Positions 1-64,000 of a stretch of DNA of 64,000 nt are shown here, one piece after another. The DNA is taken from positions 212,671-276,670 of the forward strand of contig NZ_LMUV01000011.1 in assembly GCF_009765755.1 (NCBI RefSeq), read 5' to 3'. Made by a program: the position numbers and the translations under genes. Source of the stretch: Rhodanobacter sp. L36. Lineage in GTDB: Bacteria; Pseudomonadota; Gammaproteobacteria; Xanthomonadales; Rhodanobacteraceae. Position 1 is the first letter of the stretch; each line of letters opens with the position of its first letter. The notes under the pieces are model-generated. The model did not search any database, had not been told where the DNA came from, and saw only the letters and a list, made by a program, of their open reading frames with translations.

Positions 1-336
1 GTGATTGAAAGCCACGCTGATGCCCTGCGAAAGCCACCCGAAGCCCGCTCCCGGTCCCATGGATCGTGTCGTCATGTTTGCTTCCCTGATGATCGGCGCC
101 CCCGCGCCGCGTTGGCGGAGCATAGCGGTTCGCGGTTGATGCTATCCAGAGATTCGCGGTGGCTGCATTGCCGACTTGCAAGGACTTGCGAAGTGATCGG
201 CACGCTCGCGCTTTTGAGGATCAAGAGCGAGCTTCCCCTGTTTGGAGGGGAGGGGACCGATCTTGAAGTCTCCATTTATACGTCCAGATCAGTGCCTGGC
301 GTTGAGTCGTTGCTCAGGTCCTGCGTCAAAGCATGC
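1..336. other. Left edge, no supported gene
   Basis: I see no convincing gene here. A reading frame from the GTG at position 1 stays open to 345 on the plus strand, but its arginine, serine and cysteine-rich translation resembles nothing and it runs into the 3' end of the GH2 gene. A short C/G-rich hairpin (arms CCCCT and AGGGG) lies near 236-251. The stretch may be the downstream end of the glycosidase operon. Confidence 0.5.
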
Positions 337-2196
337 TCAGAGTGAACCGTTCGCACGGATCGTCGCCTGATTGATCGCGCATACTTTTGCCTCGTCCACT
401 TTTTCGATTTTGCGGTCGTAGGTGTACAGGCCGTTGTGCTCGCCTTCGACGTCGGTGATTTGCGTGTAGACGCTGCCGGATACGCCGATGGCCGGGCCCT
501 TGTCGCGCAGCACGGCGGTGTTGGCGACGTAGCCCTCGTTGAGCGCTTCGTTGTCTTTCACCCCGCCATAGGGATTGATGGCGGTGTTGGGCCACACATG
601 GCCGGGGACGCCGAGCGTCAGGCCGCCGTGTTCGCCATCGATGGCGGCGCGCGTGGCGTCCGGGCTCGGCAGGCCGGGGCCTTGATAGTCGTGCACGTCG
701 TAGACATCGCCGGCGTGCGGATCGCCTTTGGTGTCGCAGCAATTGGCACCGCTGCGCGCATCGACCAGGCGCGACGGATCGAGTTGCTTGATCTGTGCGG
801 CCAGTTCGGCTGCGGCCGGAATGTTCCACTGACCCCAGCCTTCGTTGAACGGAATCCAGCCGATGATCGAGGTGTTGCCCTTGAGCTGCGTGACGATGGC
901 GGAGACGCTGGCGCGGAATCCTGCCTTGTCGGCGTCGCTGAGTTTGTCGTTGCTGCCAGTGGGCAGCGCCGGCATGTCCTGCCACACCATCAGGCCGATG
1001 TGGTCGGCCCAGTAATACCAGCGCGCGGGTTCGACCTTGATGTGCTTGCGGATGGTGTTGAAGCCGAGGTCTTTGGTTTTCTGGATGTCGAACTTGAGGG
1101 CAGCGTCGGTGGGTGCGGTATAGATGCCGTCAGGCCAATAACCTTGATCCAGCGTGGCGAGCAGAAACGTCGGCTTGCCGTTGAGCACGATGCGATTGCG
1201 CCCGTCGACTTTCGCGATGCCGATGCTGCGCAGGCCGGCGTAGCTGGTCACATCATCGCGCTGGTCGCCGTGAACAAGGGTTGCCTTGAAGGTGTACAGA
1301 AACGGATCTTGCGGGCTCCACAGATGCGGACGCGCGATGGCGAGGCGCAGCGGTTGGTTGGCGGGTCCGCGCGCTTCGCCAACCGGCTTGCCGTCCACAT
1401 ACGCGATGACGTGCAGTGCGGCGTCGACGCTGTCGCCTTGCAGCGTCGAATTCACCGTGAAGGCATCCAGGCTGGATACTGCGGTGAAATCCAGTTGAGC
1501 CAGGCTGGTGGCAGGCACCGGCTCCAGCCACACCGACTGCCAGATGCCAGAGGCTGCGGTGTAGAAGATGCCGTCCGGTTTCAGTCGCTGCTTGCCGACC
1601 ATCACGTTCTCGCTGTCCACCGGCGCGTGAACGGCGACGACGATCTCCTGCGAGCCCTTCGCGTGAAGTGCTGCCGTGATATCCGCGCTGAAGGACGTAT
1701 AGCCGTCCATATGTCGAGCCACTTTTTTACCGTTGACGTACACCGTGGCGCTCTGCGCGACGGCGCCGAAGTTCAGCCGCACGTGCTGGCCATGCGCAGT
1801 GAAGCTCGCCGGAACATCCACCATCCGGCGATACGTCATGAAGTCCGAATGCTTTTGTACGCCCGACAGCACCGACTCGATCGGGTAGGGCACCAGCACC
1901 TTGTCCTTCAACGTCTGGCCGAACAGCGGCGCACTCTGCACATCGCTTGCCGCGTATTGCCACAACCCGTTGAGGCTCATCCATCGAGGATGCCCCAGCG
2001 ACGGGCGTGCCAGTTGCGGTCGTGGGTAGTCGGGCAGCGCGTTGCGCGGCGAAACTTCGGCCGTCCATGGCGTCGACAATGGTGCGATCTTGCCGCTCCA
2101 CGTGGCGGCTTGCGTCGTCGCCATTGCTGCCGGGGCGAGTCCCATCGTTGCCGTCATGCCCATCCAGACCATCGCGCGCGGAGCCTTCAACATCAT
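337..2196 (-). CDS. Secreted glycoside hydrolase family 2 protein
   Basis: A 619-residue GH2 enzyme (beta-galactosidase, beta-mannosidase or beta-glucuronidase type; substrate not decidable). A signal peptide occupies about residues 1-26. A jelly-roll sugar-binding domain (about 60-220) and an immunoglobulin-like domain (about 225-310) precede the TIM barrel. The acid/base glutamate is probably E452 in FNEGWGQW and the nucleophile candidate is E522 in GEHGG. The C-terminal block YTQITDVEGEHNGL is typical of one GH2 subgroup. The start is an ATGATG pair with GAGGAA upstream. It is the last gene of the receptor-GH92-GH76-GH2 operon, 39 bp after GH76, so it probably removes a beta-linked sugar from the same glycan. 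The family call is firm, the substrate inferred. Confidence 0.9.
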   Translation of the reverse strand: MMLKAPRAMVWMGMTATMGLAPAAMATTQAATWSGKIAPLSTPWTAEVSPRNALPDYPRPQLARPSLGHPRWMSLNGLWQYAASDVQSAPLFGQTLKDKVLVPYPIESVLSGVQKHSDFMTYRRMVDVPASFTAHGQHVRLNFGAVAQSATVYVNGKKVARHMDGYTSFSADITAALHAKGSQEIVVAVHAPVDSENVMVGKQRLKPDGIFYTAASGIWQSVWLEPVPATSLAQLDFTAVSSLDAFTVNSTLQGDSVDAALHVIAYVDGKPVGEARGPANQPLRLAIARPHLWSPQDPFLYTFKATLVHGDQRDDVTSYAGLRSIGIAKVDGRNRIVLNGKPTFLLATLDQGYWPDGIYTAPTDAALKFDIQKTKDLGFNTIRKHIKVEPARWYYWADHIGLMVWQDMPALPTGSNDKLSDADKAGFRASVSAIVTQLKGNTSIIGWIPFNEGWGQWNIPAAAELAAQIKQLDPSRLVDARSGANCCDTKGDPHAGDVYDVHDYQGPGLPSPDATRAAIDGEHGGLTLGVPGHVWPNTAINPYGGVKDNEALNEGYVANTAVLRDKGPAIGVSGSVYTQITDVEGEHNGLYTYDRKIEKVDEAKVCAINQATIRANGSL

Positions 2197-2235
2197 TCGG
2201 TGTTCCTCATCAGTGAGGGAAAAACATGGGGTCGG

Positions 2236-4215
2236 CTATTCGATGATATTCGCTGCGACGTGGTACACGCGTCCACCCCAACCATCATCGGGGAACGAGT
2301 CGGATACCTTGAGATAGACCGGCCTCGCACCGTTGCTGGCGGGCGGCAGGTACGGCGTCAGGTCGATGATCTGGTCGGCCTTGTTCGAGCCATCGGTGAT
2401 CGGCTGATCTTCCTTCAGCACCGTCGTCCACGTCTGATTGTCGGCGCTGACCTGCACCAGGTATTCGGCGTCGATGGTCAGCGTGACATGCGCGGATGTC
2501 GTATCGGACGGGAACGGGAAGCGATAGGTGAAGTACGAGTTTCCATCGGCAAACCGATTCTGTACGCCGTTGCTCTGCGAGTGGGTGCCATCGAACAACC
2601 ACGGATTTTCGTCGACGGTACCCGTGTCGAAGTTGATCGCATGCGCAATCAGTACATCGGCCTGCGTGTCGAAGCGCAACCCGGGTGCCGTGACGGTGGC
2701 AGTCATCGCATGATGTCCGTCGGTGGCCGCGGACGGCACGGTGAGTTGCAGCGGCGTCGTGCCGCTGACGGGGTTTGCCGTGCCGTGCGGACGCAGATGC
2801 AGTTGCGTCGATGCGGGCGAGACGCTCCATCCTTCGGGCGCCTGGATCGATGCCTGGACATTGACCGGAAGCCAACCCGTCGCCGAAGTTCCCAGATTGA
2901 TGGCGATGGATGAATTGCCCGACGCCGACGGCATGATCACCGGTTGCGCGGGAGACAGCGTGTCGGCGAGCGATTCCTGTGGTGTCCAAAGCGGTACTTC
3001 GCCGAGCAGCGCGCTCATGGCGCTGGCCTCGGTGCGCCAATCGAAGACGTTGGGATGGTCGTCACTCGTCGCGCCGGACCAGCGGGTGCCGAGTCGGCCG
3101 GCCGCATCGCGATCGTCGTTCCATATGGTGTTGGCCTGCGTGTCGAGGAAGGACCGATAAGTTCGATCATTGGTAGTGTCGACCAAGTCAGTCCAGTAAC
3201 GCATGAAGATGCCCTTGAACTGCTTGCCGTTGTCGTCGCAGGTCTGGTCGAGCGCATCGCAGCTTTCGGTAAGGACGCCGTTGGACACCAGTCCATTCGT
3301 ACCGATCGCGGCATCCGCCAACCGGCGCACCGTCTTCAAAATGGTCGGGTCGCGCGTGGCGCGCCAAAGTTCCAGGCCCGCGCCGATCGCCATGCCCTGG
3401 TTGTAGCTCCATACGGTCTGTCCGTTGTTGGTGCACGTATCGGTGAGGCCATCGTTGACGAGTCCGTTGGCGTTGATCATGCCGCTGCCCTGGAACCACG
3501 CCCAGGCCGTGCGCGAACGATCGAGCCACACGCGGTCACCACGAAGTCGGTTGTGCAGTTCGGCGGTGAGGCGAATCCACAGTCCGTTGGTGACGGCGTT
3601 CTTGTACGTGCGCTCGGCGTTCCACCACACGCCACCGCTGCACGTGCCGGTATCCCAATAGCCGTCCACGTAAGTAGCGATGGTGACCGCCATGTCCAGA
3701 TACTTCCGGTTGCCGGTCACGTCATACGCCTGCACCCAGGTCAGGCCCCACCACTCGGTGTCATCGATGGCGCGGCTGGTGAAATTGCCGAGCAGGGGAT
3801 CGCCGGACAACACGCCGGCCGGAAACACGCCCTTGTCCTTCTCGAACGTGTTGTCCAGTTGACCGACATAACGACGGTCACCGGTGCGTTGCATGTAGTC
3901 GCCAATCGTTTGCAGCGCGACGGCGGAATTCCACCAGCTGGAGGGGAACCAGGCCTTGTCCGGATCGTACGAACTCATCAGCACATCCGCAGCAACGCGG
4001 GATCGCGCGACGGTCGTCGGCCCATCGGCCTGCATTCCGGATTGGTGGGCCTGCACGACGGTGGTCGGCGCGAGCGCGGCGGCAAGTGTCATCAGAGCGG
4101 TCACGGCCAGTGTCATGGGCAGGCGTACGCGCGGCGCGTATGGACGTCCAAATGCAATTTTCGAGAACGGGCTCACCAGCGACATGATTCGCTTGGATCG
4201 GATCAACAGATTCAT
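2236..4215 (-). CDS. Secreted GH76 alpha-1,6-mannanase-like enzyme
   Basis: A 659-residue glycoside hydrolase family 76 protein, a family of endo-alpha-1,6-mannanases acting on fungal mannan backbones. The N-terminus carries a long basic and hydrophobic export signal (about 1-56). The alpha/alpha-barrel follows at roughly 65-430, and the paired catalytic aspartates are probably D151-D152 in AIDDTEWW. Residues about 460-545 look like an NPCBM-associated NEW3 beta-sandwich, and the last about 110 residues form another beta-rich module. The frame stays open 74 codons upstream, but that part overlaps the end of GH92, and the ATG at 4215 has AGGAGA at good distance. It lies 83 bp after GH92. Family confidence is good; mannan specificity is inferred from family and neighbours. 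Confidence 0.9.
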   Translation of the reverse strand: MNLLIRSKRIMSLVSPFSKIAFGRPYAPRVRLPMTLAVTALMTLAAALAPTTVVQAHQSGMQADGPTTVARSRVAADVLMSSYDPDKAWFPSSWWNSAVALQTIGDYMQRTGDRRYVGQLDNTFEKDKGVFPAGVLSGDPLLGNFTSRAIDDTEWWGLTWVQAYDVTGNRKYLDMAVTIATYVDGYWDTGTCSGGVWWNAERTYKNAVTNGLWIRLTAELHNRLRGDRVWLDRSRTAWAWFQGSGMINANGLVNDGLTDTCTNNGQTVWSYNQGMAIGAGLELWRATRDPTILKTVRRLADAAIGTNGLVSNGVLTESCDALDQTCDDNGKQFKGIFMRYWTDLVDTTNDRTYRSFLDTQANTIWNDDRDAAGRLGTRWSGATSDDHPNVFDWRTEASAMSALLGEVPLWTPQESLADTLSPAQPVIMPSASGNSSIAINLGTSATGWLPVNVQASIQAPEGWSVSPASTQLHLRPHGTANPVSGTTPLQLTVPSAATDGHHAMTATVTAPGLRFDTQADVLIAHAINFDTGTVDENPWLFDGTHSQSNGVQNRFADGNSYFTYRFPFPSDTTSAHVTLTIDAEYLVQVSADNQTWTTVLKEDQPITDGSNKADQIIDLTPYLPPASNGARPVYLKVSDSFPDDGWGGRVYHVAANIIE

Positions 4216-4298
4216 GATCAGGGCTCTCCTGTCAGGAAGGAAAAACGGAATCGAATTCACTCGGCGCACGAATCGCACCGAAACTTGTTCTGCGGAAA

Positions 4299-6662
4299 TC
4301 ACGGCGCAATCGCCGACATCGAAGGTGGCGCGTCGTGCGGATCGGAGCCCCACGTCTTGCTCGGCTCCGGCCCCATCGTGAGTACCAGCGTCGCGCCATT
4401 CTCGATATCGGCATGGCTGAACCACGGTTTGGTCCACGGCTTGCCGTTGAGCGTGGCGGACTGGATGTACTTGTTCCGCTCCGAGTTGTTGCGCGCATCG
4501 ATTTCGAAAACCTTGCCATTGCCCATCTGCAAGCGAACGCGATCGAAGATCGGGCTGCCGATGACGTAATCGGGCGTGGAGGGATCAACCGGATAGAAAC
4601 CCATGGCGCTCAGCGCATACCACGATGACGTGGAGCCCTGATCGTCCATGCCGGGATAGCCGTAGCCGGTGACATCGCTGCCGTAGAGGTCGGCGAGGAT
4701 GCGACGCGTCAGTGCCTGCGTCTTCCACGGCTGGCCGCTCCACGCATAGAGATACGCCGCCTGCTGATCGGGCTGATTGCCCTGCACGTATTGCCCGATC
4801 ACGCCGGTGCAGTCGCGGCAGATGCCCTTCGGCGCATACGGCGTGGAGAAGAACGTGTCGAGCTTGGCGTTGAACGCATCGCGACCGCCGAGCAGATTCA
4901 TCAGGCCCTGCACGTCATGCGGTACAAGCCATAGCGTGGACCAACCCGAGCCTTCCTTCGACATGAAGTTGTAGTAAGGCTCAGCCGGATCGAAGGGCGA
5001 TATCCACTTGCCGTCTTCGGTGCGGCCGCGCATGAAACCGACCGACGGATCGAACACGTTGCGGTAGTTCGTTGCGCGACGCATGAACATTTGTGCATCG
5101 TCGGTCTTGCCGAGTCGACGCGCGACATCGGCTAGCGCGTGGTCGTCCCATGCGTATTCGAGCGTGGTGGCGACGCCGGCTTTTCCGGCAGCGTAGGGCG
5201 GGCTCGGATTGCCCGGCGGAATGATGTCGGAGATCCAGCCGTTCTTCATGTATTCGGCGAGATAACCGCGCGGCCCCTTCGGATCGGTGGCGTTCTTGCG
5301 CAGCGATTCGTACGCGGCGGCGTAATCGAACGTGATGCCGCGTTGCATGGCGCCGTCGTAGAGGAATACCGCGTGGTCGCCGTGGAACGAGGTGTTCATG
5401 TAGCCGCGGTCGTGCGCCATGTCCAGTTCGGACTGCATGATGTCGCGGACGACTTCGGGCTCAAGCAACATCAATAAGGTGATCTGGTTGCGGCCGGTAT
5501 CCCAAAACGGCACGGGCGTGTAGCGGTCGTAGCTGACGACTTGCACCTGACCATGCATATCGGTGAATTTCTGGCCCTTGCGCGCGATCAACCGCGGGCT
5601 GGCGAAGGAGTGATACAGCGTGGAGTAGAACAACATGCGCTGCTTCGGCGTGCCGCCGGTCACTTCCACACGGTCGAACAGTTTCGCCCAGGCCGCGCGC
5701 GCCTCGTCGTGCACGCGATCGAAGTCGAAGGCGTGGCCTTCGGCATTCAGTCGCTGGTCCGCTTCTTCGACGCTGTGGCCGTGGGCGATGCGCACTACCA
5801 CTTGCTCGCCGGCTTGCGTGTCGAAGGTGACGTAGGCACCGGCGTAATGGCCGGAAACCGTGCGACGGTCGGCCTGCACGTCTTCGGTACCAAGCCCTCG
5901 ATTTTTTTCGTCCTCGTTGGCGTGGAAGGTGCCGAAGCGCGCAAACGGGCGGGAGAACTCGGCCACGAAATAAGCGCCATCCGTATCGCGCTCGCCGCGC
6001 GTGCCTTCAGCCATGCCACGGATGGTGTGGTCGCCGATCACTTCCACGTCGCCACCGGCGTGACGCAAATTGACCACGACGTTCGAGCGATGGCTTGCCG
6101 GGAAAGTGAATCGCATCAGGCTCGACCACTGCGCCGCCGTGAGTTCGGCGCGCGTGTGGAAAGTCGCGAGGTCGACCGCGTAATAGCCGGGCGATGCCTT
6201 CTCGCTCATCTTGTCGTAGTACGACGGCGCGTAGTCCGGCGGCATGTTCCAGTCGCCGACCACCGGCATGATCATCGGCGCGGCGCGCGCGCCATACGTC
6301 GAGCCGCCACCAGTGAAGCCGATCATGGTGGGGCGCGCGTAGCCATAGGAAACCGCCACACCGGTGGGATAGCTGAGGTCGGCGTTGACGTTGACTGGTG
6401 CCGCTTCGGTCGAACTTTGCGGCAGGCTCGCGCCCGGCGATGTCATGCCCGAATACAGCGGCTCGCCGGGCGGCGGCGCATTGCCGATCAACTCTTTTCG
6501 ATCGAGCGGCGCGGTGCCGACCAGCGGGTTGGCTTCATCGACGGCCGGGTAGGAGTGAGCGTGTTTGTTGTCCTTGGCGTGTCCTGCGCCGAGTGTTCCA
6601 AGCGCGAAAATCGACAACACGATGACGAGAGCACGGGGGAGGCGTGCCTTGGACGAATTCAT
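4299..6662 (-). CDS. Secreted GH92 exo-alpha-mannosidase
   Basis: A 787-residue glycoside hydrolase family 92 enzyme. Family members are calcium-dependent exo-alpha-mannosidases that trim N-glycans and yeast mannan. A signal peptide covers about 1-29. The N-terminal beta-sandwich and C-terminal alpha/alpha barrel are complete. The likely catalytic acid is E570 in KEGSGW, and D673-D674 in GMDDQG match the conserved aspartates that place the base. The common GNEP motif reads GNQPDQQ here, which may reflect linkage preference. The ATG at 6662 has CAGGAA upstream and is followed by a signal sequence; the open frame extends only 14 codons further. It lies between the receptor gene and GH76 in one operon, suggesting outer-chain release of mannose before backbone cleavage. 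Confidence 0.93.
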   Translation of the reverse strand: MNSSKARLPRALVIVLSIFALGTLGAGHAKDNKHAHSYPAVDEANPLVGTAPLDRKELIGNAPPPGEPLYSGMTSPGASLPQSSTEAAPVNVNADLSYPTGVAVSYGYARPTMIGFTGGGSTYGARAAPMIMPVVGDWNMPPDYAPSYYDKMSEKASPGYYAVDLATFHTRAELTAAQWSSLMRFTFPASHRSNVVVNLRHAGGDVEVIGDHTIRGMAEGTRGERDTDGAYFVAEFSRPFARFGTFHANEDEKNRGLGTEDVQADRRTVSGHYAGAYVTFDTQAGEQVVVRIAHGHSVEEADQRLNAEGHAFDFDRVHDEARAAWAKLFDRVEVTGGTPKQRMLFYSTLYHSFASPRLIARKGQKFTDMHGQVQVVSYDRYTPVPFWDTGRNQITLLMLLEPEVVRDIMQSELDMAHDRGYMNTSFHGDHAVFLYDGAMQRGITFDYAAAYESLRKNATDPKGPRGYLAEYMKNGWISDIIPPGNPSPPYAAGKAGVATTLEYAWDDHALADVARRLGKTDDAQMFMRRATNYRNVFDPSVGFMRGRTEDGKWISPFDPAEPYYNFMSKEGSGWSTLWLVPHDVQGLMNLLGGRDAFNAKLDTFFSTPYAPKGICRDCTGVIGQYVQGNQPDQQAAYLYAWSGQPWKTQALTRRILADLYGSDVTGYGYPGMDDQGSTSSWYALSAMGFYPVDPSTPDYVIGSPIFDRVRLQMGNGKVFEIDARNNSERNKYIQSATLNGKPWTKPWFSHADIENGATLVLTMGPEPSKTWGSDPHDAPPSMSAIAP

Positions 6663-6705
6663 GATGTATTCCTGCGACGGAGTGGGATGCATGCGTTGTT
6701 GCAAC

Positions 6706-6736
6706 GACGAGGTCGGGTGAAAAACCCGACCTCGTC
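6706..6736 (-). promoter_or_regulatory. Strong hairpin between receptor and GH92 genes
   Basis: Perfect 13-bp inverted repeat (6706-6718 pairing with 6724-6736) around a 5-nt loop, directly after the receptor stop codon and 43 bp before the GH92 start. No T-tract follows on the minus strand, so it looks less like a full terminator than like a 3' stabiliser, processing site or partial attenuator that lets receptor mRNA exceed glycosidase mRNA. The pairing is seen directly; the role is inferred. Confidence 0.7.
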
Positions 6737-6746
6737 CGTTCCTTGC

Positions 6747-9700
6747 TCAGTCGCCATCACCGAACTTGTAGGTCACACCCACGTAGTACTGACGTCCGGC
6801 GTATTCGAGCGAGTACAAACGCGCGCGGGTGTCGTCGCCCAGATACTCGTGCGGCGTCGACTTGGTCAGGTTGATGATCGACGCGGTCAGCATCAGGTGC
6901 TTGTTGAACTCGTAATCGCCGTTCAGATCGATCTGGTGGTATGGCTGCGAATAAATCGGCAGACCCGACGACAAGCCCTGCATGGTGCGACCGGTCCAAT
7001 TGTCGCTGGCGCGCAGCAACAGTCCGTTCTTTTCGTAGAACAGCGACACGTTGGCCGCGTATTTGGCGCTGCCGATCAGTTCGGATTTGCCGACCAGCGT
7101 GTCCCCCAGCGACACCGGGGTTTCGTTGGTCTTGTTGAGCGTGTAATTGGCGATGTAGCCAAAGCCCGCATCCCACGTGTGCTGCGCGTAGAGCTCGATG
7201 CCCTTGGATTCGCCCGAACGACCGTTGGCGTTGGTGCTGTACTGCATGAAGTTCTGCGAGGTGCCGCCCACATCCACGTTGATGTTGTCGACGGTGACCG
7301 GTACGACGAAGTTTTTGACTTCCTTCTTGAACAGATCCAGGCCGATGACGGAGTGGGGCCCGTAGTACCACTCGCCCGCCAGATCGAACTGGGTGGCTGT
7401 GAATGGTTGCAGATCTGCATTGGCGCCACTGCCGTACCAGCCCGGAAGCGGTGCACCGAACTGCTTGCGGTCGTTGTAGTAAGCCTGCGTATCGTTGGTC
7501 AGGCTGCCCAGTTGGGCCAGATCGGTGTAGTTGGCGCGGGCCATCGCTTGCGAACCGGCGGCGCGTACTACGAAGTCGTTTGCCAGCGTCCACGCGATGT
7601 TGAAGCTCGGCAGGAACTTGTTGTATCGCTTGCTGGTGGAGGCGTTGGTAAAGGACTGCACCACCGCTTGTTCCTGCGGCAGATACTGGAAATCACCTGG
7701 CGCGCAGGCACCGCCGGCGACGTTCTTGCCAGTGGCCGGGCAGATCAGGATGTTGCCGCCGGCGTCGTGGTAGTACACCGCATTGTTGGTGGTGATCTCG
7801 TCGGCGACGGTGAGGTTCTGCTTGGTGCTGACGAAGCGCAGACCCACATTGCCGCGCAGCGTGCCGGTGTCGAAGTTCGCCTGCACATACGCTGCGGAAA
7901 TCTTTTCCTGGATCGACGACTTGTCTTCGGGGTGGTTGAAGAGCACTCGGTCGTAGGTCGAGTTGAGATGGTCGTAGTAGGCCGGGAAATTGATTGCCGG
8001 GAAGGTGCTGTCGTTGTATGCCTCGGTATTGCCGTCAAGCGAATTCGCCTCGAGGAAACCTGCCGGCAACTGACCGGCATTCGGATCGCAGGTCTGGAAC
8101 TGCGATGTCGTGCCCTTGCAGTACCAGCGCATCTCGTTGTTCTGCTGTTCGGCGTTGTTGTCGCGGAACTTGGCACCAAACTGCAGCGATTGAATCCAGC
8201 TGTTGTCGAAGGCCCACGTGAAATCCGCTTGGGCAAAGTTCTGCGAGGTTGAGGTGTTGACCATGTTGGAGCCGGTCGAACCAAGATCCACCTGACCCGC
8301 GCCGGCCAGCATGTTCTGCAGCACATTCGGCGAGGCGGTGATGGTCGGCTTGCCGTCCAGCGTCCACTCGGCGCCGTTGCTGCCATCCACCCACTGGCCG
8401 TTGACGAAGTTGCGCGGCTTGGCCGCCATGTTCAGTTCAATCGACGGGCCACCCGTCGCCCACGTGCGACCGACGTTGAACGTGCCACTGAGAGCGCCGC
8501 CGTTGTCCCATTCGCCTTCGAGGTTGATCGTCTGCGAGGTGGCCTTTTCAACGGAGTAGTTGCCGGTGACCCACGGGATTTCCGTGGAGCAGACATCGAC
8601 CGGCTGGCGTTGCGCGCCGGTGCTGGGGTTGGTGGTCGCATTGCAGCCTTGACCCGCGGGCGGAAGCACGTAGTTCGCGCCGGTGACAACGGTGTGCGAT
8701 GGATCGAACGTCAAACCGTTCGGCGCGAGCAGGCGACCTTGCTGATCGGTGAAGTCACTGTTGCTCGGCAAGCCCCATTCCGGAACCTCCAGCGTGTTGG
8801 TGATCTGCGTTTGCTGACGCTCGAAGCGGAAGTAGTTACCGGTCATCAGGAAATGATCGGTGGGCTTGAACTGCATGGTGGCCTGCAGGCCCTGCGTCTT
8901 CAAATCCAGCTGATTGCGGCTGGTAGAAAACTGCTGTGGCATCCAGTAGCCCGAGTAGCTGTTGCCGGCCTGATCGACCACGCCGCCACCCGGCCACAGC
9001 GCGAGATTGGGCGCCACGTCGGCACCATACGGCTGGCCCTTCGTGTCCGTTGGTTGATGGGTACACGTGGAGTAATCGGTGCAGTTGTTGTCCCACCAGT
9101 GCCAGCTCGACGCGTTGGACGTGTAGTCGATATCCCGGCGCTTCTGGTACGAACCTGCGACGAGGAAGCCGAGGGTCTGGTCCTTGTTTTTCCACGACCA
9201 CAACGCCGACACCTGCGGACTGATCTTGCCGCTGTTGTCCGATCCCGCACCGTTGACGGAGATGAAGCCGTCGTTCGCCTTCATCTCCAGCGGGCGACGC
9301 GTGCGCAGGTCCACATTGCCGCCGATACCGCCTTCGTCCAGCCGCGCTTCAAGGCTCTTGTAGAGCTTGATGTCCGAAAACATGTTGGCCGGCATCATCG
9401 TGTAGTTGAACGAACGCGTGAGGCCCGCGGAGGTATCGGCCGAGGCGACGTAATTGCCGTTCAACTCCGTCAAGGTCAGCTCGGGCGACAGGCCGCGGAT
9501 GCTGACCGTCTTGCCTTCACCGGATTCGCGCGTGATGACCACGCCAGGCACATGCGCGAGCGCGTCGGCAATGTTCTTGGCAGGGAACTGGGCGATGTTC
9601 TGCGCGTTGATCACCTCGACGATGGAATTGGCGTCGCGCTTGTCCTGCACGTTCTGGTCGATCGACTGGCGATAGCTGGTGACGACGACAGCCTGAAGGT

Positions 9701-9938
9701 CGGTGGTGTTTGCAGTGTTTGCGGTCTTGCTCTTGTCGGCCGACTTGTTCTTGTCGTTCTTCGCCTTGGCGTTGTTCGGCGTTTGAGCTTGCGCCGGAGT
9801 TGCTGTCGCGCTTGAAGCAGGCGCAGAGTTTTGCGCGAGGGCATTGGCAGGCATTCCCAGGCCGCCGAGTGACAAGGTTGCCAGGGCGAGAGCGACATAC
9901 AGCGGCTTGCGGGCGGAAACGTGCGTCAGGTAATTCAT
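6747..9938 (-). CDS. TonB-dependent outer-membrane receptor
   Basis: A 1063-residue TonB-dependent receptor of the long type common in Xanthomonas and Caulobacter carbohydrate loci. A signal peptide ends near residue 36 (NALAQN). A lysine, alanine and asparagine-rich low-complexity linker (about 37-80) precedes the TonB-box region (LQAVVVTSYR). The plug domain follows (about 95-225: ADALAHVPGV, SIRGLSPELT, GGIGGNVDLRTRRP), then a 22-strand barrel ending in the expected YVGVTYKFGDGD. It should import oligosaccharides across the outer membrane using TonB energy. It is the first gene of the operon with GH92, GH76 and GH2, so the cargo is probably mannan-derived. It has no N-terminal STN domain, so surface signalling to an anti-sigma factor is unlikely. 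Confidence 0.95.
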   Translation of the reverse strand: MNYLTHVSARKPLYVALALATLSLGGLGMPANALAQNSAPASSATATPAQAQTPNNAKAKNDKNKSADKSKTANTANTTDLQAVVVTSYRQSIDQNVQDKRDANSIVEVINAQNIAQFPAKNIADALAHVPGVVITRESGEGKTVSIRGLSPELTLTELNGNYVASADTSAGLTRSFNYTMMPANMFSDIKLYKSLEARLDEGGIGGNVDLRTRRPLEMKANDGFISVNGAGSDNSGKISPQVSALWSWKNKDQTLGFLVAGSYQKRRDIDYTSNASSWHWWDNNCTDYSTCTHQPTDTKGQPYGADVAPNLALWPGGGVVDQAGNSYSGYWMPQQFSTSRNQLDLKTQGLQATMQFKPTDHFLMTGNYFRFERQQTQITNTLEVPEWGLPSNSDFTDQQGRLLAPNGLTFDPSHTVVTGANYVLPPAGQGCNATTNPSTGAQRQPVDVCSTEIPWVTGNYSVEKATSQTINLEGEWDNGGALSGTFNVGRTWATGGPSIELNMAAKPRNFVNGQWVDGSNGAEWTLDGKPTITASPNVLQNMLAGAGQVDLGSTGSNMVNTSTSQNFAQADFTWAFDNSWIQSLQFGAKFRDNNAEQQNNEMRWYCKGTTSQFQTCDPNAGQLPAGFLEANSLDGNTEAYNDSTFPAINFPAYYDHLNSTYDRVLFNHPEDKSSIQEKISAAYVQANFDTGTLRGNVGLRFVSTKQNLTVADEITTNNAVYYHDAGGNILICPATGKNVAGGACAPGDFQYLPQEQAVVQSFTNASTSKRYNKFLPSFNIAWTLANDFVVRAAGSQAMARANYTDLAQLGSLTNDTQAYYNDRKQFGAPLPGWYGSGANADLQPFTATQFDLAGEWYYGPHSVIGLDLFKKEVKNFVVPVTVDNINVDVGGTSQNFMQYSTNANGRSGESKGIELYAQHTWDAGFGYIANYTLNKTNETPVSLGDTLVGKSELIGSAKYAANVSLFYEKNGLLLRASDNWTGRTMQGLSSGLPIYSQPYHQIDLNGDYEFNKHLMLTASIINLTKSTPHEYLGDDTRARLYSLEYAGRQYYVGVTYKFGDGD

Positions 9939-10704
9939 GTTGTGGTGATCCCCATGCGAGTGCGTCTTTCCGGCGAGTCCGGGTTCAGTCCGGCTCGCGC
10001 TATGAAGTCAAAGACAGCTGACCGTTTTGGCTTTTGCGTCGTCTTGCGGATGGTGTGGTCCACAAAGAATCGAACTGGAGCCTGCACGGTGATTCCCCCC
10101 ACGGGTGCCCGTCTGCAGCTGGTGTCCTGGCGTGTTTTACGGCTGTTGCTCTCCCTCTCCTGTTGAATTTAGAACGATCTAAATTTTTTGGCGTTTGATG
10201 CGTCGTCGTGTTCGAATTCGGGTGATTTTCGGTAGCTCTCCGGAAGGTCAGGCTGCGTGCGCGGGCGTGTTGCCATGCGCTGCCGTATCAGGAAATGTCG
10301 GGTTACAAGACGATCGAATGGGGCCGCGTTGCTACCCGACTCGATCGCAAGGCCGTGGTACCTGCCGCGAAAGATGACAGGGAGATTGCCCGTTCGCGTC
10401 CACGAAAAGTGTGAGCCGGTGCACATTTTTTGCGCTTAAATCGTGCTGCATTGCGGCATCGACGGAAGAAGTTTCGGCCAATCATCGGATCGCCGGACGT
10501 TCCGGCATTCATCGCGGACGCATCGATCCGATGGTCCTCATTACCGCAAAAAATCAGCTGTAAAAAAATGAAATGGGCGAGCGTCGGGAATGTCCCGGAC
10601 TGATGAAACTCTGTGCAAAACAAACAGTCACGCACACTCGCCATGGAGTCGCGTGGTCGCCATCGCGGTTCCCGCGGCGTAATGCACGCCCTGAACTGCG
10701 CGCA
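9939..10704. other. Long intergenic region upstream of the receptor operon
   Basis: About 765 bp without a convincing gene. It contains the 5' region of the receptor operon (with the palindrome at 10166-10185) and AT-richer patches around 10160-10190 and 10545-10570 that stand out against the GC-rich background. An 85-codon open frame on the minus strand (10169-10426) has no ribosome site and an arginine-rich, family-less translation, so I do not call it. Confidence 0.5.
10166..10185. promoter_or_regulatory. LacI-like operator candidate
   Basis: Twenty-base inverted repeat: arms AATTTAGA and TCTAAATT flank a central ACGA, so the symmetry axis falls on a CG step. Palindromes centred on CG are characteristic of LacI-family operators, which often control carbohydrate receptor loci in Xanthomonadales. 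It lies 228 bp upstream of the receptor start. No lacI gene is in the window, so assignment is tentative. Confidence 0.45.
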
Positions 10705-11067
10705 TTAATGCCAGGTGCGCTTCCCGCCCGTGGGTGCAGGGTTCATCTCGACACTGAGAGTAAACGTGCGTTGTTCATCCGGTCTCATGGCACCGACGCC
10801 AACCAGCTTGCGCGCGACTTCTTCGCCGCGCTCGTTGCGGATGGTCAGCACCATCGAATATTCCCACGCACCGTTGTCAACCGGATTGCGAAAGCTGCCT
10901 TCCACGCGCAGCGGCGTGGAGGCGGACGTCGTGGCGGTACTGGTCGGTTCGGCGAAGCGCAGCTTGTGGCGGCAGGCGGGACACACACTCGCACTTTCCA
11001 GAATGGTTTCCCGGCAGTGCGGACAGGTACGCGTCGCCCCGGCGCTACCCTGGGGCGCATGGCTCAT
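10705..11067 (-). CDS. Zinc-ribbon protein coupled to bactofilin
   Basis: A 120-residue protein with an N-terminal zinc ribbon (CPHC at about 15-18 and CPAC at about 29-32), a serine/threonine-rich linker and a beta-strand-rich C-terminal domain (about 53-115) that looks like a small immunoglobulin-like fold. The function is unknown. Its ATG overlaps the bactofilin stop codon by four bases (ATGA), so the two are translated together. This suggests it acts with the bactofilin scaffold, perhaps as a binding or localisation partner. The CxxC pairs are seen; the partnership is inferred from gene order. Confidence 0.75.
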   Translation of the reverse strand: MSHAPQGSAGATRTCPHCRETILESASVCPACRHKLRFAEPTSTATTSASTPLRVEGSFRNPVDNGAWEYSMVLTIRNERGEEVARKLVGVGAMRPDEQRTFTLSVEMNPAPTGGKRTWH

Positions 11068-11606
11068 AACGCATTGCCATCGTGTCCGGGATGCTTGCGC
11101 GCGTTGCTGCCATCGGCGTCGTCCCAGCCGAACTCGGCCTGGCCGCGCATGCGTGAGCCGGCCGCGACGCTGAGTGATCCGGCTTTCAGGTCGCCGGTGA
11201 GTGCGCCGGTCTGCAGCAGATCCACATGCACTGCGGATTCGATGTTGCCGACCAGTTCGCCCGCGATGGTTACTTTCTCTGCGCGCACGCTGCCGGTGAC
11301 CCGCGCGCCGGGTTCAATGGTGAGGTCGCCGCGCACGTTCACATCGCCCTTGAAGCTGCCGGCGATGCGCACGTGACCGGCGCCTTCGATCTTGCCTTCG
11401 ATGGTTATCTCGGGCGCGATCAGTGACTCGGTCTTCGGTTTGCTCGGCGTCACGACGGGCGTGGGCGCCGACGTGGAGCGAAAGGACGATGATGGCGCCG
11501 GCGTTTCAACCTCCGGTCGGGTTTCAGGATTGGCGCGATGCGTCAGGTCCGCGACTTCGGGTGTGTCAGCGGAGGAGGTTTTGACGGGTTCTTTCCACAG
11601 GGCCAT
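11064..11606 (-). CDS. Bactofilin (polymer-forming cytoskeletal protein)
   Basis: A 180-residue bactofilin. Residues 1-60 form a flexible Pro/Ser/Thr-rich N-terminal tail. Residues about 62-160 contain the right-handed beta-helix repeats of the DUF583 family (for example IEGKIEGAGHVRIAGSFKG and later GDL and GEL turns), followed by a short polar tail. Bactofilins polymerise without nucleotide into membrane-associated filaments used in cell shape, stalk or polar organisation. No transmembrane segment is present, so this one is cytosolic or attached through its tail. It is first in a two-gene operon with the zinc-ribbon protein. The family call is firm; the cellular role in this organism is unknown. 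Confidence 0.92.
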   Translation of the reverse strand: MALWKEPVKTSSADTPEVADLTHRANPETRPEVETPAPSSSFRSTSAPTPVVTPSKPKTESLIAPEITIEGKIEGAGHVRIAGSFKGDVNVRGDLTIEPGARVTGSVRAEKVTIAGELVGNIESAVHVDLLQTGALTGDLKAGSLSVAAGSRMRGQAEFGWDDADGSNARKHPGHDGNAL

Positions 11607-11942
11607 GACGCACTCCGCTTTCGATCAAGGGACGGTGACCGTACCCCCAAACGATCGTTATGGAAACCGCAGGAAATCAGCCAGTTCAGGTTATGTGGGC
11701 AGAGTTAACGTCAACGTCTCAAAAATCGACACGCCGCCCTGATGAATGCAGCGAGGCTTCTCCGAAAATCGTCTCGACCTGCGAAATCGTGTGCAGGTTC
11801 CACTGGCAAACGATGCTGCCGATGTCGCTCGGTTCCTGCGATGGTTTGATGGCGTTGTTGTCGCTCACATCGCTTCGACCGCATCCATGGCACACCGCGT
11901 TGTCGGCTGCACCGCGGCCGCCCTCGCGCAAGGTGGTGTGAC
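11607..11942. other. Divergent intergenic region before the DUF4336-like gene
   Basis: Shared upstream region of the bactofilin operon (minus) and the MBL-like gene (plus). It contains the 10-bp palindrome AACGATCGTT at 11649-11658, which may be chance. A 70-codon minus-strand frame from a TTG (11719-11931) has GC-rich third positions and a CxxC motif, but no ribosome site or ATG start. It could be a small cryptic gene, but I do not call it. Confidence 0.4.
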
Positions 11943-12671
11943 ATGCCGAACATCCTCAAAGAATGGAAGGTGCTGCCGCACGGCAAGCTGGCGCAGGTCG
12001 ATGATGGCCTGCTCACCGTGACAGGTGATATCCGCATGCCGCTGGTGGATTTCGAACGCCGCATGACAGTCGCGCGCCTGCGTGACGGACGACTCGTTGT
12101 CTACAGCGCGATCGCGCTCGATGAAGACGAAATGCAGGCGCTCGAGGGGTTCGGCTCGATGGCCTTTCTCGTCGTGCCAGGCGATCACCATCGCCGCGAT
12201 GTCGGCATATGGAAAACACGTTATCCCAACGTGCAGGTGATCGCGCCTGCCGGCGCGATCGACAAGGTGCGGGAGATCGTGGCCGTCGATACGGATCACA
12301 ACGCCTTCGAAGATCCCGAAGTGGATCTGGTGACCGTGCCCGGCACCGATGGCCACGAATCCGCGTTGGTGATCAAGCGTGCGGCCGGCACGACGATCGT
12401 GGTGAACGATCTGATCGCGAACATGCAGAAGTCGGGCGGCTTCGGCGGTTGGTTGCTCGCGCGCATGGGGTACGCCGGCGACGAACCGCAGATTCCCGCC
12501 TTCGCAAAAAAGAAACTCGTCGACGATGCCGACGCGCTCGCCGCGCAATTGCGCCAATGGGCCGACGACCCGCGACTGGTTCGGATTCTTCCGTCGCATG
12601 GCTTGCCGATCGAGAACGATCCTTCGGGAACGCTGCGACGATTGGCGGCGTCGCTGTCTGAAAGTGGATGA
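11943..12671 (+). CDS. DUF4336-like metallo-beta-lactamase-fold protein
   Basis: A 242-residue soluble protein with the beta-strand pattern of a metallo-beta-lactamase-like fold, resembling DUF4336 proteins. The block SMAFLVVPGDHHRRD (about residues 72-86) sits where MBL enzymes carry HxHxxDH, but the full motif is missing, so metal binding may be altered. Later blocks (PGTDGHES, IVVNDLIANM, ILPSHGLPI) match the remaining core strands and a late histidine. The ATG at 11943 has AAGGTGG upstream. It is followed by a purine-rich repeat and the glyoxalase-like gene on the same strand. The substrate is unknown. Confidence 0.7.
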   Translation: MPNILKEWKVLPHGKLAQVDDGLLTVTGDIRMPLVDFERRMTVARLRDGRLVVYSAIALDEDEMQALEGFGSMAFLVVPGDHHRRDVGIWKTRYPNVQVIAPAGAIDKVREIVAVDTDHNAFEDPEVDLVTVPGTDGHESALVIKRAAGTTIVVNDLIANMQKSGGFGGWLLARMGYAGDEPQIPAFAKKKLVDDADALAAQLRQWADDPRLVRILPSHGLPIENDPSGTLRRLAASLSESG

Positions 12672-12679
12672 GGTAGAGC

Positions 12680-12707
12680 GGAGAACGAAGAACGGAGAAC
12701 GGAGAAC
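12680..12707. repeat. Tandem 7-bp repeat
   Basis: Four consecutive 7-bp units, three GGAGAAC and one GAAGAAC, directly after the DUF4336-like gene. The surrounding bases (12740-12790) remain rich in GAAC and GTCGAA-type words. It is a small low-complexity tract that may vary in copy number between strains; no function is apparent. Confidence 0.7.
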
Positions 12708-12888
12708 CTGGGTGATTTCGCGCGACTGTGAAACATGTGTTCGAACGAAAGTCGAAGAACGAAGTCGAATCAGTCGAACATATCGAGCCGCATGTTCTCT
12801 ATTTCCCATCATCCTTTCTCCGTTTTCCTCGTGGCCTTCATGCACCGCCGATGGCAGAATCGCTGCACTTTCTCCGAGGAAGTTTCCA

Positions 12889-13878
12889 ATGCGCGCAAAG
12901 CTGCTGGGTTCGGTCGTGTTTCTTTCTTTCGGAGCATTACAAGCAACGCCCGTTTCCACGTCGCCCACGCGGCTCGATCACATCCTGCTGTGGGGGCGCA
13001 GCATCGATCAGGTCACGTCGATAATGGCGGTCAAGCTGGGTTTTCAGGTTCGTCCCGGACACGATCCTGGCGGCGTGGCGAATCGGTATGTGCGCCTTGC
13101 CGACAGCAGTTTTGTCGAGCTGCTCGGCATCACCAAACCTGACCCGGTTTTCGATCCGGGTATGAAGGAAGACCAGAACGTATTCAAGGGCGGCCCCGGA
13201 TCGCGAAGCTTTGGATTTCGTTCTTCCGCGCTCGACGCGATTCGTCGTTTGATGTTGGACCAGCACTACGCGGTGACGCCGTTTTTCAGTGGCCCGGGTG
13301 ACGCAAAGAAACCTGGCTGGCGTCTGTTTGCGTTCGACCACGCGCCTTTATCGAGCAGCACTTTCTTCATCGACTATGCGGCGGACTACGCGCCCGATCA
13401 GTTCGATCCTTCCAACATGGGCGATTACGACGCGACGCGCGAACATCCGAACGGCGCACGCGAAATGTCGTCGATATGGCTGGTGTCGGGCGACGCCGAA
13501 TCCGATCGCAAACAGCTCGAAAAAATGGGCTTCGGTCACGCGGTGCCCATCAAGTTGCCCGCGTTGGGAGCCAGCGGTTTCTGCGTGCCGGTTGGCCCGA
13601 CGGCACTGCTCGCGCTGCAGCCGGATGGCAACGGCATCGCTGCCGAAACGATGGCACACGGCAGCCCGCGCATCCTTGGCGTGAGCTATGGCGTCATCGA
13701 TCTGGGGCGCGCGCAACGATGGGTGGAGCGTGGTTACGAGCAAAAGCTCACAACGTATCGCGGCTTGTCGGGCGAATCTTTCCTCGCGCCAACGCGTGAC
13801 GATCTCGGTCTGTCGATCGAGTTCCACGCGATGCAGTCGGGCATGGCACCCTGTGCCGGCGCGCGGCTGCGGAAGTAA
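12889..13878 (+). CDS. Exported glyoxalase-like (VOC) protein
   Basis: A 329-residue protein with a short signal peptide (about 1-19, ending near LQATP) and a two-module vicinal-oxygen-chelate fold resembling the Glyoxalase_3 family. LDHILLWG near residue 28 is the usual first strand with its metal-binding histidine, and a second module begins around SSIWLVSGDAES. The later block LGLSIEFHAM probably supplies the closing strand. The start at 12889 has GAGGA eight bases upstream and begins a signal peptide; the frame is open far upstream but crosses the previous gene. The substrate is unknown; related proteins are mostly uncharacterised. Export suggests a periplasmic role. Confidence 0.75.
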   Translation: MRAKLLGSVVFLSFGALQATPVSTSPTRLDHILLWGRSIDQVTSIMAVKLGFQVRPGHDPGGVANRYVRLADSSFVELLGITKPDPVFDPGMKEDQNVFKGGPGSRSFGFRSSALDAIRRLMLDQHYAVTPFFSGPGDAKKPGWRLFAFDHAPLSSSTFFIDYAADYAPDQFDPSNMGDYDATREHPNGAREMSSIWLVSGDAESDRKQLEKMGFGHAVPIKLPALGASGFCVPVGPTALLALQPDGNGIAAETMAHGSPRILGVSYGVIDLGRAQRWVERGYEQKLTTYRGLSGESFLAPTRDDLGLSIEFHAMQSGMAPCAGARLRK

Positions 13879-13910
13879 CCCGACGCGAAGTCACAGCGAA
13901 CTTTTCGGGC

Positions 13911-14657
13911 TCAGTCAGCGCCGTTTCCGAGATCGTCGGAATAACCGGCTTCGACGCGCGACCATTGCGCGGTTGGACGTCCATACGTGCGCATGCGCTG
14001 CTTGCCATCCCATCGTTGCGGCCAGCCGGCGGGCGAATCCTCCCAGGTTTCCTGCCGACCGTAGACGGTGAGGTCGAGTAGTCGGTAGTCGTTGTCCATC
14101 GCCTCGACGCCGCGCATCCAGGTCCAGTAGGTCTCGAACACGCGCGACTCTTCGCGCAGGTAACAGACGAGATGCATCATGCCGGGCTTGCGTCCGGCCA
14201 GCAGGGTGTCAATCGACGCCTGCGCCGAATACCACGGCATCGTCCAGCCCATGAAGTTGCGGTAGCGCGAGCTTTCTTCGTACGGGCCCTGGCAGAACGT
14301 GGCATAGGTGGCGTCGCGCGCATGCAGTGGCGACAGTTCACGCACCTGCGAGGTAAAAAACGTGCACCCCTCGCACTGCGCGCGCGCCGGTTGGCCCGGA
14401 AACCACATGAGGTAATACGCGATCAGCAAGCGACGTCCTTCGAATGCATCGAGCAAGGTTGTTTCGCCGCGCTCGCCGATGAGCGTTGTCGTCGCATCCA
14501 TTTCGACCATCGGCAGGCGCCGGCGTGAGGCGGCAATGGCATCGCCCTCGCGCATATGCGTTTTTTCACGAACGCGCAGCGCGTCCACTTCAGCAAGGTA
14601 GGTGTCGCGATCGACGATGTTGGGTGCTTTCAGTTCGTCGTTCAATGCATTGTTCAT
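13911..14657 (-). CDS. DUF899 family thioredoxin-like protein (copy A)
   Basis: A 248-residue member of DUF899, a family with a predicted thioredoxin-like fold. The redox-like segment is CEGCTFFTSQV at about residues 84-94, a CxxC pair followed by the family pattern. Other blocks are SRYRNFMGWTMPWYS and the C-terminal RQETWEDSPAGWPQRW. The ATG at 14657 has GGAGA eight bases upstream; longer openings run into copy B. It lies 71 bp downstream of copy B on the same strand, so the two are probably co-transcribed. The biochemical function of the family is not established. Confidence 0.85.
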   Translation of the reverse strand: MNNALNDELKAPNIVDRDTYLAEVDALRVREKTHMREGDAIAASRRRLPMVEMDATTTLIGERGETTLLDAFEGRRLLIAYYLMWFPGQPARAQCEGCTFFTSQVRELSPLHARDATYATFCQGPYEESSRYRNFMGWTMPWYSAQASIDTLLAGRKPGMMHLVCYLREESRVFETYWTWMRGVEAMDNDYRLLDLTVYGRQETWEDSPAGWPQRWDGKQRMRTYGRPTAQWSRVEAGYSDDLGNGAD

Positions 14658-14728
14658 GCGTATGTCTCCATCGGCGTGTGATGCGACCTGTGCTGTTGTC
14701 GATACCTGCGCGAACCGTGCATCGGTGC

Positions 14729-15535
14729 TTAATCTTCGTGCTTGCGGAAAGCGGCCTCGCCGGCTTCCGACACGCGATCCCATGCCGGATCGACGGCAGC
14801 GCCAGGTTCGTAAAGCTCGTGCCAGTTCCACCATTTGTATGGCCGGCTCTGCGGATAACCTTGGGGCGAGTCCTCCCAGATTTCCTGCCGGCCAAGCGCA
14901 GTCATGTCGAGGTAGCTCCACGTCGTGCCCATCGCCTCGTCGCCACGGCCGTTGATGAAACAGGTGCGGAACACGCGATCGCCGTCGCGGATAAAGGCAT
15001 TGTGGCCATGCCATTCGTCCACGCCGAAGTCTGCGTCGAAGCTGTCGGTGATGGTGTACCAAGGGATTTTCTCCCGACCCATTTTTGCCTTGAGCCGCGC
15101 GATGTCTGCCTGCGGTGCGCGTGACGCATAAGCGAGTGTGGTGCCACGCGCATTCAAATGAGCGAGGTGACCGACCTGGTCGGCGCCGAACGAACAGCCG
15201 ATGCATGCATGCTCAGGCCAGCCATGCACACCGGGCTCGAAAAATGCGCGATAGACGATCAACTGACGCCGACCCGCGAACAGATCCAGCAGGCTCAGCT
15301 TGCCTTCGGGACCATCGAATGCATACATTTTTTCAACCGCCATCCACGGCATGCGTCGCCGCTCGGCGGCCAGCGCATCGTGGCTGCGCATGACGGCTTT
15401 CTCCTTGACGAGCAATTGCTCACGCGCTGCATGCCACTCTTGCGGCGACACCACAGGATGAGCAGCGATGGCGCGCTGCGTCGGGTTTCCATCTCTCTCC
15501 GGCAGGTCGTTGATCGATGATTTTTTCGTGCCCAT
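14729..15535 (-). CDS. DUF899 family thioredoxin-like protein (copy B)
   Basis: A 268-residue DUF899 protein, first of a tandem pair. It shares with copy A the block RRRMPWMAVEK...LLDLFAGRRQLIVYR and the ending RQEIWEDSPQGYPQ. Its redox segment reads CIGCSFGADQVGHL, keeping a CxxC pair. The region KIPWYTITDSFDADFGVDEWHG is the usual family signature and is more complete here than in copy A. The ATG at 15535 has GGAG upstream. The similarity shows an old duplication with divergence, so the two copies may have different substrates. The biological role is unknown. Confidence 0.87.
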   Translation of the reverse strand: MGTKKSSINDLPERDGNPTQRAIAAHPVVSPQEWHAAREQLLVKEKAVMRSHDALAAERRRMPWMAVEKMYAFDGPEGKLSLLDLFAGRRQLIVYRAFFEPGVHGWPEHACIGCSFGADQVGHLAHLNARGTTLAYASRAPQADIARLKAKMGREKIPWYTITDSFDADFGVDEWHGHNAFIRDGDRVFRTCFINGRGDEAMGTTWSYLDMTALGRQEIWEDSPQGYPQSRPYKWWNWHELYEPGAAVDPAWDRVSEAGEAAFRKHED

Positions 15536-15807
15536 GGCAATCTCCGGGTTGAGCGATCTGCGCGTCGAACAGGATGCCGCTCGCGTCTATCGCTCGATGT
15601 GGTGATGGGCCAGTTTTACTTCCATACGTCGAAGACCGGGAGTGACAATCGTGGCGGGATTCATGCTTACGCCGGGTGAAAAAAATCCACATGCTGCCGT
15701 GCTTGCTCTCGACGGGTTGTAACGCCTGCCGACGGCCGCACAACCATTTCTTCCCGCGCGCACTTGTGCTTTCCCGACGGACTTGAGCGCAACTTGCCTC
15801 ACATGGG

Positions 15808-16269
15808 ATGCTCGATCCGATGAACAACCGCACCGCCGAAGCGCAACGTCTCCGCGACCTCGCGAGACTGCGTCGTGTGCGCGACCGCATCGATCGCGAC
15901 TACGCGAAACCGCTGGATGTCGAAGCGCTTGCGCTCGGCGTGCACATGTCGGGCGGGCACCTGAGTCGCCAGTTCAAGCTGGCCTTCGGCGAGTCGCCGT
16001 ACAGCTATCTGATGACGCGACGCATCGAGCGCGCGATGGCGCTGCTGCGTCGTGGTGACCTCAGCGTTACCGACGTGTGCTTCACAGTGGGCTGTGCTTC
16101 GCTTGGAACATTCAGCACGCGCTTCACCGAGCTGGTCGGGGTATCACCCGGCGTCTATCGGCGTGAAGCGGCGCTCGCGACGGAAGGACTGCCATCCTGC
16201 GTGGCGCGACAGATCACGCGACCGGTCAGGAATCGAGAAGCGCCCGCGGCCGAACCGGATCTAGCATGA
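15808..16269 (+). CDS. AraC-type transcription regulator (DNA-binding domain only)
   Basis: A 153-residue protein consisting almost only of the double helix-turn-helix of the AraC/XylS family (about residues 20-120: LDVEALALGVHMSGGHLSRQF and the second helix pair ending in FTELVGVSPGVYRR). There is no separate effector-binding domain, so it may respond through expression level or a partner protein. The ATG at 15808 is used here; the ATG at 15820 is an alternative. Its stop codon overlaps the next start (ATGA at 16266-16269), coupling it to the VOC protein. Regulator-VOC pairs of this layout are common and suggest local control. Confidence 0.88.
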   Translation: MLDPMNNRTAEAQRLRDLARLRRVRDRIDRDYAKPLDVEALALGVHMSGGHLSRQFKLAFGESPYSYLMTRRIERAMALLRRGDLSVTDVCFTVGCASLGTFSTRFTELVGVSPGVYRREAALATEGLPSCVARQITRPVRNREAPAAEPDLA

Positions 16270-16709
16270 CGATTCTTTCCACAGCGGGCACGAAAACCAT
16301 GCACATCAACATTCATGCGAGCTTCCTTCCGCAGACCGACCCGGATGCCTCGCTCGCGTTTTATCGCGACACGCTCGGCTTCGAGGTGCGCAAGGACGTC
16401 GGCTACAACGGCCTGCGCTGGATCACCGTCGGCCCGCCTAACCAGCCCGGCACATCCATCGTGCTGTATCCGCCCACTGCAAGCCCTGGCATCACGGATG
16501 ATGAAAAGCGCACCATTGCGGAGATGATGGCGAAAGGTACTTACGCAATCATGCTGCTGGCGACTCCGAATCTCGATGCCGCTTTCGAAAAAATCGTCGC
16601 CAGTGGTGCCGAGATCGTCGAGGAGCCGACCGATCAGCCGTACGGCATTCGCGATTGTGCCGTGCGTGATCCCGCAGGCAATCTGCTTCGCGTGCAGCAG
16701 CAGCCCTAA
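16266..16709 (+). CDS. VOC family (glyoxalase/bleomycin-resistance type) protein
   Basis: A 147-residue single-domain vicinal-oxygen-chelate protein. The beta-alpha-beta pattern starts at INIHASFLPQTDPDASLAFYR, has the typical FYRDTLGFEVRKD block, and ends with the family signature DCAVRDPAGNLLRVQQ. Proteins of this group bind metal at the interface of a dimer and serve as isomerases, thiol transferases or drug-binding proteins; the substrate is not predictable. The start overlaps the regulator's stop codon by four bases. The in-frame ATG at 16299 is a possible shorter start. It is probably controlled by the AraC-type protein. Confidence 0.88.
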   Translation: MTILSTAGTKTMHINIHASFLPQTDPDASLAFYRDTLGFEVRKDVGYNGLRWITVGPPNQPGTSIVLYPPTASPGITDDEKRTIAEMMAKGTYAIMLLATPNLDAAFEKIVASGAEIVEEPTDQPYGIRDCAVRDPAGNLLRVQQQP

Positions 16710-16779
16710 GTAGTACGTCGTGCGCCGTGTCGTTCATGGCACTCAAGCGACACGACACTGATCACTCGATCAATGGGAA

Positions 16780-17184
16780 ATGAGCATGAAGAGCAGCACG
16801 AAAGAAACCAGCAGCGGCGATCCCTCGCAGTTGATCGATGCACGGATTGCGGAACTCGGCGACTGGCGTGGGGAGGCACTCGCGAAAGTCCGCGCGCTCA
16901 TCAGGCAGGCCGACCCCGAAGTCGTCGAGGAATGGAAATGGCGCGGCGTGCCCGTGTGGGAGCACAGCGGCATCCTCTGCACCGGCGAAACCTACAAGAA
17001 CTGCGTCAAGCTGACCTTCGCCAAGGGCGCATCGCTGGACGATCCGTCGAAACTTTTCAACGCAAGCCTCGAAGGCAATACTCGCCGTGCCATCGACATC
17101 CACGAATCCGACAAGGTCAACGGCGCGGCATTGAAGGCACTGATTCGTGCGGCAATCGCTCTGAATGTTTCCCGCAAGAAATAG
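16780..17184 (+). CDS. DUF1801 protein
   Basis: A 134-residue DUF1801 family protein (YdhG-like fold). The recognisable core is WRGEALAKVRALIRQADPEVVEEWKWRGVPVWEHSGILCTGETYKNCVKLTFAKGA in outline, followed by LFNASLEGNTRRAIDI and a helical end with AALKALIRAAIALN. The family is small, cytosolic and uncharacterised, sometimes linked to stress genes. The ATG at 16780 is used; an ATG two codons later (16786) is equally possible. It follows the VOC gene by 70 bp on the same strand. Confidence 0.87.
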   Translation: MSMKSSTKETSSGDPSQLIDARIAELGDWRGEALAKVRALIRQADPEVVEEWKWRGVPVWEHSGILCTGETYKNCVKLTFAKGASLDDPSKLFNASLEGNTRRAIDIHESDKVNGAALKALIRAAIALNVSRKK

Positions 17185-17260
17185 AAGCGCTTCCATGGCG
17201 AGCGACACCCGCACGATCGTCTTCCGCCAGCGACGTGCGCGACTCTGAAAGCGTAACGAT

Positions 17261-17728
17261 TCAGCGCAGTGGCGCGCTTGCCGTGTCGCCCTTGCAGGTT
17301 ATTGGCGAGCCATCGTTTCCAACCACCTGGGAAAAACTCGACCCATTGTGGTTGATGACGATGCCGTCGTCGCAGCGCTGGTTCCGGTCCAGCTTGTAGC
17401 TTGCCTGCACGCGGAGTTCTTCCTGCTGCTTTCGATTCTGCAGAACGAGTTGCTGCGCCTGATATTGCTGCGCCTGCTCGTTTACCTGTTGATAGGTGCT
17501 GGACAGGTCATCACGCTGATGTTTCAGATCGGCCGCCAGTTGGGCGTGATACTGCTCGGCATGCGCCTTGGCCTGTTGCGCTTCAAGTTCGGCGGTGCGT
17601 GCGGACTCGCGCATGATTTCATCAGCGTGGCGTGCCGCGGAATACTGGGAGATTCCGTTCCACGCAAGCACGGCGACAATAACCGCCGCCACGGCAGCTC
17701 CGACTTTCCACGACAACGGCATGGCCAT
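17261..17728 (-). CDS. Small membrane-anchored coiled-coil protein
   Basis: A 155-residue protein of unknown function. Residues about 8-27 form one hydrophobic membrane segment (VGAAVAAVIVAVLAWNGI). Residues about 45-110 are a glutamine, alanine and glutamate-rich coiled coil. The C-terminal part (about 110-155) is globular with two cysteines (NQRCDDGIVI and ITCKG) that could form a disulfide, which suggests that this end is periplasmic. No family is recognised. It stands alone on the minus strand between a DUF1801 gene and another hypothetical. Third-position GC is high, which supports real coding. Confidence 0.7.
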   Translation of the reverse strand: MAMPLSWKVGAAVAAVIVAVLAWNGISQYSAARHADEIMRESARTAELEAQQAKAHAEQYHAQLAADLKHQRDDLSSTYQQVNEQAQQYQAQQLVLQNRKQQEELRVQASYKLDRNQRCDDGIVINHNGSSFSQVVGNDGSPITCKGDTASAPLR

Positions 17729-18143
17729 CGCGACCGACTCCCAGCAAGGTGGTGTATCCCCGAACCGGCAACATACCGTGCGCCGGCAGATGGATTCTAG
17801 CAGGGCGAAAATCCTTCTCGGGAAGCCAAAACGGGCACGAAGGGCGGGCGATCAACGGGCGCGTTTCGGCTTCAGTCGCGCATGATGTCTTGAGAGCAAA
17901 TCTTTGGCACAGCCGCAGTTTCATTGACGCCAGACATGGCGAATAAATGCAGCTCGACGATTTCTCCCCGCGCGCCGGTCGATCTGCGGTCACGTTGGTA
18001 GTGTTTCATCACGAGCGCGTATGGCTGGCCGGAGTTGCATTGGGCCCGAATTGTTGACGACACTCGCACAAGTCCTGAAAAATGCCGTGCGAGCCTTGAC
18101 AGCTTAAAATCAGTGCCGTGTCCGATCCTTGAGCGGAATATTC
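17729..18143. other. Intergenic region without a supported gene
   Basis: About 415 bp between divergent hypothetical genes. Several short frames on both strands lack ribosome sites and family resemblance. I see no repeat, RNA gene or clear terminator here; it should contain the promoters of the two flanking genes. Confidence 0.45.
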
Positions 18144-18494
18144 ATGACACACGCATGGGACTCGATGGAAAACAACCTGCTCGATGAACTTGCGTCGATC
18201 ATCGAAGTGGTTGGGCGTGTCGATGTCCAAATTCGCGAGAGTGTCCAGTCATGTCGACGGAGCGAGGCGCAGCGACTGGCCGCGGCGCTGGTGAATCTGC
18301 TGGAAGAAAAGCGCGACCATGGCGAGGCCATGCGACGGAATTTGATCGATCTGCACGACACGAATCAGGCAAACATGGCGTCGTTTCAGCGCTGTTCCGA
18401 CATGTCGATTTATTTGCTGAGCCTGCTGTCGACCCGCCTTCCGATATACCAGCGAATATGCACTCGCTTGATGGGGGACCTTGGTAGCGCATGA
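18144..18494 (+). CDS. Small helical hypothetical protein
   Basis: A 116-residue predicted all-helical cytosolic protein that I do not recognise. The sequence is leucine and glutamate rich with heptad-like spacing (NNLLDELASIIEVVGRV, then RLAAALVNLLEEKRDHGEAMRR) and a C-terminal LLSLLSTRLPIYQRICTRL helix. The chosen ATG at 18144 follows GAGCGG; an upstream ATG at 18129 is possible. High third-position GC supports coding. It borders the decayed patch at 18.6-19.0 kb, so it may be accessory. Confidence 0.55.
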   Translation: MTHAWDSMENNLLDELASIIEVVGRVDVQIRESVQSCRRSEAQRLAAALVNLLEEKRDHGEAMRRNLIDLHDTNQANMASFQRCSDMSIYLLSLLSTRLPIYQRICTRLMGDLGSA

Positions 18495-18600
18495 CATTGG
18501 TTGGAGGGGCTCTGAGTTGCCGGTTTTCAGATCGGCATGGCTTCCATCGTGGCGCGGATCGGCGACGCATCGCCATCGCAACTATTCGCCCACTATCTTG

Positions 18601-18720
18601 CCCGATATAGAGCGCCAGCATCATCCTCGTCTCCGCGATCATCGGCTTGACTCTGCTCCTGCTCGGTCTTCAACGCCGGCACCATCTCGGCAAGACCCAC
18701 GCAGGCACCGGCACCGCGTC
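18601..18720 (-). pseudogene. Remnant of a TetR-family regulator C-terminus
   Basis: This stretch closely matches, base by base, the 3' part of the intact TetR gene at 21122-21745. The encoded end reads AETRMMLALYIGQ against AEARKMLALYIGN in the intact copy. A two-base loss near 18650 breaks the frame, and the N-terminal DNA-binding part is absent. It is therefore a decayed partial gene, probably from a paralogous regulator or a partial duplication. The alignment was done by eye. Confidence 0.7.
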
Positions 18721-18972
18721 GACAGCAACGCCACACCGAGTTGCGGCGTCGATAAGTGCGGTATCAGCGCCACCAGCGTCGCACCCGAGCGTGGCCGCGA
18801 GCAGGACGATGGTTCCGCTGGCGCGCCCCGAAACACCCGCCAGCTCGATTGATGCGTGCGAGGTTGATCGAGATCGCCACAAACAACAACACCGCCAGCG
18901 CCGCTGCCGCACCTTCGGCCGCCACCAGAAATCCGACCAGCCCGCAATCGCTGAAGCTTCCATGGATGCCAT
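18721..18972 (-). pseudogene. Frameshifted gene of a small membrane-protein family
   Basis: Pieces of one membrane protein appear consecutively in different minus-strand frames: ASAIAGWSDF, then LVAAEGAAAALAVLLF and VAISINLARI, then IELAGVSGRASGTIVLLAATL, then ATLVALIPHLSTPQLGVALL. Joined, they resemble the N-terminal half of an uncharacterised small integral-membrane family (WSDFFVA...GLLFVAISINL...LPGR). At least three frameshifts are needed, so the gene is dead unless the assembly is wrong. It runs directly into the TetR remnant. Confidence 0.65.
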
Positions 18973-19364
18973 TCACCTAGATGGTTTGTCTGATGCCGAC
19001 CACGCTGCACTGAGGATACGCCGCGCATCGCGTGTGCCGGCGCCGAGTGTAGATTTGAAACCGCCGTAAACGTCGTCCGGTTTGTACTTGCGTCCACGGA
19101 GTTGAGGCGCCTCAGTCTGCAGCGGTGGGGAAGGGGGAAATGGATGCCCCAGCCACGCTGGCTACTAACGGCCGTTACCGTCTGCGCAATCGCCACCGTT
19201 GTCAGCCTGTGCCAGATAGCACGCAAACGGCCACGCCGCGCCCGCAACAAGCCGAGCAACAGACCAAAACTCTGAAGCTTGTGGATGCGCGACAGGGCGC
19301 ATCAAGCGCTGGATCCAGTCTTGGTCAGGATGGCGGCCCAGGCACCAAACGCCCAGGCACAAAC
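18973..19364. other. Decayed region next to the pseudogenes
   Basis: No intact gene is seen. The minus strand carries a 67-codon frame (19165-19368) with hydrophobic patches such as WSVARLVAGAAWPFACYLA that may be another fragment of a membrane protein. The rest has no family resemblance. It lies immediately downstream of the M61-like peptidase gene. Confidence 0.45.
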
Positions 19365-20876
19365 TCATCTTCCGATCCGCTTCACGCAGCCCTTCAATGC
19401 ATCCTCGCTCAACCCGGGCACCACCATCACCGACCGCACCCTTCCGATCCCTGCCTTCTGTTCTTCCAGCATTTTCAGACAGCCCTCAAATAGCCTGCCA
19501 GGCAGTGCCATCTGCTCGCCCTTGTCGATGTAGCGCGAGAGCCAGTCCTCGATAGCGCCACCACCTTCATCCGCATAGCTGCGCACGAGATTCGCCCGCA
19601 CGCCAAGCGATGGATTGGCCGCAAAGCGATCGCGCATATGCAGCAGTACCTCGTTCATCGTTTTGTGACCCTGTGTTCGCGCGCGCAACCGCGCATCGAG
19701 TATCCACGCCAGGATCGCGCCGCGCTTGTATGGCACCTCCTGCACATCGCGACTCTTCCAGAAGCCCGTGGCCACTTCGCTATTGGTGATGTGTCGTGCC
19801 GGCGACATGTCGTAACCGGTGCTGATGGAGTTGAAGTCGTTGGCAAAATCTTGAAGCGTCCACGCGCCCGACCCCAGCATCGCGCGGCTGGTATGGAATA
19901 CGGTGAAACCTTCGGAGTACCAGTAGGCGAGGGGTTCGTCCGCGCCGTCGGGCATGCGGCCGGTGCGCCTGGGTATCCACATGTGTGTGTATTCATGCGT
20001 GATCAACCCGTGCACCGTGACGGGCGTGACCTTGCGGGCGACGTAGGCAGCAAAGGCGCCGTCGCGACCCACGCCGGCGTTGAAGTAGTCATTACGATCC
20101 ATCGCCACCACGGTCACGGTGAACGGGCCGGTGGTGTCGTTCCAGAAAGCGCGCTGTTCGCTGATCACGGCAGCGGCGATGTCGGCATAACCATCCAGTG
20201 GAATCATCCAGTGACCGACCGCGGCCATTCGAAGTGTGCCACCACGAATCGGGCGCGTGGCCCGTTGCACATGGGTGCCACCGACCATCGTGGTCTGCAG
20301 CAGATTCTGCAGCGTGAGCGGCCCGGCTTTCGCCAGCTCCTGCAATGGCGTCACCAGCATCCATGTCACGGGACCTTTCCATTCGAACCGCACGACGGCC
20401 TTCGTGTCGCCGTCGGGATGCGCGAACAGATTTTCCCCCATCCCTTGGAACCAGTCCGCGCCCATCAATATGTCCTGATAGCCACTGCCGCCGACCAATG
20501 TGGCATCGGTAGCGGGCGTCAAGCGATAGAGGATTTCGACACGACTGCCGGCCGCGGCATGCAATGTCCATATTCCATCAGAAGTGCTCGCCAGCGTGCC
20601 CGCATGCACGGCGGTCGCCATCACCTTGCGCGACGGTGTTTCCTGGCCAATGCCTTGGGGCGGTCTGATTCGCGCGAGACCCGATGCCGGCATGTCAAAG
20701 GCCATCCGCATGTCGAGCGCTTCGAGCTTTCCATCCACCAACGCCGGCTGCAGCTGATATGAGAGCGATGTGATGCTGTCTTGGGGAGCGGCAAAAGCCG
20801 CCGGCACGATAACCGCCATCAGCAGCAACGCGGATCGCAGCAGCCGGCGAACGTATAAACGAAGGACAGACGACAT
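19365..20876 (-). CDS. Secreted M61-like (glycyl aminopeptidase-type) metalloprotease
   Basis: A 503-residue exported protein. A signal peptide covers about 1-29 (ending FAAPQ). The zinc site is HEYTHMW (HExxH, about residue 295) with the third ligand glutamate in YWYSEGFTVF, the gluzincin arrangement. The N-terminal beta domain (about 35-200) and the helical C-terminal part match the general layout of family M61, though the C-terminal PDZ domain of many members is missing. Substrate unknown; probably a periplasmic aminopeptidase. The start has GGAG seven to ten bases upstream. It sits upstream of the decayed patch. Confidence 0.75.
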   Translation of the reverse strand: MSSVLRLYVRRLLRSALLLMAVIVPAAFAAPQDSITSLSYQLQPALVDGKLEALDMRMAFDMPASGLARIRPPQGIGQETPSRKVMATAVHAGTLASTSDGIWTLHAAAGSRVEILYRLTPATDATLVGGSGYQDILMGADWFQGMGENLFAHPDGDTKAVVRFEWKGPVTWMLVTPLQELAKAGPLTLQNLLQTTMVGGTHVQRATRPIRGGTLRMAAVGHWMIPLDGYADIAAAVISEQRAFWNDTTGPFTVTVVAMDRNDYFNAGVGRDGAFAAYVARKVTPVTVHGLITHEYTHMWIPRRTGRMPDGADEPLAYWYSEGFTVFHTSRAMLGSGAWTLQDFANDFNSISTGYDMSPARHITNSEVATGFWKSRDVQEVPYKRGAILAWILDARLRARTQGHKTMNEVLLHMRDRFAANPSLGVRANLVRSYADEGGGAIEDWLSRYIDKGEQMALPGRLFEGCLKMLEEQKAGIGRVRSVMVVPGLSEDALKGCVKRIGR

Positions 20877-21121
20877 GAGCGACTCCGAGCAGTTGCGATC
20901 CGGTCAACCAGCAAGAATCTGGCCACCCGACCACACAACAAGAATCACCATGGCTACGCAGTTTCGACGCTGCCAAGGCGAGCTGCTCGATGTCCGCGGA
21001 CATGGAATGGATATGCCGGACACATCAACGCATGAACGATGTCGTTGAAGATGCATCGGGAAGTTTTGCTCTCCTGCCTGAGCACTTGATCCGCCCATCC
21101 AGCGTGCGTCAGTCACGAAAA

Positions 21122-21745
21122 TCACCCTTCAACCACATTCCCGATATACAACGCCAGCATCTTCCTCGCCTCCGCGATCAAAGGCTTGCGACGTTGCTCC
21201 TGCTCGGTTTTCAACGCGGGTACCATTTTCATCACCTGCGCGATCAACACCGACGCCGCATCCGCCTGACGTGCGGTAAGTCGGTGATTCGCCGCACGCA
21301 GGATGGTCGCCACCTGCTGGCGCATGGCGCCGCGCAACGGCATGCGGCGTTCCATGATGCCGGCCACGACGTGCGTGAGGGCGATGGCTGCGTCTCGATC
21401 CTTGCGCAAATCCAGCATACGATCGACCAGCAAATTCGCAAGTTGCGTGGGTGACATGCCGGGCGCTCGCGCCACAAGCGTTTGCAGCGTGCGCGAGGCG
21501 TGATCGGCATAGCGCGTGAAGAGTGCTTCGGCCAAGGCTTCTTTCGACGGAAAAAACTGGTACAGCGAACCGATCGATGCGCCGGCGTGCGCGGCGATCT
21601 CGGTCATGGTGGTGGCTTCGTAGCCCTTCGCAGTAAACAGCGTGGCACTCGCATCCAGCAGCGCAGCGACACGCAATCGACCGCGCTCTCGTTGCGGCGC
21701 CTTCGCAGTCGGCGGCTGAATTGACACTATGTGAGCCTCACTCAT
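21122..21745 (-). CDS. TetR-family repressor of the adjacent MFS pump
   Basis: A 207-residue TetR-type regulator. The helix-turn-helix is in residues about 22-68 (LDASATLFTAKGYEATTMTEIAAHAG, then IGSLYQFFPSKEAL), and a helical ligand-binding domain follows. It is divergent from the DHA2-type transporter starting 97 bp away, the classic repressor-pump pair, so it probably represses both genes. An almost perfect palindrome overlaps its own start codon (separate entry). The C-terminus is related to the TetR remnant at 18.6 kb. The ligand is unknown. Confidence 0.92.
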   Translation of the reverse strand: MSEAHIVSIQPPTAKAPQRERGRLRVAALLDASATLFTAKGYEATTMTEIAAHAGASIGSLYQFFPSKEALAEALFTRYADHASRTLQTLVARAPGMSPTQLANLLVDRMLDLRKDRDAAIALTHVVAGIMERRMPLRGAMRQQVATILRAANHRLTARQADAASVLIAQVMKMVPALKTEQEQRRKPLIAEARKMLALYIGNVVEG

Positions 21746-21762
21746 AAACTATGTTTGTGAGT
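21740..21762. promoter_or_regulatory. Operator palindrome of the TetR/MFS pair
   Basis: Inverted repeat with arms ACTCATAAAC (21740-21749) and GTTTGTGAGT (21753-21762) around TAT; nine of ten positions pair. It covers the TetR start codon and the base just upstream, a place where a bound repressor would block both its own gene and the divergent pump. A further half-site-like word, ACTATGTGAG, lies inside the first codons of tetR. Repressor binding is inferred. Confidence 0.7.
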
Positions 21763-21842
21763 TTCCTTCATAAATCTCCTGCCTGCAACAAGGTGCGCTG
21801 CGTGCGGTCTCTTTGCTCCATCGAGCGAAGCCGGCGGCCTGC

Positions 21843-23300
21843 ATGAGTGCGGACGCGAAGGAGCAGGCAACGGTGCAGGAAACGCCGCAGTTCGCCGTCG
21901 AGCGTGATCCGCGCCTGCGCCTGCTGATTCCCGGCATCGTGGCCGTGTCGTTCCTGATGGAGCAACTCGACTCCACCATCATCGTGACCGCCGTACCGGC
22001 GATGGCGCGCAGCCTTGGCGTGACGCCGCTCAGCATGAACCTGGCGGTGACCACCTATGTGCTGGCCCTGGCGATGTTCATTCCGGTGAGCGGCTGGTTT
22101 GCCGATCGCTTCGGTGCACGCCGCATCTTCGCGCTGGCGCTGATCGTTTTCACTGTCGGCTCGATGTTCTGCGGCATGGCGACGACGTTCCCCATGCTGA
22201 TCGCGATGCGTGCGCTGCAAGGTCTGGGTGGCGCGATGATGACACCGGTAGGGCGGTTGATCCTGATTCGCAGTTTTCCGCGCAGCCAGCTTGTTACCGC
22301 GATGACGTACATGACGCTGCCGGCGGTGGTCGGGCCGGTGATCGGGCCGTTGCTTGGCGGTGTGCTCACGACCTATGCGTCGTGGCGCTGGGTGTTTTTC
22401 GTCAACGTGCCGTTCGGCATCGCCGGGGTGATTCTCGCGCTGCGCTACTTCGAGGATTTCCGTGAAGCGTCGCCGGCGCGTTTCGATTTCCCGGGCTTCC
22501 TGATGGTCGGCATGGCGGTGATGCTCCTGCAGTACGGCATGGAGAACATTGGACGTCCGACGATACCGGTCGCAGCGATTGCTGGCGTGGTTGCGACCGG
22601 CGTGTTGCTGTTGATTGCATTCGGGCGCTATGCGCGCAAGGTCACCGCGCCGGCGGTGGATCTCACGCTGTTCCGCCAGCGTTCGTTTCGCATCGGCACG
22701 CTGGTCGGCGGGCTTTGCCGCGTGGGACTCAATGGCGTGCCGTTCCTGTTGCCGCTGATGTTGCAGCTGGGCTTCGGAGTAAGCCCGGTGGTATCCGGTT
22801 CGCTCACGTTCGTTGGTGCGATCAGCGGTTTTTCGATCCGCAAGATCCTGATCCGCTTGCTGCGCGTGTTCGGTTTCGATCGCGTACTGATCGGCAGCGC
22901 CATCGCGGGATCGGCGATGGTGGCGTCGTTCGCGTTTCTGCGCGCGGATACGCCGCACTGGATCGTGGTCGTCTGTGTGTTCGCATTCGGGTTGACGCGC
23001 TCGTGCCAGTTCATGAGTTCCAACACGCTGTCGTATTCCGACGTGCCGGCGGTGCAGTTGAGTCGCGCGACGTCACTCGGTGGCGTGCTGCAACAACTCA
23101 GCGTGAGTTTCGGCGTGTCGATCGCCGCGATGCTGCTCGGGCTGGTGTCGATGCGCGGCGGCGGCTTGACTGTCGCGCATTTTCATCTCGCATTCCTGTT
23201 GATGGCCGTGATCCCGCTGCTGTCCGTGCCCGGGTTCTTTTTCCTGCACCCGGAAGATGGTGCGCAGGTGGCCTTGCACGTGCGCAAGCGCAAGGCCTGA
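21843..23300 (+). CDS. DHA2-type MFS multidrug efflux transporter
   Basis: A 485-residue major-facilitator protein with about 14 membrane helices, as in the DHA2 drug:proton antiporter group. Family motifs include LDSTIIVTAVPAMARSLG in helix 1, the loop motif GWFADRFGARR, and GPVIGPLLGG in helix 5. It should export a hydrophobic drug or toxic metabolite in exchange for protons. The ATG at 21843 starts a short cytosolic tail; a TTG ten codons upstream is in frame but lacks a ribosome site. It is divergent from and probably controlled by the TetR repressor. Confidence 0.93.
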   Translation: MSADAKEQATVQETPQFAVERDPRLRLLIPGIVAVSFLMEQLDSTIIVTAVPAMARSLGVTPLSMNLAVTTYVLALAMFIPVSGWFADRFGARRIFALALIVFTVGSMFCGMATTFPMLIAMRALQGLGGAMMTPVGRLILIRSFPRSQLVTAMTYMTLPAVVGPVIGPLLGGVLTTYASWRWVFFVNVPFGIAGVILALRYFEDFREASPARFDFPGFLMVGMAVMLLQYGMENIGRPTIPVAAIAGVVATGVLLLIAFGRYARKVTAPAVDLTLFRQRSFRIGTLVGGLCRVGLNGVPFLLPLMLQLGFGVSPVVSGSLTFVGAISGFSIRKILIRLLRVFGFDRVLIGSAIAGSAMVASFAFLRADTPHWIVVVCVFAFGLTRSCQFMSSNTLSYSDVPAVQLSRATSLGGVLQQLSVSFGVSIAAMLLGLVSMRGGGLTVAHFHLAFLLMAVIPLLSVPGFFFLHPEDGAQVALHVRKRKA

Positions 23301-23312
23301 GTGTCCGGAAGG

Positions 23313-24416
23313 TCAATCGAGCGCGAGATAATCCGTATAGCCTTCCGCACCACCGCCGTAGAACGTCTTGGGATCCGGCTTGTTGAGTGCGGCATTTTCG
23401 CGAAGGCGGCGCGGAAGATCCGGATTGGCGAGAAACTCGCGACCAAACGCAACGAGGTCGGCGCGTCCACTGGCGACTTCGTCGATGGCCATCGCGCGGT
23501 CGTAGCCGTTGTTGACCATCCATGCGCCCTTGAACGGCTTGCGCATCCGCTCGTAGTCGAACGGTTCCGGCTCGCGCGCGCCGGCGGTTTCACCTTCGAT
23601 GATGTGAAGGTAGGCGAGGTTGAGGCCGGCCAGCCGTTCGACCGCGCGATTGAACAGGCGTTGCGGACTGCTATCGGCAATGTCGCCGGAATGGGTAAGT
23701 GGCGACAGGCGCACGGCGGTGCGGCCCGCACCGATTTCGCCGGCCACCGCCTGGCACACTTCGAACAACAGGCGCGTGCGGTTTTCGATACCGCCGCCGT
23801 ACGCGTCGGTGCGATGGTTGCTCTTGTCACGCAGGAACTGGTCGATCAGATAGCCGTTGGCGCCATGCACTTCGACACCGTCGAAACCGGCTTCGCGCGC
23901 GTTGGCCGCGGCCTGGCGATAGCTGTCGATCAACGCGGGAATTTCCTCGAGCGCCAGCGCACGCGGCGCGGATACATCCACGAAGCCTTCGGCGATGAAG
24001 GTTTTTGCTTCGGCGCGAATCGCCGACGGCGCTACCGGCGGCTTTCCATCCGGCTGCAGAGAAACATGCGAGATTCGCCCCACATGCCAGAGCTGCAGTA
24101 CGATGCGCCCGCCCTTCGCGTGCACGGCGGCGGTGACTTTTTTCCAGCCCTCGATCTGCTCACGCGAATGGATGCCCGGCGTGGCGATGTAGCCCTGACC
24201 TTCGGGGCTGATCTGGGTGGCTTCCGCAATGATCAGGCCGGCGCTCGCGCGCTGCGCGTAGTAGGTGGCATTGAGTTCGGTCGGCACGTTGCCGGCGCTG
24301 GCACGGTTGCGCGTGAGCGGCGCCATCACGATGCGGTTGGGCACTTCGATGTCGCCTACCATCGTGGGCTGGAACAGCGCGTCGACGTTGGCCGAAGTGG
24401 CGTGGGAGACGTTCAT
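23313..24416 (-). CDS. Old Yellow Enzyme family alkene reductase
   Basis: A 367-residue FMN-dependent oxidoreductase of the Old Yellow Enzyme group (NemA/OYE-like). The TIM barrel starts at LFQPTMVGDIEVPNRIVMAPLTRNRA. The substrate-binding pair is in HGANGYLIDQFLRD, the conserved HxxN motif. The late block VAFGREFLANPDLPRRLRE binds the FMN phosphate. It reduces activated carbon-carbon double bonds or nitro groups with NADPH, usually in detoxification. The start at 24416 has AGGA upstream. It is convergent with the MFS gene; the pairing with an efflux pump fits a detoxification island. Confidence 0.95.
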   Translation of the reverse strand: MNVSHATSANVDALFQPTMVGDIEVPNRIVMAPLTRNRASAGNVPTELNATYYAQRASAGLIIAEATQISPEGQGYIATPGIHSREQIEGWKKVTAAVHAKGGRIVLQLWHVGRISHVSLQPDGKPPVAPSAIRAEAKTFIAEGFVDVSAPRALALEEIPALIDSYRQAAANAREAGFDGVEVHGANGYLIDQFLRDKSNHRTDAYGGGIENRTRLLFEVCQAVAGEIGAGRTAVRLSPLTHSGDIADSSPQRLFNRAVERLAGLNLAYLHIIEGETAGAREPEPFDYERMRKPFKGAWMVNNGYDRAMAIDEVASGRADLVAFGREFLANPDLPRRLRENAALNKPDPKTFYGGGAEGYTDYLALD

Positions 24417-24575
24417 GGAGATCCTTGTTGGGGAGTGGCGCAAAAGCAGACTGTGAAGTATAGGAACGCGATTGTTCGCAGAATGTCGAAGCGTGTGACA
24501 TCGTCGCGCGCCGTCACATCACCCACGCGTCACTGCCGATCGGTCATGAATACGCATCAACTCGAGGTCATCGTC

Positions 24576-25037
24576 ATGTCCCGTCGCACTCGTTCCTCCG
24601 CGCTGTCGTGGCCGATCAATCCGTTCGCCATGTGGACGACACTGGCAACGAAGTCGGCGGAAATGCTGCTGGCGTCGGGCGAAGTCGTCGCCCATCGCAG
24701 CCAGCGCATGGCGTCGATGGGCGCGAATCCCGATGCCGCCGACAGGCGCGAGATGGGCCGGATGGTGCAGGAAAAAGTCGACGCCTCGGCCGAATCGGCG
24801 CAGGCCATGTCGATGAAGGCGGCGAGCCTTTACCAGGCGTCGATGATGCAGTGGTTGAACCTCGCCAACCGACAAGCTGCCGCGCTTTGCGGCATCGGCA
24901 CATCACCTCGCATAAGCGCGGACGTGGCGGCAAAGAAAACCATGCGTGCCGCGGCGGAGATCGCCACCGCCGGCATGGCGCCGTTCCATCGGCGCGCCAC
25001 CGGCAACGCAAAGCGATTGCGCAAGCCGCGCAGCTGA
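24576..25037 (+). CDS. Phasin-like granule-associated protein
   Basis: A 153-residue helical protein. The core WTTLATKSAEMLLASGEVVAHRSQ, then ADRREMGRMVQEKV, ESAQAMSMKAASLYQASM resembles polyhydroxyalkanoate granule-associated phasins of Xanthomonadales. It would coat storage granules. A basic, proline-containing tail ends in LRKPRS. The ATG at 24576 has GAGGT seven bases upstream and is preferred over the in-frame ATG at 24546. No PHA synthase gene lies near, so granule binding is inferred only from the sequence pattern. Confidence 0.55.
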   Translation: MSRRTRSSALSWPINPFAMWTTLATKSAEMLLASGEVVAHRSQRMASMGANPDAADRREMGRMVQEKVDASAESAQAMSMKAASLYQASMMQWLNLANRQAAALCGIGTSPRISADVAAKKTMRAAAEIATAGMAPFHRRATGNAKRLRKPRS

Positions 25038-25041
25038 GTCG

Positions 25042-27048
25042 TCAGTCCGGCTTGTCCATGCCGACACTCATCGGCTTGCCGCCGCCGGGCACCACGGTGA
25101 TGGTGATCTTCGATGGATGTTGCGCGTCGTGGTGCACGACGTTGTGCGCGATCACACCCTTGTCCTCGTCGTAATTGTTGCCGCCGGTGTTGAGATTGCG
25201 GTCGAAACGCGGGAAGTTGCTGCTGGATATCGCGATGCGCAGCTTGTGGCCGGCATCGAAATAGTTGCTGGTGTCGATCGGCTGGAACGTCACCTTGTAG
25301 ATCTGTCCCGGCGACATCCACGCGAGTGGCTTGTCGTAGCCGTCGCGGTAGCGCATGCGCTGGATGTTCTCGGTGATGTTGAACGCCTGGCCGTCCGGAT
25401 GGACGTCCATCACCTTGAAGGTGAAGTCGGTGTCCTTCGCGCTGGAAGAGACATACAAAGTCACGGTGATCGGTCCGCTGACTTCGGTACCCTCCTTGAA
25501 CGGTTCGGAGTCATAAACCAGCACGTCGTTACGCGCTTCCTCGCTGCGCTGGTCGTACGAGCCGAACTTCACCGCGGTGCCCTGGCAGCAACCACCGCCG
25601 CCGAAGGTCATGACCGGGTTGGCCGGGTCGTAGACGAGCGCGTCCGGATGATCGTCAGTGTCGGGTTTCGCGGTGAGCGCGCCGTCGCCGTACAGCGTGT
25701 TCGCCTTGCCGGCACTGCTGAAGTAGAAATCCTGCGTGGTGGCGCCGGCCGGTGGCCAGGTGGGCGATTGCTCCCACTGGTTTTTGCCCATCACGTAGTA
25801 CATCACCTTCGGCTGCTTCTGCAGGATGCCGTTGTCCTCGCCCTTGAGGAAATGGTCGAACCAGCCGTAGACAAGCTTGTTGTATTCGAATCGCGCATCG
25901 CCCATGTCGAGGTCGCCGACCATGGTGTCCTTGGTGGCGCGCGTATAGGCGCAATGGAGTACCGGCGCGATCACCGCGTATTGCTGATCGGCAACCGCCT
26001 TGGGCGCGGTGCGGCGCACTTCGTTATAGGCGGCAAGATTCGGCGACACCGACACATCGAACCAGCTCATGAACCACAGGCCGGGCTTGCTGATCTTCAG
26101 CCCGTCGTTCCACAGGCCGCCTTTGTACCAGGCTGGATCGTTCGGCGTGCGAGCCACCATGTTGCCGCCGGTGGATACGGGCATGCGTGTCTCGAAGATG
26201 CCCGGCGGGCCACCGACGGCCTTGATCATGTCTTTCAGCGGCAGATGCCAAAACGCCTTGTTCCAGTCCACCGGCGGCATCTGCGTGGCGAGGTCGAAAT
26301 CGCGCGAGGCGTTGACCAGTTCGGCTTGCGTCGTGTTCGACGGAAACATCGGCCGCACCTGATTCTGGATGCCGTAGTCGTAGATCCATGACACGAACAG
26401 CAACTGCACCGCGCCACCTCGGTACCAGTTGCCCTGCTCGAAATACGGACCGACGCGACCCACGCCCGCGCCGAAACCCTGCACGTTGAACGTGGCAAGC
26501 GCCGGATCGTTCTGTGCGACCACCGCCAGCTGCCATTCCGCGGTGGACGAACAACCAGTCGTACCCACCTTGCCGCTCGCCCACGGTTGTGTGGACATCC
26601 ACTTGATCTCGTCGCTGCCATCGCTGAGCGGCGTGCCGAGGATGTCGTAGTTGCCCTGCGAAAAGAAATGCCCGCGCTCCTGCATCACCACGTATGCATA
26701 GCCCCGTTTCACGGCTTCAAGCTCGCGGCTCATGTCCGCCGGTGCGCCGAGTTTCACGTCCCAGTAATTGAAGTTGTACGGCGTGCGCTCGAAGATGATC
26801 GGCACCTTGCCGGCGTTCTTCGGCCTGTAGATATCGGCCGCCATCAGCTTGCCGTCGCGCATTTTCACCATCACCTTGCGATCGATGACGGCGATTTGTT
26901 CCAGCTGCTGCTCGATGTCGTTGCGCTGTTCGATCAGCTTGGTTTGTGGATCGACGCGTTGCGCGTAAACCGGCGTGGCAAACAGGAACGACAGCCCGAA
27001 GGGCAGGGCCATGCTGGCGAAGATGGAACGCAGATGCCGGACGTGCAT
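25042..27048 (-). CDS. Exported CocE/NonD family hydrolase
   Basis: A 668-residue alpha/beta hydrolase of the X-Pro dipeptidyl-peptidase / cocaine-esterase type. A signal peptide is present (about 1-29, ending VYAQRV). The N-terminal hydrolase domain begins near [16 protein letters not shown], with an FERTPYN block and a serine elbow in [12 protein letters not shown] helical insert and a C-terminal jelly-roll domain (about 475-650, [19 protein letters not shown]) follow. It probably cleaves peptides or esters in the periplasm. The start has GGGAGA upstream. It is convergent with the phasin-like gene and divergent from yceI. Confidence 0.9.
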
Positions 27049-27238
27049 GCGAATCTCCCGTGACTTCAGCCATCGAGTATGTGGCAAACGGACCCCGGGG
27101 ATAAGTGACGTCAAGCACATCGGGTCGTGCCTTGTATCGGAAGAACCTGCGGACAGGATGTCGATTCACCGTCTTTCCGTTCGTCGCACTTGCAAGAACC
27201 GCCGCTGGCGCGGTTTTCAATCACCACAAGGAATGGAC

Positions 27239-27838
27239 ATGAGGATCAAACCCGCCACGATGAAAACTAAATTACTGCTGGCTCTGCTGGCGCTGGCGCC
27301 GATGGGCGCCACTGTGGCCGCTTCCGCCACGTACACGCTCGATCCGAACCACACCTATCCGAGCTTCGAGGCCGACCACATGGGCGGCGTGTCGGTGTGG
27401 CGCGGCAAGCTCAACCACACTACCGGCAAGGTCGTGCTGGACAAGCAAAAAGGCAGCGGCACGCTGCACGTCGATCTCGACCTGTCCAGCATCGATTTCG
27501 GCCAGGACAAGTTGAACGCATGGGCGACCAGCAAGGAATTCTTCGATATCGCGAAGTATCCCGACGCCAGCTACAACGGCCAGCTCGCCGGCTTCGTCAG
27601 CGGCGCACCCACCCGTGTGGACGGCCAACTCACCCTGCATGGCGTGACCAAGCCGGTGTCGCTCACCATCAACAGTTTCAAGTGCATTCCGCATCCGCTG
27701 TACAAGCGCGAACTGTGCGGCGCCGATGCGCTGGCCCATTTCAATCGCGCCGATTTCGGCCTCGACATGGGAAAGTCCTACGGCTTCAGCATGGACGTGA
27801 CGCTGCGTATCCAGGTCGAAGGCCTGAAGGACAAGTAA
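27239..27838 (+). CDS. YceI family periplasmic lipid-binding protein
   Basis: A 199-residue YceI protein. A signal peptide (about 1-28, ending in ATVAASATY) precedes an eight-strand lipocalin-like beta-barrel with the family blocks TYTLDPNHTYPSFEADHMGG, DLSSIDFGQDKLN and TRVDGQLTLHGVTKPVSL. The family binds isoprenoid chains and is often induced by base or osmotic stress. Cysteines in KCIPHPLYKRELCG suggest a disulfide-linked loop, as in a subset of family members. The start at 27239 is chosen because AAGGA lies six bases upstream; ATG codons at 27233 and 27260 are alternatives. Confidence 0.93.
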   Translation: MRIKPATMKTKLLLALLALAPMGATVAASATYTLDPNHTYPSFEADHMGGVSVWRGKLNHTTGKVVLDKQKGSGTLHVDLDLSSIDFGQDKLNAWATSKEFFDIAKYPDASYNGQLAGFVSGAPTRVDGQLTLHGVTKPVSLTINSFKCIPHPLYKRELCGADALAHFNRADFGLDMGKSYGFSMDVTLRIQVEGLKDK

Positions 27839-28639
27839 TCACGCGTACTGCATCTTCACCGTCATGCCGCCATCGACGGTGAAGTGCTGGCCGGTGATGA
27901 AGCTGGCTTGCGCGGATAACAGATAGACGGCCAAACCGCCGATGTCTTCCGGCGTGCCGACGCGACCGGCAGGATGCTGGGCGTGATCCTGACGGCTCAG
28001 TTTGGGTGCGCGCCGCGCGGCGGGTTTGCGCCAGGCGTCGGTGGCGATCCAGCCGGGCAGGATCGCGTTGACGCGCACATCAGGCCCGGCGCTGATCGCC
28101 ATGGCGTGGGTGAGTGCCAGCAGGCCGCCTTTGGTGGCGGCGTAGGCTTCGGTGTCGGGTTCGGATTGCAGCGCGCGGGTGGAGGCGATGTTGACGATGG
28201 CGCCATGCGCATCGGCCAGGGCCGGCAGCGCGTGCTTGCTGCACAGAAACGCGCCGGTGAGGTTGGTGGCGATGTAGCGGTTCCAGCTCGCCAAAGTGAG
28301 TTCGGCGAGTTTGCCGCGGTGCGGATCGGCAATGCCGGCGTTATTCACCAGACCGTCGATGTGCCCGAAGCGCTTGTGTGCCGAGGCGATCCAACGTTGC
28401 ACGCTGTTTTCCTTCGCGACGTCCAGACGGCTAAACCCCGCGCGCGATCCAACCTTCCATTCATCGAGGCACGCGCGGCCAGCTTCCACATCGAGATCAC
28501 CGATCATCACCGAACCACCCGCGCCCAGTACGGCCTGCGCAATGCCGCGACCGATGCCTTGCGCACCACCGGTGATCAGCACCGCGCGATCGCGCAACGG
28601 CAGCGGATGGTGATCGATGATCGCGGGTGTGAGTGTCAT
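27839..28639 (-). CDS. SDR family NAD(P)-dependent oxidoreductase
   Basis: A 266-residue short-chain dehydrogenase. The cofactor motif is TGGAQGIGRG, the NNAG motif is present (LVNNAGIAD), and the catalytic Ser-Tyr-Lys set is IVNIAS...YAATKGG with the Ser 13 residues before Tyr. An acidic residue (GDLDVEA) after strand 2 favours NAD(H). The C-terminus FTVDGGMTVKM is the typical SDR ending. The substrate is unknown; the profile is like glucose/ribitol-type dehydrogenases. The start at 28639 has GAGG at suitable distance. It abuts the yceI stop codon tail to tail. Confidence 0.92.
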   Translation of the reverse strand: MTLTPAIIDHHPLPLRDRAVLITGGAQGIGRGIAQAVLGAGGSVMIGDLDVEAGRACLDEWKVGSRAGFSRLDVAKENSVQRWIASAHKRFGHIDGLVNNAGIADPHRGKLAELTLASWNRYIATNLTGAFLCSKHALPALADAHGAIVNIASTRALQSEPDTEAYAATKGGLLALTHAMAISAGPDVRVNAILPGWIATDAWRKPAARRAPKLSRQDHAQHPAGRVGTPEDIGGLAVYLLSAQASFITGQHFTVDGGMTVKMQYA

Positions 28640-28721
28640 GCCGCTGGCCTCATGCACGGAGCTGCGATGGTCGCGTCACCTGCGTAGGCGCAGCGTGCAT
28701 ATTTGCTGCGCGCCGCGAACA

Positions 28722-29324
28722 TCACAACTGCATGTAGCTGTAGCCGCGTTGCCCGTAGACCACGAAATCGCTCAATGCGGAGAGCGACACCGTGACGTCC
28801 GGATTGACGTCGGTGTCCTTCAAGCCGTTCTCCGCCAGCGCCTGTCCGCAGACGAGCAGGGTCACGCCGGCTTGTTTCAGCGCATGGATGATCGCGATGT
28901 TCGGGTTGTCGACCTTGTAGAACTTGCGATATTCGGTGTTGTTCGCCGCCGCGATACTGGCCTCGCCTTCGATCACTGCGACGATATGCACATGCTCCGG
29001 TGGCACCTTGGCGAAGCCCATCAGGTTGACGATGCGCGCGAGCCGCTGCAGCGAACCGTAGACCTCGGTGTGATCCTTGCTGCCGTGGACCACGTCGACG
29101 ATGACCTTGTAATCGGCCGCGGGGTCGGGTTGCACTGCCGCGTCGGGGCGCGGATGCACGCGGCCGAAATCCTTGATGACCGGGTTGATCCACACGGTGC
29201 CGGGCAGTGAAGCGTCGTCATCGGCCTTGGGTTTGGGTTTCGCATCGGTGGCGCAGGCGCTCAGCGCGGTGATCGACAGCAGCAGGCACGCCAGTGCCCG
29301 TGCGCGTGGTTTCAACTTCGTCAT
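28722..29324 (-). CDS. DsrE-family lipoprotein
   Basis: A 200-residue lipoprotein. The signal peptide ends in the lipobox LSACATD, so it is probably anchored by Cys in the outer or inner membrane facing the periplasm. The mature part is a DsrE/DsrF-like domain (about 70-195: YKVIVDVVHG, VHIVAVIEGEA, IIHALKQAGVTLLVCGQALAENGL). The cysteine in LLVCGQAL is the position used by sulfur-carrying relatives. It may take part in periplasmic sulfur or redox chemistry. GGGGAA precedes the ATG. It lies 82 bp upstream of the SDR gene on the same strand. Confidence 0.85.
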   Translation of the reverse strand: MTKLKPRARALACLLLSITALSACATDAKPKPKADDDASLPGTVWINPVIKDFGRVHPRPDAAVQPDPAADYKVIVDVVHGSKDHTEVYGSLQRLARIVNLMGFAKVPPEHVHIVAVIEGEASIAAANNTEYRKFYKVDNPNIAIIHALKQAGVTLLVCGQALAENGLKDTDVNPDVTVSLSALSDFVVYGQRGYSYMQL

Positions 29325-29401
29325 GCCGTTCCCCGGTTGTGCCGCGAATGCGGTTGGCCAACGATAGCCGGCGGGGCGCGATTGGGCGATAGGCCGAAGG
29401 T

Positions 29402-30616
29402 CTATCGCTTCAGCCGATCGAACGAGAACAAATCAGCCAGCAGATGCGGCCGGCGTTCGATCAATGCACGAATCAACGGCGCGCCGGCCATGCTGTAACT
29501 GATGCCGTTGCCGCCATAGGCCATTGCGAATTGCACGCGCGGTCCGTATTGCTCATGCGTACCGAAGAAAGGCAGGCCGTCGTCGGTTTCCGCAAAGGTG
29601 CCGGCCCATGCAAACGCGGGTGCGAGCTCCAGACCGGGCAGGGCACGCGTGACTTTTTTCACCAGCGTGCGCGCTTTCTTGTCCACGCGCGCGTCGCGGC
29701 GAATCGGAATGTCGATGTCGTCGTCCTCGCCACCCACCAGCAGGCGACCATCGCCGGTGCTGCGCATGTACAGATACGGCCGCGCCGATTCCCACACCAT
29801 GGTGTCGGCGAGCGCGCGCAGGCTCGCCTTGTTCAACGGATCGGTGATGAAGGCGTAGCTGCTGCGGTCGCGCGCAACGCGTTGATGCAACCATTTCTGG
29901 CTGGCATATCCGGCTGCGAAAACAACGTGCTTTGCATGTATCTGCACGCCATCGGCCGTCTGCAATGTGACACTGTCGTCAGTGGCGTCGAGCCTCTCAA
30001 TGCGTGTCCGATCGAACACGCCTGCGCCGCGCTTTTCAAGTCGCGTGAACAATCGATAGGCCATGCGATACGGATCGATGCGCGCGGCCAGTTCGCTGAG
30101 AATCGCGCCGGGCGCGTCAATGCCGTAGTGATCGCGCAGCTCCCCCGGCTCCAGCCAGCTCACCTCGAATCCGTGTTTTCTGCGCAGCGCCATTTCTTCC
30201 TGCATCACCGGCACGTGGCGACGACGGCTGGCGTAATAGAGGCTGTACATGCGGCCGAAATCGACATCGCGCAGTTCGCCGGACAAGGCCTGCAGCATCG
30301 GGATGGCATCGGCACAGGCGCGATAGGCGAGCGCGGCGTCGTCCTCGCCGTACCACTTGGCCAAGTCGATCATGTGCGTATCGATTTCGTATTGCAGCAG
30401 GGCTGTGCTGGCCGCCGAACTGCCCCAGCCGATGTCGCGTTCCTCGAATACCGCCACGTCGTGGCCATGCTCCGCCAGTTCGTTGGCGATCAGGGCGCCG
30501 CTGATGCCGCCGCCGATGATCGCGACGTCACAGCGGAGATCTTTCTGGAGTTGGGGAAACGCATGCATGAGTCCGTTCTTGATGGCCCAGAACGGGTAGC
30601 CGCTTTTCAGATCCAT
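29402..30616 (-). CDS. FAD-dependent oxidoreductase (DAO family)
   Basis: A 404-residue flavoprotein of the D-amino-acid oxidase / glycine oxidase-like superfamily. The FAD-binding motif is VAIIGGGISGALIANELAEHGHDVAVFEE. The second nucleotide-contact region VVFAAGYASQKWL and the C-terminal MAYGGNGISYSM are present. The group oxidises amines or amino acids, but this subgroup is poorly characterised. The ATG at 30616 has GCGAG upstream; the frame is open 15 codons further without a ribosome site. It is transcribed toward dsrE and divergent from csbD. A small hairpin (29386-29408) overlaps its 3' end. Confidence 0.9.
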   Translation of the reverse strand: MDLKSGYPFWAIKNGLMHAFPQLQKDLRCDVAIIGGGISGALIANELAEHGHDVAVFEERDIGWGSSAASTALLQYEIDTHMIDLAKWYGEDDAALAYRACADAIPMLQALSGELRDVDFGRMYSLYYASRRRHVPVMQEEMALRRKHGFEVSWLEPGELRDHYGIDAPGAILSELAARIDPYRMAYRLFTRLEKRGAGVFDRTRIERLDATDDSVTLQTADGVQIHAKHVVFAAGYASQKWLHQRVARDRSSYAFITDPLNKASLRALADTMVWESARPYLYMRSTGDGRLLVGGEDDDIDIPIRRDARVDKKARTLVKKVTRALPGLELAPAFAWAGTFAETDDGLPFFGTHEQYGPRVQFAMAYGGNGISYSMAGAPLIRALIERRPHLLADLFSFDRLKR

Positions 30617-30807
30617 GCATGGCTCGCTGATGTTGGATGGCGCGGTTGCGCGAGTCAGCATCCGGCAGTGCGTGTCGCGGAGCCGTGAGAGTCGCGCACG
30701 CCGGCGATGTCAACGCAATGCGCACATGGTGGTCACGCTTCGCCCACTTCGACATCCGTAGTTTGGTGACGTCTGCAATCCGCAGGCCCCATCTCCGGAG
30801 AGTTCAC

Positions 30808-30996
30808 GTGGACAAGAATCGTACCGAAGGCACCAAGCACGAAGTGAAGGGCGCCGTGAAGGAAGCTGTCGGCAAAGTCACCGGCAACACGGGCAAGCAG
30901 GTCGCCGGCAATATCGAGAAGAATGCAGGCAAGGTGCAGAAGGAAGTGGGCAAGGCCGCCGATGCCCAGCGTGACGCGGACAAGCGCCGCAAGTAA
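30808..30996 (+). CDS. CsbD-like stress protein
   Basis: A 62-residue, highly charged protein of the CsbD family (lysine, glutamate, alanine and glycine rich, VKGAVKEAVGKVTGN and QVAGNIEKNAGKVQKEVGKA). The GTG at 30808 is preferred because GGAG lies seven bases upstream and the family begins there; the frame is open upstream without family similarity. CsbD proteins are sigma-factor-dependent general stress proteins of unknown mechanism. A hairpin follows between this gene and xthA. Confidence 0.85.
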   Translation: MDKNRTEGTKHEVKGAVKEAVGKVTGNTGKQVAGNIEKNAGKVQKEVGKAADAQRDADKRRK

Positions 30997-31019
30997 GTCG
31001 CCTCACTGGCGCCAACGCG

Positions 31020-31049
31020 AAGGCCGCGTGACGGAAGTCCCGCGGCCTT
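31020..31049. terminator. Bidirectional hairpin between csbD and xthA
   Basis: Nine-bp inverted repeat AAGGCCGCG (31020-31028) and CGCGGCCTT (31041-31049) with a 12-nt loop between two convergent genes. The T-tail is short on either side, so termination is probable but not certain. Confidence 0.6.
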
Positions 31050-31075
31050 GTCGTATGCGTGATCGTTGAACGACT

Positions 31076-31990
31076 TCAACGAGTAGTTGGGGTTTTTTTC
31101 TTCGCTGCCGTTTTGCGCTTCGCGGTCTTTTTGGCCGTCGCGGATTTCACCGCAGATTTTTTCGTCGCTACCGGGTTTGATTTCGATGCGGCTTTCTTGC
31201 GAGTCGATGCGACGCTCAGGGTGATCCACGTCGGCGCGTGATCGCTGGGGCTGGGTTCGTCGCGCACCCAGCGGTCGACGCCCGCGCTTTTCAGACGCGG
31301 TGCGAGTTCGCCGCTCAACAAAAGATGATCGATGCGCAGGCCGGAATTGGTCTGCCAGTGACGGCGGAAATAATCCCAGAAGGTGTAGATGCGCTCGTCC
31401 GGATGCGTGGCGCGCAACGCGTCGGTCCAGCCCTGATCGAGCAGGCGCTGATAGCAGGCGCGGCTCTCCGGCTGCAGCAGCGCATCCTTCAACCACGAGC
31501 GCGGGTTGTAGATATCGAAGTCGGTTGGTACCACGTTGTAATCGCCGGCCAACACCACCGGATGTCCGCTGCGATACAGCGTGGCCGCGTAGTGGATGAA
31601 ACGTTCGAACCACGCGAGTTTGTAATCGAACTTGGGGCCGGGTTGCGGATTGCCGTTGGGCAGGTACAGGCAACCGACGATGATGCCGTGCGCGGCCGCT
31701 TCGATGTAACGACTCTGGTCATCGCCCTTGCCGCCGGGCAGGCCACGCCGGCTTTCGATCGGGTCCATTCCACGCGCAAGAATCGCCACGCCGTTCCACG
31801 CGCGTTGTCCGTGCCATATCGAGCCGTAACCTGCAGCGCGCAATTCGGCGAAAGGGAATGCATCGTCCGGCGCTTTCAATTCCTGCAGGCACACGATGTC
31901 CGGTTGTTCGTGCGCCAGCCACTTGAGCAATGCCGGCATTCGCGAACGCACGCCGTTGATGTTGAACGTCGCGAGCTTGATGGTTTTCAT
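31076..31990 (-). CDS. xthA: Exodeoxyribonuclease III (AP endonuclease) with basic tail
   Basis: A 304-residue DNA-repair nuclease. The EEP fold is complete: FNINGVRSR at the start, QELKAPD (metal glutamate), GDYNVVPTDFDIYNP, SGLRIDHLLLS and the final SDHAPTW. It cleaves abasic sites and removes 3' blocking groups. Residues about 262-304 form a lysine, alanine and threonine-rich, histone H1-like tail absent from E. coli XthA; it probably increases DNA affinity. The ATG at 31990 has AGGAAG upstream. It is the last gene of a repair operon DUF72-nei-CDF-alkB-xthA. Confidence 0.94.
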   Translation of the reverse strand: MKTIKLATFNINGVRSRMPALLKWLAHEQPDIVCLQELKAPDDAFPFAELRAAGYGSIWHGQRAWNGVAILARGMDPIESRRGLPGGKGDDQSRYIEAAAHGIIVGCLYLPNGNPQPGPKFDYKLAWFERFIHYAATLYRSGHPVVLAGDYNVVPTDFDIYNPRSWLKDALLQPESRACYQRLLDQGWTDALRATHPDERIYTFWDYFRRHWQTNSGLRIDHLLLSGELAPRLKSAGVDRWVRDEPSPSDHAPTWITLSVASTRKKAASKSNPVATKKSAVKSATAKKTAKRKTAAKKKTPTTR

Positions 31991-32057
31991 GCGACTACTT
32001 CCTGGGCCAAGCGAGACGAGCCACATCGTAGGCCACGCGAGCGTGGAAGCCGGGTGA

Positions 32058-32642
32058 TCACGCGTTGTCGCCGCGCACGCGAAACGCGAGGCTGATGCGT
32101 GGCGCCATCGGCACGCGCTGTTTGGGAATGCCGTGGTCGTAATGCCGCTGCGTTTCCCAACTCATCACCAGCAGGCTGCCGGGTTCCAGATCGACCTGCA
32201 GCACGCGCCGCGGTGGCTGTTTGGCGCGGATGGTCATGCGGCGCATCGCGCCCAGCGACAGCAGCGCGATCGGCTGGCCGCGCACGATGTCGGCGAGCTT
32301 GTCGTTGTGTGGCGCGACGCTGTCGTGCTGATCGCGGTAGAGATTCAGCCCGATGCTGTCGAACGGCGCACCGACCGACGTCCTGACGATGGCGAGCGCG
32401 TCCTGCAGCGCGAACGGCAGCAGCGGATCGTCGGCGCGGAAATACGCGCGCAGTCGTGGCACATCGACCTCGCGTTCGTACATCACGCGACGGCCGCTTT
32501 TCCACGCGATGCCTTCGTGAAGTTGCTGGAACCACGCTTGCGCGGTGGGCGCATCGACGAGTTCAGGCGTGAGTGCAATGCGACCGGTCGCGTCGTCGAG
32601 CAGCAGCTGCGGCCCGTCGCCGAACAGACTCAGGCTGCTCAT
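32058..32642 (-). CDS. alkB: AlkB-like 2-oxoglutarate/Fe(II) DNA dealkylase
   Basis: A 194-residue dioxygenase of the AlkB family. The iron ligands are H and D in APHNDK and the distal H in YDHGIPK; the 2-oxoglutarate arginine is in PRISLAFR. LNLYRDQHDSVAPHND is the ALKBH2/3-like signature seen in short proteobacterial AlkB forms. It repairs N1-methyladenine and N3-methylcytosine. The ATG at 32642 overlaps the stop codon of the CDF gene by four bases, so translation is coupled; frames further upstream cross that gene. It is followed 67 bp later by xthA. Confidence 0.92.
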   Translation of the reverse strand: MSSLSLFGDGPQLLLDDATGRIALTPELVDAPTAQAWFQQLHEGIAWKSGRRVMYEREVDVPRLRAYFRADDPLLPFALQDALAIVRTSVGAPFDSIGLNLYRDQHDSVAPHNDKLADIVRGQPIALLSLGAMRRMTIRAKQPPRRVLQVDLEPGSLLVMSWETQRHYDHGIPKQRVPMAPRISLAFRVRGDNA

Positions 32643-33601
32643 GGCGCAAGCTCGTCCTCGTCGGCGATCGCCTCGCGTCTTGCGCGCCAGACTTCCGGCG
32701 TCTGCGGTTTGACGAACAGCGCGGTGAGTTCGGGATAAGCCTCCTTGGCCTTGTCCTCGATGCGATGGATGCATGCCTCGATCTGCGACGTGGTGAGCGC
32801 ATCTTCGAACTCCGCGCTGAGTGCGGCGACGACCTGGTTCGGGCCGACCTGCACGGTCATCACGCCGTTGGCGCAGCGCACGTCTGGGTCCGCATTGGCG
32901 ATCCTCATGATCGCGTCGCGCACGACGGGATGGGCCGGTTCGCCGATCAGCAATCCCTTGGTTTCGCGCAGCAGAAGACTGGCGGAAATGGCCAGCACGA
33001 TCGCGATTCCGATCGATGCAACCCCATCGAGTTCCGGCATATGCAGCAGTTGCGCGCCGACCAGGCCGGCCAGCGCGACGAGGATGCCGAGCAGCGCGGC
33101 GCTATCTTCCAGCAATACGGTGAACGTGCTCGGATCCTTGCTTTGGCGAAACGCTTCGAAGTAACCGAGTCGTCCCTTGAGCCGGCGAAATTCGCGCAGC
33201 GCGAGCGTCCACGATGTGCCTTCGAACAAGGCGGAAATCGCCAGCACCAAATAATTCATCAGCGGATGCGTGACCGGCTCGGGTTGGCGAATGCGCGCCA
33301 CGCCTTCGTACAGCGACACGCCCGCACCCATCGCCAGCACCAGCAACGCGACCACGAAACTCCAGAAATAAAGTTCGCGGCCGTAGCCGAAAGGATGGCT
33401 GGTATCGGCTGGCTTCGCCGCGCGCTTGAGTCCATAGAGCAGCAGCACTTCGTTGACGGTATCGACCAGCGAATGCACGCCCTCGCTGAGCATCGCCGAG
33501 CTGCCGGAAAACGCAGCGGCCACGAACTTGGCCACGGCGATGAGCAGATTTCCGACGAGGGCGGCAATGACGACAACGCGCGAACCGGATGCCTGCGACA
33601 T
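32639..33601 (-). CDS. Cation diffusion facilitator (CDF) transporter
   Basis: A 320-residue membrane protein of the CDF family, six helices followed by a cytosolic C-terminal domain. Helix 2 carries SAMLSEGVHSLVDTVNEVLL, the metal-site region with HSLVD. FTVLLEDSAALLGILVALAG in helix 5 has the matching acidic residue. The subgroup resembles the zinc/iron-type FieF-like proteins. The ATG at 33601 lies 5 bp after nei; longer frames would run into nei. It is sandwiched between the glycosylase gene and alkB with an ATGA overlap, which is an unusual position for a metal exporter. It may help supply or balance metal for Fe- or Zn-dependent repair enzymes. Confidence 0.92.
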   Translation of the reverse strand: MSQASGSRVVVIAALVGNLLIAVAKFVAAAFSGSSAMLSEGVHSLVDTVNEVLLLYGLKRAAKPADTSHPFGYGRELYFWSFVVALLVLAMGAGVSLYEGVARIRQPEPVTHPLMNYLVLAISALFEGTSWTLALREFRRLKGRLGYFEAFRQSKDPSTFTVLLEDSAALLGILVALAGLVGAQLLHMPELDGVASIGIAIVLAISASLLLRETKGLLIGEPAHPVVRDAIMRIANADPDVRCANGVMTVQVGPNQVVAALSAEFEDALTTSQIEACIHRIEDKAKEAYPELTALFVKPQTPEVWRARREAIADEDELAP

Positions 33602-33606
33602 GTCGG

Positions 33607-34344
33607 TCAATCCGCCTCGTAGAGTTTCTGACACAGGTCGCACCAGAATGTGCGGCGATTCGTTTTTCCCAGATGCGCGCGTTCGAGCGGAATGTCGTGA
33701 ATCGGACAGCGGCTGCGGTTGTGCACCAGCCAGTGCTTGCGCAGCACGAAGGCGCGTTTCCATTCGAGAAACTGGAAACTGTATTCGCGCGCTTCCTTGA
33801 TCAGCTCGCCGAGCTTGCGCGGCGGCAGTGCACCGATGGTCGACAACGGATGCACCTTGATCCGATACAACACCTCGTTCTTGATGATGTTGCCGACGCC
33901 GGCGAACACGTTCTGATCGAGCAGTGCGTCGCAAACCAGCATATCGGGCATGACCATGAGTTTCTTGCGCGCGAGTTTTGGGTCCCAGCTGTCGGACATG
34001 ATGTCCGCACGCCAGTCATACAAATCATCGAGTTCGCCGTCGATGAGTCGCACCGAACAGCTGTAGAAATTCAGTTCACCATTGTGGAAGCCAAGGCTGA
34101 GGCGCGGCGCGGCGTCCTTTCGTTCGTCGACGCGGTAGCTGCCGAACATCAGCAAATGGATGCGAATGGCGAAGCCGGGCAGTGCGATCAGGGTCTGTTT
34201 GCCGAAGCTCCGGATCGACTTCACGCGCTTGCCGGCCACGCGCTGCATGTCGATCTTCGCGTTGCCTTCCGCGCGCCGGATGATCTTGCCGGAGAAGTGT
34301 GCGATCTCCTCGCGAAGCAGGACGATGGAAGGACCTTCAGGCAT
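33607..34344 (-). CDS. nei: Nei-like DNA glycosylase/AP lyase
   Basis: A 245-residue base-excision-repair enzyme of the Fpg/Nei family. The N-terminus MPEGPS gives the catalytic proline and glutamate. The helix-two-turn-helix (DALLDQNVFAGVGNIIKNEVLYRIKVHP) is intact. The C-terminal zinc finger is CPIH...FWCDLCQ, with a His in place of one Cys, as in some members. It removes oxidised pyrimidines and cleaves the DNA. The start begins with MPEG, so it must be 34344. It lies in the repair operon between DUF72 and the CDF gene. Confidence 0.92.
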   Translation of the reverse strand: MPEGPSIVLLREEIAHFSGKIIRRAEGNAKIDMQRVAGKRVKSIRSFGKQTLIALPGFAIRIHLLMFGSYRVDERKDAAPRLSLGFHNGELNFYSCSVRLIDGELDDLYDWRADIMSDSWDPKLARKKLMVMPDMLVCDALLDQNVFAGVGNIIKNEVLYRIKVHPLSTIGALPPRKLGELIKEAREYSFQFLEWKRAFVLRKHWLVHNRSRCPIHDIPLERAHLGKTNRRTFWCDLCQKLYEAD

Positions 34345-34408
34345 GACCGTTTCCGTGGGAGACGCGGGAAAGTGTCCGATGCGATACGAGCACGCGAGGT
34401 GAAGCCGT

Positions 34409-35203
34409 CTATTTGGCCTGACCGCGCAACAGCCGGTTCATCGACAGCGCATTGCCAGTGGCATGCCCCAGCGCGGTGTTGTCGAAGATGCACCAGCGTG
34501 CAGCGGTCTGCCGGCAGGGACGTTGCATGCGGCGCGCGACGTGGCCTAGCACGTCATCGACATAGGCGTCGTAGTACATGCGCGGTGAGCCGTGAAGACG
34601 CAGGTATTGCAGCGATCGATCGCCCGCCGGTACCGAGGCCTGTGTGAAACGTGCAGGGTCGGCTGCCGCGCGCGCGATGCCGCGTTCGCGCAACGCGTTG
34701 TTTACGGTGCCGTGAAACCAGCTGGCATGGCGCGGTTCGCAGGCGACCGGGCCGCGATGCTTCTTGCGCAGCAGGTCGAAGAACGGCAGCGTGATCGCGG
34801 GGTCGTAAGCCAGGCTCGGCGGCAACTGCAGCAGCAGGCAGCCCAGCTTGCCGTCGAGAAAATCGACTTCGCCGAGAAAGGTTTCCAGCGCCGGACCGCA
34901 ATCGCGCAGGCGTGCCATGTGGGTGATCGCGCGCGGCATCTTTACCGCGAAGCGGAACGTCTTCGGTACTGTGGCTGACCAGCGGCGATACGTGGCTGGC
35001 AGATGCGGGCGATAGAACGACGAGTTGATTTCGACCGCGTTGAATACCTGCGCATAGCGCGCGAGGTGACTTTTTCCTTCGGGAAATTCGCTGGCGTATT
35101 GCGCCGGAATCGACCAACCCGCGCAGCCGACATAGAGCGCAGGCACGCTCGGCCGATCGTCGACCGGTGTGCGCGGCGCCGAAGCGGCGGCTCTGGGCGT
35201 CAT
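34409..35203 (-). CDS. DUF72 protein
   Basis: A 264-residue DUF72 family protein with a TIM-barrel fold ([96 protein letters not shown]). The family is widespread and uncharacterised; it is sometimes found next to repair genes. The ATG at 35203 has GGAG nine bases upstream; a longer frame starting at 35356 lacks a site. It appears to be the first gene of the repair operon, 64 bp before nei. Confidence 0.9.
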
Positions 35204-35370
35204 CGATGAAACTCCGTGCATGCCCCCATGCATGGGCATGGTGTCGCCAAAGGCGTCAGCCGGCCGTGAATCCGACCTTGTCCGCTGACGGAAACACATT
35301 GTCCGGTGGCCCTTCGGATGTCGTCGGCTTACCATCGCCGTTTGCCTATCCGCCACTTCAAGGATTTCGA

Positions 35371-36297
35371 GTGCAGTCGGTCATTTCTGTCCAGCAACTC
35401 AGCAAGACCTACGCTTCCGGTTTTCAAGCGCTCAGGCACATCGATCTGGAGATCCGGAAGGGCGAGATTTTCGCGCTGCTCGGACCCAACGGTGCCGGCA
35501 AGACCACGCTCATCAGCATCATCTGCGGCATCGTGAATCCCAGCGAGGGCAAGGTGCTCGCCGATGGCCACGACGTGGTACGCGAATACCGCGCGGCGCG
35601 CAGCAAGATCGGCCTGGTGCCGCAGGAGCTGACCACCGACGCATTTGAAACGGTGTGGAACACGGTGAGCTTCAGCCGCGGCCTGTTCGGCAAGCCGGCG
35701 AATCCGGCGTACATCGAGAAGGTGCTGAAGGATCTCTCGCTGTGGAACAAGAAGGACAGCCGGCTGCGCACCTTGTCCGGCGGCATGAAGCGGCGCGTGA
35801 TGATCGCCAAGGCGTTGTCGCACGAACCGCAGATCCTGTTTCTCGACGAACCCACCGCGGGTGTCGACGTGGAGCTGCGGCGCGACATGTGGGAAATGGT
35901 GCGCTCGCTGCGGGAAACCGGCGTCACCATCATCCTTACAACGCACTACATCGAAGAGGCCGAAGAAATGGCCGACCGCATCGGCGTGATCAGCAAGGGC
36001 GAGCTGATCCTTGTCGAGGACAAGGCGGAGCTGATGAACAAGCTCGGCCGCAAGCAGCTCACGCTGCATCTGCAACGTCCGCTGCAAGGCGTCCCGCCAT
36101 CGCTGTCGGATTATGCGCTGGAGCTGTCGCCCGATGGCAACGAACTGGTCTACACGTTCGATACGCAGGGGGATCGCACCGGCATCGACGTGCTGCTGCG
36201 CAAGCTCGGCGAAGCGGGCATCGACTTCAAGGACCTGCAGACCAGCCAGAGTTCGCTGGAAGATATTTTCGTCAGCCTGGTGAGTGAACGCCCATGA
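35371..36297 (+). CDS. ABC transporter ATP-binding protein (YadG-like)
   Basis: A 308-residue ABC ATPase. The Walker A is GPNGAGKTT, signature LSGGMKRR, Walker [13 protein letters not shown] and switch histidine [10 protein letters not shown]. The C-terminal extension is short. It powers an ABC-2 type exporter with the permease that follows by a four-base overlap (ATGA); this YadG/YadH-like pair has an unknown substrate. The start is a GTG at 35371 with AAGGA seven bases upstream. Confidence 0.93.
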
Positions 36298-37055
36298 ATT
36301 TCCACGCTATCCGAGCGATCTATCATTTCGAGATGGCCCGCACCTGGCGCACGCTGCTGCAGAGCGTGATCTCGCCGGTGATATCCACCTCGCTGTACTT
36401 CGTGGTGTTCGGCGCAGCCATCGGCTCGCGCATGACGGCGATCAACGGTGTGAGCTACGGCGCCTTCATCGTGCCCGGCCTGATCATGCTGTCGCTGCTG
36501 ACGCAGAGCATTTCCAATGCGTCGTTCGGCATCTACTTTCCGAAGTTCTCCGGCACCATCTACGAAATCCTTTCTGCGCCGGTGTCGTACATCGAGATTG
36601 TCGCGGGCTATGTCGGCGCGGCGGCGAGCAAATCGATCATGCTCGGTCTGATCATCCTGGGCACGGCACGGCTGTTCGTCTCGTTCGATATCGCGCATCC
36701 GTTGTGGATGATCGCGTTCCTCGTGCTTACCGGGGTCACTTTCAGCCTGTTCGGTTTCATCATCGGCATCTGGGCCGACAGCTTCGAGAAACTGCAGCTG
36801 GTGCCGCTGTTGATCGTGACGCCGCTGACGTTTCTCGGCGGGAGTTTCTACTCGATACACATGCTGCCGCCGATCTGGCAGAAGGTGACGCTGTTCAATC
36901 CGGTGGTGTATCTGGTGAGTGGATTCCGCTGGAGTTTCTATGGCGTGTCCGACGTGAGCGTTGGCATCAGCATGGGCATGACGTTGGTGTTTCTCGCGCT
37001 GTGCCTGATCGCGGTGTGGTGGATGTTCCGCACCGGCTACCGGCTGAAGGCGTAG
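36294..37055 (+). CDS. ABC-2 type permease (YadH-like)
   Basis: A 253-residue membrane protein with about six helices of the ABC-2 permease family. Recognisable blocks are [45 protein letters not shown] and the [12 protein letters not shown] motif near helix 5. It forms the channel of an exporter together with the ATPase encoded just upstream; the reading frames overlap by four bases. The substrate is unknown. Confidence 0.93.
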
Positions 37056-37185
37056 ACGGCGTCGCCTGCGGCGCAGGCGCGGAAACCAGCTTGCGATAAA
37101 CCGGGACGCACGCTTTCGCATCGCGATGAACGAATCGTGCTCATGTCAGTCCAAAACTCGTTGAACTGACGAGTGGTGACGTGCG

Positions 37186-38019
37186 ATGGGCAAGAAGAAT
37201 TCCACCGGTGGCTGGATCGTGGCTGGGATCGTGGTGCTGGGCGTCGTGGCCGCTGGCGTCTATTTGGCGCGTCGCGGGGCGCAGCTCGGTACATCGGCAT
37301 CTCCGGCAACGGCCGCGTCTTCCGCAGCAACGAACGTTGCCAACCCGGCGCCACCGCCGATCCAGCATCCGATTTCGCAGGCGTCGGTGCCGGCCAGCGC
37401 ATCGACGACTGCGTTGCCCGCACTGGACGACAGCGATGCGAGCGTGGCGTCTGCACTTGCCGACCTGGCTGGTGCGAGTGACGTTCACTCGCTGCTGATA
37501 TCGCAGCAGGTCATTCCGCGCATCGTCGCGACCATCGACTCGCTGCCGCGTCGTGGACTCGGCACGTTCATGCTGCCGGCTCGCACGCCGCGAGGAAATT
37601 TCATCGCGATCAATGGCCCCGCCGGCACGCTGATGAGCGAGCAGAACATTGCGCGCTACGCGCCGTACATGCGCATCGTGGAAAACGTCGACGCGAAAGC
37701 GCTGGTGTCGTGGTACGTGCGCAGCTATCCGCTGTTTCAGGACGCGTATCGACAGCTCGGTTATCCCAGGGGATATTTCAACGACCGGCTGATCGTGGTG
37801 ATCGACAACATGCTCGCCGCTCCCGACCTCGACCAGCCAGCCGCGTTGATTCCATCGAAGTCGTCGTACGCGTATGTCGATCCGTCGCTGGAATCGCTTT
37901 CGGCAGGACAGAAACTTTTGCTGCGCGTCGGCCCGGCCAACGAGGCAACGCTCAAGGCGAAGTTGCGCGAGATACGCGCCGCGATTGCCGGGCAGGCGCT
38001 TCCAGCGAAGCACGATTGA
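37186..38019 (+). CDS. DUF3014 membrane-anchored protein
   Basis: A 277-residue protein with one N-terminal membrane helix (about residues 10-28, GWIVAGIVVLGVVAAGVYLA), an alanine, proline and serine-rich linker (about 32-80), and a DUF3014 domain in the periplasm (about 95-270, LISQQVIPRIVATIDSLPRR, YAPYMRIVENVDAKALVSWYVRSYPLFQDAY and GYPRGYFNDRLIVVIDNML). The family has no known activity. It follows the ABC pair by 130 bp on the same strand; a connection is possible but not shown. Confidence 0.88.
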   Translation: MGKKNSTGGWIVAGIVVLGVVAAGVYLARRGAQLGTSASPATAASSAATNVANPAPPPIQHPISQASVPASASTTALPALDDSDASVASALADLAGASDVHSLLISQQVIPRIVATIDSLPRRGLGTFMLPARTPRGNFIAINGPAGTLMSEQNIARYAPYMRIVENVDAKALVSWYVRSYPLFQDAYRQLGYPRGYFNDRLIVVIDNMLAAPDLDQPAALIPSKSSYAYVDPSLESLSAGQKLLLRVGPANEATLKAKLREIRAAIAGQALPAKHD

Positions 38020-38062
38020 GTGTCGACGACGAATAGGCCTGTGCGGGTTCTCGTTGCAGAAC

Positions 38063-38671
38063 CTATCGCCGCGTCGGCGATGCCAGACGGCTGAGTAGTG
38101 TTGTGCATGCCTCGTCAATGATGCGTTTCTGCGCCGCCTTGCGTGGCGATGGTTGCCAGCCGATGACCGAATACCAATACGCCGGCGACTTGAGCATGGC
38201 CACGAACAGCTCGGCGGCGACGCGCGGATCGAGCTTGCCCAGCTTGCCGGCCTTGCCGGCTTCACTGAACCAGCGGAACAGGCCGTTTTCCTTTTCGCCG
38301 AACTGCACCATCAGTTGAAGGCTGCGTTGTTCGGAGCGCATGCATTCGATCATCATGACGCGGCTCAGTCGCACGAAACCCGGATCGCAGATCAGCTGCA
38401 TTTCCTTTTTTGCGATCTCGCGCAATTGCGTGGCGAAGTCGCGCTTGGCGTCGTAATGGAGCTTGCCGAGCGGATCGACCCGTTCGATCAGCAATGCGAA
38501 AACGGCTTCAAACACCGCGTCCTTGGAAGGGAAGTGCTTGTACAGCGTGCGCTTGGAAACCTCGGCGCGCGCCGCGATCGATTCCATGCTCGCGCCGGCC
38601 AGGCCCGCTTCCACGAGTTCGGCGATACCCGCGTCCAGCATGGCAGTACGTTTGGTGAGGCTTCGATTCAC
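38063..38671 (-). CDS. TetR-family regulator with tandem operators
   Basis: A 202-residue TetR-type protein (helix-turn-helix about 10-55, MLDAGIAELVEAGLAGASMESIAARAEVSKRTLYKHFPSKDAVF). The C-terminal domain contains the TetR_C blocks KEMQLICDPGFVRLSRVMMIE and RVAAELFVAMLKSPAYW. The GTG at 38671 is chosen: the longer frame starts at an ATG that overlaps an operator. It is divergent from an MBL-fold hydrolase gene and lies beside two copies of a putative operator, so it probably represses itself and the hydrolase. Confidence 0.85.
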   Translation of the reverse strand: MNRSLTKRTAMLDAGIAELVEAGLAGASMESIAARAEVSKRTLYKHFPSKDAVFEAVFALLIERVDPLGKLHYDAKRDFATQLREIAKKEMQLICDPGFVRLSRVMMIECMRSEQRSLQLMVQFGEKENGLFRWFSEAGKAGKLGKLDPRVAAELFVAMLKSPAYWYSVIGWQPSPRKAAQKRIIDEACTTLLSRLASPTRR

Positions 38672-38685
38672 GAGCGGCTGTCCTG

Positions 38686-38708
38686 AAAGTACACGCGACA
38701 GTTTACTT
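38686..38708. promoter_or_regulatory. TetR operator copy 1
   Basis: Motif AAAGTACACG-N5-GTTTACTT. The halves AAGTACAC and GTTTACTT form an inverted repeat with one mismatch. It begins 14 bp upstream of the TetR GTG start. Confidence 0.75.
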
Positions 38709-38725
38709 TTTTTATGGCCATCTAT

Positions 38726-38748
38726 AAAGTACACGGCATCGTTTACTT
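38726..38748. promoter_or_regulatory. TetR operator copy 2
   Basis: Second copy of AAAGTACACG-N5-GTTTACTT, identical to copy 1 outside the five-base spacer and exactly 40 bp away. It lies 17 bp upstream of the ATG of the hydrolase gene, where a bound regulator would cover the promoter or ribosome site. Confidence 0.75.
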
Positions 38749-38764
38749 ATTGCCGGAGTCCGTC

Positions 38765-39892
38765 ATGGCGTCCATCGTTTTCATCGCAGTCATCATCGCC
38801 CTCGCACTCGTAGGCTGGCGCGTGGCGATGCGCCGCAACACGTCCAAGCAGGATCACACCGGCGCGCTGACTTGGCGCGACGGTCGTTTCCAGAACGTCG
38901 CCGTCACGCATACCGGCAAGCTGGGTGAAGTGCTGCGGATGTTCTGGGTTCATCGCAGCCTTCGCCGCAAACCGCGCTTGTCCTTGCCGGTGGTTCCGGT
39001 GCGCGCTGATGTGCTGAAAGGACCGACATCGCAGGCGCTACGGGTGACGTGGCTTGGTCACTCCACCACGCTGATCGAAATTGACGGCCTGCGCCTGCTG
39101 ACTGACCCGGTGCTCAGCGATCGCGCTTCGCCGGTGCCGTTCGCGGGACCGAAGCGGTTCACGCCCCCGGCGCTGTCAGTCGATGATTTGCCGCCGATCG
39201 ACGCGGTGATTCTTTCGCATGATCACTTCGATCACCTGGATAGCGACACGATTCGCGCGCTGGCTGGCAAGGTTGGCCGTTTCTACACGACGCTGGGCGT
39301 GGGCGCACGGCTGACCGCTTGGGGCGTCTCGGCTGAACACGTGATCGAACTGGACTGGTGGCAGGAAGCGAGCTTCGGCCCGTTAACGCTGGCAGCCACG
39401 CCCGCTCAGCATTTTTCCGGGCGCGGACTGGGCGATCGCGACAGCACGCTTTGGGCGTCGTGGGTGGTGATGGGCTTGCGCGAACGGTTGTTCTTCAGCG
39501 GCGACACGGGCATGCACGCCGGCTTTGCAGAGATCGGCGAACGCTACGGACCGTTCGATCTCACGCTGGTCGAATGCGGTGCGTACAACGAATTGTGGCC
39601 CGACGTTCACATGCAGCCGGAGCAGTCGATTGCCGCGCATCGACTCGTGAAGGGTCGCACCATGATGCCGGTGCACTGGGGCACGTTTGATCTGGCAATG
39701 CATCGCTGGGACGAACCCGCCGAGCGCATTCGCGCGCTGGCCGCGGAGCAGGGCGTGCAGCTGGTGCAGCCTCGGCCGGGCGAAACCATCACGCCTGATT
39801 CGACATTGCGGTCGCCGTGGTGGCGGGCGTTCGAGCAGGAAACAGTTTCGGCATCGTCGCCGCCGCGCAATCAGCATCAACGGATCGCATGA
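38765..39892 (+). CDS. MBL-fold hydrolase (RomA/UlaG-like)
   Basis: A 375-residue metallo-beta-lactamase superfamily protein with an N-terminal membrane helix (about residues 1-19). The core motifs are TWLGHSTTLIEIDG, the metal site HDHFDHLD, a GDTGMH block and PVHWGTFD. This matches the lipid-hydrolase-like group of NAPE-PLD/RomA. GGAG precedes the ATG at 38765. It is divergent from the TetR gene and shares the tandem operator region, so it is probably regulated by it. The substrate is not known; membrane anchoring fits a lipid. Confidence 0.88.
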   Translation: MASIVFIAVIIALALVGWRVAMRRNTSKQDHTGALTWRDGRFQNVAVTHTGKLGEVLRMFWVHRSLRRKPRLSLPVVPVRADVLKGPTSQALRVTWLGHSTTLIEIDGLRLLTDPVLSDRASPVPFAGPKRFTPPALSVDDLPPIDAVILSHDHFDHLDSDTIRALAGKVGRFYTTLGVGARLTAWGVSAEHVIELDWWQEASFGPLTLAATPAQHFSGRGLGDRDSTLWASWVVMGLRERLFFSGDTGMHAGFAEIGERYGPFDLTLVECGAYNELWPDVHMQPEQSIAAHRLVKGRTMMPVHWGTFDLAMHRWDEPAERIRALAAEQGVQLVQPRPGETITPDSTLRSPWWRAFEQETVSASSPPRNQHQRIA

Positions 39893-39974
39893 GGCTGTTG
39901 AAACCGCACAACAGGATCGCCACCGCGAACGCGATCGACGATCTTGCGCGGGATTGGTCCGAAGGCTGTCGTGA

Positions 39975-40952
39975 TCAGCTGTGTCCGGCGATCTCGTGCG
40001 GCACGTAGTGTTCTTCGACCGCGCTGATTTCTTCCGGCGTCAGCACGAGTGACATCGCCGCGACTGCATCATCGAGATGCTGTGCCTTCGACGCGCCAAC
40101 GATCGGCGCGGTGATGAACGGCTTCTGCGCCATCCAGGCCAGTGCGACCTGCGCTTTCGACACACCGCGAGCTGCGGCAACTTTGGCGACTGCTTCGACG
40201 ATGCGCTTGTCAGCGTCGGGCACGGTGTACAGCGTCTTGCCGAATTCATCGGTCTGCATGCGTTCGGTGGTGTCGTTCCAATCGCGCGTGAGGCGGCCGC
40301 GCGCCAGCGGGCTCCACGGAATCACGCCGATGCCCTGGCTTTGACAGAGCGGCATCATTTCGCGTTCTTCTTCGCGATAGAGCAGGTTGTAGTGGTTCTG
40401 CATGGTGGCGAAACGCGTCCAGCCATGTTGTTCGGCGAGGTACAGCGCCTTGCTGAATTGCCAGGCGTACATCGACGACGCACCGATGTAGCGCGCCTTG
40501 CCGGCCTTCACCACGTCATGCATGGCTTCGAGTGTTTCCTCGATCGGCGTGTGCGGATCCCATCGATGGATCTGGTAGAGGTCGACATAGTCGGTGCCCA
40601 ACCGGCGCAGGCTGTGATCGATCTGCGCCATGATCGATTTGCGCGACAGCCCCATGCCGTTGGGGCCTGCGTGCATGCGTCCGTGCACCTTGGTTGCCAG
40701 CACGATCGCATCGCGCTGGGTGAATTCCTTCAGCACGCGGCCGACGATTTCCTCGGAGCTGCCGTCGGAATACACGTTGGCGGTATCGAAGAAATTGATG
40801 CCCAGATCGATCGCCTTGCGGATCAGCGGCCTGCTCGCTGCATCGTCCAGCGTCCAAGCGTGATTGCCACGCTGCGGTTCGCCGTAGGTCATGCAACCGA
40901 GGCAGACGCGCGATACGTCCAGGCCGGTGCGGCCGAGCTTCACGTACTCCAT
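39975..40952 (-). CDS. Aldo/keto reductase
   Basis: A 325-residue NADPH-dependent aldo/keto reductase. The tetrad is seen as FDTANVYS (Asp and Tyr), ATKVHG (Lys) and IHRWD (His). The start LGRTGLDVSRVCLGCMTYG is typical, as is GVIPWSPLARGRLTRDW. The size and pattern fit the YajO/tas-like or AKR13/14 groups. AGGAG lies upstream of the ATG. It is divergent from the borosin methyltransferase; there is no sign that it acts on the peptide. Confidence 0.93.
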   Translation of the reverse strand: MEYVKLGRTGLDVSRVCLGCMTYGEPQRGNHAWTLDDAASRPLIRKAIDLGINFFDTANVYSDGSSEEIVGRVLKEFTQRDAIVLATKVHGRMHAGPNGMGLSRKSIMAQIDHSLRRLGTDYVDLYQIHRWDPHTPIEETLEAMHDVVKAGKARYIGASSMYAWQFSKALYLAEQHGWTRFATMQNHYNLLYREEEREMMPLCQSQGIGVIPWSPLARGRLTRDWNDTTERMQTDEFGKTLYTVPDADKRIVEAVAKVAAARGVSKAQVALAWMAQKPFITAPIVGASKAQHLDDAVAAMSLVLTPEEISAVEEHYVPHEIAGHS

Positions 40953-41092
40953 GACGGACTCCTGATGATGTGATGAGGCAGCTTACTCAATGCGTCGTGC
41001 AGAACGCGTGGGCGCAAGAACTCGTGGACAACTGGCGCAACCCTCAAGCGCAGTAAATAATGCGTGCTCCGCCACGTCGCGAGCGCGCACCG

Positions 41093-41905
41093 ATGAATGC
41101 AGAACGGCCAACCGGAAGTCTGGTCAACGTGGGGCTCGGCATGACGCTCGGGTCGCATATCAGTCCGCTATCGCGCAGCCATATCGAACAAGCGGATGTG
41201 GTGTTTGCAAACCTTTCCGATGGCATTGTCGAGCTGTGGCTGCAGCAGATGAATGCGGACGTGCGAAGCCTGCAACCGCTTTATCAGGAAGGTAAGTCGC
41301 GCATGCAGACTTACTGGCAGATGGTGGAAACCATCATGGCCGAAGTGCGCGCGGGCAAGCGCGTCTGCGGAGCTTTCTATGGGCATCCGGGTGTGTTTGC
41401 GTGGGCGCCACACAAGACCATCGAAATGGCGCGCAGCGAAGGTTTCGAGGCCCACATGGAGCCCGGCATCTCGGCTGAGGATTGTCTGTATGCCGATCTC
41501 GGCATCGATCCGGGCAACTTCGGTTGTCAGCATTTCGAGGCGAGCCAGTTGCTGTTCTACCAGCGCCGCATCGATCCGACCGCTTATCTGATCCTGTGGC
41601 AGGTCGGCCTGGTCGGCGACCAGTCGCTGACCCGGTTCTCGACCGGGCCGGCCTATCGTGAGTTGCTGGTGGAAGTGCTCGCGCGCGAGTACCCGCTGAC
41701 GCACGAAGTGATCATCTACCGTTGCGCCACGTTGCCCATCCAGCAGCCGCGCATGGAGCGGATCACCCTTGGCGACCTGCCCAAAGCCGATATCGGCATG
41801 CCCGATACGGTGGTGGTTCCGCCCGTCCGCGCACTCCAGCCGGACACCGTGATGCGGGCGCGACTCGCCGAACTCGACCTCGCGGCTGCCAACGACGCCG
41901 GCTGA
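41093..41905 (+). CDS. Borosin-type peptide backbone N-methyltransferase
   Basis: A 270-residue stand-alone methyltransferase of the tetrapyrrole-methylase-like class III fold that matches the bacterial split-borosin enzyme SonM and the methyltransferase half of fungal OphMA. The start GSLVNVGLGMTLGSHISPLSRSHIEQADVVF, YGHPGVF (96-102), PGISAEDCLYADLGIDPG (124-141) and LILWQVGLVGDQSLT are nearly diagnostic. Y64, R70, Y74 and Y96 keep the same spacing as the catalytic Tyr66, Arg72, Tyr76 and Tyr98 of OphMA (recalled from the literature). It should move methyl groups from SAM to backbone amides of the peptide encoded 229 bp downstream. ATG codons at 41060 and 41093 are possible; the shorter is used because similarity begins there. 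Confidence 0.93.
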   Translation: MNAERPTGSLVNVGLGMTLGSHISPLSRSHIEQADVVFANLSDGIVELWLQQMNADVRSLQPLYQEGKSRMQTYWQMVETIMAEVRAGKRVCGAFYGHPGVFAWAPHKTIEMARSEGFEAHMEPGISAEDCLYADLGIDPGNFGCQHFEASQLLFYQRRIDPTAYLILWQVGLVGDQSLTRFSTGPAYRELLVEVLAREYPLTHEVIIYRCATLPIQQPRMERITLGDLPKADIGMPDTVVVPPVRALQPDTVMRARLAELDLAAANDAG

Positions 41906-41926
41906 AGAGGTCAATCAGACGTCCGT

Positions 41927-41948
41927 ACGCCGGTATGCGGGCGTTTTT
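41927..41948 (+). terminator. Weak hairpin-plus-T-tract after the methyltransferase
   Basis: Short stem ACGCC/GGCGT with an eight-base loop followed by a run of T, 22 bases after the stop codon. The stem is only five pairs, so it may be a partial attenuator that lets some transcripts continue into the precursor gene. Confidence 0.35.
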
Positions 41949-42133
41949 GCACGCCGCAGCTCCCTGGAAAGGAGAACTGCAGCACGCCGCCGCATGAGCG
42001 CCAGTGCTACGTGGCGGGGCCACACTTAAGATGGAACTTCAAGTCTGCCCTCTTGGGCGGCTTGAACGCGGGCATCTGTTTCATCACGAAGCAGACCCGA
42101 CATCCAAACCCTGCCCCCTACTGGAGAATTCAC

Positions 42134-42400
42134 ATGTCCAACATCATCAACTTCCTGGAAATGATCGGCCAGAACGCCAACCTGCGGAACGCTTCGCGCA
42201 GCGACATGCTGGCCACCATGACCGCGATGCAGATCGCCCCTGAACTGCAGGAAGCCCTTCTTTCGAAGAATCCGCAACAGCTCGAAACCGCGCTCGGCGC
42301 CAGCAACGTCTGCTGCATGATGCTTCCCGCCACGGTCTGCTGCATGATGCTTCCGGGCATGAACGACGACACGGCGTTCCACCAGGAGTTGTGTGCCTGA
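42134..42400 (+). CDS. Split borosin precursor peptide with duplicated core
   Basis: An 88-residue peptide encoded 229 bp after the methyltransferase. The N-terminal part (about 1-56) is a predicted small helical leader resembling the borosin-binding domain (INFLEMIGQNANLRNASRS, then SDMLATMTAMQIAPELQEALL). Its C-terminus carries two copies of VCCMMLP (59-65 and 68-74), then GMNDDTAF and a last Cys (87). This is the likely substrate region for N-methylation. The ATG follows GGAG at seven bases. It is transcribed in the same direction as the enzyme, with no other gene between. The pairing with the enzyme is strong; the exact modification sites are not known. Confidence 0.88.
   Translation: MSNIINFLEMIGQNANLRNASRSDMLATMTAMQIAPELQEALLSKNPQQLETALGASNVCCMMLPATVCCMMLPGMNDDTAFHQELCA
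42308..42355 (+). repeat. Duplicated core segment of the precursor
   Basis: Two direct repeats of 21 bp each (42308-42328 and 42335-42355), identical over 20 bases and separated by 6 bp, encode VCCMMLP twice with a nine-residue period. The near identity points to a recent tandem duplication inside the core-coding part. Confidence 0.85.
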
Positions 42401-42412
42401 AAATCGGCACAC
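42391..42412 (+). other. Hairpin spanning the precursor stop codon
   Basis: Inverted repeat GTGTGCC (42391-42397) and GGCACAC (42406-42412) around the TGA stop of the precursor gene. An extra T-A pair extends it to eight. No T-tract follows, so it may stabilise or process the short mRNA rather than terminate it. Confidence 0.5.
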
Positions 42413-42632
42413 AGCCTGATGTGACATGGCAACGAGTTCGGCCGGTGCGGGAGTGCCAATGGTGCTTCACATTCGGAACGGCAGCTGTCCCGCATGATCG
42501 CGGCGTCGATTATGCGGGACGGCTCGGGCGGACCGCGGTCGCATTTGAAACATGCTGGCGAAGCGAGAGAAATTGGCACATGCAAGACCGACAGCGATGC
42601 GTGAAAACTTCGGATACCGGCTGGGAATACCG

Positions 42633-44414
42633 ATGCACGCATTGAGGTTCCGGATTGTGTGGCTAACGGTTTGTCTCCTGCTTGGATCATTCGGTCCAAG
42701 CATGGCCCTGTGCGATACGGCAACAAAACCGAAGGTCGCGGACCTGCTGGTACAGGCGGACAACTCAAAGACGTCCGACCATGATCGGTTCCTTCGGCTG
42801 CTGAATGAATTGCACGCCGACTCGGCCGACTTGTCGACCGAACAGAAGTTTTATCTGGACTATTTGCAGGCTTGGCAGAACGGGTATCAGGGCGATTATC
42901 AGGCGTCGACCTCGCTCATCGATGCATTGATCGAGAACTCGGGAGATACCATCCTGCGATTCCGCGGCGGCCTGCTTCTGGTGAACACGCTGGCAGAGCG
43001 ATCACGCTTCGACGAAGCCTTCAAGCAGCTGAATCTGCTGCTTGGCGAGCTGCCGGAAATCAGCGATCCGGATGTCCGTGCGCAGGCCTTCACCACAGCG
43101 GCCTATCTTTATGGCGAGGCCGGGCAATATGGTCTGGCGTCCAGTTATGCCGACAAGTTGTTGAAGGATCATCCGGCAGCCGACGAAATTTCCTGCAAGA
43201 TAACCTTCGTCAAACTCGGCGCGCTCTACCGGGATGGCAAGTTCGCCGGCATCGGACAACAGTTTCAGAACGGCATCGACCTTTGTTTGAAAGTAGGCGA
43301 CACGCTCTATGCCAATGGCATCCGCTTTTTCGTGGCGAGCCTCGATGTACAGCAAAAAAAGTCGGGGCAGGCGATTCAGCTTCTGACGGATCACGACGCC
43401 GAAGTGCGGCGCAGCGGTTATCAATGGCAGATTTCACAGTTCGATGCGTTGTTGTCCAAGGCGTATCTGGACACGGGCCATATCGAGCAGGCCCGCGAGT
43501 CGGCATTGCGGGTGATCGCGCAGAGCGTGCAGGATCAGTACGCCGAGTCGCTGAGCATGGCCTACCAGGTTCTCTACATGATCGAGAAAGGCGACGGCAA
43601 TCCAGCCGCTGCGCTGGCGTACCACGAGCAATACATGAAGGCGAGCCAGCGCTATCAGGATGCGCTGAGTTCGCGCGTGCTGGCTTATCAGATCGTGCAG
43701 CAGGAACTGCTCTCGAAAAAGTTGCAGATCGATACGTTGAGCAAGCAGAACCAGATCCTGCAGTTGCAGCAGGCGTTCGGACGAAAGAAGGGCGAAGCCA
43801 GCCGGCTGTACATCGTGCTGCTGCTGATGGTGGTGGCGTTCATTGCGTTCTGGGCTTATCGCATCAAGCGATCCCAATTGCGCTTCATGGGTCTTGCCCG
43901 CCGCGATGGACTCACCGGAATTTTCAATCGCCAGCACTTCGTCACCGCCTCCGAACAGCAACTGCAGGCATGCCGGAAATCCGCGCGCGAAGTCTGTCTG
44001 GTGCTGATCGACCTGGATCACTTCAAGAGCATCAACGATACGCACGGCCATTCCGTAGGCGATCGCGTGCTTCGCCGCACCGTCGCCACCTGCCAGGCGC
44101 ATTTGCGCACGTCGGATATCTTTGGCCGTCTGGGCGGCGAAGAGTTCGGCATCGTGCTGCCGGATTGCCCATTGGAAAAGGCACTCGGCCGTGTCGAGTT
44201 GATGCGCCTGGCGATCGCTTCGGTCACAGCCGACGATGATGTTTCCGGCATATGCATTTCCGCCAGTTTCGGTGTCGCAAGCAGCAGCAACTCGGGCTAC
44301 GAATTGCGCCAGTTGTTGATTCATGCCGACGAAGCGTTGTATGGCGCCAAGCGCGACGGGCGCAATCGCGTCAACGTCAGCCTTGCAACGCATCAGCCCT
44401 CGCGCGCCGTCTGA
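42633..44414 (+). CDS. TPR-containing diguanylate cyclase
   Basis: A 593-residue regulator. A signal peptide or signal anchor (about 1-25, IVWLTVCLLLGSFGPSMALC) is followed by periplasmic TPR-like helical repeats (about 40-360), a membrane helix (about 395-415, YIVLLLMVVAFIAFWAY) and a cytosolic GGDEF domain (from about 428). The active site is GGEEF, and RTSD five residues before it is the inhibitory I-site. It should make c-di-GMP in response to something sensed outside. Starts at 42552 and 42597 are in frame but less likely. It is 232 bp downstream of the precursor gene; a connection to the borosin is not shown. Confidence 0.9.
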   Translation: MHALRFRIVWLTVCLLLGSFGPSMALCDTATKPKVADLLVQADNSKTSDHDRFLRLLNELHADSADLSTEQKFYLDYLQAWQNGYQGDYQASTSLIDALIENSGDTILRFRGGLLLVNTLAERSRFDEAFKQLNLLLGELPEISDPDVRAQAFTTAAYLYGEAGQYGLASSYADKLLKDHPAADEISCKITFVKLGALYRDGKFAGIGQQFQNGIDLCLKVGDTLYANGIRFFVASLDVQQKKSGQAIQLLTDHDAEVRRSGYQWQISQFDALLSKAYLDTGHIEQARESALRVIAQSVQDQYAESLSMAYQVLYMIEKGDGNPAAALAYHEQYMKASQRYQDALSSRVLAYQIVQQELLSKKLQIDTLSKQNQILQLQQAFGRKKGEASRLYIVLLLMVVAFIAFWAYRIKRSQLRFMGLARRDGLTGIFNRQHFVTASEQQLQACRKSAREVCLVLIDLDHFKSINDTHGHSVGDRVLRRTVATCQAHLRTSDIFGRLGGEEFGIVLPDCPLEKALGRVELMRLAIASVTADDDVSGICISASFGVASSSNSGYELRQLLIHADEALYGAKRDGRNRVNVSLATHQPSRAV

Positions 44415-44420
44415 GCGCGT

Positions 44421-47174
<2,754 letters not shown>

Positions 47175-47329
47175 GGTGAGCATTCCCCAATGGCCGCACG
47201 CAGCCGATCGCGCCACTGTGCCAGACCCTCGTCCGACACGCGTAGCCCATCAGTTGGGTAGGGATTTTCGATCCCGCGCTCGTGGCGAGGGCGCGGTCGA
47301 TCCATCCGTGGCTCGCCTCCCGATGCCGT

Positions 47330-49630
47330 CTATTTTTTCAGCGCGGCCGTGAGCTGGTCGAGTTGTGCACGATAACGATCGATCACGTCGGCGGTGACCT
47401 GGGTGTAGCGCGCCAGTTCGTCCCAGCGACGGCCTTCGATCGCTTCGCGCACGCCCGGCACGGTTTTCACGTCATAGCCCGTGAGCATGCCCGGGGCATA
47501 AATCATGTGCTTGAACCACGCGCGACCGGGCAGGCCGTCGGGGTCGCCGAGCGCCTGTTCCATCGCGGCCATGCGGCGGTTCACGTCACGCTTCTGCGCC
47601 GATGACAGATTGAAGCTGGTCTGCGCGCGACCTGCATATGCTGCTTCGAATGCCTGCGCGCTCCTGTCGAGCTTCCTGCTCGCTGCGTCGAGTGCGGTGA
47701 GGTCGATCGACGGTACGTCGGATTCGCGTGCCGGCGGTGCGATCGCATGTTGCGGGTCGGCATCGAGTTCGAAAGCGTGGCTGTCGAGCAGTTCGTGCTG
47801 CTCGGCGGTCGCCTTGCGCGTGGCGTCGACCAGCTTGTGCAGTTCGTCGACGTAGCGATCCAGCTGCTGGCTGAAATCGCCGAAGCGCATCGGCAGCACA
47901 TCGGCATCGGCACTGCGCAGCACGATATGCCCGGCGACCTTGGCCAGCGTCGTGCCGTAGACGAAGGTCGGATCACCGAAGCGGATGTAGTGATCGAACG
48001 AGTCGTAGCGCGAGTGGTAGATGCCGGCATTGTCGTCTTCGCCACCGAAGCCGAGGTCCAGCGAAGCGATGCCGAGATGTTCCAAAAATGCGCTGAAGTC
48101 GGAGCCCGAACCGAGTGCCTCGATCGGCAGATCACCGCCCTCCGCGGCAAGCTTGGCGTCCATCTTCGCTTCGGGGCTTGCGCCGCCGGCAGCTTCGACG
48201 CGCATGTGCGCGCGCAGGCGTTCGCGCACGCTCACATGCGTTTCCGGATCGATCACGCCGTCGGCGACTTCGTTCACCAGATGCTGCAGCGAATGGCTCC
48301 CACCGGCGCCGAGAATGCCGCGACCGTTGGTATCGGAGTTGAGATAAAGCACGGCCTTCTGCTGCAGCTCGGCGGCATGTGTCTCGGCCCACTCGGTGGA
48401 ACCGAGCAGACCCGGCTCCTCGCCGTCCCAGCTTGCGTAGACCAGCGTGCGCTGCGGCCGCCAGCCTTGCTTGACGAGTCCGCCGATCGCCTTGGCTTCG
48501 GCCATCAGCGCGATGTTTCCCGCGAGCGGATCCCATGCGCCAAACACCCAGCCGTCGTGATGATTGCCACGCACGATCCACTGATCCGGCGCGGTCGAGC
48601 CTTTCATCACGGCGATCACGTCGTAGACCGGTTTCTGCCCCCAGTCCGACGCCACCGTCATGTGCACTTTCGCGGTGCTCGGGCCGATGTGATACGTCAG
48701 CGGCAACGCACCGCGCCAGCCTTGCGGCGCCACCGGACCGGTCAGTGATTGCAGCAACGGCGTGGCATCGCCATAGGAAATCGGCAGCACCGGAATTTTC
48801 AGCAGCGTCGTTGCATCTTTCAACGCGAGACGCTTCGCACCCGGCGTGGAACCGATGCCGGGCGTGAGCGGATCGCCGGGGTATACCTGCATGTCGGCGA
48901 CCGAACCACGCTGCACGCCTTGCGCCGGACGCCAGCCGCCCTTGGGATACACATCGCCCTGCGCGTAGCCGTCTTCATGCGGGTCGGAATAGATCAGGCA
49001 GCCGATCGCACCATGCTGCTGCGCGAGTTTGGGTTTCAAGCCGCGCCAGCCACCGCCGTAACGGGTAAGCACGATCTTGCCGCGCACGTCGATGCCGCGA
49101 CGGGCGAGCTCCTTGTAGTCGTCGGGCATGCCGTAGTTGGCGTAGACGAGCGTCGCCGATACATCGCCATCGCCGCCGTAGATGTTGTACGGCGGCAGCG
49201 CGCCGTCGCGGATCGCCGAGGTCGCATCGCCCGCCACTTCGGGCTCGTTCAACAGGGCCATATAAGGTTTCGGTCCGAGCAGTTCCAGCGCTACTTTCTT
49301 CGGTGTCGGGTACAGCACGTCGAAGGTTTCGATGTGCGCGTCCCAACCCCATTCGCGGAACTTCGCCAGCATGAATTCGGCGTTCGCCTTGTCGTGCGGC
49401 GAGCCGACCTGGTTCGGTTCGGACGACATCTGTTTCAGCCATGCGCGCAGGTCGGCGGGATCGAGCTGCGCATCGAACCGCTGTTCCAGGCTTCGCTGAG
49501 CGGCTGCATTGGCGGCGGAAAATCCCAGCATGCCGTGATCGTCATGCGTGGCTGTCGATGCAGCGGCCGCACCGAACGTGGTCGCCACGCTGCCGATCAG
49601 CAGCCAGGACCGGATTATGGTTTGCCTCAT
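47330..49630 (-). CDS. Secreted M28 glutamate-carboxypeptidase-like enzyme
   Basis: A 766-residue metallopeptidase related to PSMA / glutamate carboxypeptidase II. A signal peptide covers about 1-25. The PA domain (about 130-270) interrupts the peptidase domain; zinc ligands are seen in GNHHDGWVFGAWDP (His and Asp), DGEEPGLLG (Glu-Glu), NSDTNG (Asp) and YHSRYDSFDHY (His). The C-terminal part is the transferrin-receptor-like dimerisation domain. GGGGAG precedes the ATG at 49630. Like its M14 neighbour it should degrade peptides outside the cytoplasm. Confidence 0.93.
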   Translation of the reverse strand: MRQTIIRSWLLIGSVATTFGAAAASTATHDDHGMLGFSAANAAAQRSLEQRFDAQLDPADLRAWLKQMSSEPNQVGSPHDKANAEFMLAKFREWGWDAHIETFDVLYPTPKKVALELLGPKPYMALLNEPEVAGDATSAIRDGALPPYNIYGGDGDVSATLVYANYGMPDDYKELARRGIDVRGKIVLTRYGGGWRGLKPKLAQQHGAIGCLIYSDPHEDGYAQGDVYPKGGWRPAQGVQRGSVADMQVYPGDPLTPGIGSTPGAKRLALKDATTLLKIPVLPISYGDATPLLQSLTGPVAPQGWRGALPLTYHIGPSTAKVHMTVASDWGQKPVYDVIAVMKGSTAPDQWIVRGNHHDGWVFGAWDPLAGNIALMAEAKAIGGLVKQGWRPQRTLVYASWDGEEPGLLGSTEWAETHAAELQQKAVLYLNSDTNGRGILGAGGSHSLQHLVNEVADGVIDPETHVSVRERLRAHMRVEAAGGASPEAKMDAKLAAEGGDLPIEALGSGSDFSAFLEHLGIASLDLGFGGEDDNAGIYHSRYDSFDHYIRFGDPTFVYGTTLAKVAGHIVLRSADADVLPMRFGDFSQQLDRYVDELHKLVDATRKATAEQHELLDSHAFELDADPQHAIAPPARESDVPSIDLTALDAASRKLDRSAQAFEAAYAGRAQTSFNLSSAQKRDVNRRMAAMEQALGDPDGLPGRAWFKHMIYAPGMLTGYDVKTVPGVREAIEGRRWDELARYTQVTADVIDRYRAQLDQLTAALKK

Positions 49631-49925
49631 GCGGTGCTCCCCTTGATGGATCATTGACCGATGACGCGCCGCAGCGGCGCGCATGGCAAGTTATACCCGC
49701 AGCTCTGGAATCGTGCCCGGGCAGTGGCTGCTCTCGGCGCGGGAATGCAGGTTGCGCGACCTGTCTTGCCGTTTCTGCATCGCCGATTCGACCAGACACC
49801 GACCTTGAAAATCCGCGGTGCATTGCAGAAGAAAATCGACCGTGATGTACGTGCCAAGAGACACAGCACAAACGCCGGCCATTGGGCGCACAATTCATGC
49901 TCCTTTCCCCAACATGGAGTACGAC

Positions 49926-50696
49926 ATGCGTCCCAAGGTTCTTGCCGTATTGATCGCCCTCGCGCTTCCAGTCGCCGCATTCGCCGCCATGTCGGGCATG
50001 CATGACGGCGCAGCATCTGCCGCTGTCACCAAGGCCATCAACGATCCGGCCCGCGCGACCGACAAGGCCGATGACGCACGCCGCAAAGTGGCAGCGCTGG
50101 CGACATTCGCCGAAATCAAGCCGGGTCAGAAAGTGGTCGACCTGATTCCCGGCGGCGGATATTTCACGCGTGTTTTCAGCGGCATCGTCGGACCGCAGGG
50201 TCACGTCTACGCGGTGTGGCCGAACGAATATGCAAAGGAAGATACCGATGACGCCGCCGGCTCCGTCAAGCTCGCCGCCGATCCGCATTACTCCAACGTC
50301 AGCGTGTTGAATCAGGCGGCCAATCAACTGAGCACGCCCGAGCCGGTCGACGTGGTGTTCACCTCGCAGAACTACCACGACTATCCGGACAAGTTCATGG
50401 GCAGCGAGGATCCGGCGGTGCTCAACAAGCAGGTGTTCGATGCGCTCAAGCCGGGCGGCTTGTGGGTGATCGTCGACCACGTCGCGCCCGCCGGCACCGG
50501 CATGACCGACACCGACACGCTCCACCGCATTGATCCGGCCATCGTCAAGAAACAGGTCGTGGCAGCGGGCTTCGTGTTCGACGGCGAGAGCAGCGTTCTG
50601 CGCAATCCGAAGGACCCGCACACCATCAAGGTGTTCGACAAATCCATCCGCGGCCATACCGATCAGTTCGTTTACCGTTTTCGCAAGCCGAAGTAA
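49926..50696 (+). CDS. Exported SAM-methyltransferase-like protein
   Basis: A 256-residue protein with a signal peptide (about 1-20, LAVLIALALPVAAFAAM) in front of a class I methyltransferase fold. The SAM motif is VVDLIPGGGYFTRVFS with the expected acidic end in VYAVWPNEY, then DVVFTSQNYHDY and LKPGGLWVIVDH. Export of a SAM-binding fold is unusual since SAM is cytosolic; it may bind another ligand or lack activity. GGAG precedes the ATG. Similar genes occur in several proteobacteria. Confidence 0.85.
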   Translation: MRPKVLAVLIALALPVAAFAAMSGMHDGAASAAVTKAINDPARATDKADDARRKVAALATFAEIKPGQKVVDLIPGGGYFTRVFSGIVGPQGHVYAVWPNEYAKEDTDDAAGSVKLAADPHYSNVSVLNQAANQLSTPEPVDVVFTSQNYHDYPDKFMGSEDPAVLNKQVFDALKPGGLWVIVDHVAPAGTGMTDTDTLHRIDPAIVKKQVVAAGFVFDGESSVLRNPKDPHTIKVFDKSIRGHTDQFVYRFRKPK

Positions 50697-50723
50697 TCCG
50701 GCGCAGGATGCTCGGGCGGCAGT

Positions 50724-51326
50724 TCACAAGACCTCGAACTGCTGCCCGATCCAGTAGAGCTGGAACAACAGACCGGCAACCACGAATGCGGCGTGATACC
50801 ACGCCTTGTCCGTCTTCATCGCAACGAGGCTGGCCACGACATATCCCGCGTTACGCAGTGGGAATACCGCGCCGAAACTGTGCAGGTAGTCGGCACCTTT
50901 GATCCACGTGTCCAGATAGTCCACGACGTAAACCGCGGCCAGCACGCCGAAGAACCAGTTCCGGCGATAGTAGAAATAGCTGCGATAACTTTCGTTCTCG
51001 TCGAGATTCTCGGGAAATATAAGCGCGCACAACAGGTACAGCAGCAGCGCGTAGATCACCACGAACAGATAGAGGTTGAAAGTCCACTGATCGACAGTGG
51101 CGAGCCGGAATTCCCACCACCAGAAATGCAATAGGTAAAGGAACATCGACAGCGCCCAGGCCATGTGCACCCAATAAATGGCGTGCCGCTTCGGATGCTC
51201 CACGATGCGCGCGAAATGGCGCAGCAAGTGAGTGAGTCCGAGACCGACGATCATCCCCATGAGCACGCGCACATGCAGATAGAGATTGGTGGTGCTTTCA
51301 GGGTGCAGTGCCGATGGAGTGATCAT
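50724..51326 (-). CDS. Polytopic membrane protein of unknown function
   Basis: A 200-residue protein with about five or six hydrophobic helices (MGMIVGLGLTHLL, WALSMFLYLLHFWWW, FVVIYALLLYLLCALIF, FFGVLAAVYVVDYL and the last FVVAGLLFQLYWI). Conserved charged residues lie in loops (RHFARIVEHPKRH). I recognise no family with confidence; it may be a small integral-membrane protein seen in Xanthomonadales. It is transcribed toward the methyltransferase gene. Confidence 0.75.
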   Translation of the reverse strand: MITPSALHPESTTNLYLHVRVLMGMIVGLGLTHLLRHFARIVEHPKRHAIYWVHMAWALSMFLYLLHFWWWEFRLATVDQWTFNLYLFVVIYALLLYLLCALIFPENLDENESYRSYFYYRRNWFFGVLAAVYVVDYLDTWIKGADYLHSFGAVFPLRNAGYVVASLVAMKTDKAWYHAAFVVAGLLFQLYWIGQQFEVL

Positions 51327-51362
51327 CGTTGTATCTCCGGTCGACCGATGCCAACAGTGAAA

Positions 51363-52526
51363 TTACTGCAAGCCGCGCCAGATCGCATCCAGCAGCTCGC
51401 CCTGCGGATCCTCGCCCTGTTCCCAGTACATGATGCCGCCGAGCTGGTGCGCCTTGACGTAATTCGCCTTCGCGGCCAGTGATTGCGCGTCGTCATAGCT
51501 GATGAAGTGATGCGTGGTTGCGTTCCACAGATACGGAGCCTGCGCTTTCGCATCCCAGTGGCGAACGAAACCGTTTTGATTGATGAAATCGGCCTTGAGC
51601 TGCGGCCAAGGGTGTTCACCCTGGTAGTGGCCGTAAGACTGATACAGCCCGTTGTTGCCGGCTGAGACCTCGGCAAATTCGCGACCGTAAAACGCTGCGC
51701 CAATCACCAGCTTGCGCGCCGGCACACCGGCGGCGAGAAACTGTCGTACCGCCTTGTCCGTACTGCGCGCGTCCGTGGGCGCTGTCGTCGAATCGTTGAG
51801 GCCACTGTGGTGGCCAGTGAATGGCGTCATCGAATTGACGAAGTCGTAGGTCATCAGGTTGAACCAGTCGAGGCTCGCTGCCGCGGCGGCGATATCGATG
51901 TCGCTGACGAACGGCCCATCGGCAGCGGCGATGCTCAGCGTGTAGTGATCGGCGCCGTGATGACCATCCACATTGCCGGCGCGATCGAGTGCGCGACGAA
52001 GCTCCTGCAGCAGCAGCGTGAAATTCACGCGGTCCTCGACGTTGGAGACAATGCCCGATTCGTGGTGGCCGGGGTATTCCCAGTCGATGTCGAGGCCATC
52101 GGCATGATTCGCCACCATCAACTGCACCGCGCTGTCGGCAAAGCGCGCGCGGCTATCGACGGTGGCGGCCGCTTCGGAAAAACCACCGGCCTTCCATCCG
52201 CCGACCGACAATACGACCTTCAAATGCGGATGCCGCTGTTGGAGAGCGACCAATTGCGAGAGCCGCCGCTGCACCGGTGGATCGAGCACCACATAGCCTT
52301 GGAGCACGCGGGCAAACGCGAAAATCAGCACATCGATTCGATCGACATCACCTGGCGGGATCTCGCTACCCATCGCCTTGTCGTAGCCGATCACGCGATA
52401 GGGCGAACGCACCGTCGCGGCATTTTTGCGCGGCATGCTGCAGGCAGCCAGTGTCGTGACGATCAGCATGATCGCCAGATCGCGCCAGATCGCGCGTCGT
52501 TTTGGATGGGCCGGCCATGCGTGCAT
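51363..52526 (-). CDS. GH18 glycosidase-like lipoprotein
   Basis: A 387-residue protein of glycoside hydrolase family 18. A lipoprotein signal (VTTLAACSM) precedes the barrel. The catalytic motif DGLDIDWEYPG holds the DxxDxDxE signature, and the fold continues with FNLMTYDFVNSM, the FYGREF block and the closing GIMYWEQGED. It should cleave chitin, chitooligosaccharides or GlcNAc-containing glycans. The ATG at 52526 has GGGA upstream. It stands apart from the mannan locus at the left end. Confidence 0.9.
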   Translation of the reverse strand: MHAWPAHPKRRAIWRDLAIMLIVTTLAACSMPRKNAATVRSPYRVIGYDKAMGSEIPPGDVDRIDVLIFAFARVLQGYVVLDPPVQRRLSQLVALQQRHPHLKVVLSVGGWKAGGFSEAAATVDSRARFADSAVQLMVANHADGLDIDWEYPGHHESGIVSNVEDRVNFTLLLQELRRALDRAGNVDGHHGADHYTLSIAAADGPFVSDIDIAAAAASLDWFNLMTYDFVNSMTPFTGHHSGLNDSTTAPTDARSTDKAVRQFLAAGVPARKLVIGAAFYGREFAEVSAGNNGLYQSYGHYQGEHPWPQLKADFINQNGFVRHWDAKAQAPYLWNATTHHFISYDDAQSLAAKANYVKAHQLGGIMYWEQGEDPQGELLDAIWRGLQ

Positions 52527-52637
52527 CTGTGGGTCCCGAAAGCGTTCTCTCCCGATCTTCGCAGCCGACGGCCCATCTTCCAAGTCGAGGTCGAAGTCTC
52601 GACATCGGGCACGGCGAACAGCGCTACGCTGCGCGCG

Positions 52638-52799
52638 ATGAAAAACGATACCGCCGATCCACGTCCCATGCCTCCGGTCGAACCGGATGCCGCTGATTGC
52701 TGTGGCGAAGGATGCGTGCGGTGCGTGTTCGATATCTACGATGAAGCACGCGCGCGCTACGATGAGGCTTTAGCCGCCTGGCAACTTCGTCATTGCTAG
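52638..52799 (+). CDS. Oxidoreductase-like N-terminal domain protein
   Basis: A 53-residue protein with the short CCGxGCxxCV motif (DCCGEGCVRCVFDIYDEA) of the Oxidoreductase-like family. The motif may bind a metal. Family members are usually tiny conserved bacterial proteins or N-termini of larger ones. The ATG at 52638 is preferred because the family begins near it; the frame is open far upstream without similarity. Confidence 0.75.
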   Translation: MKNDTADPRPMPPVEPDAADCCGEGCVRCVFDIYDEARARYDEALAAWQLRHC

Positions 52800-52836
52800 T
52801 GGTTGTTTGTCATTGACGCCGCAAGAAAGGAACGCC

Positions 52837-53622
52837 ATGTGGATCGCCATTACTCGTGAAGTCAGTCCCGCCATGGCGCGGTGCGAATTATCGTTCGTGG
52901 CGCGCGAACCGATCGACATCGCGCGAGCTGCCGACCAGCATCGCGATTACATGCACGCGCTGGAAACCCTCGGCTGCCGCGTGGTGACGTTGTCGGTTCA
53001 GCGTGATCTTCCCGACTCCGTGTTCGTCGAGGATGTCGCCATCGTGATCGACGAACTCGCGGTGATGACCCGGCCCGGTGCGGAATCGCGTCGTCCCGAA
53101 GTCGCGAGCGTTGCCGCTGCGCTGAAGAAATTCCGGCCGCTCGCAACGATCGAAGCGCCGGGCACCATCGATGGCGGTGATGTGATGCGCATGGGGCGCG
53201 CGTTCTACGTGGGCGAATCCGCGCGCAGCAATGCATCGGGCATCGCGCAACTGCGCGCGCTGGTGGCGCCGCACGGTTACACCGTGCAGGGCGTGCCGAC
53301 GCGTGGCTGCCTGCATCTGAAATCCGCGGTGACGCAACTGTCGGACGACACAGTTCTGCTGCAACCGGATTGGGTGGATCGCGAGCCGTTCGCCGATTAT
53401 CGGATCATCGACATAGATCCGGCCGAGCCGCATGCCGCGAACGTGGTACGTGTCGACGATGGCTTGCTGATGCCGGCGAGTTTTCCGCGCACACGCGAGC
53501 GTCTTCTCGGCGCAGGCTTCAAGGTCATCTCGGTGGATGTCTCCGAATTGCAGAAAGCCGAGGGCGCGGTGACTTGCTGCAGCCTTCTGCTGCGCGAAGG
53601 GAAAGATCACAACGCGGGTTAG
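52837..53622 (+). CDS. Dimethylarginine dimethylaminohydrolase-like enzyme
   Basis: A 261-residue protein of the amidinotransferase fold matching DDAH. The conserved blocks are FVEDVAI, TIDGGDVM, the catalytic His in CLHLKSAVT and Cys in GAVTCCSLLL. It would hydrolyse methylated arginine to citrulline and dimethylamine. The ATG at 52837 has AAAGGA upstream. It is followed by a DUF1993 gene on the same strand. Confidence 0.9.
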   Translation: MWIAITREVSPAMARCELSFVAREPIDIARAADQHRDYMHALETLGCRVVTLSVQRDLPDSVFVEDVAIVIDELAVMTRPGAESRRPEVASVAAALKKFRPLATIEAPGTIDGGDVMRMGRAFYVGESARSNASGIAQLRALVAPHGYTVQGVPTRGCLHLKSAVTQLSDDTVLLQPDWVDREPFADYRIIDIDPAEPHAANVVRVDDGLLMPASFPRTRERLLGAGFKVISVDVSELQKAEGAVTCCSLLLREGKDHNAG

Positions 53623-53656
53623 ACTTCCGGATCCTTTCCACGATTCGAGAAGCCGC

Positions 53657-54166
53657 ATGACCAGCAACATCTACGACAGCTCCGTTCCGGTTTTCAGACA
53701 GATGCTCGGTGCGCTCGACGCGATCCTGGCCAAGGCGGATGCACATGTCGTGGAAAAGAATATCGACGCGTCCGCGCTGACGCAGGCGCGGCTGTTTCCG
53801 GACATGTTTCCGCTGAGCCGGCAGGTGCAGGTGGCCTGCGATTTCGCGCGCGGTATCTCGGCACGGTTGGCCGGAGCAGAAGTGCCGAAATTCGACGACA
53901 AGGAACAGAGCTTTGGCGAACTGCGCGACCTGATCGGTCGCACGCTGGCCTTCATCGGCAGCCTGGACGAATCGCAATTCGCCAATGCGGCTACGCGCGA
54001 AATTGTCACCCGGCCGGGTACGCCGAAAGAGCGCCGCTTCGAGGGCCAGGGTTATCTGCTGAGCTATGGCTTGCCGCAATTCTTCTTTCACGTGACCACG
54101 GCGTACGCGCTGCTGCGCCACAACGGCATCGAGATCGGCAAGCGCGATTACATGGGCCAGTACTAG
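53657..54166 (+). CDS. DUF1993 protein
   Basis: A 169-residue DUF1993 family protein, a helical DinB-like fold. It starts with YDSSVPVFRQMLGALDAILAKADAHV and ends with the family block YLLSYGLPQFFFHVTTAYALLRHNGIEIGKRDYMG. The family is uncharacterised. It lies 35 bp after the DDAH-like gene. Confidence 0.9.
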   Translation: MTSNIYDSSVPVFRQMLGALDAILAKADAHVVEKNIDASALTQARLFPDMFPLSRQVQVACDFARGISARLAGAEVPKFDDKEQSFGELRDLIGRTLAFIGSLDESQFANAATREIVTRPGTPKERRFEGQGYLLSYGLPQFFFHVTTAYALLRHNGIEIGKRDYMGQY

Positions 54167-54206
54167 AAAAAGAACGTGCCGGCACGGGTCGCCCCGTCCG
54201 GCACGT
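54166..54206 (-). terminator. Terminator after the lysine-rich gene
   Basis: Strong hairpin (arms 54174-54187 and 54194-54206, centred on ACGTGCCGG and CCGGCACGT) followed on the minus strand by a T-rich run (54166-54173). It ends transcription of the small gene at 54229-54333 and may also stop the plus-strand DUF1993 transcript. Confidence 0.8.
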
Positions 54207-54228
54207 GATTACTCGCTAGAAGAAACGA

Positions 54229-54333
54229 TTACTTGCTGTTCTTCTTTTTTTCCTGCTTGGCGAGCTTCTTTTCCTTCATCGTCTTTTCCGGCTTTTTCTT
54301 TTCGCTTTTCTTTGAATCCAGGCCCTTGCTCAT
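54229..54333 (-). CDS. 34-residue lysine-rich protein
   Basis: A very small protein with 17 lysines among 34 residues (begins MSKGLDSKKSEKKKPEK and ends KQEKKKNSK). GAGGAG lies six bases before the ATG and a terminator follows, which supports a real gene. Similar tiny basic proteins are seen in related gammaproteobacteria; function is unknown, perhaps nucleic-acid binding or ribosome association. It was found from the sequence directly because it is short. Confidence 0.75.
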   Translation of the reverse strand: MSKGLDSKKSEKKKPEKTMKEKKLAKQEKKKNSK

Positions 54334-54451
54334 GCTGTGCTCCTCAGTGTGGTCGAGTGATGTGCTGCGTGGGACGCGCAGGGAATTCTAAGCGGTTCCG
54401 ACAGCGCCTGTGTACATGCGGACAGTGAAAACCCATCGCGGCGATGGTCCT

Positions 54452-55174
54452 TCAGATGCGTTCGTCCGGCGCGAGATAGCGCCATTGCCCCACCGGCAAC
54501 TTCGACAGCGAAATTCGCCCCACACGCAGACGTTTCATCGCCAGCACGGTGAGTCCGACTGCCTGGCACATCGCCTCGATCTGGGTCGGTTGCAGCACCT
54601 TGAAGGCAAAGCGCAGGCGTTGCTCGCTCTGCCAGCTCACCTTGATCGGCGGCATCGCGTAGTTGTTGAAACGCAAACCGTGGTTGAGCAGGGCAAGCCC
54701 GTTGGGGACCAGCGTGCCGCTGACATCGACCACGAATTCCTGCTCGACCCGATTGACGTCCTCGGTGAGCTTGCGCGTGACGCGCCAGTCCTGCGTGTAG
54801 ATCAACAAGCCGCTGGCACGGGTCGGCAGCGACAGCGGCGAAGTGAGCCGGTGCAGATGCCGCTTCAGCGGACGCACGCCGGACGGATCATCGGACGACC
54901 GCGATTCGGGTGTGATCAGGACGTTCGCAGGGTTCGCACCGCCGACCGCGTCGTAACGGACCGGCTTGTGCAGCACCAGCGTTGCAGGTTCCGTCGGTAT
55001 CAGTTCGGCATGCGGATCGAGCGTCACGGTCTGCGCATCGACCATGAATTGCGGTTCTTCCACCACCGCGCCGTCGACCCGCACCCAGCCGCCTTCGATG
55101 TATTGCTCCGCCTCGCGGCGCGAACACTGGGTCAGCGCAATGACGCGCTTGGCGAGGCGTACCGGTTCTGTCAT
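54452..55174 (-). CDS. rRNA pseudouridine synthase (RsuA/RluF-like)
   Basis: A 240-residue pseudouridine synthase. It has an N-terminal S4-like domain (RLAKRVIALTQCSRREAEQYIEGGWVRVDG), and the catalytic segment is in the HRLTSPLSLPTRASGLLIYT region, where the usual RLD motif reads RLT-SPLS, so the catalytic Asp is unclear. The C-terminal LRVGRISLSKLPVGQWRYL is typical of RluF/RsuA. The ATG at 55174 is chosen from family alignment; the frame upstream is open but unrelated. It modifies 16S or 23S rRNA if active. Confidence 0.75.
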   Translation of the reverse strand: MTEPVRLAKRVIALTQCSRREAEQYIEGGWVRVDGAVVEEPQFMVDAQTVTLDPHAELIPTEPATLVLHKPVRYDAVGGANPANVLITPESRSSDDPSGVRPLKRHLHRLTSPLSLPTRASGLLIYTQDWRVTRKLTEDVNRVEQEFVVDVSGTLVPNGLALLNHGLRFNNYAMPPIKVSWQSEQRLRFAFKVLQPTQIEAMCQAVGLTVLAMKRLRVGRISLSKLPVGQWRYLAPDERI

Positions 55175-55291
55175 CGACGTGCCGCGTGCGGAGGTTCGCC
55201 ATTGTAGGCGCCCCAATGCGATGACGATGAGGCGATGGCAATCCGCCAGACCGCCCCCAGATCGGGAGCTTCGTGATGGCGAGAGTTCGAC

Positions 55292-56296
55292 ATGATCCCC
55301 TTTTCCGTGCTTGACCTGGCGCCGGTGACCGAAGGCAGCGATGCCGCGCAGGCGTTCCGAAATACGTTGAATCTGGCGCAGCTGGCCGAAAAACTCGGCT
55401 ACCGGCGCTACTGGCTGGCCGAACATCACAACATGCCGGGCATCGCCAGTGCGGCGACTTCGGTGCTGATCGGCCACGTGGCCGGTGGCACCTCGACCAT
55501 CCGCGTCGGCGCCGGCGGCATCATGTTGCCGAACCATGCGCCGCTGCAGGTGGCCGAGCAGTTCGGCACGCTTGCGTCGCTCTATCCCGGCCGCATCGAT
55601 CTGGGTCTGGGCCGCGCACCGGGCACCGATCAGCCGACTGCCAAAGCGTTGCGCCGCTATTTCGACAGCGCCGATGCGTTTCCGCACGACGTGATGGAAT
55701 TGCTTGGCTACTTCGAACCCGCCGTTGCCGGCCAGCCGGTGCGTGCCGTTCCTGGCGCAGGCATCGAGGTGCCGGTGTGGCTGCTTGGATCGAGCTTGTT
55801 CAGCGCGATCTTGTCGGCCCGGCTCGGCCTGCCATTCGCGTTCGCGTCGCACTTCGCGCCCGACGCGATGGAAGAGGCACTGGCACTCTATCGACGCGAC
55901 TTCCATCCGTCAGCGCGGTTGCAGCAGCCCTACGCGATGCTCGGCATCAACGTGGTGGGCGCGGATACCGATGCCGAGGCACGGCGACTGTTCACCACCC
56001 AACAGCAGAGTTTCATCAATCTGCGTCGCGGTCGTCCGGGCCTGATTCCGCCGCCGATCGACGACATCGAGACGTACTGGAGCGCACCGGAAAAGCAGAT
56101 GGTGGAACGCGCGCTGGCCTGCGCCGTGGTCGGCGCGCCCGATACGGTGGCGCGGGGCATTGCGGCGTTCATCGCACGGCACAAGCCGGACGAATTGCTG
56201 ATCACCGCCAACGTGTTCGAGCATGCGGCGCGGCGGCATTCATTCGAAATCGCGGCAACCGCACGGGACGCGCTGGGTGCCGGTAGCCCCGCCTGA
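55292..56296 (+). CDS. LLM class flavin-dependent oxidoreductase
   Basis: A 334-residue bacterial-luciferase-like monooxygenase. The start [63 protein letters not shown] and [15 protein letters not shown] match the MsnO8/YhbW-type group. It uses reduced flavin from a partner. The substrate is unknown. It starts 117 bp from the pseudouridine synthase on the other strand. Confidence 0.93.
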
Positions 56297-56371
56297 GCCA
56301 GTTGCCGACGTCATTCGCTGCCGATCGGCCATAATGGGCGTTAATTCACGAATCGCCGAAGCTTCCGACGC

Positions 56372-57229
56372 ATGAAAACACCCAAGGGCCTGCAGGATCT
56401 GATCGACGAAGGTGTGATCGATCAGGTGCTGCGACCGCTGAAAAGCGGCAAGGAAGCGTCCGTCTACGTTGTGCGTTCCGGTGACGACATCCGTTGCGCC
56501 AAGGTCTACAAGGACATGGCGCAGCGCAGTTTCCAGGCCCGCGTGCAATACCAGGAAGGCCGCAAGGTGCGCGGCAGCCGGCAGGCGCGCGCGATGGGCA
56601 AGGCCACCAGGTTCGGTCGCAAGGAAGCCGAAGCCGCGTGGAAGAACGCCGAAGTCGACGCGCTCTACCAGCTCACCGCTGCCGGCGTGCGCGTGCCGAA
56701 ACCGTACGGCTACTTCAACGGCGTGCTGGTGATGGAACTGGTGATCGATGCGGACGGCCATTCGGCACCCCGACTGGGCGAAGTCGAGCTGACCGCCGAG
56801 GTCGCGCGCGACTACCACCGTTTCCTGATGCAGCAGGTCGCGCGCATGCTCTGCGTCGGCCTGATACATGGCGACCTTTCCGAATACAACGTGCTGGTGG
56901 GGCCGGACGGCCCGGTGATCATCGACCTGCCGCAGGCCGTGAGCGCGTCCGGCAACAACTCGGCGCGCACCATGCTTCGGCGCGACGTCGGCAATATCGC
57001 CATCAGCCTTTCGCGTTTCGCGCCCGAGCTGCTGGACACGCACTACGCCGAAGAGATGTGGGCGCTGTACGAGCTGGGTGAACTGCATCCGGACACGGAA
57101 CTCACCGGACATTTCGAATTCGACGAGACGCTGGCCGACGTGGACAGCGTGATGCAGTCGATCATCGATGCACGGGAAGAGGCGATCATTCGCCAGCTCG
57201 GACGCGAGGCGGCGGAAAGAGGGGAGTAG
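56372..57229 (+). CDS. RIO1-type serine protein kinase
   Basis: A 285-residue RIO family kinase. The nucleotide loop is LKSGKEASVYVV, the lysine region CAKVYKD, the catalytic loop LIHGDLSEYNVLVG and the metal Asp in VIIDLPQAV. Bacterial RIO kinases are uncommon but seen in Pseudomonas and Xanthomonadales; their substrates are not known. The archaeal and eukaryotic members act in ribosome maturation. No operon partner is clear. Confidence 0.92.
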   Translation: MKTPKGLQDLIDEGVIDQVLRPLKSGKEASVYVVRSGDDIRCAKVYKDMAQRSFQARVQYQEGRKVRGSRQARAMGKATRFGRKEAEAAWKNAEVDALYQLTAAGVRVPKPYGYFNGVLVMELVIDADGHSAPRLGEVELTAEVARDYHRFLMQQVARMLCVGLIHGDLSEYNVLVGPDGPVIIDLPQAVSASGNNSARTMLRRDVGNIAISLSRFAPELLDTHYAEEMWALYELGELHPDTELTGHFEFDETLADVDSVMQSIIDAREEAIIRQLGREAAERGE

Positions 57230-57324
57230 TTTTTCGGTCGCGCTCGTCCGCTTCGTGGCGCAGTATTTTCAGTGGATCACCAGGTCATTGCAGCTCAGGT
57301 TTGACCGACTGAGGAACGTTTCTA

Positions 57325-57352
57325 CGTCATGCCGGCGAAGGCCGGGATGACG
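57325..57352. repeat. REP-like palindrome
   Basis: Imperfect inverted repeat with arms CGTCATGCCGGC and GCCGGGATGACG around GAAG, in the 241-bp gap between the RIO kinase and FKBP genes. Palindromes of this kind are widely repeated in intergenic regions of proteobacterial genomes. A second small palindrome lies at 57427-57442 (arms GAGCTAC and GTAGCTC). Confidence 0.75.
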
Positions 57353-57470
57353 AGGAGCTGTGACCCGAGTATTCACTTTTCCGCTCGCTTTCTCTGACCA
57401 TCCTTTGACGAGCACTCAACCTCGATGAGCTACGTGTAGCTCGCTTCGAAATCCAGCAACGCCAAAAACT

Positions 57471-57905
57471 TCAGGGCCCGGAAACCCCCAGCAACTCCAC
57501 GTCGAACACCAGCGAAGCATTCGGCGGAATGTCGTCGCCTGCGCCGTTGGCGCCATAACCGAGTGCCGCAGGAATCAGCAGCGTGCGCTGTCCACCCACG
57601 TGCATGCCGGCCACGCCCTGGTCCCAGCCTTCGATGACCCGGCCTTCGCCGAGGTTGAAGGAAAACGGCTCGCCCGCGTCGCGCGAGCTGTCGAATTTCT
57701 TGCCGTGCTTGTCCTTGGCGCTGTTGTCGTAGAGCCAGCCGGTGTAGTGCACGGTGACTTTCATGCCGGGTTTCGCCTCGGCGCCGGTGCCTACCTTGTG
57801 ATCGACGATGACAAGCTTGTCGACCTGGCCGGTGGCGTGCGCGCTCGGCGCTGCACTGCAGGCGGCGAGGGTGATGACGGCGAACAGGGGCAGCAACCAG
57901 CGCAT
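57471..57905 (-). CDS. FKBP-type peptidyl-prolyl isomerase lipoprotein
   Basis: A 144-residue FKBP lipoprotein. The signal ends in the lipobox LAACSA. The FKBP domain is complete with VTVHYTGWLYD, FDSSRDAGEPFSFNLGEGRVIEGWDQG and LLIPAALGYGANGAGDDIPPNASLVFDVELL. It speeds proline isomerisation of exported proteins. The ATG at 57905 has GGAG upstream and begins the signal peptide. Confidence 0.93.
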   Translation of the reverse strand: MRWLLPLFAVITLAACSAAPSAHATGQVDKLVIVDHKVGTGAEAKPGMKVTVHYTGWLYDNSAKDKHGKKFDSSRDAGEPFSFNLGEGRVIEGWDQGVAGMHVGGQRTLLIPAALGYGANGAGDDIPPNASLVFDVELLGVSGP

Positions 57906-57969
57906 GGGTGACTCCAGTGTGATGAGAAGAAAGGGCCGGGCGATTATCCGGTAAAAGGCGGCCAACCGA

Positions 57970-58518
57970 TCAGGCGCCGGAAACCATCCGCTTCACCGGG
58001 TCGACCGTTACCGAATCCACGTCGTTCATCACCTGGAGTTGGCCGTCCTGGATCAGGCATTGCAGGCGCATGCCACGCTGCAGCAGCGCGACGAGGCCGG
58101 CGACGGTGGATGTCGGGATATCCAGTACGGTGAGGTTGCGGTTGCGCGCCAGCGATGCACCGTTCTTGTTCCACCAGATGTCGGCCACGTTGCCGCCGTA
58201 GTTGATGACCACCACCTGGCGCGAACGACCGCAGGCTTTGCGGATGCGTGTTTCATCGGGCTGGCCGACTTCGATCCACAGTTCGATCTCGTCGGTATAC
58301 GCCTTGCGCCACAGCGCCGGTTCGTCTTCGTCGCTGATGCCCTTGCCGAATTCCAGCCGGTCGTCTGCGTACAACGCGAACGCCAGCAGCCGCACCATCA
58401 GGCGTTCTTCGGTTTCCGACGGATGGCGCGCCAGGGTCAGCGCATGGGTGGCGTAGTAATGCCTATCCATGTCGCTGATCTGCAGTTCGACTTTGTAGAT
58501 GGTGGAGTTGAGCGCCAT
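57970..58518 (-). CDS. YaeQ family protein
   Basis: A 182-residue YaeQ protein (STIYKVELQISDMDRHYYATHALTLARHPSETEERLMVRLLAFAL, EPALWRKAYTDEIELWIEVGQPDE and a C-terminal ending in CLIQDGQLQVMND). The family has a PD-(D/E)XK nuclease-like fold and is linked to RfaH or anti-termination in enterics; the precise role is unclear. It starts at 58518, the family N-terminus, and lies 64 bp upstream of FKBP on the same strand. Confidence 0.93.
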   Translation of the reverse strand: MALNSTIYKVELQISDMDRHYYATHALTLARHPSETEERLMVRLLAFALYADDRLEFGKGISDEDEPALWRKAYTDEIELWIEVGQPDETRIRKACGRSRQVVVINYGGNVADIWWNKNGASLARNRNLTVLDIPTSTVAGLVALLQRGMRLQCLIQDGQLQVMNDVDSVTVDPVKRMVSGA

Positions 58519-58611
58519 GGGGCGGGTCTCTGGACAACAGCCGGCCATTCTACGCGCTGCATCCGTTCGCCGAGCCGTCCGCGGAAATGGACTGACCTTG
58601 CGCGCACTAGA

Positions 58612-59538
58612 ATGCGCGAACTCATGAAGCCATTCGACCCATCCATACAGCGCAATCTCCACGCCAGCACGGCGTACTTGCCGACGGGACCGTGGGCGAC
58701 CGTGCTCGATGGACTTTGCATTCGCTTCCCGACCATTACGCGCGAGCAGTGGATCGACCGCATGGCGCGGGGAAAAGTGCGCGATGGCTCCGGCCGAATC
58801 GTGACGATGGACACGCCTTGCAACGACGGCATGCACATCCACTATCAGCGCGAAGTCGTGGATGAAGTGCCGATTCCATTCGCCGAAACCGTGCTGCACA
58901 TCGACGAGCATCTGGTCATTGTCGACAAGCCACACTTCCTGCCGGTGACGCCGTCCGGCATGTTTGTCGAGCAGACGTTATTGTGGCGATTGATCGAAAA
59001 ACTGCGCAACGCTGACTTGGTGCCACTGCACCGGATCGATCGCGCGACGGCCGGGCTGGTGATGTTTTCGGCGAACCGTGTCAGCCGCTCGGCGTACCAG
59101 GCATTGTTTCGCGAACACCGCATCGACAAGCGTTACGAAGCGATCGCACCGGCAATGAGCGAGACGACATTTCCCCTTCGGCGCCGCACCCGCCTCGTCG
59201 CGGGCGAGCCGTTTTTCCGCATGCAGGAAGGCGAGGGCGAGCCGAACAGCAATACGCGCATCGACGTGCTCGCGCGAGGCGAAGAGCTCTGGTACTACGC
59301 GTTGTTTCCGGTCACTGGAAAAAAGCATCAGTTGCGTGTGCACATGGCCGCACTCGGATCGCCGATCGTCGGCGACACGATGTATCCCGTGCTGCAGGAA
59401 AAGTCGCCGGATGACTATCAACAGCCGCTGCAGTTGCTGGCGAAAACTCTAACGTTTGTCGATCCGTTATCTGGCGAGCAGCGGCATTTTGAAAGTGCGT
59501 TGACGCTGCGCTTGGCGACGCAGGCAGCCGGGAAATAG
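58612..59538 (+). CDS. RluA-family pseudouridine synthase
   Basis: A 308-residue pseudouridine synthase of the RluA group. The catalytic motif HRIDRATAGLVMF contains the conserved aspartate. VIVDKPHFLPVTPSG, YEAIAP and GKKHQLRVHMAALGSPIVGD are typical. The N-terminal part is shorter than an S4 domain. It would modify tRNA or rRNA; it resembles RluA-like proteins of unknown target. ATG codons at 58612 and 58624 are possible. The third pseudouridine synthase is at 62.7 kb. Confidence 0.9.
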   Translation: MRELMKPFDPSIQRNLHASTAYLPTGPWATVLDGLCIRFPTITREQWIDRMARGKVRDGSGRIVTMDTPCNDGMHIHYQREVVDEVPIPFAETVLHIDEHLVIVDKPHFLPVTPSGMFVEQTLLWRLIEKLRNADLVPLHRIDRATAGLVMFSANRVSRSAYQALFREHRIDKRYEAIAPAMSETTFPLRRRTRLVAGEPFFRMQEGEGEPNSNTRIDVLARGEELWYYALFPVTGKKHQLRVHMAALGSPIVGDTMYPVLQEKSPDDYQQPLQLLAKTLTFVDPLSGEQRHFESALTLRLATQAAGK

Positions 59539-59596
59539 CCTCACGCGCTCATCCACGCTATCTTCCGCACTGGCATTCAGCCGGGGGAGAACCATC

Positions 59597-61615
59597 TTGA
59601 GCGCACAGCCCACATCCATCGAGGCGCCACGCAAGGAACTGACCTTGCGCGGGCTAATCATCGGCATACTGATCACGCTGGTGTTCACCGCGGCAAATGT
59701 CTATTTCGGCCTGAAAGCAGGACTTACATTTGCCACGTCGATTCCCGCGGCGGTGATCTCGATGGCGGTGCTGCGTTACTTCAAGGGCGCCACCATGCAG
59801 GAGAACAACATCGTGCAGACGGTCGCCTCGGCGGCCGGCACGTTGTCGTCGATCATCTTCGTGCTGCCGGGGCTGATCCTGATCGGCTGGTGGACCGGCT
59901 TCAACTACTGGACCTCGTTCGCCATCTGCGCACTCGGCGGCATCCTCGGTGTGATGTATTCGATTCCGTTGCGTCGCGCACTGGTGACCAATTCCGATCT
60001 GCCGTATCCCGAAGGCGTGGCGTGCGCTGAAGTGCTCAAGGTCGGTGCCGGCACGGGCGAAGGCATGAGCGCCGAAGAAGCCGCTGAATCGAACCGCGCC
60101 GGCTTGCTTGCCGTGTTGTGGGGTTCGATCGTCTCCGCCGCGTTCGCCATCGTGGTGGCTACGCGCGTTTTCGCCGGCGATGTCGTGAACTATTTCCGCG
60201 TTCGCAGTGATGGTGGAGTTACCGGATTCGATTTCTTCCTGTCGTTCGCGCTGTTCGGTATCGGTCATCTGGTCGGGCTGTGGGTGGGCATCGCGATGCT
60301 GGTGGGCGCCTTGATCGGATGGGGTTGGGGAGTGCCGCATTTCTCGGCGCTGGCGCCGGCCGTGGGTTCGATTGCTGATCTGGCGAACGCCACCTGGAGC
60401 CACAAGGTGCGCTTCGTCGGCGCAGGCACCATCGGCGTAGCGGCCATCTGGACGCTGGCCAAACTGGTCAAGCCGGTCATCAGCGGATTGGGTTCTGCAA
60501 TGGCTGCATCGCGTGCGCGCAACGCCGGCAACGCCGCATCGTTGCCGCGCACCGAACAGGACATTCCGATCGGCCAAGTCGGTCTCATTTCGCTGGCGTG
60601 CCTGTTTCCCATCGGCTGGTTGATCGCGAACTTCGCCATGACCGCCGGCCATGGCTTGAGCGACCACATCGTGGCACTCGTGGTGGGCGGATTGATCTTC
60701 GTGGTGCTGATGAGTTTCTTCGTCTCCGCGGTGTGCGGCTACATGGCCGGCTTGATCGGCTCGTCGAACAGTCCGCTGTCGGGCATCGGCATCATCGTGG
60801 TGATCAGCGCGGCGTTGCTGCTGATGCTGGGCCTTCGGTCGGCGCTGCCGGCGGACAGCGAAAAAGCGTTGGTGGCGTTCGCGCTTTTCATCACTTCGAT
60901 CGTGTTCGCCGCCGCAGCCATCGCCAACAACAACCTGCAGGATCTCAAGACGGGTCAGCTCGTGGATGCCACACCGTCGAAGCAGCAATGGGCGCTCGTC
61001 ATCGGCGTACTTGCCGGTGCCGCGATCATTCCGCCAATCCTCGACCTGCTCAACCATGCCTACGGTTTCGTCGGCGCGCCTGGTGCACCTCGCGCGCATG
61101 CGCTGGCCGCGCCGCAGGCCGGCCTGATTTCGGCACTGGCTCAGGGCGTGATTCAACACAATATCGATGGAGAACTGCTGGAGATCGGCGGCGCTATCGG
61201 CGTGTTGATGATCATCATCGACGAGGTGCTTCGTCGCACCACCAAGTCCGCGCATCTGTCGCCATTGGCGGTAGGCCTGGGAATTTATCTGCCGACACAA
61301 AGCACGCTGATGGTGGTGGTTGGTGCAGTGGCTGGATGGTGGTTCGATCGTCGTGCCGATCGCAGCTCCAAGAATCCCGAAGCGACCAAGCAGCTCGGCG
61401 TATTGCTTGCATCCGGCATGATAGTCGGCGAGGGTTTGCTTGGCGTGGCTATCGCCGCGTTCGTGGCGTTTTCCGGCAAGGACTATCCGCTTGCGCTCGT
61501 CGGTGACTCGTTCGCAGGCGTACCGGCGATGTTTCTGGGCGGTGCGGCTTTCATCGCGGTGATGGTGGTGCTGTATCGCTGGGTCGGACGCCTCGGACAA
61601 TCGAGCGGCGCGTGA
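59597..61615 (+). CDS. OPT family oligopeptide transporter
   Basis: A 672-residue polytopic protein of the OPT family (about 14-16 helices). The N-terminal ELTLRGLIIGILITLVFTAANVYFGLKAGLTFATSIPAAVISM contains the family signature NVYFGLKAG. The rest alternates helices and GG-rich loops. It imports small peptides or metal-peptide complexes with protons. The start is a TTG at 59597 with a strong GGGGGAGA eight bases before it; no ATG serves the family N-terminus. Confidence 0.93.
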   Translation: MSAQPTSIEAPRKELTLRGLIIGILITLVFTAANVYFGLKAGLTFATSIPAAVISMAVLRYFKGATMQENNIVQTVASAAGTLSSIIFVLPGLILIGWWTGFNYWTSFAICALGGILGVMYSIPLRRALVTNSDLPYPEGVACAEVLKVGAGTGEGMSAEEAAESNRAGLLAVLWGSIVSAAFAIVVATRVFAGDVVNYFRVRSDGGVTGFDFFLSFALFGIGHLVGLWVGIAMLVGALIGWGWGVPHFSALAPAVGSIADLANATWSHKVRFVGAGTIGVAAIWTLAKLVKPVISGLGSAMAASRARNAGNAASLPRTEQDIPIGQVGLISLACLFPIGWLIANFAMTAGHGLSDHIVALVVGGLIFVVLMSFFVSAVCGYMAGLIGSSNSPLSGIGIIVVISAALLLMLGLRSALPADSEKALVAFALFITSIVFAAAAIANNNLQDLKTGQLVDATPSKQQWALVIGVLAGAAIIPPILDLLNHAYGFVGAPGAPRAHALAAPQAGLISALAQGVIQHNIDGELLEIGGAIGVLMIIIDEVLRRTTKSAHLSPLAVGLGIYLPTQSTLMVVVGAVAGWWFDRRADRSSKNPEATKQLGVLLASGMIVGEGLLGVAIAAFVAFSGKDYPLALVGDSFAGVPAMFLGGAAFIAVMVVLYRWVGRLGQSSGA

Positions 61616-61680
61616 TCTGTCATGCCGGCGATCGATTGTCGGCACGTATAATGGCGCCGTTCCATCGTTGAAGACCTGAC

Positions 61681-62748
61681 GTGAAACCTGCCGCCATCTT
61701 CGCGGCCGCGCCGGATTCGGCGCTGGCCGCATTGTTCGTTCCGTTTGAATGGGAACTGTCCCTGCCACGCGATGGCCGCGCGCTTTTCCTGCGCGCACGT
61801 GCAGGCGTTCGTCTGCGCGAAATGGCGCAGGCGGGCTGGTTGTGCGAGCAAGGCTTCATGCCGTTCGCCGATGAACTGGGTCGCAATGGCTTGCACGTCG
61901 GTGAGCCAGCAGCCGATGAAAAATTTTCGCTGGTGATGGTGTTGCCGCCGCGTCAGCGCGACGAGGCGCGTGCCCTGTTTGCGCGCGCACTCACGCATCT
62001 CGCAACCGGCGGCACCGTGCTCGCAAGTATGCCGAATACTGATGGCGCGAAGTCGGGTGAGGCGGATATGGCGAAGCTCGCCGGCGCCGTGCAGCACGTG
62101 TCCAAGTACAAATGCCGCACGTTCTGGAGCACGCCGAAGGACGGCGATGTCGATGCATCGCTGCTCGCCGAGTGGCTCGCGCTGGATGCACCACGCGAGA
62201 TCCCGGACGGCTATATCAGCCGGCCGGGATTGTTCGCCTGGGATCATGTCGATCGCGCATCCGCGTTGTTGGCGGAACATCTGCCGCACGATCTTCATGG
62301 CCGCGTGGCCGACCTCGGCGCAGGTTACGGATATCTGGCGACACAGCTCATCGCGCGATGCCCGAACATTGATGCGATCGATCTGTACGAAGCAGAGGCG
62401 CGCGCGCTCGAGCCGGCACGAATCAACCTTGCGAATGCGAAACAGAGGCACACGCGCGAGCTGGAAACGTCCGTGCACTGGCATGACGTCACGCGCGGTT
62501 TGCCGCAGCGCTACGACTCGATCGTCAGCAATCCGCCGTTTCATCAGGGGCGCGCCGATCTGCCGGAACTCGGCCGCGCCTTCCTCATCAGCGCGGCCGA
62601 TGCGCTATTGCCGCAAGGGAAATTGCTGATCGTGGCGAATCGCCATCTGCCTTATGAAGCAACACTGTCGTCGCTTTTTCGCGACGTGCGCACGCTAGTC
62701 GTGCAGGATGGTTTCAAGGTGATCGAAGCGAACGGAGTACGCGCATGA
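61681..62748 (+). CDS. rsmC: RsmC-like 16S rRNA guanine methyltransferase
   Basis: A 355-residue two-domain methyltransferase like RsmC (m2G1207 of 16S rRNA). The N-terminal pseudo-domain (about 1-180) lost its SAM motif; the C-terminal active domain has VADLGAGYGYLATQL and the catalytic motif SNPPFH. The start is a GTG at 61681. Its stop codon overlaps the start of the pseudouridine synthase (ATGA). The RsmC call is from the fold and motif; RlmG is an alternative. Confidence 0.85.
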   Translation: MKPAAIFAAAPDSALAALFVPFEWELSLPRDGRALFLRARAGVRLREMAQAGWLCEQGFMPFADELGRNGLHVGEPAADEKFSLVMVLPPRQRDEARALFARALTHLATGGTVLASMPNTDGAKSGEADMAKLAGAVQHVSKYKCRTFWSTPKDGDVDASLLAEWLALDAPREIPDGYISRPGLFAWDHVDRASALLAEHLPHDLHGRVADLGAGYGYLATQLIARCPNIDAIDLYEAEARALEPARINLANAKQRHTRELETSVHWHDVTRGLPQRYDSIVSNPPFHQGRADLPELGRAFLISAADALLPQGKLLIVANRHLPYEATLSSLFRDVRTLVVQDGFKVIEANGVRA

Positions 62749-63446
62749 AACTGGTCAAGCTGATCGCCAATCTCGGCTACGGCAGCCGCAAGGACGTGAC
62801 GCAGTTGTTCCGCGCCGGCCGCATCACCGACGCCGACGGCGAAGTACTTTACGCGGACGATGTCGTGCCCTACGAAAACATCCGCGTCGATGAAGAGCCG
62901 CTCGATCCACCACCCGGGCTCGTGCTGATGATGAACAAGCCGCTCAACATCACCTGCTCGCGCAAGGATCCGGGACGTGTCGTCTACGATCTGCTGCCGC
63001 CGCGCTACAACGTGCGCTCGCCGGTGCTGTCGAGCGTCGGCCGGCTCGATCGCGATACCACGGGCCTGTTGCTGTTTACCGATGACGGCGCGCTGCTGCA
63101 CCGGATCATTTCGCCCAAGGCGCAGGTGAGCAAGGTCTACGAGGCCACGCTCGCACAGGATCTGCGTGGCGATGAAGGCGAGCTCTTCGCCAGCGGCACG
63201 ATGATGCTCGAAAGCGAGAAGGAGCCGTTGGCACCGGCAAAACTCGATGTATTGGGACGGCGCTATGCGCGACTCACCGTCACCGAAGGTCGCTATCACC
63301 AGGTGCGACGCATGTTTGCCGCTGCCGGCAACAATGTCGAAACGCTGCAGCGAATTTCAGTGGGTTCGCTCACGCTGGGTCAACTGCCAATCGGCGAATG
63401 GCGTGTGCTCGATGCGAGCGACGTCGCGCTGATCTTTGCGCTGTAG
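62745..63446 (+). CDS. RsuA-like 16S rRNA pseudouridine synthase
   Basis: A 233-residue synthase with an S4 domain (LVKLIANLGYGSRKDVTQLFRAGRITDADG) and the RsuA/RluB-type catalytic segment (SSVGRLDRDTTGLLLFTDD), Asp present. The ending ITLGQLPIGEWRVLD-like pattern (SLTLGQLPIGEWRVLD) is standard. It modifies 16S (position 516 by E. coli number) or a related base. Translation is coupled to the preceding methyltransferase, a sensible pair of ribosome modification enzymes. Confidence 0.92.
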   Translation: MKLVKLIANLGYGSRKDVTQLFRAGRITDADGEVLYADDVVPYENIRVDEEPLDPPPGLVLMMNKPLNITCSRKDPGRVVYDLLPPRYNVRSPVLSSVGRLDRDTTGLLLFTDDGALLHRIISPKAQVSKVYEATLAQDLRGDEGELFASGTMMLESEKEPLAPAKLDVLGRRYARLTVTEGRYHQVRRMFAAAGNNVETLQRISVGSLTLGQLPIGEWRVLDASDVALIFAL

Positions 63447-63532
63447 GAGCGCACCCTGTGCGCGAAGCTCTTCGTTATGCGACGCCGAAAACATCTTGAC
63501 GAAAATCATCGCGCACTGGGTGCGCTCCTACA
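63442..63532. repeat. REP doublet (REPIN-like)
   Basis: Two inverted 24-bp copies of a REP-like word (63442-63465 and 63509-63532; each carries GTAGGAGCGCACCC and GTGCGCGA-like ends) differ at one base and are separated by 43 bp. The pair sits between convergent genes; the first copy starts inside the stop region of the pseudouridine synthase and the second lies in the end of the YkgJ-like gene. Confidence 0.85.
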
Positions 63533-63860
63533 GCATGTGCACCGCGGTGGGAATCGCCGTGCCGAACCACTTCAGTCGCTCGTCGCGACAGCTCGGGCTG
63601 CCCATTGCGTATTTGCGGCAGATGCCCGGGCGTTCGTCGTAGATAGTGCAGCCCGACGTGTTGGGATTGACCGCGGCGCACCAGCCGTCCTCGCCCTTGG
63701 CGAGGGTTTCCATGCCGTGCGCATCACGATCGATCAGCCATTCGGGTACGTGATCGTCCGGCATCAACACGACGGTGAGGCGGCAGCAGACGGCTTCGCA
63801 GGTCGTGCATTGCACGCTTGGATCGACGCTCTCGGCGTAGGGGTCGGGGAGATTTTTCAC
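63528..63860 (-). CDS. YkgJ-type cysteine-cluster protein
   Basis: A 110-residue protein with the cysteine pattern of the YkgJ/CxxCxxCC family (CTTCEAVCC at about 18-26, then C61, GC, CRK and PSC). It probably binds zinc or an iron-sulfur cluster. The start is a GTG at 63860, chosen because the family begins there. Its 3' end overlaps a few bases of the REP doublet, so the last codons come from the repeat. Function unknown. Confidence 0.85.
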   Translation of the reverse strand: MKNLPDPYAESVDPSVQCTTCEAVCCRLTVVLMPDDHVPEWLIDRDAHGMETLAKGEDGWCAAVNPNTSGCTIYDERPGICRKYAMGSPSCRDERLKWFGTAIPTAVHML

Positions 63861-63920
63861 GCGGGCAGCATGACAGCATCGCCCGTCATCGACCTGAACC
63901 GCATGCTTCGCAAAACGCGA

Positions 63921-64000
63921 TCAGTCGACCTTTTCGCGCCACAGCGCCTGCCAGCCATCGAGTCCCAGCCGTTGCAGCGTGTCGATGTTGCGGCGGTAGA
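63921..64000 (-). CDS. C-terminus of a protein, cut by the window edge
   Basis: The minus strand from the edge reads YRRNIDTLQRLGLDGW and then QALWREKVD before a TGA at 63921-63923. High third-position GC fits coding. The family cannot be named from 25 residues. It lies 61 bp from the YkgJ-like start and is on the same strand, so they may be in one operon. Confidence 0.55.
   Translation of the reverse strand, partial: YRRNIDTLQRLGLDGWQALWREKVD

Follow-up and report, generated by a model that had tools for sequence, protein, structure and literature searches.

What does a split borosin do in a Rhodanobacter, and which genes belong with it? The question is raised by a locus of Rhodanobacter sp. 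L36 (genome of 3.98 Mb) that was proposed to encode a stand-alone borosin α-N-methyltransferase (MT) together with the peptide that it modifies. By "the window" we mean the whole stretch of 64,000 nucleotides that was analyzed, which lies on contig 4 of this genome. The original prediction placed two open reading frames on its + strand, and both are present as described: a SonM-like MT of 270 aa (41093-41905, +), for which an alternative in-frame ATG at 41060 gives 281 aa, and a precursor peptide of 88 aa (42134-42400, +). They are separated by a gap of 228 nt, and a plausible ribosome-binding site (GGAGAA) can be seen by eye 5′ of the precursor ORF. A gene for a TPR-GGDEF membrane protein of 593 aa (42633-44414, +) starts 232 bp downstream of the precursor. 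We have compared these genes with known structures, with loci of related bacteria and with genome assemblies, and we discuss what the third gene may contribute.

The Methyltransferase

The MT was compared with the sequences of the PDB using phmmer. The match to SonM (7ltc) has E = 2.5e-78, and the fungal OphMA-type proteins follow at E = 2.3e-50 to 2e-45 (about 1e-46 for OphMA itself), while the sole tetrapyrrole methylase among the matches listed gives E = 1.8e-3. Pfam assigns the protein at the superfamily level only (TP_methylase, E = 1.6e-17). This assignment is what one would expect if the locus were a tetrapyrrole-type methylase beside a chance small ORF, a grouping that the original prediction had itself singled out for checking. 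We regard that explanation as refuted, given the difference between the E values for SonM and for the tetrapyrrole methylase, the NCBIfam tetrapyrrole models, whose scores on the MT are far under their cut-offs, and the presence of a precursor in nearly all related loci (see below). The comparisons support placing the MT with SonM and OphMA and not with the tetrapyrrole methylases.

The aligned stretch of the MT and SonM contains 110 identities in 204 columns. The borosin signature of Tyr, Arg, Tyr and Tyr that had been proposed from the sequence is borne out by this alignment, in which Tyr64, Arg70, Tyr74 and Tyr96 of the MT correspond to Tyr58, Arg67, Tyr71 and Tyr93 of SonM. At each of these positions the residue is the same in 149 of 150 aligned MT sequences, that of the window included. 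Passages of the SonM study assign these residues to active-site organization and to the binding of substrate and cofactor, and doubt a direct catalytic role (PMC8429565). F99, E146 and W166 of SonM are also kept. Gln178, a core contact in SonM, is not: the window MT has Arg181, and across the 150 sequences this position is Arg in 112, Lys in 13 and Gln in 7. We have not counted Gln178 as defining for type IV split borosins, and no source consulted defines it so.

The Precursor Peptide

The leader of the precursor (residues 1-54; 42134-42295, +) was described as helical. An AlphaFold2 model agrees, with five predicted helices at residues 3-13, 15-18, 22-31, 36-43 and 47-54 (mean pLDDT 72). The model has no secondary structure after residue 54, and pLDDT falls below 60 from about residue 61. 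Core and tail (residues 55-88, GASNVCCMMLPATVCCMMLPGMNDDTAFHQELCA; 42296-42397, +) follow the predicted bundle directly. Foldseek places SonA in the best three of 350,542 chains (TM 0.66-0.68 by target, E = 2-3). Compared alone with the PDB, the precursor finds SonA only at E = 1.1; a profile of 93 sequences, consisting of the window peptide and its relatives, matches SonA chains at E = 1.1e-6 to 8.8e-6, the next match having E = 1.6. Profile and predicted fold together support the assignment of the leader as a SonA-like borosin-binding domain. No signal-peptide-like start was seen by eye in the precursor.

As had been noted, Cys and Met are abundant in the core. The motif VCCMMLP occurs there twice owing to a direct repeat in the DNA (42308-42359, +). 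The two 25-nt copies, 42308-42332 and 42335-42359, are 92% alike and are exact over the first 20 nt. The doubled motif is found in looser form in most of ten aligned Rhodanobacter-type orthologs, e.g., NVCCLLVPAQVRCLLVPGINDED; two of them (L015 and L016) are without the second copy.

Where might the core be methylated? A peptide proline nitrogen has no hydrogen to replace, and Pro65 is present in 75 of the 93 precursor sequences. The SonA leader is a five-helix bundle of residues 1-53, and the methylated residues are Leu63 and Ile65, according to the parts of the SonM-SonA study that describe them (PMC8429565). In a gapless register these two positions correspond to Met63 and Pro65 of the window peptide. 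Since proline lacks a replaceable hydrogen, the first N-methylation is predicted at or near Met63 (codon 42320-42322).

The pair is very likely a split borosin, and we assign this Rhodanobacter locus to type IV. As in SonM-SonA of Shewanella oneidensis MR-1 (type IV; described in passages of PMC8429565, PDB 7ltc), MT and precursor are separate, the four signature residues are the same, and the core stands directly after a five-helix leader. The cores differ: the window has VCCMMLPATVCCMMLPGMNDD..., with the doubled Cys/Met motif, in place of SYQSYLVIS in SonA, and Pro65 stands at the position of the methylated Ile65. The fused borosins typified by OphMA (omphalotin) share the MT family; in them, leader domain and core form part of the enzyme polypeptide (in passages of the review PMC11285071), whereas the window encodes them in a separate gene. 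The same review, in the parts that treat classification, credits Imani 2022 and Cho 2022 with the finding that type IV loci occur widely among bacteria and with the definition of types V to X.

Conservation of the Pair

The second check proposed for the locus was whether the precursor is conserved beside the MT in related genomes. It is. Of 110 loci, 106 (including 78 of the 80 contig loci) have a precursor-profile match on the strand of the MT and no more than 3 kb from it; the profile was built from the same loci as were counted. The four loci lacking a match (L022, L029, L043 and L088) are all cut by contig ends. The 110 loci are numbered L001-L110. L001 is that of the window itself, and the sequences of 11 among L001-L030 are contained unchanged in L031-L110. 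Another profile count, 103 of 110, omits matches in stop-to-stop frames of at least 420 aa. With the window peptide as the sole query, 77 of the 110 loci show a precursor within 3 kb at E = 0.01, and 98 show a match anywhere in the locus at E = 10.

Two precursors are encoded in many loci (L005, L007, L008, L017, L018, L038 and others). In several of these, one peptide has the C terminus ...QCA or ...RRA while its partner carries an acidic tail, e.g., CCMLAPAKEDEDDDTEESPS. Of these two kinds the window encodes the first only, and no second precursor was found in it.

Among 60 genomes (that of strain L36 and 59 relatives), an MT match at E = 1e-3 is present in 46, one of which, G054 (E = 4.9e-4), is a weak match that is tetrapyrrole-type as judged by E value. 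Members of the genus other than strain L36 have an MT in 34 cases out of 35. An MT was also found in 36 of 148 genomes of another order of the class, and in 4 of 19 genomes of the order to which G344 belongs.

The genome of strain L36 contains a second, paralogous locus on contig 9 (410832-413139). Its MT is 73% identical to that of the window, and it has its own TPR-GGDEF gene and a precursor of another core type, KPMQLPHTQGPGHEEEE..., confirmed by profile at E = 5e-31. Searching the genome with the window peptide finds only the peptide itself and the precursor of this paralog (E = 0.05).

The TPR-GGDEF Protein

The protein encoded downstream of the precursor has hydrophobic segments at residues 8-26 (N-terminal) and 393-411 (a transmembrane helix). 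Hydropathy and the structural model place a predicted periplasmic TPR solenoid between them (residues 35-320; 42735-43592, +), and a GGDEF domain identified by Pfam follows (residues 423-579; 43899-44369, +; E = 1.1e-41). The model (mean pLDDT 91.9) consists of an α-solenoid at 35-320, a long helix and the GGDEF domain. The active site reads GGEEF and has RTSD five residues ahead, which we take to be an I-site. We refer to this protein and its relatives as sensors for brevity.

GGDEF is present in all 70 aligned sensors. TPR_14 is weak in the window protein (E = 0.004, below cut-off); it is found in 43 of the 70 sequences, and TPR families are found in many. Cys188 and Cys218 are invariant in the 70 sensors and lie on neighboring helices of the solenoid, where they may form a disulfide. 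A simple hydropathy rule finds both segments in 46 of the 70 sensors, the start codons of which were chosen by script, and the transmembrane helix alone in 22; the N-terminal segment is thus not secure in all of them. All 50 Foldseek matches listed for the sensor are GGDEF-containing structures, among which no solved counterpart of the solenoid could be named. The arrangement of hydrophobic N-terminus, solenoid, transmembrane helix and output domain is that of TPR-sensor diguanylate cyclases and TPR hybrid histidine kinases.

Linkage of the Sensor to the Pair

Each neighbor in the window was compared with 76 loci of at least 6 kb. The TPR-GGDEF gene alone is common to most, being present in 72 of the 76 (a count that includes L043, where the GGDEF match is not adjacent), and the next-best neighbor, DUF3014, is found in 13. 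Unsupervised clustering of the ORFs in the 80 contig loci gave a similar picture: the sensor is found in 76, and the largest cluster overlapping neither MT, precursor nor sensor is found in 17. A stricter rule, which asks for the sensor part on the strand of the MT and no farther than 6 kb away, still gives 75 of the 80, with GGDEF detected in the same ORF in 69; L123 and the locus of G224 lie outside all sets of this count. In three of the five misses the locus ends within 336 bases of the MT. The other two (L095 and L108) are real misses, having an MT and a precursor and no sensor within about 6 kb downstream. The description of the locus as minimal is therefore not supported, as the TPR-GGDEF protein belongs to the conserved unit.

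As a control for chance association, the sensor domain was searched for in the whole genome of strain L36. At E = 0.001 it is matched only twice, directly beside each of the two MTs. Across the 60 genomes, MT and sensor are present in the same 45 and both are lacking in 15, which include one member of the genus. A sensor lies within 6 kb of 61 of 66 MT matches, these being 68 less those of G054 and G032 (E = 7.7e-4), which were dropped as tetrapyrrole-type by E value alone. Conversely, an MT lies near 72 of the 84 sensor matches; the 12 without a same-strand MT nearby include some at contig ends. Three such loci (L200-L202) carry orphan TPR-GGDEF genes belonging to this sensor family, with the MT elsewhere in the genome and with neither an MT nor a detectable precursor nearby.

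The distances between MTs and those between sensors are correlated (Mantel Spearman 0.85, against a maximum of 0.20 in 500 permutations; n = 71 pairs), and shared species history contributes to this correlation. In five genomes having two loci, the sensor is on average nearer to that of the same locus type elsewhere than to that of its sister locus. MT and sensor have thus been present or absent jointly, and duplicated jointly.

We also examined 39 of 40 regions from two other orders; the 40 cover 37 of 53 and 3 of 4 MT matches, respectively. The sensor is on the same strand in 33 of the 39. Its output domain is GGDEF in 24 of these 33 and a histidine kinase in 8, and in one (L173) GGDEF is in a separate ORF. 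In L156 the sensor is divergent. Four loci (L182, L183, L187 and L193) have a neighboring kinase with two or three hydrophobic segments and no detected TPR part, and L184 has neither sensor nor kinase. One further match from each of the two orders gave L125, with MT, precursor and TPR-kinase, and L124, with both a TPR-GGDEF and a TPR-kinase gene. The order of genes is precursor, sensor, MT in L174, L176, L181, L189 and L190, where sensor and MT overlap by 4 nt when called from the first start codon. The five additional genomes were all sampled, with one of two matches taken for G881. Six loci with MTs 65%-77% identical to SonM (L170-L173, L175 and L178) have a TPR sensor gene with GGDEF adjoining the pair, these being in two ORFs in L173.

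At greater distance the sensor is not universal. Among class-level MTs that are 32%-50% identical, five of seven loci (L126-L130) are without a sensor, as is L195. With the sensor missing at most of the more distant MTs examined, the linkage applies to the window's own order and the two other orders sampled, and within that range the conserved three-gene unit of MT, precursor and TPR sensor is well supported.

The distant loci have features of their own. L195 encodes (4840-8364, -) a protein of 1174 aa with an N-terminal borosin-type MT and a long C-terminal part containing a transmembrane-like stretch and an acidic tail. The distant MTs of L128 (3504-7173), L129 (4730-9722) and L130 (628-5831) have a short ORF upstream, and an MFS transporter adjoins the MT in L128 and L129. 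These three loci also encode related proteins of about 450 aa (28%-51% mutual identity; the three were scanned and have no Pfam match). They are perhaps a different borosin unit.

Does the conserved adjacency mean that the peptide acts through the sensor? The pair could be an ordinary split borosin whose product acts elsewhere, as an antibiotic, a metallophore or otherwise, while the sensor reads some other cue and times production. Some MTs have no sensor, the Cys/Met-rich core is such as a metal ligand might have, and co-expression of MT and precursor sufficed for a methylated peptide in the passages describing the SonM work (PMC8429565). A controller of production, however, need not adjoin the pair, nor be duplicated with it in so many genomes. 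Moreover, the output varies between GGDEF and histidine kinase on a constant sensor part, which ties the sensor and not the output to the peptide. We consider action elsewhere to be unlikely on balance. That the peptide is the ligand of the TPR sensor is in our view the best single explanation, one that we would put at around even strength or a little below.

Other Neighbors and the Intergenic Gap

The original prediction saw no protease, transporter or further enzyme beside the pair. As regards a further enzyme this was incorrect, the putative diguanylate cyclase being the next gene downstream. Peptidase and transporter genes also lie nearby, and the absence of such partners holds in the sense that they rarely recur with the unit. 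Two large adjoining metallopeptidases, M14 and M28 with a TFR dimerization domain (44421-49684, -), are convergent with the TPR-GGDEF gene. We rejected them as maturation genes, M14 being found in 7 of 76 loci, all titled Rhodanobacter, and M28 in none of the 76. M14 lies downstream of the unit in its seven loci. An ABC-2 transporter, encoded from about 35.3 kb in the neighborhood of the pair, was likewise rejected as part of the unit, its ATPase and its permease being found in 5 of 76 loci each; the matches are in Rhodanobacter records and one MAG (L039), apart from a weak ATPase match (27%) in L106. A role in anti-phage defense was also rejected, none of the three proteins having a match to a PADLOC model.

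Neither an exporter nor a leader peptidase recurs with the unit in the loci compared, most of which hold a flank of about 6 kb or less, so that farther neighbors can be missed. This lack of maturation partners would suit another explanation, in which the methylated precursor is neither cut nor exported and regulates, inside the cell, the cytoplasmic part of the signaling protein or the MT. A leader predicted as a folded domain, and the acidic tail that is common after the core among relatives, also fit such a role. Yet the constant part of the partner is the predicted periplasmic solenoid and not the cytoplasmic output. An intracellular regulator therefore seems to us improbable, more so than action elsewhere, and we return below to a ligand of the TPR sensor as the preferred reading.

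The predicted fold of the gap between MT and precursor (41906-42133) is more stable than those of 200 shuffled sequences (z = -3.1). Known RNA families were searched for in the region 35-50 kb, with none at gathering scores. Between 40.9 and 42.7 kb a scan for σ70 promoters found none, and two terminator-like sites were found compared with 1.2 expected from shuffles. TAAGAT is present at 42027-42032 in the gap, and similar words can be seen by eye in the gaps of several relatives. Such words leave room for a promoter within the gap, and the precursor may have its own.

Discussion

The split borosin pair is of a known kind. Its receptor-like neighbor could be new or could already be on record. 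The legend to Fig. 1 of PMC11395268, on borosin architectures, defines a "GGDEF-sequence-containing domain," and some link between borosins and GGDEF is thus already in print; that legend and the passages seen of the paper mention neither a TPR sensor nor a histidine-kinase swap. Literature searches that lay outside the split-borosin surveys found no paper linking a borosin with Rhodanobacter or with c-di-GMP, and none joining a split borosin with tetratricopeptide. Borosin and histidine kinase were found together only in unrelated passages of one paper. Searches for a RiPP precursor peptide with a diguanylate cyclase and tetratricopeptide found none, nor did those for a peptide ligand of a periplasmic tetratricopeptide diguanylate cyclase.

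How might the three genes work together? Adjacency by itself gives no direction of information flow. The position of the pair beside a membrane signaling protein in many relatives points to a possible signaling role of the modified peptide. A dimer of the MT would bind the helical leader of the precursor and N-methylate backbone amides of the core. Met63, shortly ahead of Pro65, is the most likely first site, and the second copy of VCCMMLP may be methylated as well. The modified peptide, or a piece released from it by cleavage, would then reach the periplasm and act on the TPR sensor of the neighboring membrane protein by binding to it. This input would set the synthesis of c-di-GMP by the cytoplasmic GGDEF domain; where a relative has a TPR-histidine kinase instead, a phosphorelay would respond to the same input.

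For the window, we lean slightly toward this three-gene reading, in which an N-methylated peptide feeds a TPR receptor that sets c-di-GMP synthesis. Its extension to the split borosins of the clade as a form of peptide signaling, with a ribosomal peptide stabilized by backbone N-methylation as the ligand, a periplasmic TPR receptor and an interchangeable output, is more tentative, and we would put it somewhat short of even.

The receptor-like gene accompanies the pair, is present or lacking jointly with the enzyme, and keeps its sensor while its output changes; it provides a specific target for testing. If the proposal is correct, a RiPP would drive c-di-GMP signaling, and one should seek a signal rather than an antibiotic, both in Rhodanobacter and in the bacteria whose enzymes are closest to SonM. 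It would give a function to bacterial borosins, including close relatives of SonM and SonA.
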